A DNA stretch of 64,000 bases from Limnohabitans sp. Rim8. Its GTDB lineage: Bacteria; Pseudomonadota; Gammaproteobacteria; Burkholderiales; Burkholderiaceae_C. The first letter of the stretch is position 1, and each line of letters begins with the position of its first letter. Position numbers and translations under genes: made by a program. Shown here piece after piece: positions 1 to 64,000 of the stretch. The stretch is from positions 1 through 64,000 of the forward strand of contig CAMDKK010000011.1 of NCBI GenBank assembly GCA_945901045.1, in the 5' to 3' direction. The notes below the pieces were generated by a model. That model was not told the DNA's origin. It saw nothing but the letters and a program-made list of their open reading frames with translations, and made no database searches.

Positions 1-135
1 TGCTGATGGCATGAGCCGCCGCCTGTCAGGACGAGAGACTTCGAGTCATCGAGGTGGATCCTCTGATGGATACGGCATCAAAGTGCCCATGGCGTGATAA
101 ACAGCAGTTTTCACTAACACCACAGAGGATCCGCT

Positions 136-1224
136 ATGAATCGTAATACAGGAATGAGCGCAGGACAAATCATCGGCACCCTGAATGGCTTGCAGGTCAT
201 GGGGCTGGACATCGCCAAACACGTGTTTCAGCTGCACACGGTGGACATGGGCACGGGCGAGATCGTCAACGTGCAGGTCAAACGCGCCAAGGTGCTGGAA
301 TACTTTGTCAACAAACCCCACAGCCTGATCGCCATGGAGGCCTGCGGCGGCGCCCACCACTGGGCCCGCGAGCTGACGGCTTTGGGCCACAGCGTGCGGC
401 TGCTGCACGCAAAAATAGTGCGCCCCTTTGTCTCAGGCAACAAGACCGACGCCACAGACGCCCGTGCGATCTGGCTGGCCGTGCAGCAGCCCGGCGTCAA
501 GTTCGTCGGTATCAAGACCGCTGCCCAGCAAGCCACGCTGACCCTGCACCGCCAGCGCGAGCTCTTGATGAAGATGCGCACCATGCAGACCAACGCCCTG
601 CGCGGCTTGCTCTATGAGTTTGGGGCCACCTTTGCCCAAGGGCGCAAAGCCTTGTTCAAGGACGTTGAGCGGGCGCTCGAAGAGCTGTCCACGCAGTTGC
701 CTCAAATGGTCAGAGACAGTTTGCGCGAGCAAGTGGGGCGCATCAAAGAGATGGGTGACGCCATGCTGGCGATTGAGAAGCGGCTCGCACTGCAATTAAA
801 GGCAGACCCCCACATGCAGCGCATTGCCCAGATTCCGGGGGTTGGCCTGCTGACAGCAACGGCGGCCATCGCCACCATGGGGGACGCCCGAGCGTTCAAG
901 TCGGGCCGGGAGTTCTGTGCCTGGCTGGGATTGGTGCCCAAGCAAACGGGCACGGGCGGCAAAGTTCGCCTGGGCGGCATCTCCAAGCGGGGTGACACAT
1001 ACGTCAGAACCTTGCTGATTCACGGCGCCAGAAGCGTGCTGAGCCATGCCAAGGAGCCCGGTCCTTGGCTGGAGCAAATCAAACAGCGCCGACCGGCCAA
1101 TGTGGTGATCGTGGCGCAGGCGGCCAAGATGGCCAGAACGATCTGGGCGGTGACGGCCAAAGAACAGAGTTACCAACGGGGCTTTCAGAGCGTCAGGCCG
1201 AGTGCAGCGATGCAAGCGGCCTGA
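136..1224 (+). CDS. IS110-family DEDD transposase
   Basis: This 362-residue transposase moves the element by RNA-guided recombination in the well-studied family members. The N-terminal DEDD (RuvC-like) domain is recognisable from D25 in GLDIAKHVF, E68 in LIAMEACGG, and D105 and D108 in KTDATDARAIW. The C-terminal Transposase_20 domain starts near residue 225 with QIPGVGLLTATAA and contains the GGISKRGDTYVR segment, where the family's serine lies. Length is normal for the family and no frameshift is seen. The ATG start at 136 lies just after a CAGAGGATCC that is the exact reverse complement of GGATCCTCTG at 56-65, so the leader could fold back on itself. Confidence 0.92.
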   Translation: MNRNTGMSAGQIIGTLNGLQVMGLDIAKHVFQLHTVDMGTGEIVNVQVKRAKVLEYFVNKPHSLIAMEACGGAHHWARELTALGHSVRLLHAKIVRPFVSGNKTDATDARAIWLAVQQPGVKFVGIKTAAQQATLTLHRQRELLMKMRTMQTNALRGLLYEFGATFAQGRKALFKDVERALEELSTQLPQMVRDSLREQVGRIKEMGDAMLAIEKRLALQLKADPHMQRIAQIPGVGLLTATAAIATMGDARAFKSGREFCAWLGLVPKQTGTGGKVRLGGISKRGDTYVRTLLIHGARSVLSHAKEPGPWLEQIKQRRPANVVIVAQAAKMARTIWAVTAKEQSYQRGFQSVRPSAAMQAA

Positions 1225-1535
1225 GCCCAGAGAGTCAAACAATTTTTTTAACCAACTAGAAAAGGATATGGTTCAGTCTTCGTAGGGTAGTGAGGCAGTA
1301 AAGAGTGAAGTGATGTGAAACAGGTCAGACCGGGACAAGCTAAACCTGAAGGCAGGCTCGGACATCAAAAGTCCGTTCTAGGAGATGAGGCGCTTGTCAG
1401 CGGATATGCATCGGGGCCAGCGGGCGAGTTTGGGAAACCAGACGGACCACGCAATCAAGGCCGGATATAAGAGAGCAGCCGACTTCTTCGCAACACAACA
1501 CAAATTTCTCTCGCTACCCGGGAGGCATCCATATA
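1225..1535 (+). ncRNA. Candidate bridge/seek RNA region of the IS110-type element
   Basis: About 310 bases between the transposase stop and the right end carry no convincing reading frame. In IS1111-group elements this position encodes the structured guide RNA that base-pairs with target and donor; in the IS110 group proper it lies at the left end. The long right end and short left end here favour the IS1111 arrangement. I did not fold the RNA or identify guide loops, so this is inference from position and element type. Confidence 0.4.
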
Positions 1536-2511
1536 AGACCTGCCTGCGCAGGCCCAGGGTGGCTTGCTTCTCGATCAAGCGGGCGACCATTTTCAATTGC
1601 GCCGACAAGGTGTTGGTGCCTGAGCTTGGAAACAAGTTGCTCAAGGCTGTGCTGGCGCTGGCGCCAATCGCATTGGCCACAGTGTCGTAAGTGTTCAGGG
1701 CCCTTTGCGTGATTTGGCTGTGTGCATTGGCCAGCAAATGCGTGCCACTTTGGGTCATCAGGGTTTGCAAAGTCGTGGCACAGGCCGACGAGCCGAACAA
1801 GGACTTGCCTTTGATGGCGTTCACCGTGGTTGCGCCGGTGGTGCTCATTTGGTAAGAAATGGCTTGCTGCCCTGACAAATACAGCGCATTGCCATTGACC
1901 GAAATGCAGGTCAGTGCCGAGGCGTTGTTGCCGCTCAGCAGCAGATCAGCCGAGCGTCCGCCCCAGCCTGAGGCGCCGCCTTCGGTTTGGAAAGACGATT
2001 GCCAATATGCTTGCTGGTCATTGTGTGAAAACAGCTTGGGTGGCAAGGGCACGGATTTGTTCTCGTATTGAGTCCGTGTCGTGGGCACGATCAAGGGGCC
2101 TACATTCATCACAATGCCGGCCCGGCCTGCGTCAAACAAAGTTTTCATGCCGGTCATTTGCGGGTTCAAGGCCATTTGCCTGCCGCCCGACAAGGGCGCG
2201 TTCAAAGCGGTCGCAGCCAGGCTGGCGCGGGTCAAGGCAATGCCTTCGTAAGGTCCGGTGACGGTGGTGCCTTTACGGATTGCATAGTAGGCGTTGTAGT
2301 TGGTCAGGTCGTAAGGCAGCACGGTGTTGTAGTGGTCGTTGGCGCCATACAAAAATAGGCAGACCAAGGCCTTGTAGTCGGTGGCCGTTTGCGCGGCTGC
2401 ATTGGCCATGGCCACCATGCTGGCCGCCACGGGCGTGGCGGTGCGGGCAAAGGCCAAGGCTGCGCCCTGTTTCAACAAGGTGCGGCGGGTTGTGTTGGAT
2501 GGCAGGGTCAT
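1378..2511 (-). pseudogene. DUF1501 family protein, 3' end lost to IS insertion
   Basis: The N-terminus has a twin-arginine-like signal (TRRTLLKQG) followed by an Ala-rich stretch, so the protein was probably exported folded by Tat. Residues 1 to about 323 look like an ordinary DUF1501 protein (LVCLFLYGANDHYN near residue 50, FSHNDQQAYWQS near 165). From the RRQV at about 1541 downwards, family sequence stops and the last ~54 codons read into the right end of the insertion sequence, ending at 1378. The conserved GG(F/W)DTH-type C-terminal part expected after RRQV is missing. It follows the DUF1800 gene with a 7-base gap, the usual paired arrangement. The function of these exported pairs is poorly known; this copy is probably inactive. 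Confidence 0.8.
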
Positions 2512-2518
2512 CTCAGCC

Positions 2519-4234
2519 TCATTGTTGAATCAAATAGTCGTTGCTGCTCATGACCAACACGATGGCGGCGTACACCCTGTTGAGCAGACCCGCATCTGTG
2601 GTGGCGGCGATGGTGGTCACGGCTTGCGTCATGAGTGTGCGGTTGGCTGCGCTGACGGCCCCGGCGGCCAAGTGCAAATTCAAGTGGTCAATCAAAATTG
2701 CAGGTGTGGCGGCTAAAGCCTTTTCGGTGCTGTAGTCCACCTTGACGACGCGGGCATTGTTCACTGTGCCTGCCATGTAGTTGACATAACCCACCACCGA
2801 AGGTTCATGGGCAATTTGCAACTCGGGCGCCACCAATTGGGTTGGGCTCAGAGCGGTGTTGGGTGGCGAGTAGCCCGGGCGGAAATAATTGAACACGCTG
2901 CTCGCATACAAAGGCATTTGGTTCAAGGTGGTTTCAGCGCTGGTGTTGCCTAAGGTCCATAAGCCATCGGCGTTGGTGGCGCCAAAGGTGCGCCCCCACT
3001 GCACCAGCCGCACCATGGGTTCGCGCAATTTGCCAAAGCTGGTGGAACTGCTGCTCGCGCGTGCTTGCGTGTCCATGAGCACGGCAGTCCACACCGCTTT
3101 CATGTCGCCGCGCACGCCACTGTCGTTGTTGATAAAGACCTTGGCCACCCGATCGATGTATGCAGCGCTGGGGTTGCTGGTCACCAGCCGCTGGATCAAT
3201 TGCTTGGCAATGAAAGGGGCTGTGTTGGGGTGCATGAACAAAGCGTCCAGTGCGATGCGAAGGCTCTCTGTGCCGAGTGTGCCTGCAGGAATGACTGTGC
3301 CGAAGAAGCTCTTCGCTTCAGGGCTGTGCAAACTCGCGTTCAGGGCCATCGGCAAACCCTGGCGGTAAGCCGATGCGGCCAAGCTGCCGGTGGGGTCGGT
3401 GCCGGCCGCCAAGTCCCAACCGGTGAAGACTTTGGCCAAGCCCTGAATGTCATTGTTGTCGTAGGTCTCTATGGGCTGGCCCTGTGCGTTCAGTTGCAAG
3501 CTGCCGTCGGTGTTGAGTTTGTACAAACCGATGGTGAACAGCTGCAGCACCTCGCGGGCATAGTTTTCATCAGGGGCGCGGCCGGTGGCGGCATTGGCTT
3601 TCTGGTTGCCCTTCATGTTGAGGTAGGTTCCCATGGCCGAGCTTAAAGTCACGGCTTCGAGCAGGCTGCGAAAGTTGCCGAACACATTTTTTTCCAGATT
3701 TTCCCAGTAGTTGGCAATGGCGAAATTTTTCCAGCTGATGGGCAAGCCCAGTGTGGAGACCACAAACAATTCGCTCAAGGCGAGCACAGCGCGCTGGCGA
3801 AATGCATCGGGTGCTGTGAACAACTTGTTCCAGATGGCACCGGTCCAACCCCCGTCGCCATTGACGTTGCCGCTCACGGTGGTGTCGTTGTACCCCTTCT
3901 CAATCAGCCACGATGTCATGCTTTGCGACAGCGGCATGGCCATCTGTTGCGTCAGCCAAGTGTTCATGCCCTGCTCGGTCAAGGCCTTCAAGGTGGATGG
4001 GTTGGCCCCCCATGCGGCTTGCCCTAAAAAACGCGAGGCTTGCTCGGGCGTCAGACCTGCTGGCGTGGGTGCAGGGGGCAGCGCGGTGCTGTCGCTGCCG
4101 CTGCCGACTGCGCCGCAAGCAGCCAGTAATGCGGAAGGCGCGGCAGCCAAGAGCGCCAAATTCGAAGAGCCCAGTGTGGGGGCATCAGCAGACTGCAAGC
4201 TGGGTTGAACAGAATCGGTGGCGTCAAGTGGCAT
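2519..4234 (-). CDS. DUF1800 domain protein, likely exported lipoprotein
   Basis: About 571 residues from the ATG at 4234; an open frame continues to 4345, but those codons show no good ribosome site. Near residues 26-40 there is a hydrophobic run ending in LLAAC, which fits a lipobox although few positive charges precede it. The DUF1800 domain starts at TPEQASRFLGQAAWG and contains the family hallmark ENYAREVLQLFTIGLY. DUF1800 genes are commonly followed by DUF1501 genes, as here. The molecular function is not established for the family. This gene is intact, while its partner is truncated by the insertion sequence. Confidence 0.85.
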   Translation of the reverse strand: MPLDATDSVQPSLQSADAPTLGSSNLALLAAAPSALLAACGAVGSGSDSTALPPAPTPAGLTPEQASRFLGQAAWGANPSTLKALTEQGMNTWLTQQMAMPLSQSMTSWLIEKGYNDTTVSGNVNGDGGWTGAIWNKLFTAPDAFRQRAVLALSELFVVSTLGLPISWKNFAIANYWENLEKNVFGNFRSLLEAVTLSSAMGTYLNMKGNQKANAATGRAPDENYAREVLQLFTIGLYKLNTDGSLQLNAQGQPIETYDNNDIQGLAKVFTGWDLAAGTDPTGSLAASAYRQGLPMALNASLHSPEAKSFFGTVIPAGTLGTESLRIALDALFMHPNTAPFIAKQLIQRLVTSNPSAAYIDRVAKVFINNDSGVRGDMKAVWTAVLMDTQARASSSSTSFGKLREPMVRLVQWGRTFGATNADGLWTLGNTSAETTLNQMPLYASSVFNYFRPGYSPPNTALSPTQLVAPELQIAHEPSVVGYVNYMAGTVNNARVVKVDYSTEKALAATPAILIDHLNLHLAAGAVSAANRTLMTQAVTTIAATTDAGLLNRVYAAIVLVMSSNDYLIQQ

Positions 4235-4481
4235 GGCGCGGCTCGCTTTTCCGTGTGAGATTTTGTGGTTTTCATGCGAGCGAAGCTTTGGGCATGGCCA
4301 AATCATTATGTTCAATTTCAATGACTTGTCTATGTAACTGCCCATCGTGTCTTACAAAGGCACCCAAGAGGCCGTGACCCATGTCACCGGTGGAAGGGGG
4401 TCTCGCCGTGATCGTGCCGCAAGCTGGCGCGGGCGTTTATCTGCAAGAGCCTGGCTTGCGCGTCATCGGTTTGAGCGCTCA

Positions 4482-5801
4482 CTAACCCATCCACCCCGGC
4501 AGCCAGGTGGCGATGCTCGGCACAAAAAACACAGCTGTCAGCAACAGCAAGCTCATCACCACGTAGGGTGTCACGGCCAGGAAGATGTGGCCCATGGTGA
4601 CCGATGGGGGCGCCACACCGCGCATGGTCATGAGCAACAAACCGTGGGGCGGCAAGAGCAGGCCTAACTGCATGCAAATCAAAAACAACACGCCAAACCA
4701 CACCGTGTCGATGCCCAAGGAATTCACGATGGGCATGAAGATGGGCAGGGTGATCATCATCATGCTGACCTGATCGACAAAGATGCCCAGAAAAATGAGC
4801 ATCAACAGCATGCCCACCAAAATCTGGTTGGCCGACAGGCCATGCCCAGTGATGAATTGCACCAGCCCCGAGCTGGCACCCGAAAAAGACAGAATTTGAG
4901 CAAAGGTCGTGGCCCCCAGAATGATGAACAAAATCATGCCGGAGATGCTGGCTGTGCCCTTGAGGGCCTTGAGCACCGCCTCCCAGCGCAGGACGCGGTA
5001 AAGCGCCGCCAAGAACATGGTTGCAAACGCGCCCAGTGCGGCGCATTCTGTGGGGGTGGCCCAGCCAGCGGCCAGGGCACCCACCACCACGCCAAAAATT
5101 GACAGGGTGGGCAGGACATAGGCCAACAGCAAATGCCAGCGGGCCCAGCCGTGGTGCTGCTCGGCCTCGGTGTCTGCCGGGGCCAAATGAGGGCTGATGC
5201 GCACCCGCACAATGATCCAGGCCACAAAGGCCACCGACAGCAACATGCCCGGTAGGATGCCGCCCAGCAGCAGCTTTGAAATCGATATGCCCGACAGCGA
5301 GCCCAACAACACCGTCAGCGCCGAGGGCGGAATCAGCATGTCCACCGCGCCAATGGCCATGATCGGGCCGGTGGCAATGGTCGGGTGGTAGCCGCGTGCC
5401 AGCATGACGGGCAGCATGAGCGAGCCCAGCATGGCGGTGGTGGCAATCGTGGAGCCCGAGATAGCCGAAAACACCGTGCCCGCCACCACCGCGACCACTG
5501 CCAGTCGCCCCGGAACGCGCACGATGAGCCGCTCAACCCCTTCAATCACTTTGAGGGCCAGGCCGGTGTGAAACAAAATTTCCCCCATCAGCACAAACAG
5601 CGGAATGGGCGTGAGCGCAAAGGCTGTGACCGAGCTGACACTGTTGCGCACCAGTTGAACGAGACCCGGCTCGCCGCCCATGTAAAGCACTGCACCAACG
5701 ATGTTGATGCCCAAAAAAGTCAGCGCCACGGGCATACCCATGAACAGCAGCAAAGTTGAGCCGCCCAACATCAGCCAGGCGGCTATTTGCCAACTGCTCA
5801 T
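4482..5801 (-). CDS. dctM: TRAP transporter large permease subunit DctM
   Basis: A 439-residue inner-membrane protein that forms the transport channel of a tripartite, Na+-dependent TRAP uptake system. The start at 5801 is chosen because GGGAG sits 7 bases upstream and the sequence from MSSWQIAAWLML fits the family start; the open frame continues to 5942 only as overlap with dctQ. Many hydrophobic segments are present, with family-typical stretches such as SGSTIATTAMLGSLMLP (near residue 110) and GAVDMLIPPSALTVLLG (near 150). It is the last gene of dctP-dctQ-dctM. The substrate cannot be read from the sequence. Confidence 0.93.
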   Translation of the reverse strand: MSSWQIAAWLMLGGSTLLLFMGMPVALTFLGINIVGAVLYMGGEPGLVQLVRNSVSSVTAFALTPIPLFVLMGEILFHTGLALKVIEGVERLIVRVPGRLAVVAVVAGTVFSAISGSTIATTAMLGSLMLPVMLARGYHPTIATGPIMAIGAVDMLIPPSALTVLLGSLSGISISKLLLGGILPGMLLSVAFVAWIIVRVRISPHLAPADTEAEQHHGWARWHLLLAYVLPTLSIFGVVVGALAAGWATPTECAALGAFATMFLAALYRVLRWEAVLKALKGTASISGMILFIILGATTFAQILSFSGASSGLVQFITGHGLSANQILVGMLLMLIFLGIFVDQVSMMMITLPIFMPIVNSLGIDTVWFGVLFLICMQLGLLLPPHGLLLMTMRGVAPPSVTMGHIFLAVTPYVVMSLLLLTAVFFVPSIATWLPGWMG

Positions 5802-5844
5802 GTGCAGGCTCCCGACGAGAAAAGTAAAAACAGTTGGAACACGT

Positions 5845-7343
<1,499 letters not shown>

Positions 7344-7413
7344 CTAGTCTCCTTTTGTGGTTGCGGGTCGATGGGGAATTTGAAGGGTAGTCGGGTGTGC
7401 CCCTGTGCAGGCG

Positions 7414-8967
7414 TCACGCAGGCGCCAAATGCTGCAAGGCCTGATCAAGCGCCTGGCCGCTGTCGTCGGCCAAAGCCGCCTTGCGCAAAGCACTCAAACG
7501 GTTGGCAGCATCGGGCAGCTGATGAAGACGTGGCAAAGTGGCCATGAGTTTTTCAAAGTGCAGCCAGCCCCGTGCATGGGTGTCGCCATACCCTTTCACC
7601 AGCTGCTGGCCGCGCAGCACCTCCAAGGCCAGATCTGCGTGCGCTGGTAACAAGTGAATGGCTTGCAACCACCAGGCATCGATCCGGTGTTGCTCGGTTT
7701 GGTAGCGCAGGGACACGGGGCGAATGCGGCGCAAGCTGGCCACAAAATACAGCAGCAAAAAGCCTCCCAAGGAACTGGTTTGCACCACGCGACCTTTCTG
7801 GGTGAAGTGGCCAACCAGGGCACGGGCTTTAGGCGAGGCCAGTAACCAGCGGCCAAGGCCTGCGGGCAAGGTGTCCGCAATCTCCTCCAGGCGCGGGTGC
7901 ATGAATTCGTGGATGTCGAGCAGCTGGCTGGAGGTCAAATTCACTTCCTGGTTGACGCGCTCAAAGCGTGTGCGCCGTGTTTTCAGATCGGCCACGCGCA
8001 CCGTGTCTTCGTAAGACATCCACAGCGCCAAGTGCCGTGCGCCTTCGCGCAGAATTTCTTCAGATAAGGCAGGAACCAGCGCCGACGAGGCCAAGGCAAG
8101 CGCCAAGTCTTGTAAACGCCGAGCATACAGTGCAGCGTAGTTCACATCCTGGTAATCGGCCAGGCGCGTCAAGCCCAAAGCAATGACTTCGTGCGACGAG
8201 GGGGTAAACGCGTCTTCCAAACTGCGGGCCAAGTCTTTCAGCTTTATGCCTACGGCCGCGTGCAAGGGCTTGGCGGCCTCGCTGGTGGTGGTGGGGGTTG
8301 TGTCGAGTGCGACGCTGGGGTGCAGCACTTGCATGGCCGCGTCAAACCCGGCGGCAAAAGCTTTCAGACTGGTTTTGACGCCCACACCGCTGCGCTCTAT
8401 GGAGGCTTCGAATTGCGCCCGTGAAAAGGGCAAACGTTCGCAGGCCGCCAGCGCGCCATACAAGGCGGGGGCTATCAGGCTGCCCGCTTGCTCGGCCAGT
8501 TCGGAAAAGTCGGCACTGATGAATTGCCGCGCAGCCGCTTGCGCTCCTGCCAGCAATTTGGCTTCGTCCACCCGCCCGTCGCCCATGGCGGTGCGCTCGG
8601 TCATCGAATAGACCCGATGCGAGGATGCGATGAAGGTGGTCTTGTCGGCATCGACCAATCCGCGCTGCAAGGCGCGGCCTGCCTCCATCAGCTCAGAGGC
8701 CAGCACAATGTCGACCTCACCAGGAAAGGGGCTGAGCGCCATCACCGGCATTTGCCCAGAGGGCGATGACGCTTGCGGGTACATCTCGATGTAGTACACC
8801 GTGGCGCCGGTACGCTGCGCCACGCCGGGCACCGATGTGGTCTGTGCCCAGTGGCCGTTGTGCTCTGCCAGGTCGACCAGCCAGTCGGCCAGCACACCGC
8901 CGCCTTCACCGCCCATGGCCAGAATGGCCAGGCTGATGATGCCGTGGCTTGGGGCTGCATCTTTCAT
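7414..8967 (-). CDS. iorB: Indolepyruvate oxidoreductase subunit beta, with C-terminal extension
   Basis: A 517-residue cytoplasmic subunit that works with IorA to decarboxylate aryl-pyruvates such as indolepyruvate oxidatively to acyl-CoA, passing electrons to ferredoxin. Residues 1 to about 200 form the gamma-type catalytic domain (AILAMGGEGGGVLADWLV near 15-32 and SVPGVAQRTGATVYY near 45-60). The remaining ~300 residues are the extra helical domain (DUF6537-like) found in proteobacterial forms; classical archaeal IorB is only about 200 residues. It overlaps the iorA stop by four bases and so is co-translated. Confidence 0.87.
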   Translation of the reverse strand: MKDAAPSHGIISLAILAMGGEGGGVLADWLVDLAEHNGHWAQTTSVPGVAQRTGATVYYIEMYPQASSPSGQMPVMALSPFPGEVDIVLASELMEAGRALQRGLVDADKTTFIASSHRVYSMTERTAMGDGRVDEAKLLAGAQAAARQFISADFSELAEQAGSLIAPALYGALAACERLPFSRAQFEASIERSGVGVKTSLKAFAAGFDAAMQVLHPSVALDTTPTTTSEAAKPLHAAVGIKLKDLARSLEDAFTPSSHEVIALGLTRLADYQDVNYAALYARRLQDLALALASSALVPALSEEILREGARHLALWMSYEDTVRVADLKTRRTRFERVNQEVNLTSSQLLDIHEFMHPRLEEIADTLPAGLGRWLLASPKARALVGHFTQKGRVVQTSSLGGFLLLYFVASLRRIRPVSLRYQTEQHRIDAWWLQAIHLLPAHADLALEVLRGQQLVKGYGDTHARGWLHFEKLMATLPRLHQLPDAANRLSALRKAALADDSGQALDQALQHLAPA

Positions 8968-11111
8968 GCGCTGATGCCCTCCAGACGACGTTCAATGCGG
9001 TTTTGCAGCCAGCCAATCACGCGCAGGCGCAGGCCTTGTTTGAAGCGGTCCCAGGCGCTGGGGTTGTTGATGATCTCGGCCCGGTAAAACGACGGACACA
9101 GCACGGCGGCTTGCGAGACCTCACCGCACAGACCGCAGCCCACGCAGCTGTCGGAAACGGCCGCCACCGGGTCTTGGCGCAGTGGGTCGGGGTTGGGCTT
9201 GATGCTCAGCGAAGGGCAGCCCGACAGACGGATGCAAGAGTGATCGCCGGTGCAGGTGTCGGGGTCAATGCCAAAGCGCTCGCGCACCACGCGCTCGCCT
9301 TTTTGAATGCGCTGGCGAATCAGCGGTTTGACGCGGCGTTGGCGGTTCAACATGCACTCGCTTTGCGCCACGATGACTTTGGGGCCTTGCTGCTTCGTGG
9401 TCAGCGCTTCACGCAGTGCCTGGCGCATTTGGTCCAGGCTGTAGGTGTTGGTCACTGTTTTGACCCACTCGACGCCCACGCCGCGCACGGCTTTTTCAAT
9501 CGGGTTGTTGGTGTTACGGATAGGGTTGATGGCTTTGGACGACAGCACGTCTTGTCCGCCCGTGGCGGCCGAATAACCGTTGTCCACCACCAGCAGCAAG
9601 TTATCGGACTGGTTGAACACGGCATTGCCCACGCCGCTGGTCAAGCCGTTGTGCCAGAACCCCCCATCGCCCATGATGGACACAGTGCGCTTGGAGGTTT
9701 CGCTGGTGTTGAAAGCCGCAGCACCCGCCCACCCCAGGCCATAGCCCATGGTGGTGGCGCCGATGTTGAAGGGCGGCAGGATCGAAAACAGGTGGCAGCC
9801 GATGTCGCAGCTCACATGGTGCTGGCCCAGTTCTTTTTCGATCATCTTGATGGCCGTGAAAATAGGCCGTTCGGGGCAACCCGTGCAAAACGAGGGTGGG
9901 CGCGGGTGCACTTGGGCCACCGCTTCGTTGATCAGCAACTGCTTGCTCGACTGCACGGCAGGCAGCGTGACCGCAAGCAGGTGTGCCGCGTATTGCCCGA
10001 CGAACGCCCGAATGCCCTGCAACAAAACCCCACCGGTGTATTCGCCGCCCATGGGCAGCACGTCTTTGCCGTGGATTTGGGTGTTCAGACCTGCTTTGTG
10101 CAAGATGCTGTGGATGTTTTGCTCAATGAAGTCGGGCTGGCCTTCTTCCACCACCAGCAGGCCGTGCTTGCCCGTGCAAAAGCGCTTGAATTCATCGTCC
10201 ACCAAAGGGTAGGTGATGTTCAGTACATACAGCGGGATGTCGGTCTTACCGAAGTCGTCGGCCAGGCCGAGCAGTTGCAGTGAACGCACCACGCCGTTGT
10301 ACAGACCACCTTGCATGACGATGCCAAAGTTTTGCACGTCTTCGGAAAAAAACTCGTTGAGCTGGTGTTCCTGGATGAAATTCAGGGCCGCTGGCCAGCG
10401 GGTAAGGGTTTTTTCTTGCTCGTGCAGGTAGCTGGCAGGCGGCAGCACGATGCGGTTGACATCGCGCTTCGGGTTTTCGATGGCATCCTTCAGGGTGAAG
10501 CTGGGCCGCACGTTGTCGCGTGTGGGAAAGCGACCATGCACATGGCAGGCGCGGATGCGCAACTCCAGCATCACCGGTGTGTTGCTGGCCTCTGACAGCT
10601 CGAAACCTTTTTCTACCGCGTGCACGATGCTGGGCAGGTTCGGGCGTGGGTCGATCAGCCAGACCTGCGACTTCATGGCAAAAGCGTGCGAGCGCTCCTG
10701 CATGATGCTGGAACCCTCTCCGTAATCCTCACCCACGATCAGCATGGCGCCGCCGGTCACCCCGCCCGAGGCCAAATTGGCCAGCGCGTCAGACGCCACA
10801 TTGGTGCCCACAGTGGATTTGAAAGTGACCGCGCCGCGCAGCGGGTAATTGACCGAGGCGGCCAAAGTGGCCGCCGCCGTGGCCTCCGAGGCACTGTGCT
10901 CGAAGTGCACGCCCAGCTCTTGCAATATGTCGTTGGCGTCGGTCAGCACATCCATCAGGTGCGAGATAGGCGCCCCTTGGTAGCCCGCCACATACGACAC
11001 ACCTGACTGAAGCAAAGCCTTGGTGACGGCAAGAATACCTTCGCCTTGGAATTCGTCGCCATCGCCTAAGCGCAGTTTTTGCACCTCTTGCACAAACGAG
11101 CGTTCAGCCAT
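8964..11111 (-). CDS. iorA: Indolepyruvate ferredoxin oxidoreductase subunit alpha
   Basis: A 715-residue thiamine-diphosphate enzyme. The N-terminal pyrimidine-binding domain is seen at GYQGAPISHLMDVL (near 43) and GAVTFKSTVGTNVASDAL (near 93). The thiamine-diphosphate core follows at FCTGCPERPIF (near 405) and GDGGFWHNGL (near 485). The C-terminus has a ferredoxin-like part with a CxxCxxC cluster motif (SCVGCGLCGE near 655) and a second Cys set around GDHSCIRLSGCPSL. It is the first gene of iorA-iorB. A GAAAGG ribosome site precedes the ATG but lies within a short hairpin (see separate entry). A LysR regulator is transcribed divergently. Confidence 0.9.
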   Translation of the reverse strand: MAERSFVQEVQKLRLGDGDEFQGEGILAVTKALLQSGVSYVAGYQGAPISHLMDVLTDANDILQELGVHFEHSASEATAAATLAASVNYPLRGAVTFKSTVGTNVASDALANLASGGVTGGAMLIVGEDYGEGSSIMQERSHAFAMKSQVWLIDPRPNLPSIVHAVEKGFELSEASNTPVMLELRIRACHVHGRFPTRDNVRPSFTLKDAIENPKRDVNRIVLPPASYLHEQEKTLTRWPAALNFIQEHQLNEFFSEDVQNFGIVMQGGLYNGVVRSLQLLGLADDFGKTDIPLYVLNITYPLVDDEFKRFCTGKHGLLVVEEGQPDFIEQNIHSILHKAGLNTQIHGKDVLPMGGEYTGGVLLQGIRAFVGQYAAHLLAVTLPAVQSSKQLLINEAVAQVHPRPPSFCTGCPERPIFTAIKMIEKELGQHHVSCDIGCHLFSILPPFNIGATTMGYGLGWAGAAAFNTSETSKRTVSIMGDGGFWHNGLTSGVGNAVFNQSDNLLLVVDNGYSAATGGQDVLSSKAINPIRNTNNPIEKAVRGVGVEWVKTVTNTYSLDQMRQALREALTTKQQGPKVIVAQSECMLNRQRRVKPLIRQRIQKGERVVRERFGIDPDTCTGDHSCIRLSGCPSLSIKPNPDPLRQDPVAAVSDSCVGCGLCGEVSQAAVLCPSFYRAEIINNPSAWDRFKQGLRLRVIGWLQNRIERRLEGISA

Positions 11112-11141
11112 GCCTGAAACCTTTCAGGGGTTTTTTACCCC
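11112..11141 (-). promoter_or_regulatory. Two adjacent hairpins over the iorA ribosome-binding site
   Basis: Immediately upstream of the iorA ATG, CCTGAAA at 11113-11119 and TTTCAGG at 11122-11128 form a perfect 7-bp stem with a 2-base spacer. In the iorA mRNA this stem contains the GAAAGG Shine-Dalgarno sequence. A second stem (GGGG at 11127-11130 with CCCC at 11138-11141) overlaps it by two bases, so the two stems are mutually exclusive. This could modulate translation; no riboswitch class is recognised. Confidence 0.35.
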
Positions 11142-11270
11142 AAGTACCAATGGAATGCATATCAATGTAGGACAGTCGCTGCGGCGGTGCAAATGGATTC
11201 TTCCAATGAGTTACATTGACAGTGTGAATAATTGGTAGCAACCCTTATTCATTTAAACCATGGTCGAAAC
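11142..11270. promoter_or_regulatory. Divergent iorA / LysR promoter region
   Basis: This gap separates the divergently transcribed iorA and LysR genes, the normal place for LysR binding. An inverted repeat CAATG-5-CATTG sits at 11204-11218, and further CAATG copies occur near 11147 and 11163. A LysR regulator usually binds a TN11A-type dyad in such a gap. Which copy is the operator cannot be decided by eye. Confidence 0.4.
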
Positions 11271-12185
11271 ATGAATTTCCGACAACTTGACTTGAATTTA
11301 TTGCGCGTATTGGTGGCCATCCATCGCACCCGTTCGGTCACCGAAGCAGGCAAGTCGCTGGCTTTGTCCCAGCCCGCCGCCAGCAATGCTTTGGCGCGCT
11401 TGCGCGATTTTTTCGGCGATGAGCTGTTCGTGCGTTCACCGGTCGGTTTGCAGCCTACACGGCTGTGCGAGCAACTGGCACCTGCCATCCAGGCGCAGTT
11501 GCTGGCCATGGAAAGTCTGGTACAGAACCACCAGCCCTTTGACGCCTTAAGCAGCCAGCGCCATTGGCGTTTGTCCTTGTCAGACTTGGGCGAGATCCTG
11601 TTTTTCCCACGTTTGGCTGCGGCACTGCGCAGTGAATCACCCCATGCCCGTTTGTCCAATGTTTCAGTGGACGCGTCTCAGGTTGCAACAGCGCTTGAGG
11701 CGCGTGATATTGACTTGGCCGTCGGTATTCTCAAGTCGCAACACCGAGGCATTCGCAGCCAATTGTTGTTCAGAGAGCGCTACATGGCCATTTCTTCAAA
11801 AGGCGGCCCTCCCACACGACGCGGCCTCAGCAAGACCCTCAGTCACGCGCAATTGGCGCAAGCCCGGTTTGTGGTGGTGGCGCCCACGGCCACCTTCCAT
11901 GGCAGCGTTGAGAAAATGCTCACGGGCATGAAACTGCAAGACCGGATTTTGATCAGGCCCCGACATTTTGGTTCAATCGCCGAATTGGCCCAAAACACCG
12001 ATTTGCTGTGCATAGTGCCCGAAATGTATGCCCGCGACCTGTGTCAGCGTCTGCAGTTGCAAATGTGGGCGATTGAAGACGCCCCAGTCTACGAGGTCAA
12101 CATGGTATGGCACAGCAGTACCGACCAAGACGCCGACCAGCAGTGGATGCGTAGCGCAATCAAGCGTTTGTTCGCCAGGGTTTAA
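11271..12185 (+). CDS. LysR-family transcriptional regulator
   Basis: A 304-residue DNA-binding regulator. The start at 11271 gives the normal LysR opening MNFRQLDLNLLRVLVAI; an upstream ATG at 11232 would add 13 residues. The winged helix-turn-helix spans residues 1-65 with SVTEAGKSLALSQPAASNALARLR and the wing DELFVRSPVGLQPT. The C-terminal effector-binding domain follows from about residue 90. It is divergent from iorAB and most likely controls those genes, with an aryl-acid or keto-acid inducer as a guess from context. Confidence 0.88.
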   Translation: MNFRQLDLNLLRVLVAIHRTRSVTEAGKSLALSQPAASNALARLRDFFGDELFVRSPVGLQPTRLCEQLAPAIQAQLLAMESLVQNHQPFDALSSQRHWRLSLSDLGEILFFPRLAAALRSESPHARLSNVSVDASQVATALEARDIDLAVGILKSQHRGIRSQLLFRERYMAISSKGGPPTRRGLSKTLSHAQLAQARFVVVAPTATFHGSVEKMLTGMKLQDRILIRPRHFGSIAELAQNTDLLCIVPEMYARDLCQRLQLQMWAIEDAPVYEVNMVWHSSTDQDADQQWMRSAIKRLFARV

Positions 12186-12191
12186 GACGCT

Positions 12192-12662
12192 TTATTCTTG
12201 AAGCCTGAACTTCAGCTGAAAGCTCACAGCCCCATACAGTCGGTCTTTGAGGGGCGGCACCAAAGCCACATTCAAGCCCCAACGCTGTCCTTCTAGGCTC
12301 GCGGTGGGGAATAAGGCAGGAAACCAGCCTCCGTTGAACGCTTTGGGGTACCCATTGAAGCCGCCGGCCACAACGCCCAGCTTGACTCCTGACACGGTCC
12401 AGGGCTGGTAAAAGGCCCCGATGTAGTTCGACTGGCCGTTGTCGCTGTTGGTGAAGCGTCCAGCGGTGGCGCTCCAGTCCTCGTTCACGCGGTACTCAAA
12501 ACCAAGCCCCGGATTGGCATTGCGCAAGCCTTTGTCGGTTTCGAAATGAGCGGAGTAAAAGCCGGCATTGATCCACAATCGGTTTGTTTCAAAGCCAAGT
12601 CCTGATTCAGCCTGGGCCACATTGCACAGCATGATCAGACCGGGTAGAAAGGCGTGTTTCAT
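12192..12662 (-). CDS. Putative outer-membrane beta-barrel protein
   Basis: A 156-residue protein with a signal peptide (MKHAFLPGLIMLCNVAQA). The mature part has alternating hydrophobic/polar strands rich in Gly, Asn, Trp and Tyr, and ends in SFQLKFRLQE, which resembles a small outer-membrane barrel. Glycines and aromatics such as GAFYQPW and GLNVALVPP are compatible with a PagP-like or unknown small barrel, but no specific family motif is certain. It is convergent with the LysR gene (6-base gap) and lies just downstream of hemL. Function unknown. Confidence 0.6.
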   Translation of the reverse strand: MKHAFLPGLIMLCNVAQAESGLGFETNRLWINAGFYSAHFETDKGLRNANPGLGFEYRVNEDWSATAGRFTNSDNGQSNYIGAFYQPWTVSGVKLGVVAGGFNGYPKAFNGGWFPALFPTASLEGQRWGLNVALVPPLKDRLYGAVSFQLKFRLQE

Positions 12663-12665
12663 GCT

Positions 12666-13970
12666 TCAGAGTGTTTTAAAAATCTCACGCGCGGCCGCTA
12701 CAGTGGCGGCAATGTCGTCGTCAGTGTGGGCACCAGATACAAAGCCGGCTTCGTACAAGGCGGGGGCAATATAGACGCCGCGATCGAGCAAGCCGTGGAA
12801 CAGGGTGTTGAATTTTGCACCCTCGGTTTTCATGACTTGGCCATAGTTGTGTGGCAACTCGGGCAGCAAGAAAAAGCCGAACATGCCGCCTTCGCAGTCG
12901 CCGACAAAGGGTACGCCTTCAGCGGCGGCGGCGGCGCTCAGGCCGTCGACCAGTTTGCGGGTTTGTGCGCTCAAGGCGTCAAAAAAGCCGGGGCGGCTGA
13001 TTTCTTTCAAAGTGGCCAAACCGCAGGCAGTGGCCACCGGGTTGCCGCTCAAGGTGCCGGCTTGGTACACCGGTCCCAAAGGAGCCAACTGTTCCATGAC
13101 GTCGCGCTTGCCGCCAAACGCGGCCAGCGGCATGCCGCCGCCAATCACTTTGCCCATCACCGTCATGTCGGGCTCAAAGCCCGGAATGGCTTTGGCATAA
13201 ACGCTTTGCGCACTGCCCAGCGCCACGCGGCAGCCGGTCATGACTTCGTCAAACACAAACAAGGCGCCGTATTGTGTGCACAGCTCGCGGCAGCGTTTTA
13301 TGAAAGGCACGCTTGCGCGCACAAAGTTCATGTTGCCCGCAATCGGCTCGATCATCACGCAGGCCAGCTCTTTGCCGTGCAGCGCAAAGGCTTCTTCGAG
13401 TTGCTCTACGTTGTTGTATTCAAGCACGTGGGTGTGTTGCACCACCTCAGGGGGAACCCCTGCGCTGGTGGGGTTACCAAAGGTGGCCAAGCCGGAGCCG
13501 GCCTTGACCAAGAGCGCGTCAGCATGCCCGTGGTAGCAGCCTTCAAATTTGATGATTTTGCTGCGTCCGGTGGCCCCGCGTGCCAGGCGCAGGGCGCTCA
13601 TGCCCGCTTCGGTGCCCGAGCTGACGAGACGCACCATGTCCATGGAGGGCACCAGTTTCAAGATGGCTTCCACCAGATCGATTTCACGTTCGGTGGGGGC
13701 ACCAAAAGAAAACCCATCTAGCGCTGCCTTTTGCACGGCTTCCAGGACAGCCGGATGGCCGTGGCCCAGGATCATCGGACCCCAAGAGCCGATGTAGTCG
13801 ATGTATTTCTGTCCATTGGCATCCCAGAAATAAGCGCCTTGCGCACGTTGCACAAAGCGGGGCGTGCCGCCCACGGCGCGAAAGGCGCGTACCGGCGAGT
13901 TCACGCCGCCAGGGATGACGCGGCGTGCGCGCTCGAACAAGGTTTCGTTGAGGTCAGTGTTTGGTTTCAT
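12666..13970 (-). CDS. hemL: Glutamate-1-semialdehyde 2,1-aminomutase
   Basis: A 434-residue pyridoxal-phosphate enzyme making 5-aminolevulinate in the C5 route to haem. The ATG at 13970 gives the standard opening, followed by [20 protein letters not shown]. Visible motifs are [11 protein letters not shown] (near 245), the cofactor lysine in [16 protein letters not shown] (near 270) and [10 protein letters not shown] (near 300). The start overlaps the thiD end by 17 bases. The haem demand fits the many cytochromes encoded in this window. The longer frame to 14252 is overlap with thiD and not a plausible start. Confidence 0.95.
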
Positions 13971-14895
13971 TGTGCGGAACTTCAAAAAAATCACCGGTGG
14001 GGTGCATGCCGTCTTCAGCGTCATCGGCTTCGTCGTCGGCTTCGGATTGTGCCCAGAATAGCCGGTCAGGAATAACCTGCCCCATGCCGGGCCTGAAGCC
14101 TTCGTCCAGGCTGCGGTCCAGGTAGTTGAGGGCTTCACTGAAGGCTTCGGGTAATTCAAGACCGGTGGCCAACAAGGCCGCCAGTGCTGCAGACAAGGTT
14201 TCACCAGCGCCGGCAAAAACGGCTTCAATGCGCTCAAATTTTTCGTGTGCAATTACCGTCTCGGGGGTGGCCAGCACGTTGTCGATATGTTGATCGGCCA
14301 GCGGCAATCCAGTGACCAAGGTGTAAGGCACACCCATCACTGCCGCGGCTTTGGCAATGTCGCGCGGGCCGGGGTTTTTTTCTCCCGACCATTCAGGTAA
14401 CAACCAGCGCCGCAAGGTGCTGTGGTGGCCAATCAATATGCTGGTTTGTGGCAACAACAGTTCACGAAAAGCGTCCAGGTATTCGTCAATTTTTTCTTCC
14501 TGCCACCAAGACAGGTTGGGCATGTAGGCCACCAAAGGCACGCCATCGTAGTCACTGGCCAGTTCGGCGATCACGCCAATGTTTTCGGGACTGCCCGCAA
14601 AGCCCACTTTGATGACCTGCGGCGGAACGTCTTCCACGATGGCGCGGGCTTGGTCGCCCACGGCTTCTTCGTTCATTTCAAAAAAGTCCAGTATTTCGCG
14701 TGTATCCCTAGCGTAAGCGCCCGTTAAAACAGGCAGGGCATGTGCGCCCACAGAGGCTATAGCCAAGGCGTCACAACTGATGCCACCTGCACCACTGGGG
14801 TCGCAGGCATTAAAGACCAAAACGCAAGCCATGACCTCTTCGGGGCCGTCGGCTTCATCGTCGCTGAGTAAAGGGATGGGGGTGGAGGGGTTCAT
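13954..14895 (-). CDS. thiD: Hydroxymethylpyrimidine/phosphomethylpyrimidine kinase
   Basis: A 313-residue kinase phosphorylating the pyrimidine precursor of thiamine. It has the ribokinase-like opening [19 protein letters not shown] (near 24-42) and the anion-hole glycine region [16 protein letters not shown] (near 237). N- and C-termini carry acidic extensions ([20 protein letters not shown]) not needed for catalysis. It runs into hemL with a 17-base overlap and is divergent from the rubredoxin gene, an arrangement common in Burkholderiales. Confidence 0.88.
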
Positions 14896-14951
14896 GCGCT
14901 GAACAGGCAGGTTATCAAGCGTCGATACAATATATTCATTCTATTCCACTC
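14896..14951. promoter_or_regulatory. Divergent thiD / rubredoxin promoter gap
   Basis: This 56-base gap separates two divergent genes. TACAAT at 14926-14931 is a reasonable -10 element for the rubredoxin gene, placing transcription start close to its ATG; no good -35 hexamer is seen at the right distance. Confidence 0.35.
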
Positions 14952-15137
14952 ATGCGAGCAACTGTGACTGAACCTCAAACTTGGATGTGCCTGATTTGCG
15001 GCTGGATTTACGACGAGGCCTTGGGGGCGCCTGAAGAAGGCATTGCCCCTGGCACGGCTTGGGCCGATGTGCCCATGAATTGGGTCTGCCCTGAATGCAG
15101 CGCCCGCAAAGAAGACTTCGAAATGGTTGCCATCTGA
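14952..15137 (+). CDS. Rubredoxin
   Basis: A 61-residue iron protein that carries single electrons. The Fe(Cys)4 site is complete: C13 and C16 in CLICGWIYD, C46 and C49 in NWVCPECSARKEDFE. The segment between them has the conserved rubredoxin pattern PEEGIAPGTAWADVP. It is divergent from thiD, and its physiological partner is unknown. Confidence 0.95.
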   Translation: MRATVTEPQTWMCLICGWIYDEALGAPEEGIAPGTAWADVPMNWVCPECSARKEDFEMVAI

Positions 15138-15158
15138 GCAACTGATTGCCTGGGTCAT

Positions 15159-16631
15159 TTACAGCGGTGCCTTTTTGACCACTGCGTACCTGGCCAATGT
15201 TTTCTCTCTCGCCTCGTCGTGCATGACGATCGGGCGGGGATAATCCCGCCCTGATTCAAATCCTGCGGCGGCCAACTCCATCGGCTTGACAGCCCACGGG
15301 GCGTGCAATGCCGCGTTGGGCAAAGCCGCCAGTTGCGGTAAGTAGCGACGTATGAATTTGCCTTCGGGGTCGAACTTTTCGCTTTGGCTGACCGGGTTGA
15401 AGATCCGGAAATACGGCTGTGCGTCACACCCGCTGGAACTGGCCCATTGCCAACCGCCATTGTTGGCTGACAAATCAAAATCGTTCAGATGCTGGGCAAA
15501 ATAACGCTCGCCCCAACGCCAGTCAATGCCCAAATCTTTCACCAGAAAACTGGCCACCACCATGCGCAATCGGTTGTGCATGTAGCCGGTTTGGTTGATT
15601 TGCATCATGGCCGCGTCCACCAAAGGGTAGCCGGTGCGGCCTTGACACCAGGCGTCAAACAGCTTGTGGGCGTGGGGGCCATGCTCCCATTTGATGGCGT
15701 CGTAATCGGGCTTGAAACTGCGCGCCATCGCATGGGGAAAGTTGGCCATGATCTGTGCATAAAAATCCCGCCAGATCAGCTCCGACAACCACACCTGCGC
15801 CCCTTCATTGCCCGCTTGCGCGAGGTCATAAGCCTGTCGGGCCAAATGCCGGATCGACACTGTGCCAAACCGCAAATGCACACTCAAGTAGCTCGGCCCT
15901 TTGATGGCGGGGTAGTTGCGGGCGTGGTCGTATTTGGCAATCCGAGGCCAAAAGTCCTGCAGCAAGGCGGGTACAGCCGTGCTGCCCGCATGAATATGCA
16001 GGGCTTTCAGATTGGTGGTTTCAAAACCCAAGTCTGCCAAACTCGGCACTCCTTGGCGGTCGGCCACAGGCCGTGGGGCCAGTGCGCTCGTGCAAGGCTC
16101 CAGCGCATAAGGCTTGAGGTAAAAGTCGTCCACCTTTTTGAGCCAAGCGTTTTTGTAGGGCGTGAACACGCTGTAGGGCCGCCCCATTTGGGTCATGATC
16201 TCTTGCCGTTCAAAAATCACATGGTCTTTGTAGGTGTGCAGGGCAATGCCGACATCGGCCAAAGCCCCTCTCACTTTGGCGTCGCGTGTCAAAGAGGCCG
16301 GCTCGTCGTCGTGGTTGACAAACACCGATTGAACGCCCAGTTGATGGGCCAGCTTGGCCATTTCTTCCCGCGCTTTGCCGTGCCGAACGATCAAACCCGC
16401 GGTTTCCAGGCCTGCCAGAGCGCGCAGTTGCGAGTCCAGATCGACCAGCGACTCGCGGATGAATTCGACCCGGCGGTCAGCCCGAGGCAAGGGCTCCAGA
16501 ATGTCGGTGTCAAAGACAAACACACAATGGACTTTGGCGCAGTTTTTCAGCGCATGGAAGAGGGCTGCATTGTCATTTGCTCTCAGATCGCGCCGAAACC
16601 AGACCAGTCCGGAGGAAAAAGCTTTGTTCAT
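15159..16631 (-). CDS. phrB: Deoxyribodipyrimidine photo-lyase
   Basis: A 490-residue flavoprotein that repairs UV-induced cyclobutane pyrimidine dimers using light. The N-terminal antenna-binding alpha/beta domain begins with GLVWFRRDLRANDN (residues 8-21). The C-terminal FAD domain has the family signatures LRFGTVSIRHLARQAY (near 245), YPLVDAAMMQINQTGYMHNRLRM (split, near 330) and WQWASSSGCDAQPYFRIFNP (near 390), which include the Trp residues of the electron-transfer chain. It is a single-gene unit, divergent from yqgE with a 58-base gap. Confidence 0.95.
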   Translation of the reverse strand: MNKAFSSGLVWFRRDLRANDNAALFHALKNCAKVHCVFVFDTDILEPLPRADRRVEFIRESLVDLDSQLRALAGLETAGLIVRHGKAREEMAKLAHQLGVQSVFVNHDDEPASLTRDAKVRGALADVGIALHTYKDHVIFERQEIMTQMGRPYSVFTPYKNAWLKKVDDFYLKPYALEPCTSALAPRPVADRQGVPSLADLGFETTNLKALHIHAGSTAVPALLQDFWPRIAKYDHARNYPAIKGPSYLSVHLRFGTVSIRHLARQAYDLAQAGNEGAQVWLSELIWRDFYAQIMANFPHAMARSFKPDYDAIKWEHGPHAHKLFDAWCQGRTGYPLVDAAMMQINQTGYMHNRLRMVVASFLVKDLGIDWRWGERYFAQHLNDFDLSANNGGWQWASSSGCDAQPYFRIFNPVSQSEKFDPEGKFIRRYLPQLAALPNAALHAPWAVKPMELAAAGFESGRDYPRPIVMHDEAREKTLARYAVVKKAPL

Positions 16632-16689
16632 GGGCGGGTGTCCTCGTTATTCAATCTGCGCCAAGGGACTTCGCCCTTAAAATGACAGT

Positions 16690-17289
16690 ATGTCGCCTGA
16701 TTCTCCCTCTATCAACCTGACGCATCATTTTTTGATCGCCATGCCCGGTTTGGAGGATGAAACATTCTCCAGGAGCGTGGTCTACATGTGCGAGCACAAC
16801 AAGAGTGGCGCCATGGGCTTGATCATCAACAAACCCGGCATGTTCAGTTTGCGACATTTGTTCGACAAAGTCGAACTCCCCCTGCGCCGCGACGACCTGA
16901 TGCAAGCCCAGGTCTTGCATGGCGGGCCGGTGCAAACTGAGCGCGGTTTTGTGCTGCACGACCCGATGGTGCTCGACAACAAAGACAAAGGCGAGGCGGT
17001 GTATGCCGCCACACTGAGCGTGCCCGGCGGCTTGGAGATGACCACTTCGCGGGACGTTTTGGAAGCCTTGTCCCATGGCGCTGGCCCCCGTCGCGTCCTG
17101 GTGACCTTGGGTTACGCCTCGTGGGGAGAGGGTCAACTGGAGTCCGAAATTGGCGAAAACAGCTGGCTCACGGTCGAGGCCGACGCCAGCATCATTTTTG
17201 AAACCCCATTGGAGCAGCGTTACGAACGCGCGTTGAGCTTGCTGGGCCTGCAGCCCTGGATGCTTTCTCACGATGCGGGGCATGCATGA
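16690..17289 (+). CDS. YqgE/AlgH family protein
   Basis: A 199-residue cytoplasmic protein of the YqgE/AlgH family (DUF179). The opening LTHHFLIAMPGLEDETFSRSV-like pattern and the central MGLIINKP and LHGGPVQTERGFVLH segments are diagnostic. The biochemical function is unresolved, but it is very often next to ruvX, as here (four-base ATGA overlap). It is the first gene of a tightly packed yqgE-ruvX-pyrR-pyrB run. Confidence 0.93.
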   Translation: MSPDSPSINLTHHFLIAMPGLEDETFSRSVVYMCEHNKSGAMGLIINKPGMFSLRHLFDKVELPLRRDDLMQAQVLHGGPVQTERGFVLHDPMVLDNKDKGEAVYAATLSVPGGLEMTTSRDVLEALSHGAGPRRVLVTLGYASWGEGQLESEIGENSWLTVEADASIIFETPLEQRYERALSLLGLQPWMLSHDAGHA

Positions 17290-17708
17290 GCAATTTGGGC
17301 TTGGCTGCCATGGAGGTTTCAGCCGCGCACCAGACATTTTTGGCATTTGACTTCGGTCTCAAGCGAACCGGTGTGGCGGTGGGCAACCGCATGCTGCGCA
17401 GTGCCACCCCCCAAGGCACGATTGCCGCCGAGGGCGACGCCCGCTTTACCCATGTGCACAAACGCATTACCGAATGGCAGCCCGATGCGCTGGTGGTTGG
17501 CGTGCCGTTTCACCCTGACGGTGCAGCGCACGAAAACACCTTGCGTGCGAAAAAATTTGCGCGCCAATTGCGAGGCCGATTCGGCTTGTCGGTGTATGAA
17601 GTGGACGAACGTTACAGCACCACCGAGGCTTTGCAGGCCGGTGCACGAGACGCTGATGCGGCTGCAGCTTGCATCATTTTGGATCAGTTTTTAAGGAGTC
17701 TGCCTTGA
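17286..17708 (+). CDS. ruvX: Putative pre-16S rRNA nuclease / Holliday junction resolvase YqgF
   Basis: A 140-residue RNase H-fold nuclease of the YqgF/RuvX family, implicated in maturation of the 5' end of 16S rRNA. Motifs are FLAFDFGLKRTGVAVGN (near 19-36, first catalytic Asp), VVGVPFHPDGAAHEN (near 70) and EVDERYSTTEA (near 105, second acidic site). The start overlaps the yqgE stop; the stop overlaps the TTG start of pyrR. Confidence 0.92.
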   Translation: MSNLGLAAMEVSAAHQTFLAFDFGLKRTGVAVGNRMLRSATPQGTIAAEGDARFTHVHKRITEWQPDALVVGVPFHPDGAAHENTLRAKKFARQLRGRFGLSVYEVDERYSTTEALQAGARDADAAAACIILDQFLRSLP

Positions 17709-18208
17709 GTGCATTGGCTTTGAATGCAGAAGCGCTGTACAGCGAATTGCTGTGCGGTGTGCAAGCCTTGGTCGGCCCCCAGACCCGCTTGGTGGGCATC
17801 ACCTCGGGCGGCGCATGGTTGGCTGAGCGCTTGCAAAAAGACCTGGCATTGGCCGGTCAGCATGGCACCATCAGCTCGGCCATGCACCGCGATGATTTCG
17901 CCCAACGCGGTCTGTCGGCCGGTGGGCAAACCAGTCTGCCTTTTGGCATCCAAGGCGCAGACCTGTTGATCCTTGACGACGTGCTCTACACCGGCCGCAC
18001 GATTCGCGCCGTCATCAACGAGCTGTTTGATTACGGCCGCCCTTCTAGCGTCAAGTTGGCCGTTCTGGTCGACCGCGGAGGCCGGCAGTTGCCCATACAA
18101 GCTGACTTTGCGGCGGCGCGAGTGGCTTTGCCTGACAGCCAGTCGCTGGCGCTGGTGCGTGATGCTTCGGGCACCTTCAGCTTCCAGGTCGAAACACCCG
18201 CGGAGTGA
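17705..18208 (+). CDS. pyrR: PyrR: pyrimidine regulatory protein / uracil phosphoribosyltransferase-like
   Basis: About 167 residues from a TTG start at 17705, chosen because AAGGAG (17692-17697) lies just upstream and the codon overlaps the ruvX stop. The PRPP-binding motif [16 protein letters not shown] (near residue 95) and RDDFAQRG are typical of PyrR. In Gram-positives PyrR is an RNA attenuator protein; in betaproteobacteria it sits upstream of pyrB and its regulatory role is less clear. It overlaps the pyrB region and is co-transcribed with it. Confidence 0.9.
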
Positions 18209-18213
18209 AAACG

Positions 18214-19179
18214 ATGCTCTACAAACGCAACAACCCCCAGCTCAATCAAAACGGTGAACTGATCCACCTTCTGTCTACCGAGGGCCTGTCCAAAGACATC
18301 CTCACGCACATCTTGGACACTGCAGGCAACTTTGCCAGCGTCAACGACCGTGAGGTCAAAAAAGTTCCGCTTCTGCGCGGCAAGAGTGTGTTCAACCTGT
18401 TCTTTGAAAACAGCACCCGCACCCGCACCACCTTCGACATTGCGGCCACGCGACTCTCGGCCGATGTGTACACGCTCGACATTGCCCGCTCTTCGGCCAG
18501 CAAAGGCGAGTCCTTGCTCGACACCATCGCCAACCTGAGCGCCATGGCTGCCGATATTTTTGTGGTGCGCCACGGAGAGTCGGGCGCACCCTACCTGATC
18601 GCGCAACACGTTGCGCCCCATGTGCATGTGGTCAACGCCGGGGACGGGCGCCATGCCCACCCCACGCAGGCGCTGCTGGACATGTACACCATCCGGCACT
18701 ACAAAAAAGATTTCTCTAACCTCACCGTCGCCATCGTTGGCGACGTGCTGCACTCGCGTGTGGCGCGCTCTGACATCCACGCGCTGACCACGCTGGGCTG
18801 CGCCGAAGTACGCGTGGTGGGCCCCAAAACCCTGGTGCCGGCCGACATGGCGCAAATGGGCGTGCGCGTCTTCAACAACCTGGCCGAAGGCATCAAAGGC
18901 TGCGACGTGGTCATCATGCTGCGCCTGCAAAACGAGCGCATGAGCGGCGCGCTCTTGCCGTCGAGCCAAGAATACTTTGAGAGCTTTGGCCTCACGCCCG
19001 AGAAACTGCAATTCGCCAAGCCTGACGCCATCGTCATGCACCCCGGCCCAATCAACCGTGGCGTCGAGATTGACTCCGCCGTGGTGGACGGTGCGCAAAG
19101 CGTGATCTTGCCGCAAGTGACCTTTGGCATCGCGGTGCGCATGGCGGTGATGAGCATCGTGGCCGGAAACGAGGCATGA
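18214..19179 (+). CDS. pyrB: Aspartate carbamoyltransferase catalytic subunit
   Basis: A 321-residue enzyme forming carbamoyl-aspartate, the committed pyrimidine step. The start at ATG 18214 has GGAG eight bases upstream; a GTG at 18205 is the alternative. The carbamoyl-phosphate site is [15 protein letters not shown] (near 62-76) and [17 protein letters not shown] is near 145. No regulatory pyrI gene follows. Instead an inactive dihydroorotase-like gene lies 97 bases downstream, which is the layout of the dodecameric PyrB-PyrC' class of ATCase. Confidence 0.95.
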
Positions 19180-19207
19180 AGGAGAGAACCATGAGCCCCC
19201 ACATTCG

Positions 19208-19270
19208 TCACTTCGTGTTCTCACTGCCCCCCAAGGGGGCCCTGCTCTCCTTGGGGCGGCCCGGCGGAGA
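19208..19270. repeat. Palindromic intergenic repeat of the type common in Comamonadaceae
   Basis: The pyrB-pyrC gap contains GCCCCC-CAA-GGGGGC (19226-19240) followed by CCTTGGGGCGGCCCGGC. The CCCCAAG and CTTGGGG parts can also pair with each other. Sequences of this CCCCAAGGGGG...CTTGGGGCGGCCCGG form recur between genes in Comamonadaceae genomes. It could be transcribed as an mRNA hairpin between pyrB and pyrC. A short open frame across it (ATG 19191) has no protein-like features. Confidence 0.6.
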
Positions 19271-19276
19271 GCAACC

Positions 19277-20569
19277 ATGAAAATCCTGATTCAAAACGGC
19301 CGCGTCATCGACCCCGCCAGTGGCTTGGACCACATTGCCGATGTGGCGATTGCCGCAGGACACATCGTAGCCATTGGCCAGGCTCCGCAAGATTTCGAGC
19401 CCAACAAAGTCATGGATGCCCAAGGCTGCATCGTGGCTCCCGGCCTGGTGGATTTGGCGGCGCGCTTGCGCGAGCCTGGTCAAGAACACGAGGGCATGCT
19501 CGCCTCCGAGCTCGCGGCCGCTGTGGCCGGCGGCGTGACGTGGTTGGTGTGTTCCCCCGATACCGATCCGGTGTTGGACGAACCCGGACTGGTCGAGAGG
19601 CTGCGCTACCGCGCCGAAAAATTACACCAATCCCGTGTGCTGCCCTTGGGCGCTTTGACCGTGGGCCTAAAGGGCGAGGTCTTGACTGAAATGGGCCAAC
19701 TCACCGCCGCCGGCTGCGTGGGATTCAGTCAAGCTGAAGTCGCGTTGCCCAACACCCAAGTGGTGCAACGGGCTTTGCAATACGCCAGCTCCTTTGGCTA
19801 CACCGTCTGGCTGCGCCCGCAAGATTTTTATTTGGGTCAGGGCGTTGCCGCCAGCGGTCCCTTGGCCACCCGCATGGGCTTGTCGAGCGTGCCAGTGGCC
19901 GCTGAAACCATTGCCCTGCACACTATTTTTGAACTGGTGCGCAGCACCCGTGCCCGTGTGCACCTGTGCCGAATCAGCAGCGCAGCGGGTGTGGCTTTGG
20001 TTCGCCAAGCCAAGGTCGAGGGCCTGCCAGTCACTGCCGATGTGAGCATCAACTCGTTGCACCTGACCGATGCCGACATGGGCTACTTTGACAGCCGCGC
20101 GCGGCTGACCCCTGTGCTGCGTCAGCAGCAAGACCGCGATGCGCTGCGCGCAGGACTGGCCGATGGCACCCTGGATGCCCTGGTGTCAGACCACACGCCG
20201 GTGGATGCCGACGCCAAGGCCTTGCCTTTTGCCGAAGCCGAACCCGGCGCCACGGGCCTTGAGTTGCTCTGGAGTTTGGCGCTCAAGTGGGGCCAGGCTG
20301 AAGGCTTGGACGTGTCCGCCGTCCTCTCGCGCATCACCAGCCAGCCTGCCCGCGTTCTGGGTGCCTCCTTGCGCGACTTGCAGTCTTCAGTGGGTCAGTT
20401 GCGTGTCGGTGGTGTGGCCGATGTGTGCGTGCTGTCCACCGAAGGCCATTGGCCCGTGAGTCCCTCAGCCTTGCGCAGCCAAGGCAAGAGTACGCCGTTT
20501 TCGGGTTACGAATTGCCCGGCCGGGTGCTGGCCACTGTGGTGGCAGGGCATGTGGCCTTTGAGGCGTGA
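19277..20569 (+). CDS. Dihydroorotase-like protein PyrC', catalytically degenerate
   Basis: A 430-residue amidohydrolase-fold protein. Active dihydroorotases have a metal-binding HxH in the segment DLHVHLREPG; here the same place (residues 59-68) reads DLAARLREPG, so both histidines are gone. A later ligand position also looks changed (HLCRIS near residue 235, where active enzymes usually have a second His). SDHTPVD near 297 is kept. Such PyrC' proteins are known in pseudomonads as non-catalytic partners needed to assemble PyrB. A true dihydroorotase should exist elsewhere in the genome. The gene ends in a GTGA overlap with the next. Confidence 0.85.
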   Translation: MKILIQNGRVIDPASGLDHIADVAIAAGHIVAIGQAPQDFEPNKVMDAQGCIVAPGLVDLAARLREPGQEHEGMLASELAAAVAGGVTWLVCSPDTDPVLDEPGLVERLRYRAEKLHQSRVLPLGALTVGLKGEVLTEMGQLTAAGCVGFSQAEVALPNTQVVQRALQYASSFGYTVWLRPQDFYLGQGVAASGPLATRMGLSSVPVAAETIALHTIFELVRSTRARVHLCRISSAAGVALVRQAKVEGLPVTADVSINSLHLTDADMGYFDSRARLTPVLRQQQDRDALRAGLADGTLDALVSDHTPVDADAKALPFAEAEPGATGLELLWSLALKWGQAEGLDVSAVLSRITSQPARVLGASLRDLQSSVGQLRVGGVADVCVLSTEGHWPVSPSALRSQGKSTPFSGYELPGRVLATVVAGHVAFEA

Positions 20570-21339
20570 AGACCCTCGTCGCCTTGTACAAACTGCTGCG
20601 CGGCTTGGGCCATATGCTCAAGGGCGTGTGGTGGGTGCATATGCACTTTCCAAAGCTTTCGCCTGAACACAGCGAAGCGTGGGTTCAAGCCTGGTCCCTG
20701 CAGTTGTTGGCTTTGTGGAACATCCGCTTGCATGTGCTGGGCCAGCCGGTCTTGAATGGTCCCATGTTGCTGGTGGCCAATCACATCTCTTGGCTGGACA
20801 TTGTGGTCATGCATGCAGCGCGGCATTGCCGCTTTGTCTCCAAGTCCGACGTTCAAGGATGGCCCCTGATCGGCACCCTGGCCACGGGTTGCAGCACCTT
20901 GTTCATTCAGCGCACCAATCGGCGCGATGCGATGCGGGTGGTGCAAGAAATGACCCGTGCTTTGCAAGCGGGCGACGTGGTGGCCATCTTTCCGGAAGGC
21001 ACCACCGGCGACGGCTTGCATCTGCTGCCCTTTCATGCCAATTTGATCCAAGCCGCGATTGCCGCCGATGCACCGGTGCAGCCTGTGGGCTTGAAGTTCT
21101 TAGACCGGCAAAGCGGGGCGATCAGTTTGGCTCCCGCCTACATTGGCGACGACTCGCTGCTGGACTCTGTCTGGCGCACATTGACGGCGGAAGGGATCGA
21201 CGCCGTGGTGCATTTTAGTGAGCCGCAAACCGCGCAGGGGCGCGACCGCAGGGCATGGGCGCATGATTTGCGCGAAGAAGTGAATCGCTTGAATGCGACT
21301 GCGCAACGGGTACAGGTCATACCGACAGCACAAAGGTAG
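20566..21339 (+). CDS. 1-acyl-sn-glycerol-3-phosphate acyltransferase-like (PlsC family)
   Basis: A 257-residue membrane-associated acyltransferase, starting at a GTG that overlaps the pyrC' stop. The catalytic HX4D motif is in ANHISWLD (near residues 72-79), and FPEGTTGDG (near 143) is the phosphate-binding motif. It probably acylates lysophosphatidate or another lysolipid; the exact substrate is not fixed by the motifs. Its coupling to pyrimidine genes is probably positional. Confidence 0.88.
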   Translation: MKTLVALYKLLRGLGHMLKGVWWVHMHFPKLSPEHSEAWVQAWSLQLLALWNIRLHVLGQPVLNGPMLLVANHISWLDIVVMHAARHCRFVSKSDVQGWPLIGTLATGCSTLFIQRTNRRDAMRVVQEMTRALQAGDVVAIFPEGTTGDGLHLLPFHANLIQAAIAADAPVQPVGLKFLDRQSGAISLAPAYIGDDSLLDSVWRTLTAEGIDAVVHFSEPQTAQGRDRRAWAHDLREEVNRLNATAQRVQVIPTAQR

Positions 21340-21466
21340 GCGAAGCTTTGGTTTTGACCCCTTACAAGTCGAGGATGTTTGCCGAAGGCTGAACGCCTCA
21401 CAGGCAAGTCATTAAGATGCCTACATTCAAAAAGAGTCATGCTTTCAAATACCGAAAGGAAAAATT

Positions 21467-21772
21467 ATGAAAAAAATCATCCCATGGCTGCTGTACTTCG
21501 GAATAGCCAGCACCCTTCAGGCGCAAGCCCAAACCGCACCGGATGCGCGCAGTTTGGCCGCCTCTTGCGCTGCCTGTCATGGCACCAACGGCAACGCCCA
21601 GGGCAGCATGGTGACTTTGGCTGGAACGCCTCAACAGGTGATTGCGCAAAAAATGCAAGACTACAAAGCGGGACGCGTGCCCACGGCCACGGTGATGCAT
21701 CAGCTGGCCAAAGGCTACACCGATGACGAGATCAACGCCATCGCAGCTTACTTTGCTGCGCAAAAGAAATAA
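21467..21772 (+). CDS. fccA: Flavocytochrome c sulfide dehydrogenase, cytochrome subunit
   Basis: A 101-residue periplasmic monohaem cytochrome with a signal peptide (residues 1 to about 21). The haem site is C34-A-A-C37-H38, and a later Met is a candidate sixth ligand (TVMHQLAKGYTDDEI near 75). It is followed 11 bases later by the flavin subunit, so the pair is a sulfide:cytochrome c oxidoreductase. It is monohaem, whereas the classical Allochromatium FccA is dihaem. A GAAAGG ribosome site precedes the ATG. Confidence 0.85.
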   Translation: MKKIIPWLLYFGIASTLQAQAQTAPDARSLAASCAACHGTNGNAQGSMVTLAGTPQQVIAQKMQDYKAGRVPTATVMHQLAKGYTDDEINAIAAYFAAQKK

Positions 21773-21783
21773 GGAGTTAGAAC

Positions 21784-23055
21784 ATGCAACGTCGTCATTT
21801 ATTGCAAACCGGTTCTGCGTTGGGCGTCATGGGCTTGATGGCTGGCTGTGCCAGCCCCTCTGGCCAAGGCCCTAAGGTGGTGGTCATTGGTGCGGGCTAC
21901 GCGGGTGCCACTGCGGCCAAATACATTCGCATGTGGTCGGACTATGGCATCCAGGTGACCTTGGTCGAACCGAATTCTGCATTTGTATCTTGCCCATTGT
22001 CCAACCTCGTGCTGGGCGGCAGCAAGCGCATGGCCGACATCACCTCGCCGTACGACAACCTGGTGCGTCGCCACGGCGTCAAATGGGTGCAGGACCGTGC
22101 CACAAGCATCGATGTGGACAAACGACTGGTGCAATTGGCCGGTGGCAGTGCCTTGCCTTATGACCGATTGATCGTCTCGCCCGGTGTCGACTTCATGTGG
22201 GACAGCTTGCCCGGCATGAAGCAGGCTGGTGCACAAGACAAAGTTTTGCATGCGTGGAAGGGGGGGCCGCAAACGCTGGCGCTGCGACAACAGCTCGAAG
22301 CCATGCCTGACGGCGGCGTATTTGCCATGTCGATTCCCCTGGGGCCTTACCGCTGCCCGCCTGGACCTTATGAGCGTGCGTGCCAGGTAGCGACGTATTT
22401 CAGCCAAAACAAACCCAAGAGCAAGGTGCTGATTTTGGATGCCAATGACGATGTCACCTCCAAAGGGGCCTTGTTCAAAAAGGCCTGGGCCGAGCGTTAT
22501 GCCGGCATGATCGAATACCGTCCTAAACACCAACTGGTGGATGTGGATGCGGCCAGTGGCACTTTGAAATTTGAATTCAATGACGACCTGAAAGCCAATG
22601 TGGTCAACGTCATTCCACCCATGCGGGCGGGTGACATCGCTTTCAAGACCGGTCTGGCCACCGCCAATCAGCGCTGGTGCGAGGTCGACTTTTTGACCTT
22701 CGAGTCCAAGGCAGCCAAGAACGTGCACGTGTTGGGTGATGCCATTCAGATTGCACCGGCCATGCCCAAGTCAGGCCACATGGCCAACCAGCATGGCAAG
22801 ACCTGCGCTGCGGCCGTGGTGGCATTGCTCACCGGCCAGAGCGTGAACCCGTCACCGGTCTACAACAACACCTGTTACAGCTTTGTCAGCGCCAAAGATG
22901 TTGTGCATGTGGCCAGCGTGCACCGCTACGATGCAGATAAAAAGACCATGCTCACGGTGCCCGGTTCCGGTGGCTTGTCTGCTGCGGCCAATGAACTCGA
23001 AGGCGTTTACGCTTTGGCTTGGGCGCAAAACATATGGGCCGATACCTTGGCTTGA
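21784..23055 (+). CDS. fccB: Flavocytochrome c sulfide dehydrogenase, FAD subunit
   Basis: A 423-residue periplasmic FAD enzyme oxidising sulfide to sulfur or polysulfide and passing electrons to FccA. The N-terminus has RRHLLQTG (Tat-like) and a Cys in MAGCAS (possible lipid attachment). The FAD dinucleotide fold follows at VVVIGAGYAGATAAKYI (near 34-50). Redox-active Cys candidates are in FVSCPLSNL (near 74) and NNTCYSF (near 360), the spacing seen in FccB. A GD(A/T)-type motif, LGDAIQIAPAMPKSGHMANQ, is near 320. It faces a convergent yeeE/yedE gene. Confidence 0.9.
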   Translation: MQRRHLLQTGSALGVMGLMAGCASPSGQGPKVVVIGAGYAGATAAKYIRMWSDYGIQVTLVEPNSAFVSCPLSNLVLGGSKRMADITSPYDNLVRRHGVKWVQDRATSIDVDKRLVQLAGGSALPYDRLIVSPGVDFMWDSLPGMKQAGAQDKVLHAWKGGPQTLALRQQLEAMPDGGVFAMSIPLGPYRCPPGPYERACQVATYFSQNKPKSKVLILDANDDVTSKGALFKKAWAERYAGMIEYRPKHQLVDVDAASGTLKFEFNDDLKANVVNVIPPMRAGDIAFKTGLATANQRWCEVDFLTFESKAAKNVHVLGDAIQIAPAMPKSGHMANQHGKTCAAAVVALLTGQSVNPSPVYNNTCYSFVSAKDVVHVASVHRYDADKKTMLTVPGSGGLSAAANELEGVYALAWAQNIWADTLA

Positions 23056-23060
23056 AGCGG

Positions 23061-24125
23061 CTACACCGGCCAGCCCATGCGCTGGTGTACGCGCCAGGAC
23101 AAGCAAGCGCCCAGCCAAATGGCCAGGAGGGTCAGCCACGCCGTCAATGAAAAGACCGACCCGCCCGTCATGCCGGCGCCAACGGTGCAGCCGCCGGCCA
23201 TGACAGCGCCCAGACCCATCAGCACCGCACCGGTCAGGTAGTGGCCAAGTTTGTTTTCGGCTTGGAAGCTCTGCCACTTGAATTCGCGCCCCAGCAATGC
23301 GCCGGCCAGCGAGCCGACCAGTGTGGCCGGCAACAAGCCGGCGTCAAAAGCAAACCTTGGTGCCGTGCCCGTCGATAAAATGCGCATCAAAAATTCGGCC
23401 GTTGCACTGCTGAAACTGATGCTTTGAATTTGCACCGCTTCAAAAGACTGCCCCGCAATGGCCTGTGTCAGTCCCCAGCCTGCAGCCACAGCAAGGCCCA
23501 CCGCGATCGATCCCAGCCCCAGGGCTGAACGCTGTGGGTGGGTCTTGACGAAGAAATACAAGCCACTGGTGAACGCCAACGCGGCCAGCAGGAGGCCGCC
23601 CATGGGGCCGATGCCGGTGATCTGCAGCAAGTCGCGACCGGGGCCGCCATCGATTTGCCACCATGACACCATGGCTTGACGAGAGGGCGCCAGCCATCCG
23701 GCAATGCTGGCTTGCACGGTGACTGCAAAGACCAGGGCTGCGACCACGGCCCGCAAATTACCGCTGGCTGACAAGACAAGCAAACGACCCGCACAGCCTC
23801 GGGTCATGATCATGCCCGCGCCAAAGAGCAGGCCGCCAATGACAGCGCCAGAAATACTGCCGATCGGTGCCATGAAACGCGAGGTCTGAGGCTGCAGCCC
23901 GCCCAGCATGACCAGGCTTTGCACCCCCAACAAGCAGGCACTGAAACCCAGCCACCACACGGCAAAGCGGGGGCCGAGTCGGCCTTGGCAGCTCTCGATC
24001 ACTGCAGCACGTGTGCAAAACCGCGTCCGTTGAGCGGTCAGTCCAAACAGCAAGCCGACCAAAGCACCGGCAGCCGCGAGCACTTGGGTGTCTCCCCAAG
24101 TTTCTAATAAACTAGCAAGATTCAA
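23061..24125 (-). CDS. YeeE/YedE family sulfur-compound transporter, SoxT-like
   Basis: A 354-residue integral membrane protein with about nine hydrophobic segments. It carries the YeeE/YedE signatures GAGMIMTRGCAGRLLVLSASG (near 105; the Cys is the sulfur-relay residue) and GGCTVGAGMTGGSVFSL (near 310). Homologues import thiosulfate or related sulfur species. Its place opposite sox genes fits the SoxT role. The TTG start at 24125 is supported by GAGGAG six bases upstream. It is divergent from soxW with only about 14 bases between starts, so the two promoters must overlap their partner's coding region. Confidence 0.82.
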   Translation of the reverse strand: MNLASLLETWGDTQVLAAAGALVGLLFGLTAQRTRFCTRAAVIESCQGRLGPRFAVWWLGFSACLLGVQSLVMLGGLQPQTSRFMAPIGSISGAVIGGLLFGAGMIMTRGCAGRLLVLSASGNLRAVVAALVFAVTVQASIAGWLAPSRQAMVSWWQIDGGPGRDLLQITGIGPMGGLLLAALAFTSGLYFFVKTHPQRSALGLGSIAVGLAVAAGWGLTQAIAGQSFEAVQIQSISFSSATAEFLMRILSTGTAPRFAFDAGLLPATLVGSLAGALLGREFKWQSFQAENKLGHYLTGAVLMGLGAVMAGGCTVGAGMTGGSVFSLTAWLTLLAIWLGACLSWRVHQRMGWPV

Positions 24126-24139
24126 CGGTTGCTCCTCAT

Positions 24140-24649
24140 TTGAAGTCTATTTTGCCATTCTTGCTGAAAAAATTTGATCTCAGTCCGCTGCCGCGGCGCG
24201 GCGTCTTGCGTCTGGCCGGTCTTGCGGCTTGGCCAACTTGGGCGGGCTCGCAAAACTTGGGGCCGGCGGTGCTGCCCGCGGCACATTCGTTGCGGGACGA
24301 GTTGGCTGTGGCTTTGAAGAAAAAACAAGCCTTGGTGGTAATGGTCAGTCTGGACGGCTGTCCGTATTGCCGCGTGGCACGGCAAAGTTATTTGTCACCG
24401 CTGCAAAAAAATGGCGCAGATATTGTCCAACTCGACATGAACAGTTTGCAGCCCGTGCAAAATTTCTCCGGGCAATTCACCACCCATGGTGAATTGATTC
24501 GGCGGTGGCAAATTTCGGTCACGCCGACGGTGCTTTTTTTCGGCCCCGGTGGCAAAGAAGTCGCAGAACGCCTCGAAGGGGCTTCATTGCCCGATTTTTA
24601 CGGGGCTTATTTAGAGCAACGCCTGGAAAAAGCCCGTCTTGCGTTGTGA
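24140..24649 (+). CDS. soxW: SoxW-type periplasmic thioredoxin
   Basis: A 169-residue thioredoxin-fold protein with an N-terminal export region (PRRGVLRLAG, Tat-like, near residues 18-27). The active site is C74-P-Y-C77 in DGCPYCRVA, and the cis-proline loop is at VTPTVLFF (near 130). In sox systems SoxW is thought to keep SoxY or its substrates reduced. The start is uncertain: TTG 24140 is the furthest upstream option and shows no ribosome site. The next gene is soxY, about 80 bases downstream. Confidence 0.8.
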   Translation: MKSILPFLLKKFDLSPLPRRGVLRLAGLAAWPTWAGSQNLGPAVLPAAHSLRDELAVALKKKQALVVMVSLDGCPYCRVARQSYLSPLQKNGADIVQLDMNSLQPVQNFSGQFTTHGELIRRWQISVTPTVLFFGPGGKEVAERLEGASLPDFYGAYLEQRLEKARLAL

Positions 24650-24730
24650 ATCACCGGATTTTTTGGGCTTGCCCGTGCCACGGCCGGGGATATTCCCCTA
24701 AGGTCACCCACTTCATGAAGGAGATAACCG

Positions 24731-25186
24731 ATGCAATCCCGTCGCCAGACACTACAACGCAGCGCAGCGGTCGCCGGCCTTTTGGCCAGCGCAGGCTTTC
24801 CTCAATTCGCCCATGCGGCATTCAACAAGAATGCTTTTGAAGCGAAGGCGATACAAGATGCGGTCAAGGCGGCCGGTGGTGCAAGCCTGATCGAAAGCAA
24901 AGATGTGACCTTGACGGCACCTGACATTGCCGAAAACGGGGCAGTGGTGCCCATGGGCATCAGCACCGCTTTGACTGGTGTGAAGCACTTGCTGCTGTTG
25001 GTGGAAAAGAACCCGCTGGCTTTGGTGGCCATTTTCCAAAGCAATGAAAGTCTGGAAAACAACTTTTTGACCCGTGCCAAGATGGGCCAGACCTCGGACG
25101 TTTATGCCGTCGCCATCATGGCCGATGGCAAGGCCTTGTGGGCCAAAAAAGAAGTCAAAGTGACCTTGGGTGGCTGCGGCGGTTGA
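24731..25186 (+). CDS. soxY: Sulfur carrier protein SoxY
   Basis: A 151-residue periplasmic carrier to which thiosulfate sulfur is covalently attached during oxidation. The N-terminus is a Tat signal (MQSRRQTLQRSAAVAGLLAS), and the C-terminus ends in the diagnostic swinging-arm motif GGCGG, with the carrier cysteine at residue 149. The start is fixed by AAGGAG upstream of ATG 24731. SoxZ, its heterodimer partner, follows 44 bases later; SoxZ lacks a signal and is carried out with SoxY. Confidence 0.96.
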   Translation: MQSRRQTLQRSAAVAGLLASAGFPQFAHAAFNKNAFEAKAIQDAVKAAGGASLIESKDVTLTAPDIAENGAVVPMGISTALTGVKHLLLLVEKNPLALVAIFQSNESLENNFLTRAKMGQTSDVYAVAIMADGKALWAKKEVKVTLGGCGG

Positions 25187-25230
25187 GCCTCAACTTCAAC
25201 CCCTGTTAACAATAAATTGAGGAGTTCAAA

Positions 25231-25542
25231 ATGGCAGATCCCATGCGCATTCGCGCTCAAGCCGCTGGCGACAAGACCACCGTTCGTGTGTTGATGAGCC
25301 ACGAGATGGAAACCGGGCAACGCAAAGACGCGGCCGGCAAAACCGTGCCCGCTTGGCACATCCAGGAAGTCACGGCCACACACAATGGCAAATCAGTGTT
25401 GTCGGCCGAATGGGGCACCGCAGTGTCCAAAAATCCGTTCATGCAGTTTGTGATCAAAGGCGCAAAAGTGGGCGACAAAATTGCGGTGACCTGGAAAGAC
25501 AACAAAGGCGATACGCGCACTGACGAAGCCACCGTGACCTGA
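25231..25542 (+). CDS. soxZ: Thiosulfate oxidation carrier complex protein SoxZ
   Basis: A 103-residue immunoglobulin-like partner of SoxY with no signal peptide. Diagnostic segments are MRIRAQ at the start, KTTVRVLMSHEMETGQRKD (near 15-33), IPAWHI-type PAWHIQEVTA (near 45) and NPFMQFVIKGAKVGDKI (near 66). Length is normal. It has an AGGAG ribosome site before its ATG and lies between soxY and soxA in an unbroken operon. Confidence 0.95.
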   Translation: MADPMRIRAQAAGDKTTVRVLMSHEMETGQRKDAAGKTVPAWHIQEVTATHNGKSVLSAEWGTAVSKNPFMQFVIKGAKVGDKIAVTWKDNKGDTRTDEATVT

Positions 25543-25559
25543 ACGGTCTGAAAGTCTCC

Positions 25560-26366
25560 ATGAATAAATTTGCAAAGTGGGCCGTGCCCCTGGCCCTGAC
25601 GTTTTTGTCGGCCTTGTCTGCGATGGCGCAAAAAACAGCCAGTCAGGGCATTGACGAATACCGTGCCATGCTGGCCGACGGTAATCCCGCTGAGTTGTTT
25701 GAAGCCAAAGGCGAAGACCTGTGGAAAAAAACCCGTGGCCCCAAAAATGCAAGTCTCGAGAAATGCGATCTGGGCAAAGGACCGGGTGTTTCCAAGGGCG
25801 CCTTTGTCGAGCTGCCGCGTTTCTTTGCAGACACCCAGCGCGTGCAAGATCTGGAGTCGCGCTTGGTCACTTGCATGGAAGCACTGCAAGGTTTTGACGG
25901 CGCTGAAATTACCAAGACCCCGTTCGGTCGGGGCGAGCAAATCAACGTGACCGCTTTGGCCACCTGGATTGCTTCGGAGTCCAAAGGCCAGAGATTCAAC
26001 TTGTCGCAAAACCATCAGCAGGAAAAAACATTTTACGAAGTGGGCAAACGTTTGTTTTACCAGCGCGGCGGCACACATGACTTTTCGTGTGCCTCGTGTC
26101 ATGCCGAAGAAGGCAAGCGGATTCGTTTGCAGGATTTGCCCTTGCTGAGCAAGAGACCCGGTGATGGCGTCGGCTTTGCTGCCTGGCCCGCTTACCGTGT
26201 GTCCAATGGACAAATGTGGGGCATGCAGTTGCGCTTGAACGACTGCTACCGACAGCAGCGCTTTCCTTACCCCGGTTTTGGCAGCGACGCGACGATTGCC
26301 TTGTCCACCTATTTGGGTGTGAATGCCAAGGGTGCGGTCTCGGTGGCCCCGGCCCTCAAGCGTTGA
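25560..26366 (+). CDS. soxA: Sulfur oxidation c-type cytochrome SoxA, monohaem type
   Basis: A 268-residue periplasmic cytochrome that with SoxX couples thiosulfate to SoxY. Signal peptide residues 1-23. The single haem site is C177-A-S-C180-H181. C229 in RLNDCYRQQR is at the position of the haem-ligating active-site cysteine (persulfide) of the family. The N-terminal half has only two isolated cysteines (about 69 and 105) where dihaem SoxA proteins have a second CxxCH, so this is the monohaem class. It starts 17 bases after soxZ. Confidence 0.94.
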   Translation: MNKFAKWAVPLALTFLSALSAMAQKTASQGIDEYRAMLADGNPAELFEAKGEDLWKKTRGPKNASLEKCDLGKGPGVSKGAFVELPRFFADTQRVQDLESRLVTCMEALQGFDGAEITKTPFGRGEQINVTALATWIASESKGQRFNLSQNHQQEKTFYEVGKRLFYQRGGTHDFSCASCHAEEGKRIRLQDLPLLSKRPGDGVGFAAWPAYRVSNGQMWGMQLRLNDCYRQQRFPYPGFGSDATIALSTYLGVNAKGAVSVAPALKR

Positions 26367-26383
26367 TCAAAGGGCACATGCAC

Positions 26384-27052
26384 ATGAAAAAAAAAACCCC
26401 CAACCTGGCGGCCTCGGCCGTCCTTGCTCTGATGGTTGCTCTGCTGCTTGCCGGCTGTGCCAGCGGGCCTACGGTGGCAGAACTCGATGCGCTGACGGAT
26501 CGAATTGTCAAAGCCTCATTTCGCACGCAAGGCATCGCCAATGTCGAGCGCGTGACGGCTACCGATGAAACCAACCGTGCCTGCAGCGAAGCCGATGCCA
26601 GCGGGCAGCGGCTGGATGAAAAAAAAGCTAAAGCCATTGAGGAGGCTAATTTCAAAAGCATTCAATGGCCTTCCGACGGGAAGTTTGTTGGCGATTGGCG
26701 GCAGGGCGAAGCGATTGCCCAAAACGGTCGCGGCTTGACCTGGACCGACGACGCCAAAATGGCCAACGGTGGCAATTGTTACAACTGCCATCAGATGGAC
26801 AAGAAAGAAATTTCGTACGGCACGATTGGCCCCAGTCTCTACAACTTCGGCAAGCTGCGCGGTGTGACCGATGTCAACAGCCCTGAGGCCAAAGCGATGC
26901 TTGAATACACGTGGGGCAAGGTCTGGAATGCCAAGGCCTACAACGCCTGCTCCAATATGCCGCGTGCAGGGCACATGGGGATACTGACCGAAGAGCAGGT
27001 TCGGCATGTGGTGGGCTTGTTGCTGGACCCCAAGTCGCCCGTCAATCAGTGA
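26384..27052 (+). CDS. soxX: Sulfur oxidation c-type cytochrome SoxX, putative lipoprotein
   Basis: About 222 residues from ATG 26384, which is nine bases after AAAGGG; ATG 26378 is the alternative. The signal ends in LLLAGC with a lipobox cysteine at residue 25, so the protein may be lipid-anchored. The haem site is C132-Y-N-C135-H136 and the Met ligand region is NMPRAGHMGIL near the C-terminus. It forms the SoxAX complex. An inserted helical stretch (residues 60-95) makes it longer than minimal SoxX. The stop overlaps the soxB GTG. Confidence 0.92.
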   Translation: MKKKTPNLAASAVLALMVALLLAGCASGPTVAELDALTDRIVKASFRTQGIANVERVTATDETNRACSEADASGQRLDEKKAKAIEEANFKSIQWPSDGKFVGDWRQGEAIAQNGRGLTWTDDAKMANGGNCYNCHQMDKKEISYGTIGPSLYNFGKLRGVTDVNSPEAKAMLEYTWGKVWNAKAYNACSNMPRAGHMGILTEEQVRHVVGLLLDPKSPVNQ

Positions 27053-28788
27053 ACCTGAGCAAGCGCGAGTTCATCCAGGTCATGGGGGCCGGCACCATGG
27101 CCGGTCTGGCCATGGGGCAATATGCCCAAGCCAGTGCGCCCACTGCGGCCAATGGACTTTACGACATCCCGGCCTTTGGGCAGGTCTCGTTTCTGCACAT
27201 GACCGACTGCCATGCGCAGCTCAAACCTGTTCACTTTCGCGAGCCGCACATCAACCTGGGCGTGGGGGCGATGCAAGACCACTTGCCGCACCTGGTGGGC
27301 ATGCATTTGCTGCAGGCTGCCCGGGTCCGACCGGATACGGCGCAAGCCCATGCCTTGACGCATTTGAACTTTGCAACCGCGGCCAAGCGCTTCGGCAAAG
27401 TCGGTGGTTTTGCCCATTTGGCGACCTTGGTGAAACGCATGAAGGCCAGTCGCCCTGGCGCTTTGCTGCTCGATGGTGGCGACACCTGGCAAGGCTCGGG
27501 CACCAGTTTGTGGACCCACGGGCAAGACATGGTGGAGGCCTGCAAATTGCTGGGCGTAGACATCATGACGGGGCACTGGGAGTTCACCTTGGGCATGGAC
27601 AGGGTCAAGGAAATCATTGAAAAAGACTTTGCAGGCCAAATTGACTTTGTGGCTCAAAACGTGAAGACCACTGATTTTGGCGACCCCGTCTTCAAGCCCT
27701 ATGTGTTTCGCGAAATCAATGGCGTGCGTTGCGCCATCATCGGCCAGGCTTTCCCCTACACGCCGATTGCCAACCCCCGTTACATGGTGGCCGACTGGAC
27801 CTTTGGCATCCAGGACGAAAACATGCAAGCCATGGTCGACGAAACGCGTGGCAAAGGCGCACAGGTCGTGGTGCTGCTGAGTCACAACGGGATGGATGTG
27901 GACCTCAAAATGGCCAGCCGGGTGCGCGGCATTGACGCCATTCTGGGCGGCCATACGCATGACGGCATGCCGGTGGCCACGCTGGTCAGCAATCCGGGCG
28001 GCAAAACCATTGTCACCAACGCAGGCTCCAACGGCAAGTTTTTGGGGGTGCTTGATTTGGAAGTGAAAGACAAAAAAGTCAGCGACTTCCGTTACAAGCT
28101 CTTGCCTGTGTTTTCAAACATGTTGCCCGCAGACCAAGCCATGGACGCCCTGATCACGAAAGTGCGTGCGCCCTATGAGGCCCAACTTTCTGAGAAGCTG
28201 GGCGTCTCAGAAGGCTTGCTGTACCGCCGAGGCAATTTCAATGGCACAGGCGACCAGCTGCTGATTGACGCATTGCTGGATGTGCAAAATGCCGAGATCG
28301 CTTTGTCGCCAGGATTCCGATGGGGCACGACCCTGCTACCGGGCCAGGCCATCACCCGTGAGTGGCTGATGGACATGACTGCCACCACGTATTCGTATGC
28401 GACGGTGACCCAGATGAGCGGTCAAGCCCTCAAGACCATTCTGGAAGATGTGGCAGACAACCTGTTTAACCCCGATCCCTACTACCAACAAGGCGGCGAT
28501 ATGGTTCGCGTGGGGGGGTTGACTTACAGTTGCAACCCATTGGCCCGCATGGGCTCACGCATTGGCGACATGCGATTGAAGGGCCGCTTGATCGAGTCTG
28601 GCAAGACCTACAAAGTTGCGGGATGGGCGCCTGTGGCCGAAGAAGCCCGCCATCAAGGTCACCCGAAAGTGTGGGATGTGGTTGCGCAGTGGCTGGGGCA
28701 TCAGCCGGGGGGTCGCGTCCCTGCACGCACACTCAACACGCCCAAGCTCACTGGGGCCTTGCCGAACAAGGGTTACGTCCCCGTTTAA
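27049..28788 (+). CDS. soxB: Thiosulfohydrolase SoxB
   Basis: A 579-residue di-manganese enzyme releasing sulfate from SoxY-bound S-thiosulfonate. The GTG start at 27049 overlaps the soxX stop and gives a Tat-like N-terminus (SKREFIQVMGAGTMAG). The metallophosphatase part contains SFLHMTDCHAQLKP (near 45), LLDGGDTWQGSG (near 140), LLSHNGMDVDLK (near 280) and the His pair GGHTHDGMP (near 300). The 5'-nucleotidase C-terminal domain follows from about residue 370. It is the last gene of the soxWYZAXB run. SoxB presence is the standard marker of a working Sox pathway. Confidence 0.96.
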   Translation: MNLSKREFIQVMGAGTMAGLAMGQYAQASAPTAANGLYDIPAFGQVSFLHMTDCHAQLKPVHFREPHINLGVGAMQDHLPHLVGMHLLQAARVRPDTAQAHALTHLNFATAAKRFGKVGGFAHLATLVKRMKASRPGALLLDGGDTWQGSGTSLWTHGQDMVEACKLLGVDIMTGHWEFTLGMDRVKEIIEKDFAGQIDFVAQNVKTTDFGDPVFKPYVFREINGVRCAIIGQAFPYTPIANPRYMVADWTFGIQDENMQAMVDETRGKGAQVVVLLSHNGMDVDLKMASRVRGIDAILGGHTHDGMPVATLVSNPGGKTIVTNAGSNGKFLGVLDLEVKDKKVSDFRYKLLPVFSNMLPADQAMDALITKVRAPYEAQLSEKLGVSEGLLYRRGNFNGTGDQLLIDALLDVQNAEIALSPGFRWGTTLLPGQAITREWLMDMTATTYSYATVTQMSGQALKTILEDVADNLFNPDPYYQQGGDMVRVGGLTYSCNPLARMGSRIGDMRLKGRLIESGKTYKVAGWAPVAEEARHQGHPKVWDVVAQWLGHQPGGRVPARTLNTPKLTGALPNKGYVPV

Positions 28789-28841
28789 TCGGGATGGTCT
28801 GAAAGCTGAGTAACGCAAATTTCAATCTTTAGACCTGTGAC

Positions 28842-29462
28842 ATGACCACCTTTGCCAACCCCAAAGCCCGCTGGGACTACCGTTTTGCGAGACCCGACTA
28901 TATTTTTGGCACCGAACCGAATGCCTTTCTGGCCAGTCAAAAAGACCGCTTGCCCCAAGGCAAGGCCTTGGCTGTAGCCGATGGCGAAGGACGCAACAGT
29001 GTTTGGCTGGCCCAGCAGGGCCTGCAAGTCGATGCCTTTGATTTTTCAGAACCGGCCGTGGCCAAGGCCCGCCATCTGGCCGAGCTTCGTCAGGTGAAAG
29101 TGGCGTTCCATTTGAGCGACTGGCAGTCTTTCGCCTGGCCCTCAGCGCACTACGATTGCGTGGTCGGCATCTTTTTTCAGTTTGTGGACACAGAAGATCG
29201 CGCGGTCCTTTTTAAATCCATGAGCGACAGCCTCAAGCCCGGCGGTCTGATGTTGATTCAAGGCTACAGTCCTGCGCAATTGAAGTTCAACACCGGTGGA
29301 CCCGGCGAGTTGTCGCATCTTTATGACGAAGACCTGATGCATGCTTCTTTCCCCGGGTACCACGTTCTTGAACTGCGAACCTATGAAGCACAGGTTCAAG
29401 AAGGTGCTGCCCACCGGGGCATGTCAGGTTTGCTGGGCTTTGCTGCGACCAAACCTGCTTGA
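28842..29462 (+). CDS. Class I SAM-dependent methyltransferase
   Basis: A 206-residue cytoplasmic methyltransferase of the TehB-like group. The opening WDYRFARPDYIFGTEPNAFL is characteristic, and AVADGEGRNSVWLAQQG (near 47-63) is the SAM-binding motif I, with DFSEPAVAKA as motif II. The natural substrate is unknown; tellurite, selenite or thiol methylation has been reported for relatives. It starts 53 bases after soxB in the same direction and could be co-transcribed. Confidence 0.8.
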   Translation: MTTFANPKARWDYRFARPDYIFGTEPNAFLASQKDRLPQGKALAVADGEGRNSVWLAQQGLQVDAFDFSEPAVAKARHLAELRQVKVAFHLSDWQSFAWPSAHYDCVVGIFFQFVDTEDRAVLFKSMSDSLKPGGLMLIQGYSPAQLKFNTGGPGELSHLYDEDLMHASFPGYHVLELRTYEAQVQEGAAHRGMSGLLGFAATKPA

Positions 29463-29471
29463 GGCGTTTTT

Positions 29472-30929
29472 TCAGACCGCCGGTTGCGCCTGAACGCCAC
29501 TTACTTTATCGACGCCCCACGATGTCCAGTACATGGCCAAGCCGGTCACCACGCCATACACACCCATGGCTACACCGACCAAGGCAAACATGTCAGCGGC
29601 GCTGGCGCCGGTGCGCAGCATCCACAAGCCTCCTGCGGCGACCATCACCAAACGAACCGTGCCCGCCAGCACAGGCCCCAGTAATTTGCCCGACCCTTGT
29701 GATGCGAAATACAAGCACAAGCCGAATCCAAAGAGTGCGTACCAGGGTCCGACCCACTCAAAATAGCTTTGGGCATAAGACTGTACCGCCAGCGAGTCTG
29801 TGAACAGCTGGCTCCAGGCGTTGGGGTAGAAAGAAACGACGGCGCCCACCACGCCAATCATCAGGGCAGCCATGGTGGAGCCCGTCCAGGCCACGCGGCG
29901 GGCCCGCTGCACCATGCCCGCACCCATGGCCACGCCAACCATCGGGACGCAGGCGACCCCAATCGCAAAGGTGATCGGGATCAGTAAAAACTCCAGACGT
30001 GTGCCAATGCCGTAGCCGGCCAGGGCTTCGGTGCCGAATTGCGAGACCAGTCGCGTCAATATCAAGATGGTCACAACAGTCTGGATGGAGGAGATGCTGG
30101 CGAGGGCCCCGACTTTCAAAATGTCATGAAAGTCAGCCCAGCGCAGGGGTCCTTTGAAAACCAGTCGCACCCGACTGGCCGGCGATTGAAGGTAGATGCC
30201 AAGGTACAAGGCACCGCCGGTGAAGGCGATCAACTGCCCCATGGCGATACCCGCCATGCCGAAACCAGGCACAGGGCCCCAGCCCAGCCCCAAAATGCCG
30301 CCCAGAACCACCTGAAACAAAGACACAGTGAGCAAGACCGCAGAGGGTATTTTCATATTGCCCGAGCCACGGATAACCGAGGCAAAAGCATTGGTCAACC
30401 AAATACTCACCGAGCCCATGAATACCACGGCCGCATACAGTGAAGCCTGATTCAAGGCTTCGCCCGAGCCCCCGATGGTTTCCAGCAATTCCATGCGAAA
30501 GACGCCAAACAGGACGGTAAAAAGCAGGCCCATGCCCAAAGCAATGATGCTGGCGTGCAGGGCAAGGGACTGCGCCCTGTCCTCGCGCCCGGCGCCCAAT
30601 GCACGGCTCACGGCAGACGAAATGCCGCCGCCCATCGAGCCGGAAGACAGCATTTGTTGCAACATGATCAAGGGAAAAACCAAGGCCATGCCCGCCAAAG
30701 GCACGGTACCCAATTGCCCCACGTAACTGGTTTCGGCGATGGTTACCAAGGCCGAGGCGATCATGGCCAACATATTGGGAAAACCCAAACGCCAGATTGT
30801 CGGGAGGATCGGGGCCATCAAAAGCGGGTGCGTGGATTGCATGCGGCAACTGTAGGCGGATGAGGCTGGGTGGGCTGTCACATCGGTAGCCAAAGGGGGA
30901 GGGCAAGTCAGAAGTTTCTTGGGTTTCAT
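29472..30929 (-). CDS. MATE family efflux transporter
   Basis: A 485-residue membrane protein of the NorM/DinF-type cation-coupled multidrug exporters, with about twelve transmembrane segments in two similar halves. Typical features are IASALVTIAETSYVGQLG (near 56-73), SGSMGGGISSAVSRALGAG (near 97-115) and the second-half PITFAIGVACVPMVGVAMG (near 316). About 30 residues precede the first conserved part (MAPILPTIWRLGFPNML), so a downstream start at residue 30 is possible. It is convergent with the methyltransferase. The substrate is unknown. Confidence 0.9.
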   Translation of the reverse strand: MKPKKLLTCPPPLATDVTAHPASSAYSCRMQSTHPLLMAPILPTIWRLGFPNMLAMIASALVTIAETSYVGQLGTVPLAGMALVFPLIMLQQMLSSGSMGGGISSAVSRALGAGREDRAQSLALHASIIALGMGLLFTVLFGVFRMELLETIGGSGEALNQASLYAAVVFMGSVSIWLTNAFASVIRGSGNMKIPSAVLLTVSLFQVVLGGILGLGWGPVPGFGMAGIAMGQLIAFTGGALYLGIYLQSPASRVRLVFKGPLRWADFHDILKVGALASISSIQTVVTILILTRLVSQFGTEALAGYGIGTRLEFLLIPITFAIGVACVPMVGVAMGAGMVQRARRVAWTGSTMAALMIGVVGAVVSFYPNAWSQLFTDSLAVQSYAQSYFEWVGPWYALFGFGLCLYFASQGSGKLLGPVLAGTVRLVMVAAGGLWMLRTGASAADMFALVGVAMGVYGVVTGLAMYWTSWGVDKVSGVQAQPAV

Positions 30930-30932
30930 CTG

Positions 30933-31671
30933 CCCTCAAGTATTCCTATCTCGTACCGATAAATAGAAGGTTACAAATCCAATGACTTTGAGTGCGAGCG
31001 TTACCAAATTGAGTGCAAGCATTACCAAGTCCAATGCTTTAGAAGCCAGATTTGTCTTATATTTCTTCGCTCTCTCCTGCCAACTTTGCCAGCCTTTCGG
31101 CCGCAAGGATTTCTGCACTGTTGCCGCAGGACTTTAAGTCTCTCTCCAAACCCCAGCTTGGGGCCATGACGGCCACTCAAATCGGTGCCATTGAGTCAGT
31201 TGATATGGCGGCGTTGAACAAAAGCCAGATCGCTGCCTTCAACCCCCAAGCCCTTGCCAGTGGGCTGCCTACTTTCCTCACAAGCAATACTCTGACTGCT
31301 CTGCCCGCGAATGTCACTTCCGGTTTGACCATCCCCCAAATCGGTCAGTTCAGTACATCCTTGGTCAACGCCAGCATGGTGCAGATGAGCGCAGCCCAGA
31401 TAGGTGGCATCAGCACTTCAGTGATCAGCACCATCGGCAACAATGTGTTGGGCGCCTTGAGCGGCATTCAACTCAATGCGCTGAAACCCCTACAGATAGC
31501 GCAACTCAGCACAGGCCAACTCAGCGGTCTCACGTCAGAGAAGGTCGGCACGCTCTCGGCGGCGTGGCTGAACAAACTCACGGAACCTCAGATTCAGAGC
31601 TTCGCCGCTTCATCTTTCACATTGACCCAACTCAAGGGCTTGGACACTGTCCATGTCAAGGCCTTGTCCGG
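30933..31671 (+). repeat. Direct repeat copy A (leader plus first ~206 codons)
   Basis: This segment is closely similar to copy B at 38086-38803. Shared stretches include CTCGTACCGAT, AATAGAAG, AGAAGCCAGATTTGTCTT and long runs within the coding part. Similarity begins right beside the MATE gene start and ends abruptly at the codons for ALSG. Copy A carries an extra 21 bases, a tandem imperfect duplication at 30988-31029, in its leader. Confidence 0.85.
30988..31029 (+). repeat. Imperfect 21-bp tandem duplication in the leader of copy A
   Basis: Two consecutive 21-base units (30988-31008 and 31009-31029), each of the form TTGAGTGC-AGC-TTACCAA, differ at a few positions. The second repeat locus (copy B) has only one unit. 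The length is a multiple of three and keeps open an upstream frame that starts at ATG 30982. Confidence 0.7.
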
Positions 31672-33469
31672 TACGCAAGTTGCCGCCTTGGGTACAGCCC
31701 AGCTGGGGGTTTTGGCGGCCAAGCAGATTGCCGCCATCGATGCCGACGACGTAGGCATGATGACCGCAAACCAGTTCACCGTCTTGACACAACCGCAGTT
31801 AAAAGCGCTGACCACCGGGCAGGTTGACAAGCTCGACAGCGCCAAAGTCCTGACCATCACCGCCAAAAACATAGCCAGCCTGTCTTACCAACAAATTCAG
31901 CACTTCAGTGACGATGTGGTCACAAACTTGAGCGGACAACAACTCGGGGCACTGACCAAGCAGCAGATCGCCACAGGATTAGATGGTCGCAAGATTGGTT
32001 TGCTCAGCGCAGACCAGGTTAAGAGCTTTAGCAGAATCCAGATTCAGGCACTGACCAACCCTCAAGTTGCTGCACTCTCCGTTGATGACCTGACGGCGCT
32101 CACAAACACACAGTTGACCGCATTCAAGGTCGATCAACTGGGCAGCTTTACCAACGCGCAAATTACATGGGTTTATGACAACAAGCTCAATGCTGGATTT
32201 GCAAAAGGGCAGTTGAATAAGATCAATGAACTCTTTGCGGCCCTTCCGTGGACTCGGCTGGTGGGCGGCACGGGTTTCGATTATGCCTTTTCAGTCGCCG
32301 CCGCTGCAGATGGCTCGGTCTATGTTGCTGGAGGGACCGACGGCTCCATCGACGGCCAGGCCAGCGATGGCGGAGCTGACGGATTTGTCACCAAGTACGC
32401 GGCCGAAGGCACCAAGCAGTGGACCCAGTTGGTCGGCGGCAAATGGGGTTACGATCAGGGTCAATCAGTCGCCACTGCTGCTGATGGCTCCGTCTATGTT
32501 GCTGGAACCACCAGCGTTTCCATCGACGGCCAGGCTAACAATGGCGAACGGGACAGCTTTGTAATGAAGTTCGCGGCCGACGGTACCAAGCAGTGGACCC
32601 GACTGGGCGGTGGCGCGGGTGCCGATTATGGCCAATCAGTCGCCACCGCTGCCGATGGCTCGGTCTATGTTGCTGGAACCACCAACTCCGCATCTATCGA
32701 CGGCCAGGCCAAACTTGGCGGCTCTGACGGCTTTGTCACCAGATATGCTGCCGACGGCACCAAGCAGTGGACCCGGATGGTTGGAGGTACAAGGTGGGGT
32801 ATCGGAAATACAGGTTGGGATTCTGGCTTTTCAGTTGCCACCGCTCCCGATGGCTCGGTCTATGTGGCAGGATTCACCAACGGCTCCATCGACGGCCAGG
32901 CCAACCTTGGCAGCAATGACAGCTTTGTGACTAAATACGCGGCCAACGGCACCAGGCAGTGGACCCGGCTGGCTGGTGGCGAGGGTCAAGACTATGGCAC
33001 TTCAGTCGCCACCGCTGCCGATGGCTCGGTCTATGTGGCTGGATACACCCTCAGCCCCATCGACGGCCAGGCCTACCTTGGTGGCAACTCAGACGGCTTT
33101 GTCATCAAATACGCGGCCGACGGCACCAAGCAGTGGACCCGGTTGGCGGGTGGTACGGGTACCGATCAGGGCAATTCAGTCGCAACTGCTGCCGATGGCT
33201 CGGTCTATGTTGCTGGAGTCACCTCCGGATCTATCGATGGCCAAGCCAACCTTGGCGGCAACTTCGACAGTTTTGTGATCAAGTTCGCGGCCAACGGCAC
33301 AAAGCAGTGGACCCGGCTGGCCGGTGGCACGGGTCAAGATTCTGCCTTTTCGGTCGCTCCTGCTGCTGATGGCTCGGTCTATGTGGCTGGATCCACCAAC
33401 GGCTCCATCGACGGCCAGGCCAACCATGGCCGCGTAGACGGGTTTGTCAGCAAGCTTGTCGTTACATAA
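31052..33469 (+). CDS. Helical-repeat plus seven-blade SBBP beta-propeller protein
   Basis: An 805-residue protein with two repeat regions. Residues 1 to about 398 are degenerate short repeats of the type LSxxQIxALxxxQIAAL, predicted to form a helical solenoid. Residues ~399-805 are seven copies of a ~57-residue unit with the core ADGSVYVAG-TxGSIDGQA and ending DGTKQWTRL, matching beta-propeller (SBBP) repeats, so one complete seven-blade propeller is likely. The start is a TTG at 31052 following an in-frame TAG at 31040; only a weak AGAAG precedes it. No classical signal peptide is seen. Such proteins are usually surface-associated or secreted. Function unknown; the first 206 codons are duplicated at 38.2 kb. 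Confidence 0.72.
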   Translation: MSYISSLSPANFASLSAARISALLPQDFKSLSKPQLGAMTATQIGAIESVDMAALNKSQIAAFNPQALASGLPTFLTSNTLTALPANVTSGLTIPQIGQFSTSLVNASMVQMSAAQIGGISTSVISTIGNNVLGALSGIQLNALKPLQIAQLSTGQLSGLTSEKVGTLSAAWLNKLTEPQIQSFAASSFTLTQLKGLDTVHVKALSGTQVAALGTAQLGVLAAKQIAAIDADDVGMMTANQFTVLTQPQLKALTTGQVDKLDSAKVLTITAKNIASLSYQQIQHFSDDVVTNLSGQQLGALTKQQIATGLDGRKIGLLSADQVKSFSRIQIQALTNPQVAALSVDDLTALTNTQLTAFKVDQLGSFTNAQITWVYDNKLNAGFAKGQLNKINELFAALPWTRLVGGTGFDYAFSVAAAADGSVYVAGGTDGSIDGQASDGGADGFVTKYAAEGTKQWTQLVGGKWGYDQGQSVATAADGSVYVAGTTSVSIDGQANNGERDSFVMKFAADGTKQWTRLGGGAGADYGQSVATAADGSVYVAGTTNSASIDGQAKLGGSDGFVTRYAADGTKQWTRMVGGTRWGIGNTGWDSGFSVATAPDGSVYVAGFTNGSIDGQANLGSNDSFVTKYAANGTRQWTRLAGGEGQDYGTSVATAADGSVYVAGYTLSPIDGQAYLGGNSDGFVIKYAADGTKQWTRLAGGTGTDQGNSVATAADGSVYVAGVTSGSIDGQANLGGNFDSFVIKFAANGTKQWTRLAGGTGQDSAFSVAPAADGSVYVAGSTNGSIDGQANHGRVDGFVSKLVVT
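32249..33466 (+). repeat. Seven tandem repeats of ~170 bp (propeller blades)
   Basis: Seven units, each containing GATGGCTCGGTCTATGT and ATCGACGGCCAGGC, encode the SBBP blades. Near-identity at the DNA level, including silent positions, indicates recent amplification or gene conversion between blades. Blade 4 has a small insertion (WGIGNTG). The units are direct in-frame protein repeats, without spacers. Confidence 0.9.
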
Positions 33470-33964
33470 GCAAGAGGTCATTGAGGAGGCGTCTTGGCAG
33501 GGCCGTATCTTGGCCTTTGGCCAATAGCGTGATCCATTAGGGCGTTCGATTGGGGCGCTCCATTAGGCCGCGCCATCAGTGCGCTCATCCCGCTTTCATG
33601 CTGCGCATCGAGCCCGCTTCGCGCTCTCGCCCCGTGCGGGTTTCAATCGGGGCGAGGCTCTTCAGGGACGTGCAAGCACACCCCTGGCCGCACGGCATAC
33701 CCCACATACAGACGCACAACACATCGGCGTTATGCGTTGACACTTTTAAGCACAAGAGGCCAATTCGTTTTCAGCACATACGAGCCACCTGGTGGCTCTC
33801 AGCAGACATCTCGAACGTGGAGTTCCCTCGTTTTCCCGTAAAAATTACGATAGTGCAACATTCTTTCTCGCACACAACTGGTTGCGGGTTTTGCCTGTTC
33901 GGCAGATGTAGGATCGGCACATGGAACGCGACCGATCTATTCGGTGCCTAGAAGTGAGTGAGTG
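33470..33964. other. Intergenic stretch without a supported gene
   Basis: About 500 bases between the propeller gene and the ATPase remnant. Open frames exist on the plus strand (for example 33550-33951) but lack ribosome sites and any recognisable protein pattern. No terminator hairpin with a T-run, RNA gene or mobile-element end was recognised. Confidence 0.5.
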
Positions 33965-34099
33965 GCCGCGGTCGGGATCAGTTAGCGTCCGATCAACATA
34001 AAGACGGCGGATCGCGTCTTGTTGCCATGCATCTTGCAACTGCGACCATTTGTGTATTTCTTGAAGAATTGTTAAAAAAAGCTCACTTTTTGTGTTCAT
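33965..34099 (-). pseudogene. Remnant of the N-terminus of an AAA-type ATPase gene
   Basis: Reading leftwards from ATG 34099, about 44 codons (ILQEIHKWSQLQD, then WQQDAIRRLYVDRTLTD) resemble the conserved opening of large AAA-type ATPases found in phage-defence and DNA-processing loci, in which a W-x(4)-WQxDALRRL-x(5)-LTxxD pattern is common. After DPD the frame continues to 33845 with Arg/Ser-rich residues of no family character, so the rest of the gene is lost. Its start lies only 30 bases from the outer end of the Tn3-type repeat at 34130, so arrival of that element may have separated the gene from its promoter. Identification rests on pattern memory. Confidence 0.42.
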
Positions 34100-34129
34100 T
34101 ATGCTTCTATCTAGACGCGTGGCGGCATT

Positions 34130-34167
34130 GGGGACGCTGTAGAAAACGGAATTTAAAGCACGTTAAG
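34130..34167 (+). repeat. Left 38-bp Tn3-type terminal inverted repeat
   Basis: It begins GGGGACGCTGTAG at the outside and ends GCACGTTAAG inside. It pairs with 35047-35084 with four mismatches over 38 positions. Confidence 0.8.
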
Positions 34168-34181
34168 CCAATTGCCAATAA

Positions 34182-34194
34182 AACCAACTAGGTT
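34182..34194 (+). promoter_or_regulatory. MqsA-type operator
   Basis: AACC-AACTA-GGTT is an interrupted palindrome just upstream of mqsR (ATG 34206). MqsA of E. coli represses its own operon at AACCT-AGGTT palindromes, and this site fits apart from one base in the left half. It lies 15 bases inside the left Tn3-type repeat, so regulation travels with the element. Confidence 0.6.
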
Positions 34195-34205
34195 AAAATT
34201 CACCC

Positions 34206-34502
34206 ATGGAGAAACCAACACCACATTGCAAGCTGACCGAGGTCAAAGCCTTCGTTGAAGCAGGCAAAGTACGTGCGACCCATTCAGCCAGGCTTGGGGC
34301 CTCGGCATTGGGGTTGGATCTGACTGACATGCTGGCAGTGGTTATGGCGCTCACCACTGCTGACTTTTACAAGAGTATGACCACGTATGGCGATCACACG
34401 GTATGGCAAGACGTGTACCGCCCCAGCACGCAAGCTGGCGATGTGTATCTGAAATTGACGGTCATTGATGATGTGCTGATCGTGTCCTTTAAGGAGCTAT
34501 GA
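34206..34502 (+). CDS. mqsR: MqsR toxin, GCU-specific mRNA interferase
   Basis: A 98-residue RelE-fold endoribonuclease that cleaves mRNA at GC(U/A) in the characterised homologue. The opening MEKPTPHCKLTEVKAFVEAG and the C-terminal DFYKSMTTYGDHTVWQDVYR, then VYLKLTVIDDVLIVSFKE, are near-diagnostic; K, Y and R residues of the active site are kept. The toxin precedes its antitoxin, as in E. coli mqsRA. The gene stop overlaps a possible mqsA start. Confidence 0.93.
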   Translation: MEKPTPHCKLTEVKAFVEAGKVRATHSARLGASALGLDLTDMLAVVMALTTADFYKSMTTYGDHTVWQDVYRPSTQAGDVYLKLTVIDDVLIVSFKEL

Positions 34503-34504
34503 AC

Positions 34505-34906
34505 ATGAAATGTCCTGTTTGCGGTGCGGCCCAATTGATCCACGATACCCGGGACTTGCTCTACACCTACAAAGGCGAGACCACCACCATTTCCGCGGTG
34601 ACGGCTGACTTTTGCCCTGCCTGTGATGAATCCATCACCAACATGATGGAGACCGAACGCGTCATGCGTGAGATGCAAGCGTTCAACAAACAGGTGAACG
34701 CGGCCATTGTTGACCCTAGTTTCATCATCAATGTGCGCAAGAAACTAGACCTTGGGCAGCGCGAGGCCGCCGAAATCTTTGGCGGTGGCATCAATGCTTT
34801 TTCGCGCTATGAGAACGGCAAGACCAAGCCGCCGCTGGCCTTGGTTAAGCTGTTCAAGTTACTGGATCGTCACCCTGATCTGCTCACCGAGATCAGAAGC
34901 GCCTGA
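34505..34906 (+). CDS. mqsA: MqsA antitoxin, zinc-binding HTH repressor
   Basis: About 133 residues from ATG 34505, chosen because AAGGAG lies eight bases upstream; ATG 34499 is too close. Zinc is bound by C3, C6, C37 and C40, the same positions as in E. coli MqsA. The C-terminal Xre-type helix-turn-helix spans about residues 70-125 (LGQREAAEIFGGGINAFSRYENG). It neutralises MqsR and represses the operon. A protein of normal length without defects. Confidence 0.93.
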   Translation: MKCPVCGAAQLIHDTRDLLYTYKGETTTISAVTADFCPACDESITNMMETERVMREMQAFNKQVNAAIVDPSFIINVRKKLDLGQREAAEIFGGGINAFSRYENGKTKPPLALVKLFKLLDRHPDLLTEIRSA

Positions 34907-35046
34907 CTTACTCAAAACGTGCCGTTCTGCCCCCTGCCGAGCGAAAACGATTTTCGAGATCGCTGCGTCCACATCGTCGCTACGCCGCGCCACCTTCTTA
35001 GCAAGCCTTTTCGCAAACCATTGTTTGCAAGAAGCAATCGCCAGAC
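34907..35046. other. Right arm of the Tn3-type element: two short dyads
   Basis: Between mqsA and the right terminal repeat there is no gene. CGAAAA-CGA-TTTTCG (34942-34956) and GCAAAC-CATT-GTTTGC (35013-35028) are perfect dyads. They could be terminators or remnants of a resolution (res) site, but neither carries a proper T-run, and resolvase subsites cannot be confirmed by eye. Confidence 0.35.
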
Positions 35047-35084
35047 CTTAGCGTGTTTTAAATTCCGTTTTCTACGGCGTCACC
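35047..35084 (-). repeat. Right 38-bp Tn3-type terminal inverted repeat
   Basis: On the plus strand it runs from CTTAGCGTGTTTT (inner end) to CTACGGCGTCACC (outer end). It is the reverse complement of the left repeat with four mismatches; the outer end reads GGTG instead of GGGG. Confidence 0.8.
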
Positions 35085-35162
35085 TAGACCCTTCGTGTAA
35101 GGCAAGAAAGGATGGCTTCAACGCATAATCTAACTTAAAAAATTGAATTTTAACAATTTTTG

Positions 35163-35188
35163 TGTTACATTTATTTTAAATGTTACAT
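35163..35188 (+). promoter_or_regulatory. Palindrome overlapping the AbiEi-like start codon
   Basis: TGTTACATTT and AAATGTTACA flank ATTTT, giving a near-perfect dyad that includes the ATG at 35180. No Shine-Dalgarno sequence precedes this ATG, so the mRNA may be leaderless. A dyad here is well placed for autorepression by the first gene product. Confidence 0.45.
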
Positions 35189-36181
35189 GAAGCCCTTCCC
35201 CTGCAAACAATTCGCTATCTGAACCAAGTGTTCGGAGAGGGTGCTGTACGCATGGCGCCTAGTAAGCAATCGGCTCAATTGCCGTATTTCCTTCAGGATA
35301 GCTATGCGGTATTGCATGGCGAATTGCTGGGCCATACGGTCGCGATTGCTTGCGTCAAAGGTCAGCAGCCCCTTGGAGCCAAGCAGTTAATTCAGCATAT
35401 TGAGCGCATGCGCGAGTTGTTGGATGCGCCCGTGATCATCGCCTTACCTCATGTCGCACCTGGCGAGCGAAAACAACTGATTCAGCATGGCATAGCTTTC
35501 GTGGTCCCTGACAGGCAACTGTTTGCCCCTCAGTTGGGTATGATTCTGAGCGAGCGATTTGGAGCAACGCCCCGTCCAGAGCAAGAGCTTGCCAGCCCCG
35601 CAACGCAGGCGCTGCTCATCTGGTTTCTTAACCACCACCCGATCAGTAAAACCTGGCATCCGTTTGTGGAAGCTGCCTCGCTGGGCTACGCCGGGATGAC
35701 GGCGACGCGGGCGATTAGAGAGTTACTCAAATTCAACCTCTTTGAGCTGGAGACTCGTGGACGCGCCAAATTTCTCAACCTAGCGGGAACACGACGAGAG
35801 CTTTGGGAAAAGGCCAAGCCCTACCTGCGCACACCCGTTGTTCGAACCTTGTGGACCTACGACCAACGCATTCTTGAGGTGACTGACGCGCGCTGGGCCG
35901 GCGAGAGCGCGTTGGCGCGAATGACCATGCTCAACGAGCCGCAACAGCAGGTGATTGCAATGACGCCCGAAGCTGCGCAGCAGGCCAAACAAGATGGCAT
36001 TTTTTTCGAGCCGCGAGAGCTTAAGGATGCACTGATCGTTCAAGTGTGGCGCTATTTACCCACCATGCAAGAGAAACAAAAAACAGTCGATCCTCTGTCC
36101 TTGTGGCTCAGCCTTCGGGACAACCGGGATGATCGAATTCAGTTGGCACTGGATGAAATTGAGGAGAAGTTTTTGTGGTGA
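35180..36181 (+). CDS. AbiEi-like antitoxin / transcriptional regulator
   Basis: A 333-residue protein of the type found upstream of AbiEii-like nucleotidyltransferases. The N-terminal half (residues 1-130) is an alpha/beta region; the middle (near 150-205) looks like a winged helix-turn-helix (VEAASLGYAGMTATRAIREL, then LLKFNLFELETRGRAK). The C-terminal part, AGESALARMTML and VDPLSLWLSLRDNRDDRIQLAL, is typical of these regulators and often followed by a toxin gene. The stop overlaps the start of the nucleotidyltransferase. The family is inferred from pattern and pairing. Confidence 0.6.
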   Translation: MLHEALPLQTIRYLNQVFGEGAVRMAPSKQSAQLPYFLQDSYAVLHGELLGHTVAIACVKGQQPLGAKQLIQHIERMRELLDAPVIIALPHVAPGERKQLIQHGIAFVVPDRQLFAPQLGMILSERFGATPRPEQELASPATQALLIWFLNHHPISKTWHPFVEAASLGYAGMTATRAIRELLKFNLFELETRGRAKFLNLAGTRRELWEKAKPYLRTPVVRTLWTYDQRILEVTDARWAGESALARMTMLNEPQQQVIAMTPEAAQQAKQDGIFFEPRELKDALIVQVWRYLPTMQEKQKTVDPLSLWLSLRDNRDDRIQLALDEIEEKFLW

Positions 36182-36912
36182 TTGGGCAGGCGATTTTTCA
36201 AGTATGGTTCAAGGGCTTTGAGGACCAGTACGTCCTGATTGGAGGCGCGGCCGCTTCGATCACCATGAACGAAGCGGGCCAGCCATTCAGAGGAACCAAG
36301 GATCTGGATATTGTTTTGCACGTAGAAGTGCTGACACCAGCATTTGGTCAAAGATTTTGGGAGTTCGTTCAAGCCGGTGGCTATCAGCAAAAGGAGGGCG
36401 ATCCTTTGCAAAAGCCCTGCCTGTATCGGTTTCAAAAGCCATTGGATGAAGGGTTTCCGTACATGCTGGAATTGTTTTCGCGTGTTCCAGATGGTTTGAG
36501 GTTTGTCCCCCCGGGGCACCTCACGCCCATTCCGATGGATGAGCAGATCTCCAGCCTGTCGGCCATTTTGCTGGATTAAGACTATTACCAATTTGTGCTG
36601 AATGGACGCAAGAACAAACACGGTTTGCCTTCCTGGGTGGGAGAGGATCGACTGATCCCACTTAAAGCCTTGGCCTGGATGGAAATGAACGAGCGCGTCC
36701 AACGAGGCGAGACAATTGACTCAAAAAAAATCAACAAACATTTATCAGATGTCGTGCAGCTATCGGCCCTGTTACAGCCTAACCAAGTAATTGCACTGCC
36801 CAATAAAATTACAGCCAATTTGCAGATTTTTGTGCAGGCGGTGGCCGCATTGAATCGCCCTGAGCACACGCAAATTATTGCCAGGCTCGTTCAGGCTTAC
36901 GCGCTGAACTAA
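36175..36912 (+). pseudogene. AbiEii-like nucleotidyltransferase, interrupted by an in-frame stop
   Basis: A GTG at 36175, eight bases after GAGGAG, opens a frame with the nucleotidyltransferase motif YVLIGGAAASITMNEAG and then RGTKDLDIVL, giving the GG...DxD signature (near residues 21-46). At 36577-36579 a TAA interrupts the frame. The same frame continues to 36912 with DYYQFVLNGRKNKHGLP and LIPLKALAWMEMNERVQRGE, the usual C-terminus of this family (total about 245 codons). A single G-to-T change (GAA to TAA) would explain the stop. The toxin is therefore probably dead unless the stop is read through, while its antitoxin gene stays open. Confidence 0.75.
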
Positions 36913-37161
36913 ACGGGGCTCGATCATGAGCACAAGTGATTACGACGTCTGTTGGCGCCGATTGAATCTTGACAGTGAGGGGTGTCATGGATCGCCATTA
37001 TGTAGCCAGGCATGATCGCCATTTAGGAGCCACTTTTTTTGAGTAATTTAGGGCTTTTCGAATGGGTTAATTGACGGTTTATTTTGCCTTTTTTTTGGGC
37101 CGTTTGTAATGTGAATTTTGGCGCCACTTTGGGCGTCCTGTAAGACGGCCTCTGTAAAAAT
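36913..37161. other. Intergenic stretch with a 24-bp-spaced direct repeat
   Basis: No gene is recognised. GATCGCCATT occurs at 36990-36999 and again at 37014-37023, preceded by TGTCATG. Repeated short motifs behind a TGT start resemble the termini of IS21-type elements, so this may be an insertion-sequence remnant, but no matching opposite end or transposase fragment is present. The rest is T-rich and unassigned. Confidence 0.3.
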
Positions 37162-37190
37162 TTGTCAGTACGATGTCCGGACGTTATGAT
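37162..37190 (+). promoter_or_regulatory. Promoter and operator of the DUF1778/GNAT operon
   Basis: TTGTCA (37162-37167) and TATGAT (37185-37190) are separated by 17 bases, a good sigma-70 promoter. The spacer contains the perfect palindrome GTCCGGAC (37175-37182), well placed for repression by the ribbon-helix-helix antitoxin. Confidence 0.65.
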
Positions 37191-37218
37191 GGGTCACTTT
37201 TTAACTTAAAGGTCCACC

Positions 37219-37497
37219 ATGACCGCAGTTGTTCATTCCAAGTCCGAGCGCATCGATGTGCGCGCCAGCACACCCGTGAAGCAGTTGCTTCAGGAAGCCG
37301 CGCGGGTAGCGCATAAAAATGTGAGCGAATTTTTGCTTGAGGCGGGCATCAACGCGGCCAACCAAACTTTGGCTGGCCGCAACCGGTTCGAGTTGAGCGA
37401 CGAGAAGTGGCTGGCTTTTCAGGCGGCCCTTGATCAACCCGTTCGCGCCAAGCCCAAGCTCAAGAAGCTTTTGTCTGAGCCGGGGCTGCTGGATTGA
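37219..37497 (+). CDS. DUF1778 ribbon-helix-helix antitoxin (TacA-like)
   Basis: A 92-residue antitoxin. The DNA-binding N-terminus has SERIDVRASTPVKQLLQEAARVAHKN-type ribbon-helix-helix sequence (residues 8-35), and FELSDEKWLAFQAALDQP (near 57-74) is the toxin-neutralising part typical of DUF1778. It would repress the operon and block the acetyltransferase. The TGA stop overlaps the TTG start of the toxin. Confidence 0.88.
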   Translation: MTAVVHSKSERIDVRASTPVKQLLQEAARVAHKNVSEFLLEAGINAANQTLAGRNRFELSDEKWLAFQAALDQPVRAKPKLKKLLSEPGLLD

Positions 37498-38006
37498 GTT
37501 CGCTGTCCTACGAGCCAGTTCGCAAACTGGCCGCCTCAGACGCCGTCGAGTCCTTTGATTGTGGCCAGAGCGCGCTGAATCAGTTTTTGCAGCGCTTTGC
37601 GCTTGTCAACCAAAAATCCAACAGTGCACAGACTTACGTGAGCTGCCATTCGGGCTCGGTCCTTGGTTTCTACAGTTTGGCGGTGGGCAGCGTTGAGCCA
37701 TCTCATGCGGCACCGCGTGTAACCAAAGGCATTCCACAGCACCCCGTGCCGGTGATGATTTTGGCCAGACTTGCTGTGGACCTTCAGCACCAAGGCGCAG
37801 GGCTTGGCAAAGCACTGCTTAAAGATGCGCTGCTGCGCACTGCACAGGCGGCGGACATTGCCGGGATTCGTGCACTGCTGGTGCACGCCAAGGACGAGCC
37901 TGCCAGACAGTGGTACCTCCATTGGGAGTTTGAACCCAGCCCATCTGATCCGTTCCACCTGTTCCTTTTGATGAAGGACATTAAGGCCATGGTGGTCAAT
38001 GAATGA
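37494..38006 (+). CDS. GNAT-family acetyltransferase toxin (TacT-like)
   Basis: A 170-residue toxin of the class that acetylates aminoacyl-tRNA and stops translation. The start is the TTG overlapping the antitoxin stop. Family signs are FDCGQSALNQFLQRFA (near 21-36), the acetyl-CoA loop HQGAGLGKALLKDALLR (near 100-116) and the catalytic tyrosine region ARQWYLHWEFEPSPSDP (near 142-158). The reading frame is intact, so the module is probably active. Confidence 0.87.
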   Translation: MSSLSYEPVRKLAASDAVESFDCGQSALNQFLQRFALVNQKSNSAQTYVSCHSGSVLGFYSLAVGSVEPSHAAPRVTKGIPQHPVPVMILARLAVDLQHQGAGLGKALLKDALLRTAQAADIAGIRALLVHAKDEPARQWYLHWEFEPSPSDPFHLFLLMKDIKAMVVNE

Positions 38007-38085
38007 GGATGTGCGACTCATCCTTGCGGTCATCGTCGCCTTGAAATTTTTATTCTCGACATGAACGCGGCTCGGACATCGGTAG

Positions 38086-38803
38086 CCCTCAAGAATCCCC
38101 ACCTCGTACCGATGAATAGAAGACCATTCATTCAATGATTTTGAGTAGAAGCATTGCCAAGCTCAACGCTGTAGAAGCCAGATTTGTCTTTTATTTCCTT
38201 GCTTTCGCCTGCCAACTTTGCCAGCCAACCGGCCGCAAGGATTGCTGCACTGTTGCCGCAAGACTTTGAGTCACTCTCCAAAGCCCAACTCGGGGCCATG
38301 ACGGCCGAACAAATCGGTGCGATCGAGGCAGTCGACATGGCGGCGCTCAACAAAAGCCAGATCGCCGCCTTCAGCCCCCAAGCCCTTGCCAGGGGACTGC
38401 CCACATACCTCGCAAATAATCACCTGGCTGCACCACACACGAACGTCACATCCGGTTTGACCAGCACCCAAATCGGCCAGTTCAAGGCAGCCTTGGTCGA
38501 CGTGATTTTGTCGCAGATGATCCCAGCCCAGATAGGTGCCATCAATCCTGCGGTGATCAGAAACATCGACAACGGTGTTTTGCGAAGCTTGAGCGGCATG
38601 CAACTGAATGCGCTGCAAGCCCTTCAAATAGCGCAACTCAGCCCAGACCAACTCAGCCACTTGAAGCCCGAGCAGGTCGGCACGCTCTCGGCGGCGTGGC
38701 TGAACAAACTGACGGATCCTCAAATTCAGAGCTTCGCCGCCTCATCCGTGAAACTGACCCAACTCCAGGGTCTGGACACCGCCCACGTCACGGCCTTGTC
38801 TGG
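38086..38803 (+). repeat. Direct repeat copy B (leader plus first ~206 codons)
   Basis: This is the counterpart of 30933-31671, in the same orientation and about 7.1 kb away. The leader lacks one 21-base unit. Similarity ends at TTGTCTGG, where a FliK-like segment begins; the expected continuation appears at 40228. Confidence 0.85.
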
Positions 38804-40118
38804 ACGTGCAGCGACGCTCAACATACAGGGCCCCTTACTGGCGATTGCCACCCCGGTCGCCAAAGAATTGAATCTGCAAGAAGGCCAGGTCATTCAAGCC
38901 GCATTTCGATGGACCGCGGGCCAACCCGAACTCGTCCTCAAAGGTCGGGTTATCAATCTGCCCCCCGCCAACCTGGGACAAATGGCGCCCATCCTGTGGT
39001 TGAAGGTGGTGCAAACCCCGCAAGGCGGATGGGCCCTGCAACCGACAGCGGCTCCGCCCACACCAGCAATACCGGGCGCGAAACCGGGCGCGACACCGGG
39101 CGCGACACCGGTCGCGACACCGACCGCGACAACGTCCGCGATAACGACCGCGATACCGACCGCGACACCGACCGCGACATCCTCCACACAAGCCCTGCAG
39201 TATGTGGCGCCATTGTCGATGCCCACCAAGGCCTCCGGCTCGCCAGTGGCCAGCCCCACACAGGCCGTTAACCCGGCGGTCTATTCGCGCACGGCCAATT
39301 TGCTTTTCCGGCCCCCTGGCACGTCAGACGTGTCTCAGCTTTTTCGTCCTGGCACCTTGGACGGCTTGCTCCAAACCTTGGCCCGGCCTGACCTGCAGTC
39401 CCAATGGCGGGGCATGCAACTGTCGATGGCACAACTCAGTCCGCAAGCCATCTCCAATGCCTTGACCAGCGCCGTAGGTGCCGAAGTTTGGTTGGCCCGG
39501 GGCATGGCCACCAGCCCATCGGATCCCAAGCAGTTTTTGCGGCGTGTGATTCAAGCCATTCAAAGCGCCGATAAAGGCGCCATCGGTGGGGTCCAGCGGA
39601 ACGCATCGGACAACAATTTTGACCCCTTGGCATCCCTTGAAAAATCGACAGACTCCGCCCCGAAATTGGCCACCTTAGCCCAAATACAACATGCGGTCGA
39701 AGAGTTGGAATCGACCCAAGTGCAGGCGGTGCAAGCCCAGGCGCAAGGCGACGTTTTGTTTCGCATGACCTTGCCCTTTTTCGATGCCAACCCGGTGGAG
39801 CTGGTGTTTCGCAAAGAGCCACGCGGACCAGGGCAACCGCCTTTGCTCACTGTGAATGTCCATTCACGCAGCGACATTTTTGGCCCTGTTTGGCTGAAAA
39901 CGCAAATTGAAGGCAGTCAGCACATTGACCTGACCATGTGGGCCGAGAAAAGCGATGTGGCCAGCGCCGCCCGTATGCGCGCCAGCGAACTGGGCAGCCA
40001 ACTCCAAGGGGCGGGTTTGAGTATGCGCAGCTTCAAGATCGTGCACGGTGCACGCCCCGAATCGCCGCCCGACTTTGTCCCCACGGGCCGCGGCCGGGTG
40101 TTGGACATGTCGGCCTGA
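38184..40118 (+). CDS. Chimeric protein: helical-repeat N-terminus fused to a FliK-like C-terminus
   Basis: A 644-residue open frame starting at a TTG equivalent to that of the 31-kb gene. Residues 1 to about 206 match that gene's solenoid closely, up to ALSG. Residues ~207-644 are unrelated: a beta-rich part (LNIQGPLLAIATPVAKEL), a Pro/Thr/Ala linker (residues ~290-335), and a C-terminal domain (near 520-625) with LFRMTLPFFDANPVELVF, PVWLKTQIEGSQHIDLTMWA and LGSQLQGAGLSMRSFKIVHG, resembling the flagellar hook-length control (FliK) C-terminal fold. The join is in frame. The FliK family call is moderate; the chimera itself is plain from the paralogue. Confidence 0.68.
   Translation: MSFISLLSPANFASQPAARIAALLPQDFESLSKAQLGAMTAEQIGAIEAVDMAALNKSQIAAFSPQALARGLPTYLANNHLAAPHTNVTSGLTSTQIGQFKAALVDVILSQMIPAQIGAINPAVIRNIDNGVLRSLSGMQLNALQALQIAQLSPDQLSHLKPEQVGTLSAAWLNKLTDPQIQSFAASSVKLTQLQGLDTAHVTALSGRAATLNIQGPLLAIATPVAKELNLQEGQVIQAAFRWTAGQPELVLKGRVINLPPANLGQMAPILWLKVVQTPQGGWALQPTAAPPTPAIPGAKPGATPGATPVATPTATTSAITTAIPTATPTATSSTQALQYVAPLSMPTKASGSPVASPTQAVNPAVYSRTANLLFRPPGTSDVSQLFRPGTLDGLLQTLARPDLQSQWRGMQLSMAQLSPQAISNALTSAVGAEVWLARGMATSPSDPKQFLRRVIQAIQSADKGAIGGVQRNASDNNFDPLASLEKSTDSAPKLATLAQIQHAVEELESTQVQAVQAQAQGDVLFRMTLPFFDANPVELVFRKEPRGPGQPPLLTVNVHSRSDIFGPVWLKTQIEGSQHIDLTMWAEKSDVASAARMRASELGSQLQGAGLSMRSFKIVHGARPESPPDFVPTGRGRVLDMSA
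39071..39178 (+). repeat. Nine 12-bp tandem repeats in the Pro/Thr linker
   Basis: Nine units of ACCG(G/A)(G/C)CGCGAC type encode P-G-A-T / P-T-A-T tetrapeptides in the linker of the chimeric gene. The length (a multiple of 12) keeps the frame, so copy-number change would alter linker length only. Confidence 0.85.
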
Positions 40119-40227
40119 ATGTGGACTCAAAAATCCCAACTGAACTTTATACGGCGGTGACGGTTATTTTTTTCTTGGGTGTTTGGGCTCAAAGGCATAC
40201 GCCCTGGCGACGAGAAGAATTAGACTT
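40119..40227 (+). other. Tail of the inserted FliK-like segment
   Basis: About 110 bases after the chimeric stop codon belong to neither repeat copy. A GTG at 40121 opens a short frame with a hydrophobic stretch (LYTAVTVIFFLGVWAQ) that ends without a stop before the repeat remnant. It may be the start of a gene that followed the FliK-like gene at its source locus; it is not complete enough to name. Confidence 0.35.
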
Positions 40228-40295
40228 CCGGAACACAAGTTGCCGCCTTAGTACAGCCCAGCAAGGGGTTTTGTCGGCCAAAAAGATGGACTTGA
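40228..40295 (+). pseudogene. Remnant of the helical-repeat gene after the FliK-like insertion
   Basis: The sequence from CCGG at about 40228 matches 31668-31735 of the intact gene: AAGTTGCCGCCTT, GTACAGCCCAG, GGGGTTTTG and CGGCCAA are shared in order, with one base missing after CCTTA. In the intact gene this follows directly on the ALSG codons where copy B breaks off. The two halves of copy B are thus separated by ~1.43 kb of FliK-like DNA, and the remainder has decayed. Confidence 0.75.
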
Positions 40296-40342
40296 AGTCA
40301 AGCACCATTGCTTTTTTAAAGCTCTGTAGTGAACATTGCGTA

Positions 40343-40361
40343 TATAACGCCTCGCGTTATA
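40343..40361 (+). promoter_or_regulatory. higBA operator palindrome
   Basis: TATAACGC-CTC-GCGTTATA is a perfect 8-bp dyad 12 bases upstream of the toxin ATG. Sites of the form TAACGC-3-GCGTTA are the known targets of HigA/GraA antitoxins. It overlaps plausible -10 sequences, so binding would shut off the operon. Confidence 0.75.
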
Positions 40362-40372
40362 CAATTGCATTC

Positions 40373-40651
40373 ATGATTCAAAGCTTCAAGTGCAGCGATA
40401 CACAAACCCTGTTCAGTGGTACATCGGTTGCCCGAATTATTAATTTCCAGGCGGTTGCAGAGCGAAAGTTGCAGATGCTCCACCGGGCTACCCGCTTAGA
40501 TGACTTACGCATACCGCCCAACAACAAATTGGAAGCCTTGAAGCGAGACCGTAAAGGGCAGCACAGCATTCGCATCAATGACCAATGGCGCGTGCGCTTT
40601 GTTTGGACAGGTAGCAATGCCACCAAGGTTGAAATTGTGGATTACCACTGA
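40373..40651 (+). CDS. higB: HigB-type toxin (RelE superfamily mRNA interferase)
   Basis: A 92-residue ribosome-dependent mRNA interferase. The opening IQSFKCSDTQTLFSG, the middle ERKLQMLHRATRLDDLRIPPNNKLEAL and the end GQHSIRINDQWRVRFVW are diagnostic of the HigB/GraT group. The start at 40373 follows the operator closely; the frame continues far upstream (39938) only by chance overlap with the chimeric gene. The toxin precedes its antitoxin, the usual hig order. Confidence 0.93.
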   Translation: MIQSFKCSDTQTLFSGTSVARIINFQAVAERKLQMLHRATRLDDLRIPPNNKLEALKRDRKGQHSIRINDQWRVRFVWTGSNATKVEIVDYH

Positions 40652-40663
40652 AGGAGAATGAAC

Positions 40664-40975
40664 ATGGCGAACATCATCAATGGAATGCGTCCGATACACC
40701 CAGGCGAGGTGTTGCGCGAAGAGTTTTTACAACCTTTGGGCATGACTCCGCACGCACTGGCCATGGCTTTGCAAGTGCCGCCCCCACGCATCAATGACGT
40801 TGTGCGCGAGCGACGCGCCGTAACGGTGGATACGGCCTTACGCCTGTCCAAATACTATGGCACCAGTGCAGAGTTTTGGATGGGCCTGCAAACCGACTTT
40901 GACATGGCTAAGGCACGCGCCACGATGACCGATGCACTGTCGCGCATCGTCAGCCGAGATGCGATTTTGAATTGA
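40664..40975 (+). CDS. higA: HigA-type antitoxin, Xre-family HTH
   Basis: About 103 residues from ATG 40664 (AAGGAG seven bases upstream; ATG 40658 is too close). It starts with MRPIHPGEVLREEFLQPLGM, the HigA hallmark, with a helix-turn-helix near residues 25-60 (MTPHALAMALQVPPPRINDVV) and YYGTSAEFWMGLQ near 68. It binds HigB and represses the operon at the upstream palindrome. Confidence 0.94.
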   Translation: MANIINGMRPIHPGEVLREEFLQPLGMTPHALAMALQVPPPRINDVVRERRAVTVDTALRLSKYYGTSAEFWMGLQTDFDMAKARATMTDALSRIVSRDAILN

Positions 40976-41079
40976 CGCAAGTGGAGGCTGAATTGAAGGC
41001 GAGTTGGGTGAATGTGGATGAGACTGACAGGGGCAAGATCAAACGGTCAAAATGCGCCGTGGTCATACGCGGGCCTAGA

Positions 41080-41154
41080 TGGTGCCGCCGACAGGAATCG
41101 AACCTGTATTTAGCGCTTAGGAGGCACTCGTTCTATCCATTGAACTACGGCGAC
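41080..41154 (-). tRNA. tRNA-Arg (anticodon CCU)
   Basis: Reading right to left, the acceptor stem GTCGCCG pairs with CGGCGGC (one G-U). The D-arm is GTTCAATGGATAGAAC, the anticodon loop contains CCT in GCCTCCTAAG, the T-arm is CAGGTTCGATTCCTG and CCA is encoded. All four stems can be drawn; the length is 75 with CCA. It marks the right edge of the accessory block and is of a type often used as an integration site. Confidence 0.95.
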
Positions 41155-41208
41155 AGTGATCAATTATTTTACAGGGCGATCTTTGTCGCACTCAGCCGGC
41201 GCAAGAGA

Positions 41209-41505
41209 TTAACCATCGTAGCCATCGAACAGCGCCAAGTGGCCTTCAGAATTGTTTTGTCGCAGGGGCAAAATGGCTTGGTATTCAGGGCTGTGGTACC
41301 AAGTCTCTGCCGACGCGCGGCTGGCGAATTCGATCACGACACGGCGAGTCCCTTGGGCTTTGCCTTCCAACTGGGTCGATGTCCCCCCACGAACCAGATA
41401 TTTGCCGCCGTATTGCGCGATGGTGGCGGGCACCTTTTGCCCGTACAGTGCATACGCTTCGGGGTTGTGGACGGTGATTTCTCCAACGATGTAGGCTTTG
41501 GTCAT
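41209..41505 (-). CDS. DUF1330 family protein
   Basis: A 98-residue ferredoxin-like-fold protein of the DUF1330 (dimeric alpha/beta barrel) family: AYIVGEITVHNPEAYALYG (residues 4-22), GGKYLVRGG (near 33) and ASRASAETWYHSPEYQAI (near 60). No enzymatic role is established. It stands alone next to the tRNA gene. Confidence 0.85.
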   Translation of the reverse strand: MTKAYIVGEITVHNPEAYALYGQKVPATIAQYGGKYLVRGGTSTQLEGKAQGTRRVVIEFASRASAETWYHSPEYQAILPLRQNNSEGHLALFDGYDG

Positions 41506-41615
41506 GGTGGTCCTCAGGGGCTGACTTCACAAAGAAAGAGACATTTTTGAACAATGCCTCTGGCGTAAAACGTCTAATTGTGCACAATGGATCATTTTTG
41601 ACCACAGAGGTGATT

Positions 41616-42383
41616 ATGTCGGTTCATTCTTTGCATCCTGTCGGCTCTTCTGATCCCGTTCACCGCGCCAAAGTGCATTTGGCTGCTTCGCTGCGCATGG
41701 CGGTGAGCGATGAACTCGAAGAAGGCATCGACAACCATTTCACCGTGAAGGTGCCTGGCCGCGAGGGTCAGTATTTGGTCTTGCCTTTCGGTCTGCATTG
41801 GTCTGAAGCCCGCGCCAGCGACATGATCGTCTTTGACGAAGAGGGCCGCACCCTCGAAGGCCATGGCGTGGTGGAGTTGTCTGCGCAATGCATTCATGCG
41901 CCCTTGCACCGCATCAGCGGCGCTAACGTGGTCTTGCACACCCACCAGCATTGGGCCATGGCGCTGAACATGCTGCAAGACAACCGCTTGTTGTCGGCCA
42001 GCCAAACGGCGGCATTTTTTGACGGGCAAATTGCCTATGACGACCACTACCAGGGCTTGGCCAGTTCGGTCACAGAAGGCGAACGCTTGGCCGCGTGCTT
42101 GGGCGATAAGCCGATTTTGTTCATGAAAAACCATGGCGTGGTCGTGGTCGGTGAAACCGTGGCGCAAGCCTATCGCCGCATGTACAAACTCGAGCGGGTC
42201 TGCCGTGCGCAGGTGATGGCTTTGGCCACGGGGCAAGCCATTGAAGTGCTCAGTCCTGAAGTGATTGCACGAGTCAACACCCCATCGTCCCACGACCGCC
42301 ACCCGCGTGCCGAGCGTGAGCGGATGTTCTTTGAAGCCCGTATGCGGGTGTTGGACCGCGATTTGCCAGGCTACGCGGATTGA
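41616..42383 (+). CDS. Class II aldolase/adducin family protein
   Basis: A 255-residue protein starting at ATG 41616 after GAGGTG; an upstream ATG at 41547 has no ribosome site. The class II aldolase/adducin domain covers residues ~25-235, with the substrate-binding loop GIDNHFTVKVPG (near 40), zinc ligands in HTHQHWAMAL (near 109) and a third His in FMKNHGVVVVG (near 173). Relatives act on sugar phosphates or related aldols; the substrate is not inferable. Confidence 0.85.
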   Translation: MSVHSLHPVGSSDPVHRAKVHLAASLRMAVSDELEEGIDNHFTVKVPGREGQYLVLPFGLHWSEARASDMIVFDEEGRTLEGHGVVELSAQCIHAPLHRISGANVVLHTHQHWAMALNMLQDNRLLSASQTAAFFDGQIAYDDHYQGLASSVTEGERLAACLGDKPILFMKNHGVVVVGETVAQAYRRMYKLERVCRAQVMALATGQAIEVLSPEVIARVNTPSSHDRHPRAERERMFFEARMRVLDRDLPGYAD

Positions 42384-42402
42384 AGGGGCGTGGTGAGCAG
42401 CT

Positions 42403-43587
42403 TCACTTGCTCATCATGCGCATCGCGTCTTCCAGCCCTTTGAGGGTCAGCGGGAACATACGCTGGCTCATCAACTGCTGAATGATGGCGATGCTCTGGC
42501 GGTACTGCCACACCCCTTGCGGCTCGGGGTTGATCCACGCAAACTTGGGGAAGGTGTGTGTCAGGCGTTGTAGCCATTCGGCACCGGCTTCTTCGTTGTT
42601 GTATTCCACGCTGCCGCCGGTTTGTAAAATTTCATAGGGGCTCATGGTCGCGTCGCCTATGAAAATGAGCTTGTAGTCTTTGTTGTATTTGCGCAGGATG
42701 TCCCAAGTCGGGAACTTTTCGGCGTAACGGCGCTTGTTGTTCTTCCACATGAAGTCGTACACACAGTTGTGGAAGTAGTAAAACTCCAGGTGCTTGAACT
42801 CGGCCTTGGCGGCTGAAAATAGCTCTTCCACCCGTGCAATGTGGTCGTCCATCGTGCCGCCCACATCCATAAGCAACAAGACTTTCACATTGTTGTGCCG
42901 CTCGGGCACCATTTTGATGTCCAGAAAACCGGCGTTGGCCGCGGTGGAGCGGATGGTGTCGGGCAAGTCCAGTTCTTCGGCCGAGCCTTCGCGGGCAAAT
43001 TTGCGCAGGCGGCGCAACGCCACTTTGATGTTGCGGGTTCCCAGTTCTTGGGTGTCGTCATAGTCTTTGTAGGCGCGCTGTTCCCAAACCTTGATGGCGC
43101 TGCGGTTGCCGCCTTTGCCGCCAATGCGCACACCTTGCGGGTTGTAGCCGCTGTTGCCAAAGGGGGAGGTGCCGCCGGTGCCGATCCATTTGTTGCCGCC
43201 TTCGTGGCGTTCTTTTTGTTCTTCGAGTCGCTTTTTCAGCGTCTCCATCAACTCGTCCCAGCCCATTTTTTCGATGGCCGCTTTTTGTTCTGGCGTGAGT
43301 TCCTTTTCCAGAATTTTCTGCAACCAATCCAGCGGCACGTCTTTGGTGAAGTCGGTCAGCATTTCAACGCCTTTGAAGTAGGCGCCAAAGGCTTTGTCGA
43401 ACTTGTCAAAGTGCTTTTCGTCCTTCACCATCACCGTGCGGCTGAGATGGTAAAAGTCGTCAATGCTGCAGGATTCTGTGGTCGGGCCCACCACATTGGC
43501 CTGCAAGGCTTCGAGCAGGGTCAGGTACTCGCGCACCGAGACGGGGACTTTGGCGGCGCGCAGGGTGTAGAAAAAGTCGATCAACAT
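42403..43587 (-). CDS. VWA-domain protein, CoxE-like
   Basis: A 394-residue protein. Residues ~1-110 are helical, ~115-170 a charged linker with GGNKWIGTGGTSPFG, and ~230-390 a von Willebrand A-like domain. The metal-site motif reads LLMDVGGTMDDH (near 240), a DxGGTM variant of DxSxS. Such proteins work with MoxR-type AAA+ ATPases as metal-dependent chaperone pairs in enzyme maturation; the partner ATPase gene is two genes upstream in the same run. Confidence 0.82.
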   Translation of the reverse strand: MLIDFFYTLRAAKVPVSVREYLTLLEALQANVVGPTTESCSIDDFYHLSRTVMVKDEKHFDKFDKAFGAYFKGVEMLTDFTKDVPLDWLQKILEKELTPEQKAAIEKMGWDELMETLKKRLEEQKERHEGGNKWIGTGGTSPFGNSGYNPQGVRIGGKGGNRSAIKVWEQRAYKDYDDTQELGTRNIKVALRRLRKFAREGSAEELDLPDTIRSTAANAGFLDIKMVPERHNNVKVLLLMDVGGTMDDHIARVEELFSAAKAEFKHLEFYYFHNCVYDFMWKNNKRRYAEKFPTWDILRKYNKDYKLIFIGDATMSPYEILQTGGSVEYNNEEAGAEWLQRLTHTFPKFAWINPEPQGVWQYRQSIAIIQQLMSQRMFPLTLKGLEDAMRMMSK

Positions 43588-43599
43588 GGGGTGAACTTC

Positions 43600-44214
43600 T
43601 CAGGAGTTGCGGGGGCGTTGGAGTTGGTAGTCCAGATGCGTTTTGACACTGGGCCACTCACTGGCCAGGATGCTGTAGACGCAGGTGTCGCGCAGTGCGC
43701 CTTGGGCCAGGGGGTGGTTGTTGATCTGGTGGTTGCGCAGCACGCCGTCGAGCTTGGCGCCCAGTCGCTCGATCGCGCGGCGACTTTGCTGGTTGAAGAA
43801 ATGGGTGCGAAATTCCACCGCAATGCAGTTCAGTTGCTCGAAAGCGTGGGCCAACAAGAGGCGTTTGGCTTCGGTGTTCAGCGGGCCGCGTTGCACGCTG
43901 CGGCGGTACCAGGTGGAGCCAATTTCGACACGGCGGTTGGCGGCGTCGATGTTCATGTAAGTGGTCATACCCACCGCACGGCCGCTGGCGGGGTCGATGA
44001 CGGCAAAGGGCGTCATGCTGCCTTGGCTTTGCAAGCCCAGGCGGCGGGTGATTTCGGCCTGCATGCTGTCGGGTGCGGGGATCGCGGTGTACCAGTGCGT
44101 CCACAGTTCACCATCCTTGACGGCGTCAACTAAATCGTCATGGTGCGAGCCGCTCAGCGGCTGCAAATGAACGTGTTGGCCCTTGAGGGTCAGGGGGGCT
44201 GCAAAGGACGTCAT
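43600..44214 (-). CDS. GNAT-family N-acetyltransferase, RimJ-like
   Basis: A 204-residue acetyltransferase. It begins LKGQHVHLQPLSGSHHDDLV (near 9-28), typical of RimJ/RimL-like members, and has GSTWYRRSVQRGPLNTEAKRL-like acetyl-CoA segment (near 105-125) and FNQQSRRAIERLGAKLDG (near 147). The target is unknown. It lies between the small membrane protein and the VWA gene, 12 bases from the latter, so it is likely part of the same transcript. Confidence 0.82.
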   Translation of the reverse strand: MTSFAAPLTLKGQHVHLQPLSGSHHDDLVDAVKDGELWTHWYTAIPAPDSMQAEITRRLGLQSQGSMTPFAVIDPASGRAVGMTTYMNIDAANRRVEIGSTWYRRSVQRGPLNTEAKRLLLAHAFEQLNCIAVEFRTHFFNQQSRRAIERLGAKLDGVLRNHQINNHPLAQGALRDTCVYSILASEWPSVKTHLDYQLQRPRNS

Positions 44215-44229
44215 GCGGGTTGGACCTTC

Positions 44230-44454
44230 TCAGGGTTTGTTTTTTTGCTTGGTGCCCCACCAGGCTTTGGCCGCCTGCAAGCCGATGCCGCCGCCCAGGC
44301 TGACCAGCAAGATAGCCACCAAAGTACCGGGCCCGTAACCGGCCGCAAAAATGTCCAAGCCCAGCCAGCGCCCGATCCAAAAACCGGCCACACTGCCGCC
44401 CAGAAACCCAATGGCATCTGCAAAGCCTTCTTTCAAAAGCGGTTGCCGTTGCAT
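44230..44454 (-). CDS. Small membrane protein with two transmembrane segments
   Basis: A 74-residue protein with two hydrophobic Gly-rich helices (about residues 12-30 and 40-62), in which GFLGGSVAGFWIGRWLG and LVAILLVSLGGGIGLQ suggest close helix packing. It ends in basic KQKNKP. No family is recognised with confidence; there is some resemblance in pattern to AtpZ/AtpI-like proteins. It begins 5 bases after the MoxR gene and is therefore in the same operon. Confidence 0.65.
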   Translation of the reverse strand: MQRQPLLKEGFADAIGFLGGSVAGFWIGRWLGLDIFAAGYGPGTLVAILLVSLGGGIGLQAAKAWWGTKQKNKP

Positions 44455-44458
44455 GACT

Positions 44459-45301
44459 TTAACGGTTGCGCTGGTTCATGAACACCAGCTTTTCAAACAA
44501 GCTAACGTCCTGCTCGTTTTTGAGCAAAGCGCCCACCAAGGGCGGTATCGAGACTTTTTGATCTGCACTTTGCAGGGCTTCAAGCGGAATGTCTTCGGCC
44601 ACCAAGAGTTTGAGCCAGTCGAGCAATTCGCTGGTCGAAGGTTTCTTTTTGAGGCCGGGCAAGCCGCGTACATCATAAAAAGTTTTCAGTGCCACTGCCA
44701 ACAACTCTTGTTTGAGCGTGGGGAAATGCACCGCCACGATTTGTTTCATTGTTTCCGCTTCGGGGAACTTGATGTAGTGGAAGAAGCAACGGCGCAAGAA
44801 TGCGTCAGGCAGTTCTTTTTCGTTGTTGGAAGTGATGAAGATCACAGGGCGTGTTTTGGCTTTGATGAGCTGGCGCGTTTCGTAGCAGTAAAACTCCATC
44901 CGATCGATCTCACGCAGCAAGTCGTTCGGAAACTCGATGTCGGCCTTGTCGATCTCGTCGATCAAAATCGCCACCGGCTCGTCGGAAATAAAGGCTTCCC
45001 ACAGCACCCCTTTGAGGATGTAGTTCTCGATGTTCTTGACCTTTTCTTCTCCCAATTGGCTGTCACGCAGCCGGCTCACTGCGTCGTATTCGTAGAGACC
45101 TTGCTGGGCTTTGGTGGTCGATTTGATGTGCCATTGCAGCAGTTTGAGGCCCAGGGCCTGGGCCACTTCTTCGGCCAGCATGGTCTTGCCCGTGCCGGGC
45201 TCCCCTTTGACCAGCAGGGGCCGTTTCAGGGTGATTGCCGCGTTCACGGCCAGGGTCAGGTCTTGGGTCGAGACGTAGTTGTCGGTGCCTTGAAATTTCA
45301 T
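44459..45301 (-). CDS. MoxR-family AAA+ ATPase
   Basis: A 280-residue ATPase with Walker A GEPGTGKT (near residue 38), Walker B AILIDEIDKAD (near 110), sensor 1 VIFITSNNEKELPDAF (near 152) and an arginine finger in LRRCFFHYI. MoxR ATPases remodel enzyme complexes together with VWA proteins. Here the operon is ATPase, small membrane protein, GNAT, VWA, with gaps of a few bases. The client enzyme is not evident: no CO dehydrogenase or methanol dehydrogenase genes are nearby. Confidence 0.9.
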   Translation of the reverse strand: MKFQGTDNYVSTQDLTLAVNAAITLKRPLLVKGEPGTGKTMLAEEVAQALGLKLLQWHIKSTTKAQQGLYEYDAVSRLRDSQLGEEKVKNIENYILKGVLWEAFISDEPVAILIDEIDKADIEFPNDLLREIDRMEFYCYETRQLIKAKTRPVIFITSNNEKELPDAFLRRCFFHYIKFPEAETMKQIVAVHFPTLKQELLAVALKTFYDVRGLPGLKKKPSTSELLDWLKLLVAEDIPLEALQSADQKVSIPPLVGALLKNEQDVSLFEKLVFMNQRNR

Positions 45302-45411
45302 GATGAAGTGGGTTAATGGGTATCAAAAAGGAAGGTCTCAGGATAAACCGGATTCGGCCGATATAATTCGCAATTGATTTTTTTCAATCTACACGTGATT
45401 GTGTTCTCAAA
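45302..45411. promoter_or_regulatory. Divergent promoter region of MoxR operon and cytochrome gene
   Basis: A 110-base divergent gap. TATAAT at 45362-45367 is a perfect -10 for the cytochrome gene, about 45 bases before its ATG; no strong -35 is seen. Confidence 0.45.
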
Positions 45412-46071
45412 ATGCGTAAGTTGTTGTCCTCTCTGTTTGCCTTGGCTGTCGCTTCTGTGACGGCTGTTTCAGTTCATGCCCAAGAAGTCAAGGGGGATGC
45501 CAAAGCCGCTGAGCAAAAAGTTGCCATGTGCATTGGTTGCCACGGCATCAAAGGCTACCAGGCCAGCTTCCCTGAGATTTACAAGGTTCCGATGATCTCT
45601 GGGCAAAATGCCAAGTACATCGCCTCTTCTTTGTACGCCTACCAAAAGGGTGAGCGCAAACACCCGACGATGAAAGGCATTGCGGCCAGTTTAACGGACC
45701 AAGATATTGCTGACATCGCTGCTTACTACGAGCAGCATGGTAAAACACAAGCGCCGGCACCTGCGGCCACGGCACCCGACGCCAAAGTGGCCGAATTGCT
45801 GAAAAAAGGCGCTTGCGTGTCTTGCCACGGCGAGAACTTCTCCCAGCCCATCGATCCGAGCTACCCCAAAATTGCGGGCCAGCACAAGGATTACTTGTTC
45901 GTGGCCCTGAAGTCTTATAAAACTGAAAACCTTTCTACTTGGGGACGCTCCAACGGCGTGATGGGCGGCATTGCCAAACAATACTCGAACAACGAGCTCA
46001 AGGCCTTGTCCGCTTACGTGGGATCATTGGACACGGAATTGAAGACAGTGCCGCAGTCCAAATTCCGCTGA
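45412..46071 (+). CDS. Dihaem cytochrome c4-like protein
   Basis: A 219-residue periplasmic cytochrome with a signal peptide (1 to about 23, cut after SVHA). Haem 1 is C40-I-G-C-H44 and haem 2 is C135-V-S-C-H139, one in each of two similar domains joined by an Ala/Pro linker (APAPAATAP near 114). Cytochrome c4 carries electrons to terminal oxidases, so it could feed the caa3-like oxidase at 52-57 kb. It is a single gene with a terminator after it. Confidence 0.9.
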   Translation: MRKLLSSLFALAVASVTAVSVHAQEVKGDAKAAEQKVAMCIGCHGIKGYQASFPEIYKVPMISGQNAKYIASSLYAYQKGERKHPTMKGIAASLTDQDIADIAAYYEQHGKTQAPAPAATAPDAKVAELLKKGACVSCHGENFSQPIDPSYPKIAGQHKDYLFVALKSYKTENLSTWGRSNGVMGGIAKQYSNNELKALSAYVGSLDTELKTVPQSKFR

Positions 46072-46091
46072 GACCGGTTTTGTTTGTTGAC

Positions 46092-46115
46092 AAAAGCCCG
46101 CTGATGCGGGCTTTT
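46092..46115 (+). terminator. Rho-independent terminator after the cytochrome gene
   Basis: AAAAGCCCGC-TGAT-GCGGGCTTTT is a perfect 10-bp stem with flanking T-run, 20 bases past the cytochrome stop and shared with the convergent DUF1841 gene. Confidence 0.9.
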
Positions 46116-46130
46116 GTGTTTTCGGGGCTG

Positions 46131-46568
46131 TCAATCGCGCGTCGCGTGGCGTTGTACGCAAGCGATGTAAGCCTCGCCGTCAGGCATTCGGCCTGATTTT
46201 TGGCTCTCGAAGACCATGCTGCCCAGGCATTCCATGGCTTGGTGATGTGCAAGGTGCAAAGAATTCAGCCTGTGGGTGAGTAACTCCACCGCCTGTCGAA
46301 TGCCCCGAGGTTGGTCGATGCTGCACTGCTCGCTGATCGACAGGTGCATGGACAAATGAAGGAAAGGATTTTCTTTGTTCGGCTCGACTTTGAGCATGCT
46401 GGCCAGCGCGGCATCGACATCGGCCAGTTCGGTATGGTATTCGGGGTGCTCGTCAATCCATTGGCTCACCAGCATTTCCATGGGCTCCAAAGCAGCGGTT
46501 GTTTGGGCTTTGGCGTAAACACCGCAAAAAAATCGCCGCACATCGGATTGGGAGGGTTGGATCAGCAT
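46131..46568 (-). CDS. DUF1841 family protein
   Basis: A 145-residue cytoplasmic protein. The start SDVRRFFCGVYAKAQ, the middle WIDEHPEYHTEL and the C-terminal NPFLHLSMHLSISEQ, then LLTHRLNSLHLAHHQAMECLG are typical of DUF1841 (His-rich helical). The role is unknown. It is divergent from the thiolase gene. Confidence 0.88.
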   Translation of the reverse strand: MLIQPSQSDVRRFFCGVYAKAQTTAALEPMEMLVSQWIDEHPEYHTELADVDAALASMLKVEPNKENPFLHLSMHLSISEQCSIDQPRGIRQAVELLTHRLNSLHLAHHQAMECLGSMVFESQKSGRMPDGEAYIACVQRHATRD

Positions 46569-46663
46569 GGCCTTGATTGTCTCTTTTTTCTTACGCCTAA
46601 AATGCGCTGCAGTTACTTGGCTTCAATCGCCAATTAACCCCCATTTTCTACAAGACGAAAACC

Positions 46664-47866
46664 ATGAACCAAGCCTTCATTTGCGATGCCATCCGTACAC
46701 CTTTCGGTCGATATGGCGGTGCCCTGTCCAGTGTCCGCACCGATGACTTGGGCGCCATTCCGTTGAAGGCGCTGATGGACCGTAATCCGAATGTGGACTG
46801 GGCTGCAGTCACAGATTTGATTTACGGTTGTGTCAACCAAGCCGGTGAAGACAACCGCAACGTGGGCCACATGAGCAGTTTGCTGGCCGGTTTGCCCATG
46901 GAATTGTCCGGCTCCACCATCAATCGCCTGTGTGGCTCGGGCATGGACGCGATTGGCACAGCAGCGCGCGCCATCAAGGCCGGTGAAGCGCATCTGATGA
47001 TTGCGGGTGGCGTGGAAAGCATGAGCCGCGCGCCCTTTGTGATGCCCAAGGCCGAAAGCGCCTTCAGCCGCAACAACACGGTTTACGACACCACCATTGG
47101 CTGGCGTTTCATCAACAAGTTGATGAAAGAAAAATACGGCGTTGATTCCATGCCCGAGACGGCCGAGAACGTGGCCACCGATTACAAAATCGAACGCGAA
47201 GCGCAAGACTTGATGGCCTACAACAGCCAGTTGCGTGCCGTAGCGGCGATCAAAGCGGGTCACCTGGCCCGAGAAATTGTGGGCGTGCGCATACCGCAGA
47301 AAAAGGGCGATGCGATTGTGGTGGACACCGATGAGCACCCGCGTGAAACCAGCCTCGAAGCCCTGGCCAAACTCAAAGGCGTGGTGCGCCCGGATGGCAC
47401 TGTGACCGCCGGCAACGCTTCGGGTGTTAACGATGGTGCTTGCGCCGTGTTGCTGGCTGACGAAACCACGGCCGCCCAAAACGGCTTGACGCCTCAAGCC
47501 CGTGTGGTCGGCATGGCCACTGCGGGCGTGGCGCCTCGGGTGATGGGCATTGGCCCGGCTCCGGCAACGCTCAAAGTGTTGGCCCAAGCCGGAATGACCC
47601 TGGACCAAATGGATGTGATTGAGTTGAACGAGGCTTTCGCGGCGCAAGGCCTGGCGGTCATGCGCATGCTGGGCCTGAAAGACGACGACGCGCGTGTGAA
47701 TGCGTGGGGCGGCGCGATTGCACTGGGTCATCCGCTGGGCGCTTCAGGCGCGCGCCTGGTGACCACGGCCATCAACCGCTTGCAGCACACCGCCGGTCGT
47801 TATGCCTTGTGCACCATGTGCATCGGCGTGGGTCAAGGTATTGCATTGATCATTGAACGCGTTTAA
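46664..47866 (+). CDS. 3-oxoadipyl-CoA thiolase (thiolase II family)
   Basis: A 400-residue thiolase. The nucleophile Cys is in [15 protein letters not shown] (near 90), the His in [13 protein letters not shown] (near 326) plus [16 protein letters not shown] (near 350), and the second catalytic Cys in [11 protein letters not shown] (near 386). Length and the sequence around [13 protein letters not shown]-type [13 protein letters not shown] favour the 3-oxoadipyl-CoA thiolase (PcaF/PaaJ) subgroup of aromatic catabolism over the short-chain acetoacetyl form. No other beta-ketoadipate genes are beside it, so the exact substrate is not settled. Confidence 0.82.
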
Positions 47867-47974
47867 TGGTGGTTTGTGATGCCTTCAATTGAGACAGGGT
47901 GTCACCAGAAATTCACCCTGCGGCTTAGGCTTGCAAGAGAATCGAAGCAACATATTCCTTAAGAGAGATCCACA

Positions 47975-48952
47975 ATGCGTGCAGCCTGGTACAGCCACAA
48001 TGGAGAAGCCAAAGACGTGATGGTGGTGGGCGAGATGCCTTTGCCAGAGCCGGGTCCGGGTGAAGTCAGAGTGAGACTGCACACTTCGGGCGTCAATCCC
48101 TCGGATGTCAAATCACGTCGTGCCCGCCCCTTGGTCGATCCGCGCATCGTGCCGCACAGTGACGGCGCCGGCGTGATAGATGCCGTGGGCGAGGGCGTAC
48201 CTGCCCACCGCGTGGGCGAGCGTGTCTGGATCTGGAACGGCCAGTGGGCGAGGCCCTTGGGCACTGCAAGTACTTACATGGTCTTGCCTTCGGCGCAAGC
48301 TGTTTTGCTGCCGGATGGCGTGGACTTTGCGGCCGGTGCTTGTTTCGGTATTCCCGCACTCACCGCGCTTGAGGCAGTGCATTTGTCAGGGGACTTGAAA
48401 GATCAAACCGTGCTAGTCACAGGGGCGTCTTCTGCCGTCGGGCATTACATCACGCAGTTGGTCACCTTGGCAGGGGGGCATGTGATCGGCACGGTGGGCT
48501 CGCCCGACAAGGCGGCTCACGCCCATGCTGCAGGGATGAAGGACGCTATTTTCTACAAAACCGAGTCGGTGGCAGAACGCGTCAAAACCCTGACGGGCGG
48601 CCAGGGCGCGTCCGTCATCATCGACATGGATTTCGCCAGCACCTCACATCTGTTGAGCGCGGGTGCTTTGGCGTCGCATGGGACCGTGGTGTGTTACGGC
48701 TCCAATGCGCCCGAGGTGCCTGTCAACTTCAGGGCCATGCTGCTTGGTTCCATCACCTTGAAGTTTTTCCTGGTCTATGACCTGACAGCGCAAGACCGCG
48801 TATGGGGGTTGGCGCAATTGACCGCGCTGTTGCAAGCAGGGCAATTGCAACACAGCATCGGTCCGCGTTTTTCTCTCGACCAGATCGTGCAGGCGCATGA
48901 AACTGTGGAAGCCGGTCAATCGGTGGGCAATGTGGTGGTGGATTTGATCTGA
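47975..48952 (+). CDS. Zinc-type alcohol dehydrogenase-like quinone oxidoreductase
   Basis: A 325-residue MDR-superfamily reductase. The N-terminal GroES-like domain has GEVRVRLHTSGVNPSDVKSR (near 28-47) and HSDGAGVIDAVGEGV (near 63). The NADPH-binding fold has VLVTGASSAVGHYI (near 146). Structural-zinc cysteines are absent, so it belongs to the zinc-free NADPH:quinone oxidoreductase branch. Substrate unknown. Confidence 0.85.
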   Translation: MRAAWYSHNGEAKDVMVVGEMPLPEPGPGEVRVRLHTSGVNPSDVKSRRARPLVDPRIVPHSDGAGVIDAVGEGVPAHRVGERVWIWNGQWARPLGTASTYMVLPSAQAVLLPDGVDFAAGACFGIPALTALEAVHLSGDLKDQTVLVTGASSAVGHYITQLVTLAGGHVIGTVGSPDKAAHAHAAGMKDAIFYKTESVAERVKTLTGGQGASVIIDMDFASTSHLLSAGALASHGTVVCYGSNAPEVPVNFRAMLLGSITLKFFLVYDLTAQDRVWGLAQLTALLQAGQLQHSIGPRFSLDQIVQAHETVEAGQSVGNVVVDLI

Positions 48953-49069
48953 AGCGCAGGACGTGTGCACAGCTATTTGCGCAGGATTTGCACTACTACT
49001 TAAGTTTTTTATTTGGCTTGTCGCAAGCTCGACACGCAATGTGAGGAGGTAAGGAGTAAAGTATTCAAC

Positions 49070-49525
49070 ATGAAAACCTTCGAAACACTCCAAGATTTGG
49101 CTGATTGCGTCGGCCAACAAGTCGCAGTCACGCCCTGGCTGGAAGTTACGCAGGAGCAGGTGAACCAGTTTGCCGAAGCTACGGGCGATCACCAGTGGAT
49201 TCACATTGATGTTGAGCGGGCCAAGGCGGGTCCATTTGGCGCGCCGATTGCGCATGGTTTTTTGACCTTGTCATTGATCCCCAAATTTTTTCAAACAGGG
49301 ATCAGCGTCAAAGAAACCCGCATGGGTGTGAATTACGGCTTGAACAAAGTTCGTTTTACCTCGCCTGTGCCTGTGGGCAGTCGATTGCGGGCGAACATGA
49401 AGTTGCTGTCTGCCACACCGATTGACAACAAGGGCATGCAGTTCGCTTGGGAGGTCACGGTCGAAAAAGAAGGCTCTGACAAGCCGGCCTGCATCGCTGA
49501 AACGCTGTCGCGCTCCTACCCTTGA
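49070..49525 (+). CDS. MaoC family dehydratase
   Basis: A 151-residue hot-dog-fold enzyme of the NodN/MaoC type. The hydratase motif is complete: FAEATGDHQWIHIDVERA (near 32-49, catalytic Asp/His) and GAPIAHGFLTLSLIPKFF (near 57-74). Probable activity is hydration of an enoyl-CoA. The start at 49070 follows AAGGAG; the frame extends to 49013 without support. Confidence 0.88.
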   Translation: MKTFETLQDLADCVGQQVAVTPWLEVTQEQVNQFAEATGDHQWIHIDVERAKAGPFGAPIAHGFLTLSLIPKFFQTGISVKETRMGVNYGLNKVRFTSPVPVGSRLRANMKLLSATPIDNKGMQFAWEVTVEKEGSDKPACIAETLSRSYP

Positions 49526-49547
49526 AGGTCTTGGGGCAGGCGCTGCT

Positions 49548-50009
49548 TCAGGCGAAGTGGTTTTGTCGCCAAGCCTCAAACACCACCACCGCCACGGCAT
49601 TGGACAAGTTCAGACTGCGTTGGCCCTCGCGCATGCTGAGTTTCAGCCGGCATTTTGGCGAGAAGGTGTCGCGTAATTCAGGTGCAAGACCTCGAGTTTC
49701 CGAGCCAAAGACGAACCAGTCCCCCGGCTTAAACTCAACACCATGTACCTGTCGTGACCCTTTGGTGGTCATGGCAAACATGCGCTGGGGATCGGGTTTT
49801 TCGCTCTGCAAAAATACCGCCCAGTCTGCATGCCGTTTGAGTTGTGCGTACTCGTGATAATCCAGCCCCGCGCGGCGCATGTGTTTGTCGTCCATGGAAA
49901 AGCCCAAAGGCTCAATCAGATGCAGCATGCAGCCCGTGTTGGCGGCCAAGCGGATCACGTTGCCGGTATTCGGTGGGATTTCTGGCTCGACCAAAACAAT
50001 GTGAAACAT
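49548..50009 (-). CDS. trmL: tRNA (cytidine/uridine-34-2'-O)-methyltransferase
   Basis: A 153-residue SPOUT methyltransferase modifying the wobble ribose of tRNA-Leu. The start at 50009 gives the standard MFHIVLVEPEIPPNTGNVIRL opening (written in part). The knot region has VFGSETRGLAPEL (near 100) and LNLSNAVAVVVFEAWRQ (near 133). Normal length for the family. Confidence 0.94.
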   Translation of the reverse strand: MFHIVLVEPEIPPNTGNVIRLAANTGCMLHLIEPLGFSMDDKHMRRAGLDYHEYAQLKRHADWAVFLQSEKPDPQRMFAMTTKGSRQVHGVEFKPGDWFVFGSETRGLAPELRDTFSPKCRLKLSMREGQRSLNLSNAVAVVVFEAWRQNHFA

Positions 50010-50035
50010 AGCCCGTATTGTGATGGACACCGCCT

Positions 50036-50818
50036 TCAAGATCCGCCGTATTCTGCATTTTCAGTTCGGGCAAAGACCAAGGTGGTCAGATGTGCCACAC
50101 CTGCCACTTGAAGGGCCTTGGCCGCCATCTGCAAAGAAGCACCTGTGGTCATGACATCGTCCACAAGCACCACATGTTGATTTCGTAAGATCGCTGTTTT
50201 GAGCGGATCGACGACAAAAGCGCCTTTCAAGTTGTCCAGTCGTTCGTGTCGCGCAAGGCCGCGTTGCGCGGGCGTATCGCGTATGCGCAGCAACACATCG
50301 TGGTGGGTGTGATGGGGCGCAAGATGCTTGGCCAGCAGCAAAGATTGATTGAATCCACGTTGCGAAAGTCGCTCTAAGGACAAGGGCATGGGAATGACAC
50401 AGTGTGATTGCGCCAAGGCATCGTCAACCCCGGGTGCGCTGTGCATCAAGCTGGCCAAGGCGCCAGACCAACCTGGTTGTGCTTGGTATTTGAATTGCGC
50501 AATCAAATCCTCCCACGGCCACTGGTAGCTGACCGCGGTCAGGCTCAACTGCCAAGGCGGTGGACGAAGAAGACATTCGCCACAACGGGTCATGCCCACT
50601 GGAATGTGCAACGCACACAACGCGCAACGATGAAGGGGTTGGGCAAAAGCGGCGATGCAGGTTTCGCACACGGGCCGCGCTGGCCAGGCTTTGCAAATGG
50701 CACATTGGCTCGGCAGCCAGGACCAGCTTCGCTCCGAAGCCAGACCCGGCGCTGAAGATGCAGATGCAGATGCAGATGCAGATGCAGAAAAAAACCTGAA
50801 AAGACGGCGCAAGGGCAT
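50036..50818 (-). CDS. ComF family phosphoribosyltransferase-like protein
   Basis: About 260 residues from the ATG at 50818; an upstream ATG at 50848 would add 10. A zinc-ribbon-like part (CAICKAWPARPVCETC, near 40-55, and CALCALHI, then CGEC) precedes the PRTase domain with HVVLVDDVMTTGASL (near 225-240), the PRPP loop. ComF proteins take part in DNA uptake in competent bacteria, but the biochemical role is unclear. Near the N-terminus a (Ser-Ala)n stretch is coded by a hexanucleotide repeat. Confidence 0.88.
   Translation of the reverse strand: MPLRRLFRFFSASASASASASSAPGLASERSWSWLPSQCAICKAWPARPVCETCIAAFAQPLHRCALCALHIPVGMTRCGECLLRPPPWQLSLTAVSYQWPWEDLIAQFKYQAQPGWSGALASLMHSAPGVDDALAQSHCVIPMPLSLERLSQRGFNQSLLLAKHLAPHHTHHDVLLRIRDTPAQRGLARHERLDNLKGAFVVDPLKTAILRNQHVVLVDDVMTTGASLQMAAKALQVAGVAHLTTLVFARTENAEYGGS
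50757..50786. repeat. Five GATGCA hexanucleotide repeats inside comF
   Basis: Five perfect GATGCA units lie within the comF reading frame and encode alternating Ser-Ala (read on the minus strand). A unit length of six preserves the frame, so slippage would change protein length but not switch the gene off. Confidence 0.9.
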
Positions 50819-50885
50819 GAACTCAATATACTGCGATCTCCTTGTCAAGAACAGTTCTCAATTGTCTACGCCTCGCCCACCGACC

Positions 50886-51788
50886 ATGGATTCCACGGCT
50901 GCCCTGCGATGGGCCCGCCGAACGCTCAAGGCCTTCGAGGGTGTTGGTCATTCACCATGGCTGCACGAAGAAGTGGCCAAGCGGATGCAAGAAAGGTTGG
51001 CTTTCATCAAGCTTCAGCCGTCGATGTGGGTGGCTTGGGAGCCTTTGCGCAGTGGCCTGGCAGGCGTGCGCAAGATTCAGGCGCGTTATCCCCAAGCGCA
51101 ATGTCATGCTGTTGCAACGCAGTTATCTGAATTGAGGCTGGCTGAGCAAGCCTTGAGACGGCCATGGTGGCAGCTTGCACGATGGATTCGCCCCATGTTC
51201 TTTTCGGAGCAACTGCCAGATAAACCCGCGCAGATGCTCTGGGCCAACATGCTGCTTCACCAGTCCGCAGATCCTGAGGCCCTGATTGCGCAATGGCACC
51301 GCGCTCTGGCGGTGGATGGCTTTGTGATGTTTTCCTGTCTGGGTCCCGATACCTTGCGTGAATTGCGCTCGGCCTACGAATCTGTCGGCTGGGCTGCCCC
51401 TGCGCACGAGTTCACGGACATGCACGATTGGGGCGATATGTTGGTGCAAGCCGGTTTCGCCGAGCCGGTGATGGACATGGAGCGCATCACCCTAACTTAC
51501 GAATCCCCTGAGCGCCTGCTGAACGAGTTGCGAGAGTTGGGGCGCAATTTAAGTGTGCACCGCCGGCATGGGCTGCGCGGTCAAAGATGGCTTGCGCAAT
51601 TGAAGAACCTTCTGGCGACATTGGCGAAACCCGACCATCAGGGGCGCTTGGTTTTGACGTTTGAAATTATTTACGGGCATGCGCTGAAGCCCCAGCCGCG
51701 TGTCAAGTTGCAAGCCGTCAGCGAAATCGGATTAGACGATATGCGTGCCATGCTGCGTCAAAATCCAAGGATTGAGTGTAAGGCTTGA
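50886..51788 (+). CDS. BioC-like methyltransferase family protein
   Basis: About 300 residues from ATG 50886, with ATG 50818 and TTG 50862 as alternatives. The C-terminal half resembles malonyl-ACP O-methyltransferase BioC: LLHQSADPEALIAQWHRAL-type region (near 120), GFVMFSCLGPDTLRELRSAY (near 145), HEFTDMHDWGDMLVQAGFAEPVMDMERI-like segment (near 180). The usual glycine-rich SAM motif I is not seen; the equivalent place reads MWVAWEPLRSGLAGVRKI. This variant form occurs in Burkholderiales, but whether it is an active methyltransferase is open. It is divergent from comF. Confidence 0.7.
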   Translation: MDSTAALRWARRTLKAFEGVGHSPWLHEEVAKRMQERLAFIKLQPSMWVAWEPLRSGLAGVRKIQARYPQAQCHAVATQLSELRLAEQALRRPWWQLARWIRPMFFSEQLPDKPAQMLWANMLLHQSADPEALIAQWHRALAVDGFVMFSCLGPDTLRELRSAYESVGWAAPAHEFTDMHDWGDMLVQAGFAEPVMDMERITLTYESPERLLNELRELGRNLSVHRRHGLRGQRWLAQLKNLLATLAKPDHQGRLVLTFEIIYGHALKPQPRVKLQAVSEIGLDDMRAMLRQNPRIECKA

Positions 51789-51884
51789 GAAATATCAAAA
51801 CCACTTTGTAAGTCGGTTAAAATTCGGCGCTCCACAGGCCAAATCGGCTTTCTACCAAGCAACTTGATGTTCAAAAGTTGACGC

Positions 51885-52361
51885 ATGTCAAATCCTGTAT
51901 TCACTTTTGCCAAGGTTTCCGGTCAATCTATTGACTGGAGGCTGCAAAAAAATTGTTCCTTAGCGCCGGCCCAGCTGGGGTGGATTTATCTCTCCCTTTG
52001 CTGTGTTTCACTGTTGATTGGGACTTTTTTTTGGTTGCAGGGTGCCGTATTTGTTCTCGGTTTTGCTTGGTTAGAGGTGATGGTGGTCGGGTTGGCATTT
52101 TTTATGTATGCCCGCCATGCTGCTGATGGTGAGTGGATTTCGATCGAAGGTTCTCGCATCGTCGTGGAGTGCGAAACTGCAGGCCGGCGTCAGCGGGCTG
52201 AGTTTGATCGGCAATGGGTTCGCATAGAGCCGATCGCCGATGACCGGAGTTTGATCGAGGTTTCGGGTCGAGGTCGATCGGTGGAAGTGGGGCGTTTTGT
52301 GCGGCCCGAGCATCGTTTGATTTTGGCCCAAGAAATTCGTCGGGCATTGCGCCAAGCGTGA
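51885..52361 (+). CDS. DUF2244 family membrane protein
   Basis: A 158-residue protein with two transmembrane helices (about residues 33-52 and 55-75) and a soluble C-terminal domain with GEWISIEGSRIVVE and PEHRLILAQEIRRAL. DUF2244 genes commonly precede coxB in Burkholderiales, as here (79-base gap), suggesting a role in oxidase assembly that has not been demonstrated. Confidence 0.85.
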   Translation: MSNPVFTFAKVSGQSIDWRLQKNCSLAPAQLGWIYLSLCCVSLLIGTFFWLQGAVFVLGFAWLEVMVVGLAFFMYARHAADGEWISIEGSRIVVECETAGRRQRAEFDRQWVRIEPIADDRSLIEVSGRGRSVEVGRFVRPEHRLILAQEIRRALRQA

Positions 52362-52439
52362 TGTCCATGGCGTGTGACCGCGAGAGCGGTTGCGCGCAAG
52401 GTAGTAGGTTTTACAGAGACTTGGAAGTTATTGAAGACT

Positions 52440-53612
52440 ATGAAGAGTATTTCCAACAAATTGGCTTTGCTTTTGTGCCGCGCAGGCATTTGGACGGGCG
52501 CTTGGGTGGCTTCGACTGCATATGCGGTCAACGATCTGCCTGGCGGCCCTGCTGTCAATCAGATGAATCTACATCCGGCTGTAACCAAAATAGCCGAAGA
52601 GCAGCACTGGTTGCATTGGATGATGATGATCATCTGCACAGTGATTTTCGTTGCGGTGTTTGCGGTGATGTTTTATTCCATCTGGAAGCATCGCAAGTCC
52701 GCGGGTCACAAGGCGGCCAATTTTCACGAGTCTGTGACCGTTGAAATTTTGTGGACTGCAGCCCCATTTTTGATCGTGATTCTGATGTGTTTGCCCGCGA
52801 CTAAAGTGCTGGTCGCGTCAAAAGACACCACCAATGCCGACTTGACGGTCAAGGTCACGGGCTACCAGTGGAAATGGGGATACGACTACATCAAAGGTGA
52901 AGGCGAAGGACTGGCCTACATCTCGACATTGGATTCAAGCCAACGTGCCATGTCCAATGCCGGAAAACCCGAGGGCGACGACTACCTGCTGCGTGTGGAC
53001 AATCCTTTGGTAGTGCCTGTTGGCAAAAAAGTGCGTGTGATCACGACCGCCAATGATGTGATCCATGCCTTTTCGGTGAACTCCCTGGGCATCAAACAAG
53101 ATGCGATTCCTGGCTTTGTGCGTGACACCTGGTTCCGTGCAGAAAAAGTCGGTACTTACTATGGGCAGTGCCAAGAGTTGTGCGGCAAAGAGCACGCCTA
53201 CATGCCTATTCAAGTCAAGGTTGTGTCGGTTGAGGATTATTCTTCGTGGGTGGATGGCGAAAAGAAAAAGCAAGCCGCTAAAGCAGATGATCCCGCCAAA
53301 GTCTGGGCTGTGGACGATCTGGCCAAACGTGGTGAAAAAGTGTACGCCGCCAATTGCGCTGCTTGCCATCAGGCCAGTGGCAAGGGTGCCGGTGCGATCA
53401 AAGCATTGGACGGTTCGGCCTTGGTTTTGGATGCAGACAAACTCAAACAAGTGGCTGTCTTGCTCAATGGTCAAAATAACGGCGCGATGCCTGCCTGGAA
53501 GCAACTTTCGGATACCGAAATTGCCGCTGTAATCACCTTCACCAAGAACAACTGGTCCAACAAGACCGGCCAACTGGTTCAACCGGCCGAAGTGCTGGCT
53601 GCGCGCAAATAA
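52440..53612 (+). CDS. coxB: Cytochrome c oxidase subunit II with fused cytochrome c domain
   Basis: About 390 residues from ATG 52440 (signal peptide to about residue 30). Two transmembrane helices (near 58-80 and 104-122) anchor it. The CuA site has H209, C244, C248, H252 and M255 (YGQCQELCGKEHAYM) with the EHAYMPIQV stretch. A C-terminal class I cytochrome c domain (residues ~295-385) carries C306-A-A-C-H310, so this is a caa3-like subunit receiving electrons through its own haem. First of the oxidase structural genes; ctaD follows 23 bases later. Confidence 0.95.
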   Translation: MKSISNKLALLLCRAGIWTGAWVASTAYAVNDLPGGPAVNQMNLHPAVTKIAEEQHWLHWMMMIICTVIFVAVFAVMFYSIWKHRKSAGHKAANFHESVTVEILWTAAPFLIVILMCLPATKVLVASKDTTNADLTVKVTGYQWKWGYDYIKGEGEGLAYISTLDSSQRAMSNAGKPEGDDYLLRVDNPLVVPVGKKVRVITTANDVIHAFSVNSLGIKQDAIPGFVRDTWFRAEKVGTYYGQCQELCGKEHAYMPIQVKVVSVEDYSSWVDGEKKKQAAKADDPAKVWAVDDLAKRGEKVYAANCAACHQASGKGAGAIKALDGSALVLDADKLKQVAVLLNGQNNGAMPAWKQLSDTEIAAVITFTKNNWSNKTGQLVQPAEVLAARK

Positions 53613-53635
53613 GTTAAGCATTAAAGGAAATCAAG

Positions 53636-55267
53636 ATGAGTGCCGTTCTAGATCATCACGATCACGCCCATGACCACCATGACCATGCCCCGAGCGGCTG
53701 GCGTCGTTGGGTGTATGCGACCAACCACAAAGACATTGGTACTTTGTACCTGTTGTTCAGTTTCAGCATGTTGATGATCGGCGGCATCTTGGCGCTGCTG
53801 ATTCGGGCTGAGTTGTTTCAACCTGGGCTGCAGTTGGTGAATCCGGAATTATTCAATCAATTCACCACCATGCACGGTTTGATCATGGTGTTTGGAGCGA
53901 TCATGCCGGCGTTTGTGGGTTTTGCGAACTGGATGATTCCTTTGCAAATCGGCGCAGCCGATATGGCTTTTGCACGCATGAACAACTTCAGCTTTTGGCT
54001 GCTGATCCCTGCGGGCTTGATGCTGGCAGGTTCGTTCTTCATGCCAGGTGGCGCACCTGCTGCCGGTTGGACCCTGTACGCACCGTTGAGCCTGCAAATG
54101 GGCCCCTCCATGGACGCTGGTATTTTTGCCTTGCACATCCTGGGTGCCTCTTCCATCATGGGTTCGATCAACATCATCGTCACCATCTTGAACATGCGCG
54201 CGCCTGGCATGACCTTGATGAAGATGCCCATGTTCGCCTGGACTTGGCTCATCACGGCTTACTTGCTGATTGCGGTGATGCCTGTCTTGGCTGGCGCGAT
54301 CACCATGACATTGACTGACCGCCATTTCGGCACCAGCTTCTTCAATCCCGCTGGCGGCGGTGACCCGGTCATGTACCAGCACATTTTCTGGTTCTTCGGT
54401 CACCCCGAGGTGTACATCATGATCTTGCCGGCTTTCGGCATCATCAGCCAGATCGTGCCTGCATTTTCCCGCAAGAAGTTGTTCGGTTATTCCTCCATGG
54501 TGTACGCCACTTCTTCGATTGCTATTTTGTCGTTCATAGTCTGGGCGCACCACATGTTCACGACCGGTATGCCGGTCACGGGTCAGTTGTTCTTCATGTA
54601 CGCCACGATGCTGATTGCCGTGCCCACTGCTGTGAAGATCTTCAACTGGATCGCCACCATGTGGCGCGGTTCCATGACATTTGAAACCCCTATGCTGTTT
54701 GCGGTGGGCTTTATTTTCGTGTTCACCATGGGTGGTTTCACAGGTTTGATTTTGGCCATGGCCCCGATCGACATCCAGTTGCAAGACACCTATTATGTGG
54801 TGGCGCACTTCCACTACGTTTTGGTGGCAGGTTCCTTGTTTGCCTTGTTCGCTGGTTTTTACTATTGGGTTCCCAAGTGGACCGGTGTGATGTACAACGA
54901 AGGACGTGGAAAGATCCATTTCTGGTGGTCATTGATTTCTTTCAATGTCACTTTCTTCCCCATGCATTTCTTGGGTCTGGCAGGTATGCCGCGTCGCTAT
55001 GCTGACTACCCGATGCAGTTCGCCGATTTCAATGCCCTGGCTTCAGTCGGTGGCTTCTTCTTCGGCTTCGCTCAGGTTTACTTCTTCTTGTTCGTGGTTG
55101 TGCCTTGTATGCGCGGTCAAGGTGTCAAAGCGCCGCAGCGTCCTTGGAACGATCCTGATGGCGCCGGTGCAGAAGGCCTGGAGTGGGAAGTGGCTTCACC
55201 AGCACCTTTCCATACCTTTGAGAATCCACCGAAGTTGGATGTCACCGCAACGCGTGTCATCGGTTGA
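53636..55267 (+). CDS. ctaD: Cytochrome c oxidase subunit I
   Basis: A 543-residue twelve-helix membrane subunit with haem a, haem a3 and CuB, reducing O2 and pumping protons. The haem/CuB ligand region is visible in [17 protein letters not shown] (near 255, His-Tyr crosslink) and [14 protein letters not shown] (near 300, CuB His pair), then the haem pair region [13 protein letters not shown] (near 390). The K-channel and D-channel residues lie in these segments. An N-terminal His/Asp-rich stretch ([16 protein letters not shown]) may bind copper. The downstream small assembly gene starts 14 bases after the stop. Confidence 0.97.
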
Positions 55268-55281
55268 TTGAAAAGCCTGCG

Positions 55282-55395
55282 ATGACCACACCTGAACAAA
55301 AGAAAAGCAACCTGCGCATGGGCCTGATCCTTGCGTCGGTGGCAGCAGTGTTTTTCATCGGTTTCTTGGCAAAAATGATTTTGTTGAGCCGGTGA
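55282..55395 (+). CDS. Cytochrome oxidase small assembly protein
   Basis: A 37-residue single-helix membrane protein (start MTTPEQKKSNLRMGLIL; hydrophobic helix residues ~14-33; end KMILLSR). A tiny gene between ctaD and ctaG is typical of Burkholderiales oxidase operons and is thought to help assembly, probably with CtaG. No motif beyond the charged N-terminus and one helix. Confidence 0.78.
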   Translation: MTTPEQKKSNLRMGLILASVAAVFFIGFLAKMILLSR

Positions 55396-55408
55396 ATCCA
55401 GGACTTTC

Positions 55409-56023
55409 ATGAACCTGCGCAAAGAAAACACCAAAATGATGACCAAGCTTGCTGTGATCACAGTGGGCATGTTTGCATTTGGCTATGCCTTGATTCCACT
55501 TTACAAACACATTTGTGAAATGACAGGCATCAATATCTTGTCACTGGTGGAGCGACAGGTTCCTGGCAACGGTCTTGCAGGGCGTGATGTGGTGAAACCG
55601 CTCAACTCGCAAGTTGATTTAACCCGAACCATCACTGTGGAATTCGATGCGAACTCCCGCGGTCCTTGGGAGTTCTCACCCGAAACGCGATCGGTCCAGG
55701 TCCATCCTGGCGAGTTGACGACGGTCATGTACGACTTCCAAAATGTGCAAAACCGGCGCATGGCTGCACAGGCTATTCCAAGCTATGCCCCTGCGCAAGC
55801 GGCTGCCTATTTCAATAAGCTGGAATGTTTTTGTTTCAATCAATACACCTTAGAACCTGGCGAGAAAAAGCGTTGGCCGGTTGCTTTTGTGATCGATCCC
55901 AAACTGTCCAAAGACGTGACCACCATCACCTTGTCTTACACTTTTTTTGAAGTCGGGGGTAAGACACCGCCCGCGCCTTTGGCAACGCAAGATGCGGCAC
56001 CCGTTTTGAAAGCGGGCACATGA
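55409..56023 (+). CDS. ctaG: Cytochrome c oxidase assembly protein CtaG/Cox11
   Basis: A 204-residue membrane-anchored copper chaperone delivering Cu to the CuB site of subunit I. One N-terminal helix (near 12-30, TKLAVITVGMFAFGYALIPLY) is followed by the periplasmic domain. The copper-binding motif CFCFNQ is near 141-146. A downstream ATG at 55436 is possible, but upstream ATG 55409 reads well. The stop overlaps the DUF2970 start. Confidence 0.94.
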   Translation: MNLRKENTKMMTKLAVITVGMFAFGYALIPLYKHICEMTGINILSLVERQVPGNGLAGRDVVKPLNSQVDLTRTITVEFDANSRGPWEFSPETRSVQVHPGELTTVMYDFQNVQNRRMAAQAIPSYAPAQAAAYFNKLECFCFNQYTLEPGEKKRWPVAFVIDPKLSKDVTTITLSYTFFEVGGKTPPAPLATQDAAPVLKAGT

Positions 56024-56253
56024 AGCAAGATGCAGATGTTGCACCCCCAGCCAAAGCGTCCTTTTTGCGCACGGTTCAAGCGGTGTTGTGGTCGTTTGCG
56101 GGTATGCGCAAAGCCAGCGCATCGCAAGAAGATATGGCGAAATTAAACCCTTTCCACATCATTGCCGTTGCCCTGGGCTTGGTGGTGGTGATGGTTGTAG
56201 GTTTGATCGTCTTGGTCAATTGGGTGGTTACACAACCCTTGACACTTTCTTAA
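56020..56253 (+). CDS. DUF2970 family small membrane protein
   Basis: A 77-residue protein with one C-terminal transmembrane helix (near 47-70) and the family pattern LRTVQAVLWSFAGMRK (near 16-31). It occurs between ctaG and coxC in Burkholderiales. Function unknown, probably in oxidase assembly; its ATG overlaps the ctaG stop. Confidence 0.85.
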   Translation: MKQDADVAPPAKASFLRTVQAVLWSFAGMRKASASQEDMAKLNPFHIIAVALGLVVVMVVGLIVLVNWVVTQPLTLS

Positions 56254-56291
56254 GATTATAAAATTTTGCAGATTTGAGAGCAGGAGTACAC

Positions 56292-57173
56292 ATGAGTTCT
56301 ACAGCACACGGCACCACGCCTTACTATTTCGTTCCCCAGCCCTCTCGACATCCGGTGATGGCTTCCATCGGATTGTTCTTCGTGATCTTGGGCGCTGGCC
56401 AATGGATCAACGGGCAAGACTGGGGAATGTACTCACTGATGTTTGGCATGGTCTGGTGGTTGACGGTTTTATTTCAATGGTTCAGTCAAGCCATTCAGGA
56501 AAGTGAATCGGGTCAATACGGATACAAAGTGGATCTGTCCTACCGTTGGAGCATGACTTGGTTCATCTTTTCTGAAGTGATGTTCTTTGGTGCATTTTTC
56601 AGTGCCTTGTGGTGGGCTCGCATGCATTCCTTGCCCGCTTTGGGCAGCTTAGAAAATGCCTTGATCTGGCCTGATTTCAAAGCCGTTTGGCCGACCTTAG
56701 CCGCAGGTGCCACAGCTTCCCCTGCGGGCATCGTAGAGCCCTTCCAGGCCATGACGCCTTTTTGGTTGCCCACGGTGAACACTGCTTTGTTGTTGACTTC
56801 AGGCGTGACTTTGACGATTGCCCACCATGCTTTGCAGCTCGGTGAAAGATCCAAAACGATCAAGTTCATGTGGATGACTGTGCTTTTAGGTGTGATTTTC
56901 TTGTTTGTACAAGGCTATGAATATGCCCATGCGTGGTCCGACATGAACCTCAAGCTGAGTTCAGGCGTGTATGGCTCCACCTTTTACATGTTGACGGGTT
57001 TTCACGGCTTCCACGTTTTTGTCGGTATGTTGATGCTTTTGTTCGTCACCTTGCGTTTGCAAAAAGGTCACTTCACTGCAGAAAAACATTTTGGCTTTGA
57101 AGGCGCGGCATGGTACTGGCACTTTGTGGACGTGGTTTGGTTGGGCTTGTACATTCTTGTGTATTGGTTGTGA
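56292..57173 (+). CDS. coxC: Cytochrome c oxidase subunit III
   Basis: A 293-residue seven-helix membrane subunit stabilising the oxidase core. ATG 56292 follows AGGAG; a longer frame begins at 56274. Family segments are SYRWSMTWFIFSEVMFFGAFF (near 85), LLTSGVTLTIAHHAL (near 168) and HFVDVVWLGLYILVYW at the very end. It is the last structural gene before a terminator; assembly genes continue beyond a convergent small gene. Confidence 0.96.
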   Translation: MSSTAHGTTPYYFVPQPSRHPVMASIGLFFVILGAGQWINGQDWGMYSLMFGMVWWLTVLFQWFSQAIQESESGQYGYKVDLSYRWSMTWFIFSEVMFFGAFFSALWWARMHSLPALGSLENALIWPDFKAVWPTLAAGATASPAGIVEPFQAMTPFWLPTVNTALLLTSGVTLTIAHHALQLGERSKTIKFMWMTVLLGVIFLFVQGYEYAHAWSDMNLKLSSGVYGSTFYMLTGFHGFHVFVGMLMLLFVTLRLQKGHFTAEKHFGFEGAAWYWHFVDVVWLGLYILVYWL

Positions 57174-57190
57174 AGCCGCTTGACCTTAGA

Positions 57191-57217
57191 AAAAAGCGCC
57201 CTTTGGCGCTTTTTTTG
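57191..57217 (+). terminator. Rho-independent terminator after coxC
   Basis: AAAAGCGCC-CTTT-GGCGCTTTT followed by further T residues lies just past the coxC stop, with A-runs on the other side so it also serves the convergent DUF2909 gene. Confidence 0.88.
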
Positions 57218-57246
57218 TGGGATGTATTGACGCTCGAGAATGAATT

Positions 57247-57474
57247 TCAAGCGCCTGCAGGAATGCCCGTAGGTTGGATGTAACCCAATTTCCATGCCAA
57301 CAAAACACACAAAAACAGCAGAATGGAAAAGCCCACACGAAAAGCCAATGCGCGGGCCATGCCGCCAGAGGGGTGTCTTCCAGAGGATTTACCATTGCCT
57401 TTCAGCATGAAGTACAAAGCAGAGGCCAGGCTGCCCAAAATGGCCACAAATGCAAAAGCAATAAGGTATGTCAT
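57247..57474 (-). CDS. Twin transmembrane protein, DUF2909 family
   Basis: A 75-residue protein with two helices (about residues 2-24 and 42-63) joined by a basic loop (KGNGKSSGRHPSGG). The start at 57474 overlaps the SURF1 leader on the other strand. It lies head-to-head with SURF1 in Burkholderiales oxidase loci; role unknown. Confidence 0.82.
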   Translation of the reverse strand: MTYLIAFAFVAILGSLASALYFMLKGNGKSSGRHPSGGMARALAFRVGFSILLFLCVLLAWKLGYIQPTGIPAGA

Positions 57475-57489
57475 GAGCACGATTATCCG

Positions 57490-58263
57490 ATGAGTTCGGA
57501 AACTACACAGCACATGGACATGCCCGTGCAAAGTCGTCAAAGGACGATGTTGATTTTGCTGGCCGCGCTGTTCAGCGTGGCACTCACCTGTTCGCTTGGA
57601 TTTTGGCAGCTTCGACGCGCAACTGTGAAGGAAGTTTTGCAAACGCAGCTGACACAACAGGGCGCGCTGCCTGCCATAGAAGGGCAGAGTCTGGGGCAAT
57701 TGGGAGATACTTCAGAGAACCGATCCGGCCTGATTCACCGTGCGGTGCATCTGCAGGGCCGGTGGCTGGCAGACAAAACACTGTTTCTCGATAACCGTCA
57801 AATGAAGGGACGTGTTGGATTTTTTGTCATCACACCGATGGAACTGACACAGTCCAAAGCCGTGATACTGGTGCAACGCGGTTGGGTGCCTCGCCATTTC
57901 ACTGAGCGCACTCGTTTGCCACCAGTGGTCTCGCCTGCAGGCGAAGTCGCCCTTACGGGGCGAATTGCCCTTGCACCATCCAAGCTCTATGAGCTGGGAG
58001 ACTCAGAGGGCGGTCCGATACGGCAAAATCTCGACATGGGTGCTTTACGGCAAGAAACAGGATTGCCTTTGTTGGAAATTACAGTGGTACAAACAGGTGA
58101 GGCTTCTGAAGGCCTGTTGCGAGAATGGCCACAACCTGTCGCAGGTGTCGAAAAACACTACGGTTATGCTTTCCAGTGGTTCGGGCTCGGTGCGCTGATC
58201 ACAATGCTTTATGTCTGGTTCCAAATTGTCCGACTCCCTACTTTCGTCAAAAAATCAAGCTGA
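57490..58263 (+). CDS. SURF1 family cytochrome oxidase assembly protein
   Basis: A 257-residue inner-membrane protein helping insertion of haem a into subunit I. Two helices, one near residues 15-35 (LILLAALFSVALTCSLGFWQLRR) and one near the C-terminus (YGYAFQWFGLGALITMLYVW), enclose a periplasmic domain with VILVQRGWVPR (near 117). The start at 57490 is the first sensible ATG; the open frame runs back into the antisense gene. The end overlaps the next gene by 53 bases. Confidence 0.9.
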   Translation: MSSETTQHMDMPVQSRQRTMLILLAALFSVALTCSLGFWQLRRATVKEVLQTQLTQQGALPAIEGQSLGQLGDTSENRSGLIHRAVHLQGRWLADKTLFLDNRQMKGRVGFFVITPMELTQSKAVILVQRGWVPRHFTERTRLPPVVSPAGEVALTGRIALAPSKLYELGDSEGGPIRQNLDMGALRQETGLPLLEITVVQTGEASEGLLREWPQPVAGVEKHYGYAFQWFGLGALITMLYVWFQIVRLPTFVKKSS

Positions 58264-58939
58264 GCCTGCGGTGGATGCCCCGTTGGGTTTGACGGTGCAC
58301 AGCATGCCGACGCCTGCAGATGTTGTCCTGACGGATGGCGCACGCACACGCATTGGCCGCTGGAAGATGCTGTTTGTTCTGCTGATTTGTGCGTCTCCTG
58401 TGATTGCATCGTACTGGACGTATTACGTGCTTCGTCCGGAAGGGCGTCGCAATTTTGGAGAACTGATACAGCCACAAAGGCCGCTGCCTGCGGTCAGCAC
58501 CGCATCACTGACCGGCGAGACGTCCTCTTTGACTGCGCTCAAAGGCCAGTGGTTGTTGATCAGTGTGGCCAGTGGGGGCTGTGATGCCCCGTGCCAGCAG
58601 CGTTTGTATTTCCAACGCCAACTGCGTGAAACTTTGGGTAAAGAAAAAGACCGGTTGGACCGGGTTTGGTTGATTCAGGACGATGCACCCGTTTCCCCTG
58701 CATTGATGCCTGCATTGACACAAGCCACCGTTTTGCGGGTCAAAGCACAAGATCTGACCGAGTGGCTTTCGCCCGTCAAAGACCAGCCTGTTGAAAATCA
58801 TTTATTTCTTGTAGACCCCTTGGGCAATTTGATGATGCGTTTCCCCGCCAACATGGATGTTGCGGGCGCCGCCAAAGCCAAACGCGATATAGAGCGCGTC
58901 TTGCGGGCGTCGGCTTTTTGGGACACCCCTGGGCGATGA
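58211..58939 (+). CDS. Membrane-anchored thioredoxin-like protein, cytochrome oxidase locus
   Basis: A 242-residue protein with one N-terminal helix (near 50-68, KMLFVLLICASPVIASYW). A periplasmic thioredoxin-like domain has GQWLLISVASGGCDAPCQQRLY (near 110-130), in which a Cys pair CDAPC resembles the CxxxC copper motif of SCO proteins, and LFLVDPLGNLMMRFPANMD (near 190). It differs from canonical SCO in lacking a clear His ligand. Its place between SURF1 and ctaA makes a role in copper or thiol handling during oxidase assembly likely but unproven. Confidence 0.75.
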   Translation: MSGSKLSDSLLSSKNQAEPAVDAPLGLTVHSMPTPADVVLTDGARTRIGRWKMLFVLLICASPVIASYWTYYVLRPEGRRNFGELIQPQRPLPAVSTASLTGETSSLTALKGQWLLISVASGGCDAPCQQRLYFQRQLRETLGKEKDRLDRVWLIQDDAPVSPALMPALTQATVLRVKAQDLTEWLSPVKDQPVENHLFLVDPLGNLMMRFPANMDVAGAAKAKRDIERVLRASAFWDTPGR

Positions 58940-58943
58940 CCCC

Positions 58944-60107
58944 ATGAATACCATTGAACTTTACAACTGGGCACCCGCTTTGCGTGTGATGGGTCTGGGG
59001 CTGTTAATTGCTTTGGGTCCTTTGTGTTGGGTCTGGTTGCGACACCGGCAAGGTGACAGTGCGGCACGTCTGAGGGCTTTGACGGTGCTGACTTTGTTTT
59101 TGACTTTCGATTTGGTGTTGTTCGGCGCGTTCACTCGTTTGACTGATTCGGGTTTGGGTTGCCCGGATTGGCCGGGATGCTATGGCAGCGTGACCCCGTT
59201 GGGTGCCCAAGTGCACATTGATGCCGCCCAAATGGCCATGCCTTCGGGACCCGTGACGCACAGTAAAGCGTGGATTGAAATGATTCATCGCTATTGGGCA
59301 ACGGGTGTAGGGGTGTTGATTTTGACCTTGACCGTCTTCAGCTGGGCGCGCGCCAAGGTGTCTGTTGCAGAGTCAGTTTGGTGGCCCACATTCACTTTGG
59401 TGTGGGTATGTTTGCAAGGCGCCTTTGGTGCGCTGACTGTGACTCTCAAACTGTCACCTGCCATTGTCACTTTGCATTTATTGGGGGGCATGTTTTTGCT
59501 CGCCTTGCTGAGTGTGCAAGTGTTCAAAGTTGCCGGGCTTGTGCGTGAGTCGATCCCCGCTTCATTGCGAATTGGCTTGTGGGTGACGACTGCTTTGGTG
59601 TGGCTGCAAATTTCGCTGGGAGGCTGGGTCAGTACCAACTACGCCGTACTCGCCTGCGGCGGTTTCCCCTTGTGTAACGCACAGTGGTGGCCGGCTTGGG
59701 AGGGCTCAGGCTTTGCAATTTGGCGTGAACTGGGTTACAGCGCGACGGGTCAAATTTTGCCATTCTCTGCCTTGGTTTCGATTCACGTGGTTCACCGTGC
59801 GACGGCCGTTGTGGTGGCACTGGCCGTGGCTGCTTTGTTTTGGCGTTTGAAAACCGTGAAGGTGCTGGTGCGTCAAAGGCAATGGTTGTTGGGTTTGACC
59901 GTGCTTCAAATCGTGACGGGTTTGTCGAATGTGGTTTTCGACTGGCCCCTGCTGGCGGCTTTGCTGCACACCGGCGGTGCGGCGGGCTTGGTGGTGACGC
60001 TCACCTGGATGCTGACCCGTAGCCATGTTAAGGTTGCTGGTTCTCATTCTGTTGACACGAGTCCAATCCCAGCCATGGGCCTCACGGATTCAAGGCCCCT
60101 TGTATGA
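58944..60107 (+). CDS. ctaA: Haem A synthase (COX15/CtaA)
   Basis: A 387-residue eight-helix membrane enzyme oxidising the C8 methyl of haem O to make haem A. Conserved His regions are seen in [20 protein letters not shown] (near 55-75), [13 protein letters not shown] (near 112), [13 protein letters not shown] (near 172) and [13 protein letters not shown] (near 275). It is followed at a four-base overlap by ctaB, which makes its substrate. Confidence 0.95.
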
Positions 60108-60997
60108 CGCCACTTGATTCATCTTCGACTTCCACTTGGCGCCAGTTCTATGCCTTGACCAAACCCCGTGTGGTTCAGTTGATAGTTTTCTGCGCCCTCA
60201 TTGGCATGGTCTTGGCGGTGCCCGGTGCCCCCAGTGCATTGGAAATACGTTTGGCTTTGATCGCGTGTGCAGGCATTTGGTTGGTTGCCGGGGCGGCCGC
60301 AGCTTTCAATTGCGTGGTTGAAAAAACCATAGACGCCAAGATGAAACGAACTGCTTGGCGCCCTACGGCCAAAGGGGAGTTATCGGATCGTCAAGCCTTG
60401 GCTTTTTCGGCCGTATTGTGCAGCGTGGGTTCAGCTATTTTGTATTGGACCGTGAATCCATTGACGATGTGGCTGACGTTTGCGACGTTTGTCGGCTACG
60501 CCGTCATTTACACCGTGATTCTGAAACCCTTGACACCCCAAAATATCGTCATCGGTGGTGCCTCAGGTGCGATGCCCCCGGTGCTCGGGTGGGCCGCGAT
60601 GGCGGGCGATGTTGGCCCCGAAGCCTTGATTCTGTTTTTGATTATTTTTCTGTGGACACCGCCCCATTTCTGGGCCTTGGCCTTGTACCGCGTGGAAGAC
60701 TACCGCAAATCGGGCTTGCCCATGTTGCCCGTCACGCACGGCAATGAATTCACCCGCTTGCAAGTACTGTTGTATACCTTTGTCTTGATGGCCGCGTGCC
60801 TCATGCCCTTTGTTTATGGTATGAGTTCTTGGCTGTATCTGTCTGCTGCACTGGTGCTGAGTTTCGGTTTCATCGCTTACGCTTGGGCCCTGTGGCGTGA
60901 ATACTCGGATGCGTTGGCACGCAAGACGTTCCGCTTTTCCTTGATTCATTTGAGCGCTTTGTTTGCAGCCCTGTTGGTGGATCATTATCTTTTTTAG
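60104..60997 (+). CDS. ctaB: Protohaem IX farnesyltransferase (haem O synthase)
   Basis: A 297-residue UbiA-family prenyltransferase with about nine helices, converting haem B to haem O. The two Asp-rich motifs are in [19 protein letters not shown] (near 67-85) and the second around [16 protein letters not shown] (near 193-208). The start (ATG 60104) overlaps ctaA. It supplies the oxidase in the same operon. Confidence 0.95.
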
Positions 60998-61004
60998 GCC
61001 GCGC

Positions 61005-61628
61005 ATGATGTTTTTATTTCAAACCATTGCCAAGCGCCGTGTTGCTATTCTGGCCTGCAGCCTCTTGTTTTTGGCGGGCGGTTTGCTGACGGCATGCAGT
61101 CCAGACAAACTCAGTTTCAAAGGGGTAGACCTTACCGGTGCGGATTATGCAAAAGGTTTCAGCTTGCCGGATCAACATGGTCAGCTGCGTACGCTGAAGG
61201 ACTTTGCCGGGAAAGTGGTGGTCGTTTTTTTTGGCTTTACCCAGTGTCCTGACGTGTGTCCAACGTCCTTGCAAGAACTGGTCGAAGTCAAACGACTGCT
61301 TGGCAAAGAGGGCGACCGATTGCAAGCGGTATTCATCACCTTGGACCCCGAGCGCGACACGCCTGAACTGCTCAAAGCCTACATGGCCAATTTCGACCCC
61401 AGCTTTGTGGCACTGCACCCTTCGCCAGAACAGCTGGTGGCGGTCGCCAAGGACTTCAAAATCTATTACAAAAAGGTGGACGGTAAAACAGCCACCAGTT
61501 ACACACTGGACCATTCTGCAGGCAGCTACACTTTTGATGGACTAGGGCGTTTGCGTTTGTACAACCGCTATGGCAGTGGTTCTGCCGCAATGGCCTCCGA
61601 CGTGGCCTTGTTGTTAAAGTCAAAGTAA
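61005..61628 (+). CDS. SCO1/SenC family copper chaperone
   Basis: A 207-residue lipoprotein-type protein delivering copper to the CuA site of subunit II. The start at 61005 or 61008 gives a signal ending in LLTAC (lipobox). The copper motif CPDVC is near residue 80 and the partner His is in YTLDHSAGS near 167. Typical length. Last gene of the oxidase region, before a bidirectional terminator. Confidence 0.92.
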   Translation: MMFLFQTIAKRRVAILACSLLFLAGGLLTACSPDKLSFKGVDLTGADYAKGFSLPDQHGQLRTLKDFAGKVVVVFFGFTQCPDVCPTSLQELVEVKRLLGKEGDRLQAVFITLDPERDTPELLKAYMANFDPSFVALHPSPEQLVAVAKDFKIYYKKVDGKTATSYTLDHSAGSYTFDGLGRLRLYNRYGSGSAAMASDVALLLKSK

Positions 61629-61636
61629 GAGCCGCC

Positions 61637-61668
61637 ATAAAAAAATGCCGCTGAGCGGCATTTTTTTA
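61637..61668. terminator. Bidirectional terminator between SCO gene and binding-protein gene
   Basis: AAAAAATGCCGCT-GA-GCGGCATTTTTT is a long stem with A- and T-runs on both sides, between two convergent genes. Confidence 0.9.
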
Positions 61669-61678
61669 AGCTTGTGAA

Positions 61679-62890
61679 TTACTTCACAGCGACCGGTTTC
61701 CCAAAGTCCACCCAATTCTTGCCATCGAACTTGACCAACTGCATGGTCTGGTACAAGGCGAAGTCAGTGGGTGTGGTATTGGCCAGCACACCGGGCAAGA
61801 CCATCGGCACTTGGAAGTCCTTGATGTTGGCGGCTTGCTTCATGATGTTTTCGCGGGTCAGGTTGTCACCTGCTTGTTTCAGGACATGCACCATGATCTG
61901 GGCTACTGAATAGGCGTAAGTTGCGTTGGCATCATCGGGGCTGACCTCAGGGGTGTATTTCTTGATCAGGGCTTTGAATTCTTTCATGGTGGGATCGTTG
62001 TCCCATTTGGGATCAGACCCGTCTTTGATGTAGAGCATGGAAATCAAACCCACTGATTTATCAAGTCCCGCAGGTTTCAAGACGCTGCCCACAGAGGCAG
62101 AGACTTGGTTCAGATAGTGGGTTGGCTTCCAGCCCACATCATCAATCTTGCGGATCGCTTGCGCAGCAAATTTGGGCGTGGTGATATTGAAGAAGGTGTC
62201 GGCACCCGAACCCTTGAGCGTGACGATTTGCGAATCGATGGTCGGGTCGCTCACTTCATAAGAAGCTTGGGCCACAATCATGCTCGCCGCTTTGGCGCCC
62301 AGACCATCTTTGAAACCGCCAAGGTAATCCTTGCCGTAATCGTCATTTTGTACCAACACCGCAATTTTGGCATTGGGCTTTGTGGCCAGAATGTGCTGTC
62401 CGTAGAGCTTGCCTTCGGAGTGGTAATTGGGGTTAAAGCCAATCGTCCATGGAAAGTTTTTCGGGTCGTTCCATTTGGAGGCGCCGGTGGCCAGGAACAT
62501 GTGGGGCATTTTTTTGGCATTCACATACTTGTGAATGGCCGAGTTGGGGGGCGTGCCCAGAGTGCCCATCAGCAACAAGACTTCGTCTTGTTCGACCAAG
62601 CGGCGCACCATCTCCACCGTTTTGGGCGGGCTGTAACCATCGTCCAAGGTGATGAAGTTGATCTTGCGGCCATTGACGCCGCCTTGTTCATTCAGCTGCT
62701 TGAAGTAAGCGGCCTGGACCTTGCCGATCACGCCATAGGCAGAAGCCGGACCACTGTAGGGCATGGTTTGACCGATTTTGATTTCAGTGTCGCTGGCACC
62801 AGGGTCGTATTTTTTTTGTGCTGAAGCCGGCATGGCAAAAGCAGCAATGGAAAGGCACAAAGCCGTCAGGGTAAATTGTCTCTTTTTCAT
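61679..62890 (-). CDS. Branched-chain amino acid ABC transporter substrate-binding protein
   Basis: A 403-residue periplasmic binding protein of the Leu/Ile/Val or HAAT family. Signal peptide residues 1-24 (LCLSIAAFAMPASA). Mature signatures are IKIGQTMPYSGPASAYG (near 36-52), IALVQNDDYGKDYLGGFKDGL-like AVLVQNDDYGKDYLGG (near 160) and SDPTIDSQIVTLKGSGADTFF-type (near 200). It is the most upstream gene of this operon's minus-strand end within the window, followed (in reading order) after livM and livH. The substrate may be a branched-chain amino acid or another organic acid. Confidence 0.9.
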   Translation of the reverse strand: MKKRQFTLTALCLSIAAFAMPASAQKKYDPGASDTEIKIGQTMPYSGPASAYGVIGKVQAAYFKQLNEQGGVNGRKINFITLDDGYSPPKTVEMVRRLVEQDEVLLLMGTLGTPPNSAIHKYVNAKKMPHMFLATGASKWNDPKNFPWTIGFNPNYHSEGKLYGQHILATKPNAKIAVLVQNDDYGKDYLGGFKDGLGAKAASMIVAQASYEVSDPTIDSQIVTLKGSGADTFFNITTPKFAAQAIRKIDDVGWKPTHYLNQVSASVGSVLKPAGLDKSVGLISMLYIKDGSDPKWDNDPTMKEFKALIKKYTPEVSPDDANATYAYSVAQIMVHVLKQAGDNLTRENIMKQAANIKDFQVPMVLPGVLANTTPTDFALYQTMQLVKFDGKNWVDFGKPVAVK

Positions 62891-62927
62891 GATGGTCCTC
62901 GGTTAAATAGAAGCGGTGAAAGGGAAA

Positions 62928-63926
62928 TTAAGGGTGGGTGGGGCGAAGTTTTTGGCCAATCAGGCGGAATAAACCTGCAATCCCCGTGGGCATGATGTAC
63001 ATGAACAAAATCAACATGGTGCCATAAATGGCCCAGGGGGCTGCTTTGGAAATTTGGTCTGCGATGTTCGGAATGAATTGAATGAACAGCGCGCCGTACA
63101 GGGCGCCGGGCAAGGACGTCACGCCGCCAATCACCATGCCCACCATCAGGGTGATGGAAAGAAAGACCGTGAAGCTGTCGGGTGCCACAAAGGCCACCAA
63201 AATGGCGCTCAAGGCACCGGCCACGCCGGTGAACATGGCACTCACGCCAAAAGCCAGGCTCTTGTAGAGGGGGGTGTCGATGCCCATGGAGGCGGCGGCG
63301 ATGGGTTGATCTCGGATCGCAATCAGCGCGCGGCCCACACGGCCTCGGATCAGGTTCCAGCCTATGACGAACATCACCACCGTGACAGCCAATGTGAAGA
63401 AATACAGCCACCGGTCGGCGTTGAGCTTTAAGCCGAACAAGGTCTCCCAAGGTGCTTCGGGCTTCATGATCACAATGCCTTGGACCCCGCCGGTGAGGAA
63501 TTCTAAATGTTTGAATTTGAGCAGTTGCGGCAAAGCCACTGCCAAGGCAAATGTGGCCAGCGCAAGGTAATGGCCCTCAAGTCGCAAGGCGGGCAGGCCA
63601 AACAAAAAGCCCACCACCAAACACACGGCGGCGGCAATCGGAATCGTCATCCAATAAGGCATGTCCGCTTTGTCCATCAAGATGGCGGTGGTGTAAGCGC
63701 CAATGGCCAGGAAGGCGCCATGCCCCAATGAAATCTGACCGCTATAGCCAATCAGGATGTTCAGCCCCACCAAAGCGATGGCATAGGTCAGGACCATGGA
63801 CAGCTGAAAGACATGGTAGTTGGAGATGAAAAAGGGCAGGGCGCAGGCACCCAAGAGGCCCAGTACCAGCCAAATCCAAGGAATGGCTTTTTCGTGAGAA
63901 GAAAGATTGGAAGACATCTGGTTCAC
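62928..63926 (-). CDS. livM: Branched-chain amino acid ABC transporter permease LivM
   Basis: A 332-residue inner-membrane permease with about ten helices. Family sequence YAIALVGLNILIGYSGQISLGHGAFLAIGAYTTAIL (in part, near 43-75) and GRVGRALIAIRDQPIAAASMGID (near 208-230, EAA-like loop) are clear. The GTG start at 63926 overlaps the livH stop; ATG 63917 is an alternative. It transports together with LivH and two ATPases expected outside the window. Confidence 0.93.
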   Translation of the reverse strand: MNQMSSNLSSHEKAIPWIWLVLGLLGACALPFFISNYHVFQLSMVLTYAIALVGLNILIGYSGQISLGHGAFLAIGAYTTAILMDKADMPYWMTIPIAAAVCLVVGFLFGLPALRLEGHYLALATFALAVALPQLLKFKHLEFLTGGVQGIVIMKPEAPWETLFGLKLNADRWLYFFTLAVTVVMFVIGWNLIRGRVGRALIAIRDQPIAAASMGIDTPLYKSLAFGVSAMFTGVAGALSAILVAFVAPDSFTVFLSITLMVGMVIGGVTSLPGALYGALFIQFIPNIADQISKAAPWAIYGTMLILFMYIMPTGIAGLFRLIGQKLRPTHP

Positions 63927-64000
63927 ACCCTCGAAACAATCACTTTGCCGAACAAGCCGGCGGGTTTGATGGTCAACACCACAATGATCAGCACCAATGC
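63923..64000 (-). CDS. livH: Branched-chain amino acid ABC permease LivH, C-terminal fragment
   Basis: Only the last 25 residues are in the window, ending LTIKPAGLFGKVIVSRV, a typical LivH C-terminus (LRPxGLFG pattern). The gene continues past 64000 on the minus strand. The stop overlaps the livM start. Confidence 0.8.
   Translation of the reverse strand, partial: ALVLIIVVLTIKPAGLFGKVIVSRV

Follow-up and report, generated by a model that had tools for sequence, protein, structure and literature searches.

How a FliK-like coding segment came to lie in frame within the second copy of a helical-repeat gene, and whether the resulting hybrid is a gene or only debris, are the questions raised by the locus analysed here. 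The window (the whole stretch of DNA analysed, 64,000 nucleotides of Limnohabitans sp. Rim8) contains two ALTTAQ-repeat genes, and the reading frame of the second ends as a FliK-like protein. We conclude that the hybrid is a real gene fusion, found in two species, that it most likely arose by duplication within the genome, and that it has apparently been kept.

Structure and source of the hybrid gene

The first ALTTAQ copy (31052..33469, forward strand) is uninterrupted and encodes 805 amino acids, with ALTTAQ repeats (Pfam PF20080, 86.4 bits) and SBBP beta-propeller repeats (PF06739, 73.5 bits). The second is an open reading frame of 644 codons (38184-40118, forward strand) that starts with TTG. 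Its ALTTAQ half (38184..38803, approximately 206 codons) clears the PF20080 cut-off (29.7 vs 26.4 bits), and residues 1-214 of the chimera are 71% identical to the product of the gene at 31052. The frame shared with the first copy stops at ALSG (residues 204-207), and from there the protein is FliK-like; this half (38804..40118) corresponds to a native FliK-like protein from about codon 9-11 through its own stop. The first copy, unlike the chimera, runs on into more repeats and the propellers. A preliminary description of this DNA had placed the reading frame, its stop, and the 5' part common to the two genes in the same way.

The remainder of the old gene can be recognized to the right of the insert. 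Downstream of the chimera is the broken tail of an FlhB-like gene (40119..40228, forward strand), the gene that comes after the native FliK-like gene, and then a remnant of the ALTTAQ gene (40227..40287, forward strand). The remnant aligns to 31667-31728 with one base deleted and a score of 77; when 500 shuffled versions were scored against the entire first gene, the maximum was 31 and the mean 19.9. It begins 108 bases past the chimera's stop codon, and the interruption amounts to 1423 bases. These values agree with the earlier estimates (about 110 bases and about 1.43 kb, with the old gene resuming near 40228 minus one base) and support the proposal that an insertion gave rise to an in-frame chimera.

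The genome of the window (G000; 4.0 Mb in 126 contigs) contains a close match to the insert at 63-64 kb on another contig, C2. Window positions 38795-39064 are 85.0% identical in DNA to positions 4511-4783 of this flagellar locus (L004), and positions 39185-40121 are 89.6% identical to 4796-5732. A third segment, 40113-40228, is 81% identical to 5948-6062, the tail of the gene next to the native FliK-like gene. This neighbor resembles the C-terminal part of FlhB (PF01312, 57.3 bits) and is followed by flgN and flgM. The native FliK-like gene has no ALTTAQ part, and its FlhB-like partner is whole there but broken at the chimera. The native pair is the closest source found, and the matches to both of its genes indicate that the insert was copied from the flagellar cluster; 224 bases of the native order are absent between the insert's two parts, at a 9-base overlap. 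The insert, previously called foreign, is derived from a gene 85-90% identical in the same genome. It had also been described as a FliK-like protein, which is correct for most of its length but leaves out the FlhB-like 3' tail (40113-40228).

No transposase bounds the insert, which is nearly all fliK-like and flhB-like sequence; the rest is an expanded linker. Terminal inverted repeats of 20 bases or more, the minimum length scanned, do not bound it either, as none of the seven pairs found does so. The expanded linker is an in-frame array of 12-base repeats (39043..39191, forward strand) that is Thr/Pro/Ala-rich and missing from the 12 native proteins aligned.

We use the name FliK-like because both the chimera and the gene that was copied fall below the PF02120 cut-off of 29.8 bits (21.4 bits, a weak match, for the FliK-like half of the chimera; 22.9 bits for the native source gene). 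Another PF02120 match in the same genome, at C2:50357, scores higher than this pair (70.5 bits) and is likely the canonical fliK. AlphaFold2, run on the chimera and six relatives, gave an unusable model (mean pLDDT 34.7). In a search of solved structures, HeliScrew4 (9zem) matches residues 4-70 (E 1.5e-8); the nine other matches listed are weaker, and there is no FliK structure among the ten.

The fusion in a second species

The preliminary description had considered that the fused architecture might be an ordinary gene of many relatives. Among the matches listed, however, the fusion occurs in two of 90 genus genomes, that of the window and one other (G074), and the genus searches gave no further FliK-like fusion of an ALTTAQ gene among those matches. 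In G074, a contig (C168) carries a MATE gene followed by the chimera, whose frame is open to the contig end. The two chimeras are 84% identical in protein over residues 1-288, and the hybrid joint, GGCCTTGTCTGGACGTG, is identical in both genomes. In G074 the chimera directly follows the MATE gene, the position held by the first copy in the window, which implies that ALTTAQ copies have been gained or lost at this locus.

Only the left part of the G074 chimera is present on a contig. Its right side was not found with window positions 39040-42400 as the query against G074; the matches were to the native FliK-like gene on C29, a contig that begins right past the FliK-like stop, and to C194 from window position 41549 on. 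A near-identical gene pair might account for these contig breaks. On the G074 contig (L036 1-561, minus strand), an in-frame 348-base unit that spans the fusion joint (repeat end plus FliK start) starts again. The second unit is 93% identical to the first over the 213 bases present, and the contig ends inside it.

Comparison of the two chimeras suggests that the reading frame is constrained. Their ALTTAQ halves differ by 29 synonymous and 32 nonsynonymous changes (dS 0.222, dN 0.072, dN/dS 0.32). Three neighboring genes in the same two genomes have dS values of 0.26, 0.31, and 0.41 and dN/dS of 0.10-0.12. The dS of the chimera is thus compatible with vertical descent, and its higher ratio indicates looser constraint than in the neighbors. 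In the FliK half, 36.5 synonymous and 37.5 nonsynonymous changes are private to the chimera of the window (ratio approximately 0.34); the native FliK-like branches have ratios of 0.115 (G000) and 0.203 (G074). Neutrality is rejected by a simple equal-rate binomial for the ALTTAQ half (P 7e-5) and for the FliK half (P 1e-5, with sites assumed to be 3 to 1). The FliK half is less constrained than the native copies, with Fisher P values of 0.022 and 0.029. Of the 223 columns that do not vary among seven native proteins, 13 are altered in the chimera. When three of the native copies are each compared with the other six, the corresponding numbers are 11 of 234 (G000), 14 of 237 (G083), and 2 of 225 (G074), so that the chimera is well above the native gene of G074. 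Overall, both halves of the chimera look constrained, although less than native copies (0.12-0.20), and the hybrid has the look of a gene that has been retained, not of debris.

Several processes could affect these values. Conversion could imitate constraint in both halves, with native genes as donors in the FliK half and the first copy as donor in the ALTTAQ half, and some of the FliK-branch changes could be older than the copying event. The survival of the frame is by itself weak evidence, since the neutral probability of acquiring no stop codon is 0.08 for 74 substitutions or 0.26 for 37 in the FliK half, and 16% in the repeat half. The chimeric protein, previously called potential, is nonetheless a stronger candidate now, given the joint shared with G074 and a frame that appears constrained. 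We suspect that the chimera is expressed.

Origin of the fusion

The locus lies in a region of variable content. The MATE gene and the tRNA-Arg(CCT) gene are separated by approximately 0.04-1.2 kb between aligned ends in all five relatives compared (G080, G081, G083, G057, and G082). The window holds about 10 kb there (30930..41079), comprising the two ALTTAQ genes together with MqsRA, TacA/GNAT, and HigBA toxin-antitoxin modules. A 38-base inverted repeat (34130-34167 and 35047-35084, 89% complementary) flanks MqsRA like a small mobile cassette. At 36175-36912 there is a frame interrupted by a stop, nucleotidyltransferase-like by reading, neither part of which has a Pfam match; a 333-aa gene that also has no Pfam match adjoins it. 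A PADLOC scan of eight island proteins gave no match. In G080, the gap contains a different open reading frame (L052 4192-5289, alcohol dehydrogenase-like by reading), and the MATE-tRNA-Arg gap therefore seems to be a general insertion spot.

We consider it probable that a FliK-like segment of the flagellar cluster was copied into an ALTTAQ gene, that the fusion arose before the split from G074 and has been maintained, and that conversion continues. The copied DNA would include the FliK-like gene and no less than the tail of the adjacent FlhB-like gene, and its destination would be the duplicated ALTTAQ-repeat gene closer to the tRNA. On the left, the joint falls in a short near-match between CTTGTCCGG (repeat gene) and CTTGCCTGG (FliK-like gene), which would be in frame by chance, and microhomology-mediated or illegitimate recombination at this near-match could have made the transfer. 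The ALTTAQ-FliK product would have been retained since before the two species separated, and the FlhB-like and ALTTAQ sequences past the FliK stop would have decayed. The duplicated FliK stretch may still swap sequence with the native gene through gene conversion. The fusion joins known parts in an architecture seen nowhere else in the searches made, and to that extent it is new; the mechanism postulated here is of a known kind.

A skeptical reading is that the chimera is a neutral, dead by-product of the insertion, a pseudogene-in-waiting whose frame is intact by luck. The pieces to the right of the FliK stop are indeed broken, the FliK half is relaxed relative to native copies, and a neutral frame would have escaped stop codons with a chance of 8-26% (FliK half) or 16% (repeat half). 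Even so, dN/dS is approximately 0.32-0.34 in both halves, neutrality is rejected for each, and the linker length differences observed are in frame; we regard a dead by-product as unlikely. It is somewhat easier to imagine, though still doubtful, that insertion happened twice, with each species' own FliK-like gene entering at a recombination-prone near-match. At two-state sites in the N-terminal part of the FliK region, 11 pair each chimera with the native gene of its own genome and 2 pair the chimeras with each other, a split that by itself favors two insertions. Likewise, in this region the G074 chimera differs from its own native gene by a dS of 0.13, whereas the two native genes differ from each other by 0.43. 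The ALTTAQ halves, however, are sisters (dS 0.22 between them and 0.38-0.39 to the first copy, which falls outside), the hybrid joint is the same, and conversion requires just one insertion. One insertion with later gene conversion is compatible with both the FliK split and the ALTTAQ grouping, making two insertions less likely, and we infer a single origin plus conversion.

Two further explanations concern where the fusion came from and whether it is there at all. An island carrying a ready-made fusion might have been acquired horizontally from a related species, and a site beside tRNA-Arg, with toxin-antitoxin genes and a content that varies in relatives, is where one might look for such an event. 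Yet a Pfam scan of island proteins shows no integrase, and sequence of the tRNA region does not recur exactly at 29-41 kb over more than 11 bases (the longest match, an 11-mer, is inverted). The dS of the chimera is within or below the range of flanking genes, and 80% coverage of the fusion is reached by none of the 36 matching plasmid records. We consider horizontal transfer of the fusion very unlikely. An assembly artefact seems highly improbable. The fragmentation of G000 into 126 contigs and the end of the G074 contig within a repeat would be consistent with one, and an assembly error is possible in G074, but the insert has diverged by 10-15% from the native gene and the joint is common to two separate assemblies.

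Flagellar context and possible function

Sequences upstream of the ALTTAQ genes hint at flagellar regulation. A sigma-28 (FliA)-like box, TCAAGTAT-N11-ACCGATAA (30936..30962, forward strand), is upstream of the first ALTTAQ gene and ranks 2 of 127,948 positions in the window. The chimera has a homologous, weaker box, TCAAGAAT-N11-ACCGATGA (38089..38115, forward strand), which aligns with the other two copies and ranks 19 of 127,948; the box of the G074 chimera would rank 5 on the window's scale. The matrix was built from nine sites chosen among 33 upstream regions of flgM, fliD, and flagellin genes of the genus (6 of 6, 2 of 4, and 1 of 23 regions, respectively), and all nine training sites outscore the boxes of the first copy and the chimera. 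The top-ranked position, 51841 on the minus strand, has no open reading frame of at least 120 aa starting on that strand within approximately 990 bases. Because of this hit without an evident gene, the single site among 23 flagellin regions, and a matrix drawn from 9 of 33 regions, we treat the boxes as a hint. An E. coli-type consensus, with three mismatches allowed, matches the window twice (0.26 expected), and one match is the box of the first copy. In the same window scan this consensus did not match the chimera's box, and it has no match at three mismatches in L036, the locus of the G074 chimera. For the first copy, the box is no more than suggestive of sigma-28 control.

ALTTAQ genes of this genus are often found near flagellin genes. 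A flagellin gene is within 10 kb at 14 of 22 loci (12 of 17 genomes); the 17 were sampled from 25 of 90 genus genomes with ALTTAQ matches at E 1e-6, with loci picked among the matches listed, and five of the eight loci without a nearby flagellin are on contigs shorter than 8 kb. The third ALTTAQ gene of the Rim8 genome sits between two flagellin genes. Long ALTTAQ-repeat genes with flagellin neighbors include L038 5220-10021 (on C2) and examples among L064-L085. Relatives of a TPR-like gene occur at 9 of the 22 loci, and relatives of a regulator that we take to be FleQ-like occur at 8.

We considered whether ALTTAQ proteins are a flagellar family in general. We rejected this reading: among loci picked from the matches listed, a flagellin is within 10 kb at 2 of 19 outside the genus (13 other genomes of the order), as opposed to 14 of 22 inside. 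Two of four loci outside the genus that were examined with Pfam (10 proteins) adjoin type I secretion genes. An ABC transporter and HlyD lie beside the ALTTAQ genes at L101 and L103, and L101 also has an outer-membrane efflux protein. With type I secretion genes nearby and the flagellin link rare outside the genus, the thread shared by these loci may be export and not the flagellum.

In Salmonella, the N-terminal part of FliK is a ruler with an export signal, and the C-terminal part binds FlhB (PMC6972891). The chimera is similar to FliK (PF02120; PMC6972891) in its layout, in which an N-terminal region, a Pro-rich linker, and a C-terminal region follow one another much as ruler, linker, and switch do, and its C-terminal region aligns with a portion of the Flg_hook profile. 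In contrast to FliK, the chimera is below the Pfam cut-off, has a 206-residue ALTTAQ front, and belongs to a genome with a better-scoring fliK elsewhere. It is also outside the flagellar cluster with toxin-antitoxin genes as neighbors, whereas the source copy is inside the cluster. The literature searched on ALTTAQ, HeliScrew, and FliK fusions yielded no mention of an ALTTAQ-FliK fusion.

If the Salmonella scheme applies, the chimera would amount to an extended version of a FliK-type protein whose front end has been exchanged. Judging from its domains, it could have a flagellum-related role in which an exported repeat domain is joined to a FliK-type domain with FlhB-type proteins as possible partners; the boxes and the flagellin genes near many ALTTAQ loci of the genus provide a hint of such a role. 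A more specific proposal, which we think quite unlikely, is that it is a working accessory of the late flagellar regulon. The exported helical-repeat arm would replace the start of the ruler to make a second, longer length-or-switch protein, and conversion with the native gene would keep the switch half compatible with FlhB-type partners.

ALTTAQ-repeat proteins are now tied to a flagellar neighborhood in this genus. Both parent genes, the point of fusion, and the decayed sequence past the FliK stop can be seen, as can the left joint in a second species, so that the birth and upkeep of this chimera can be dated and tested.
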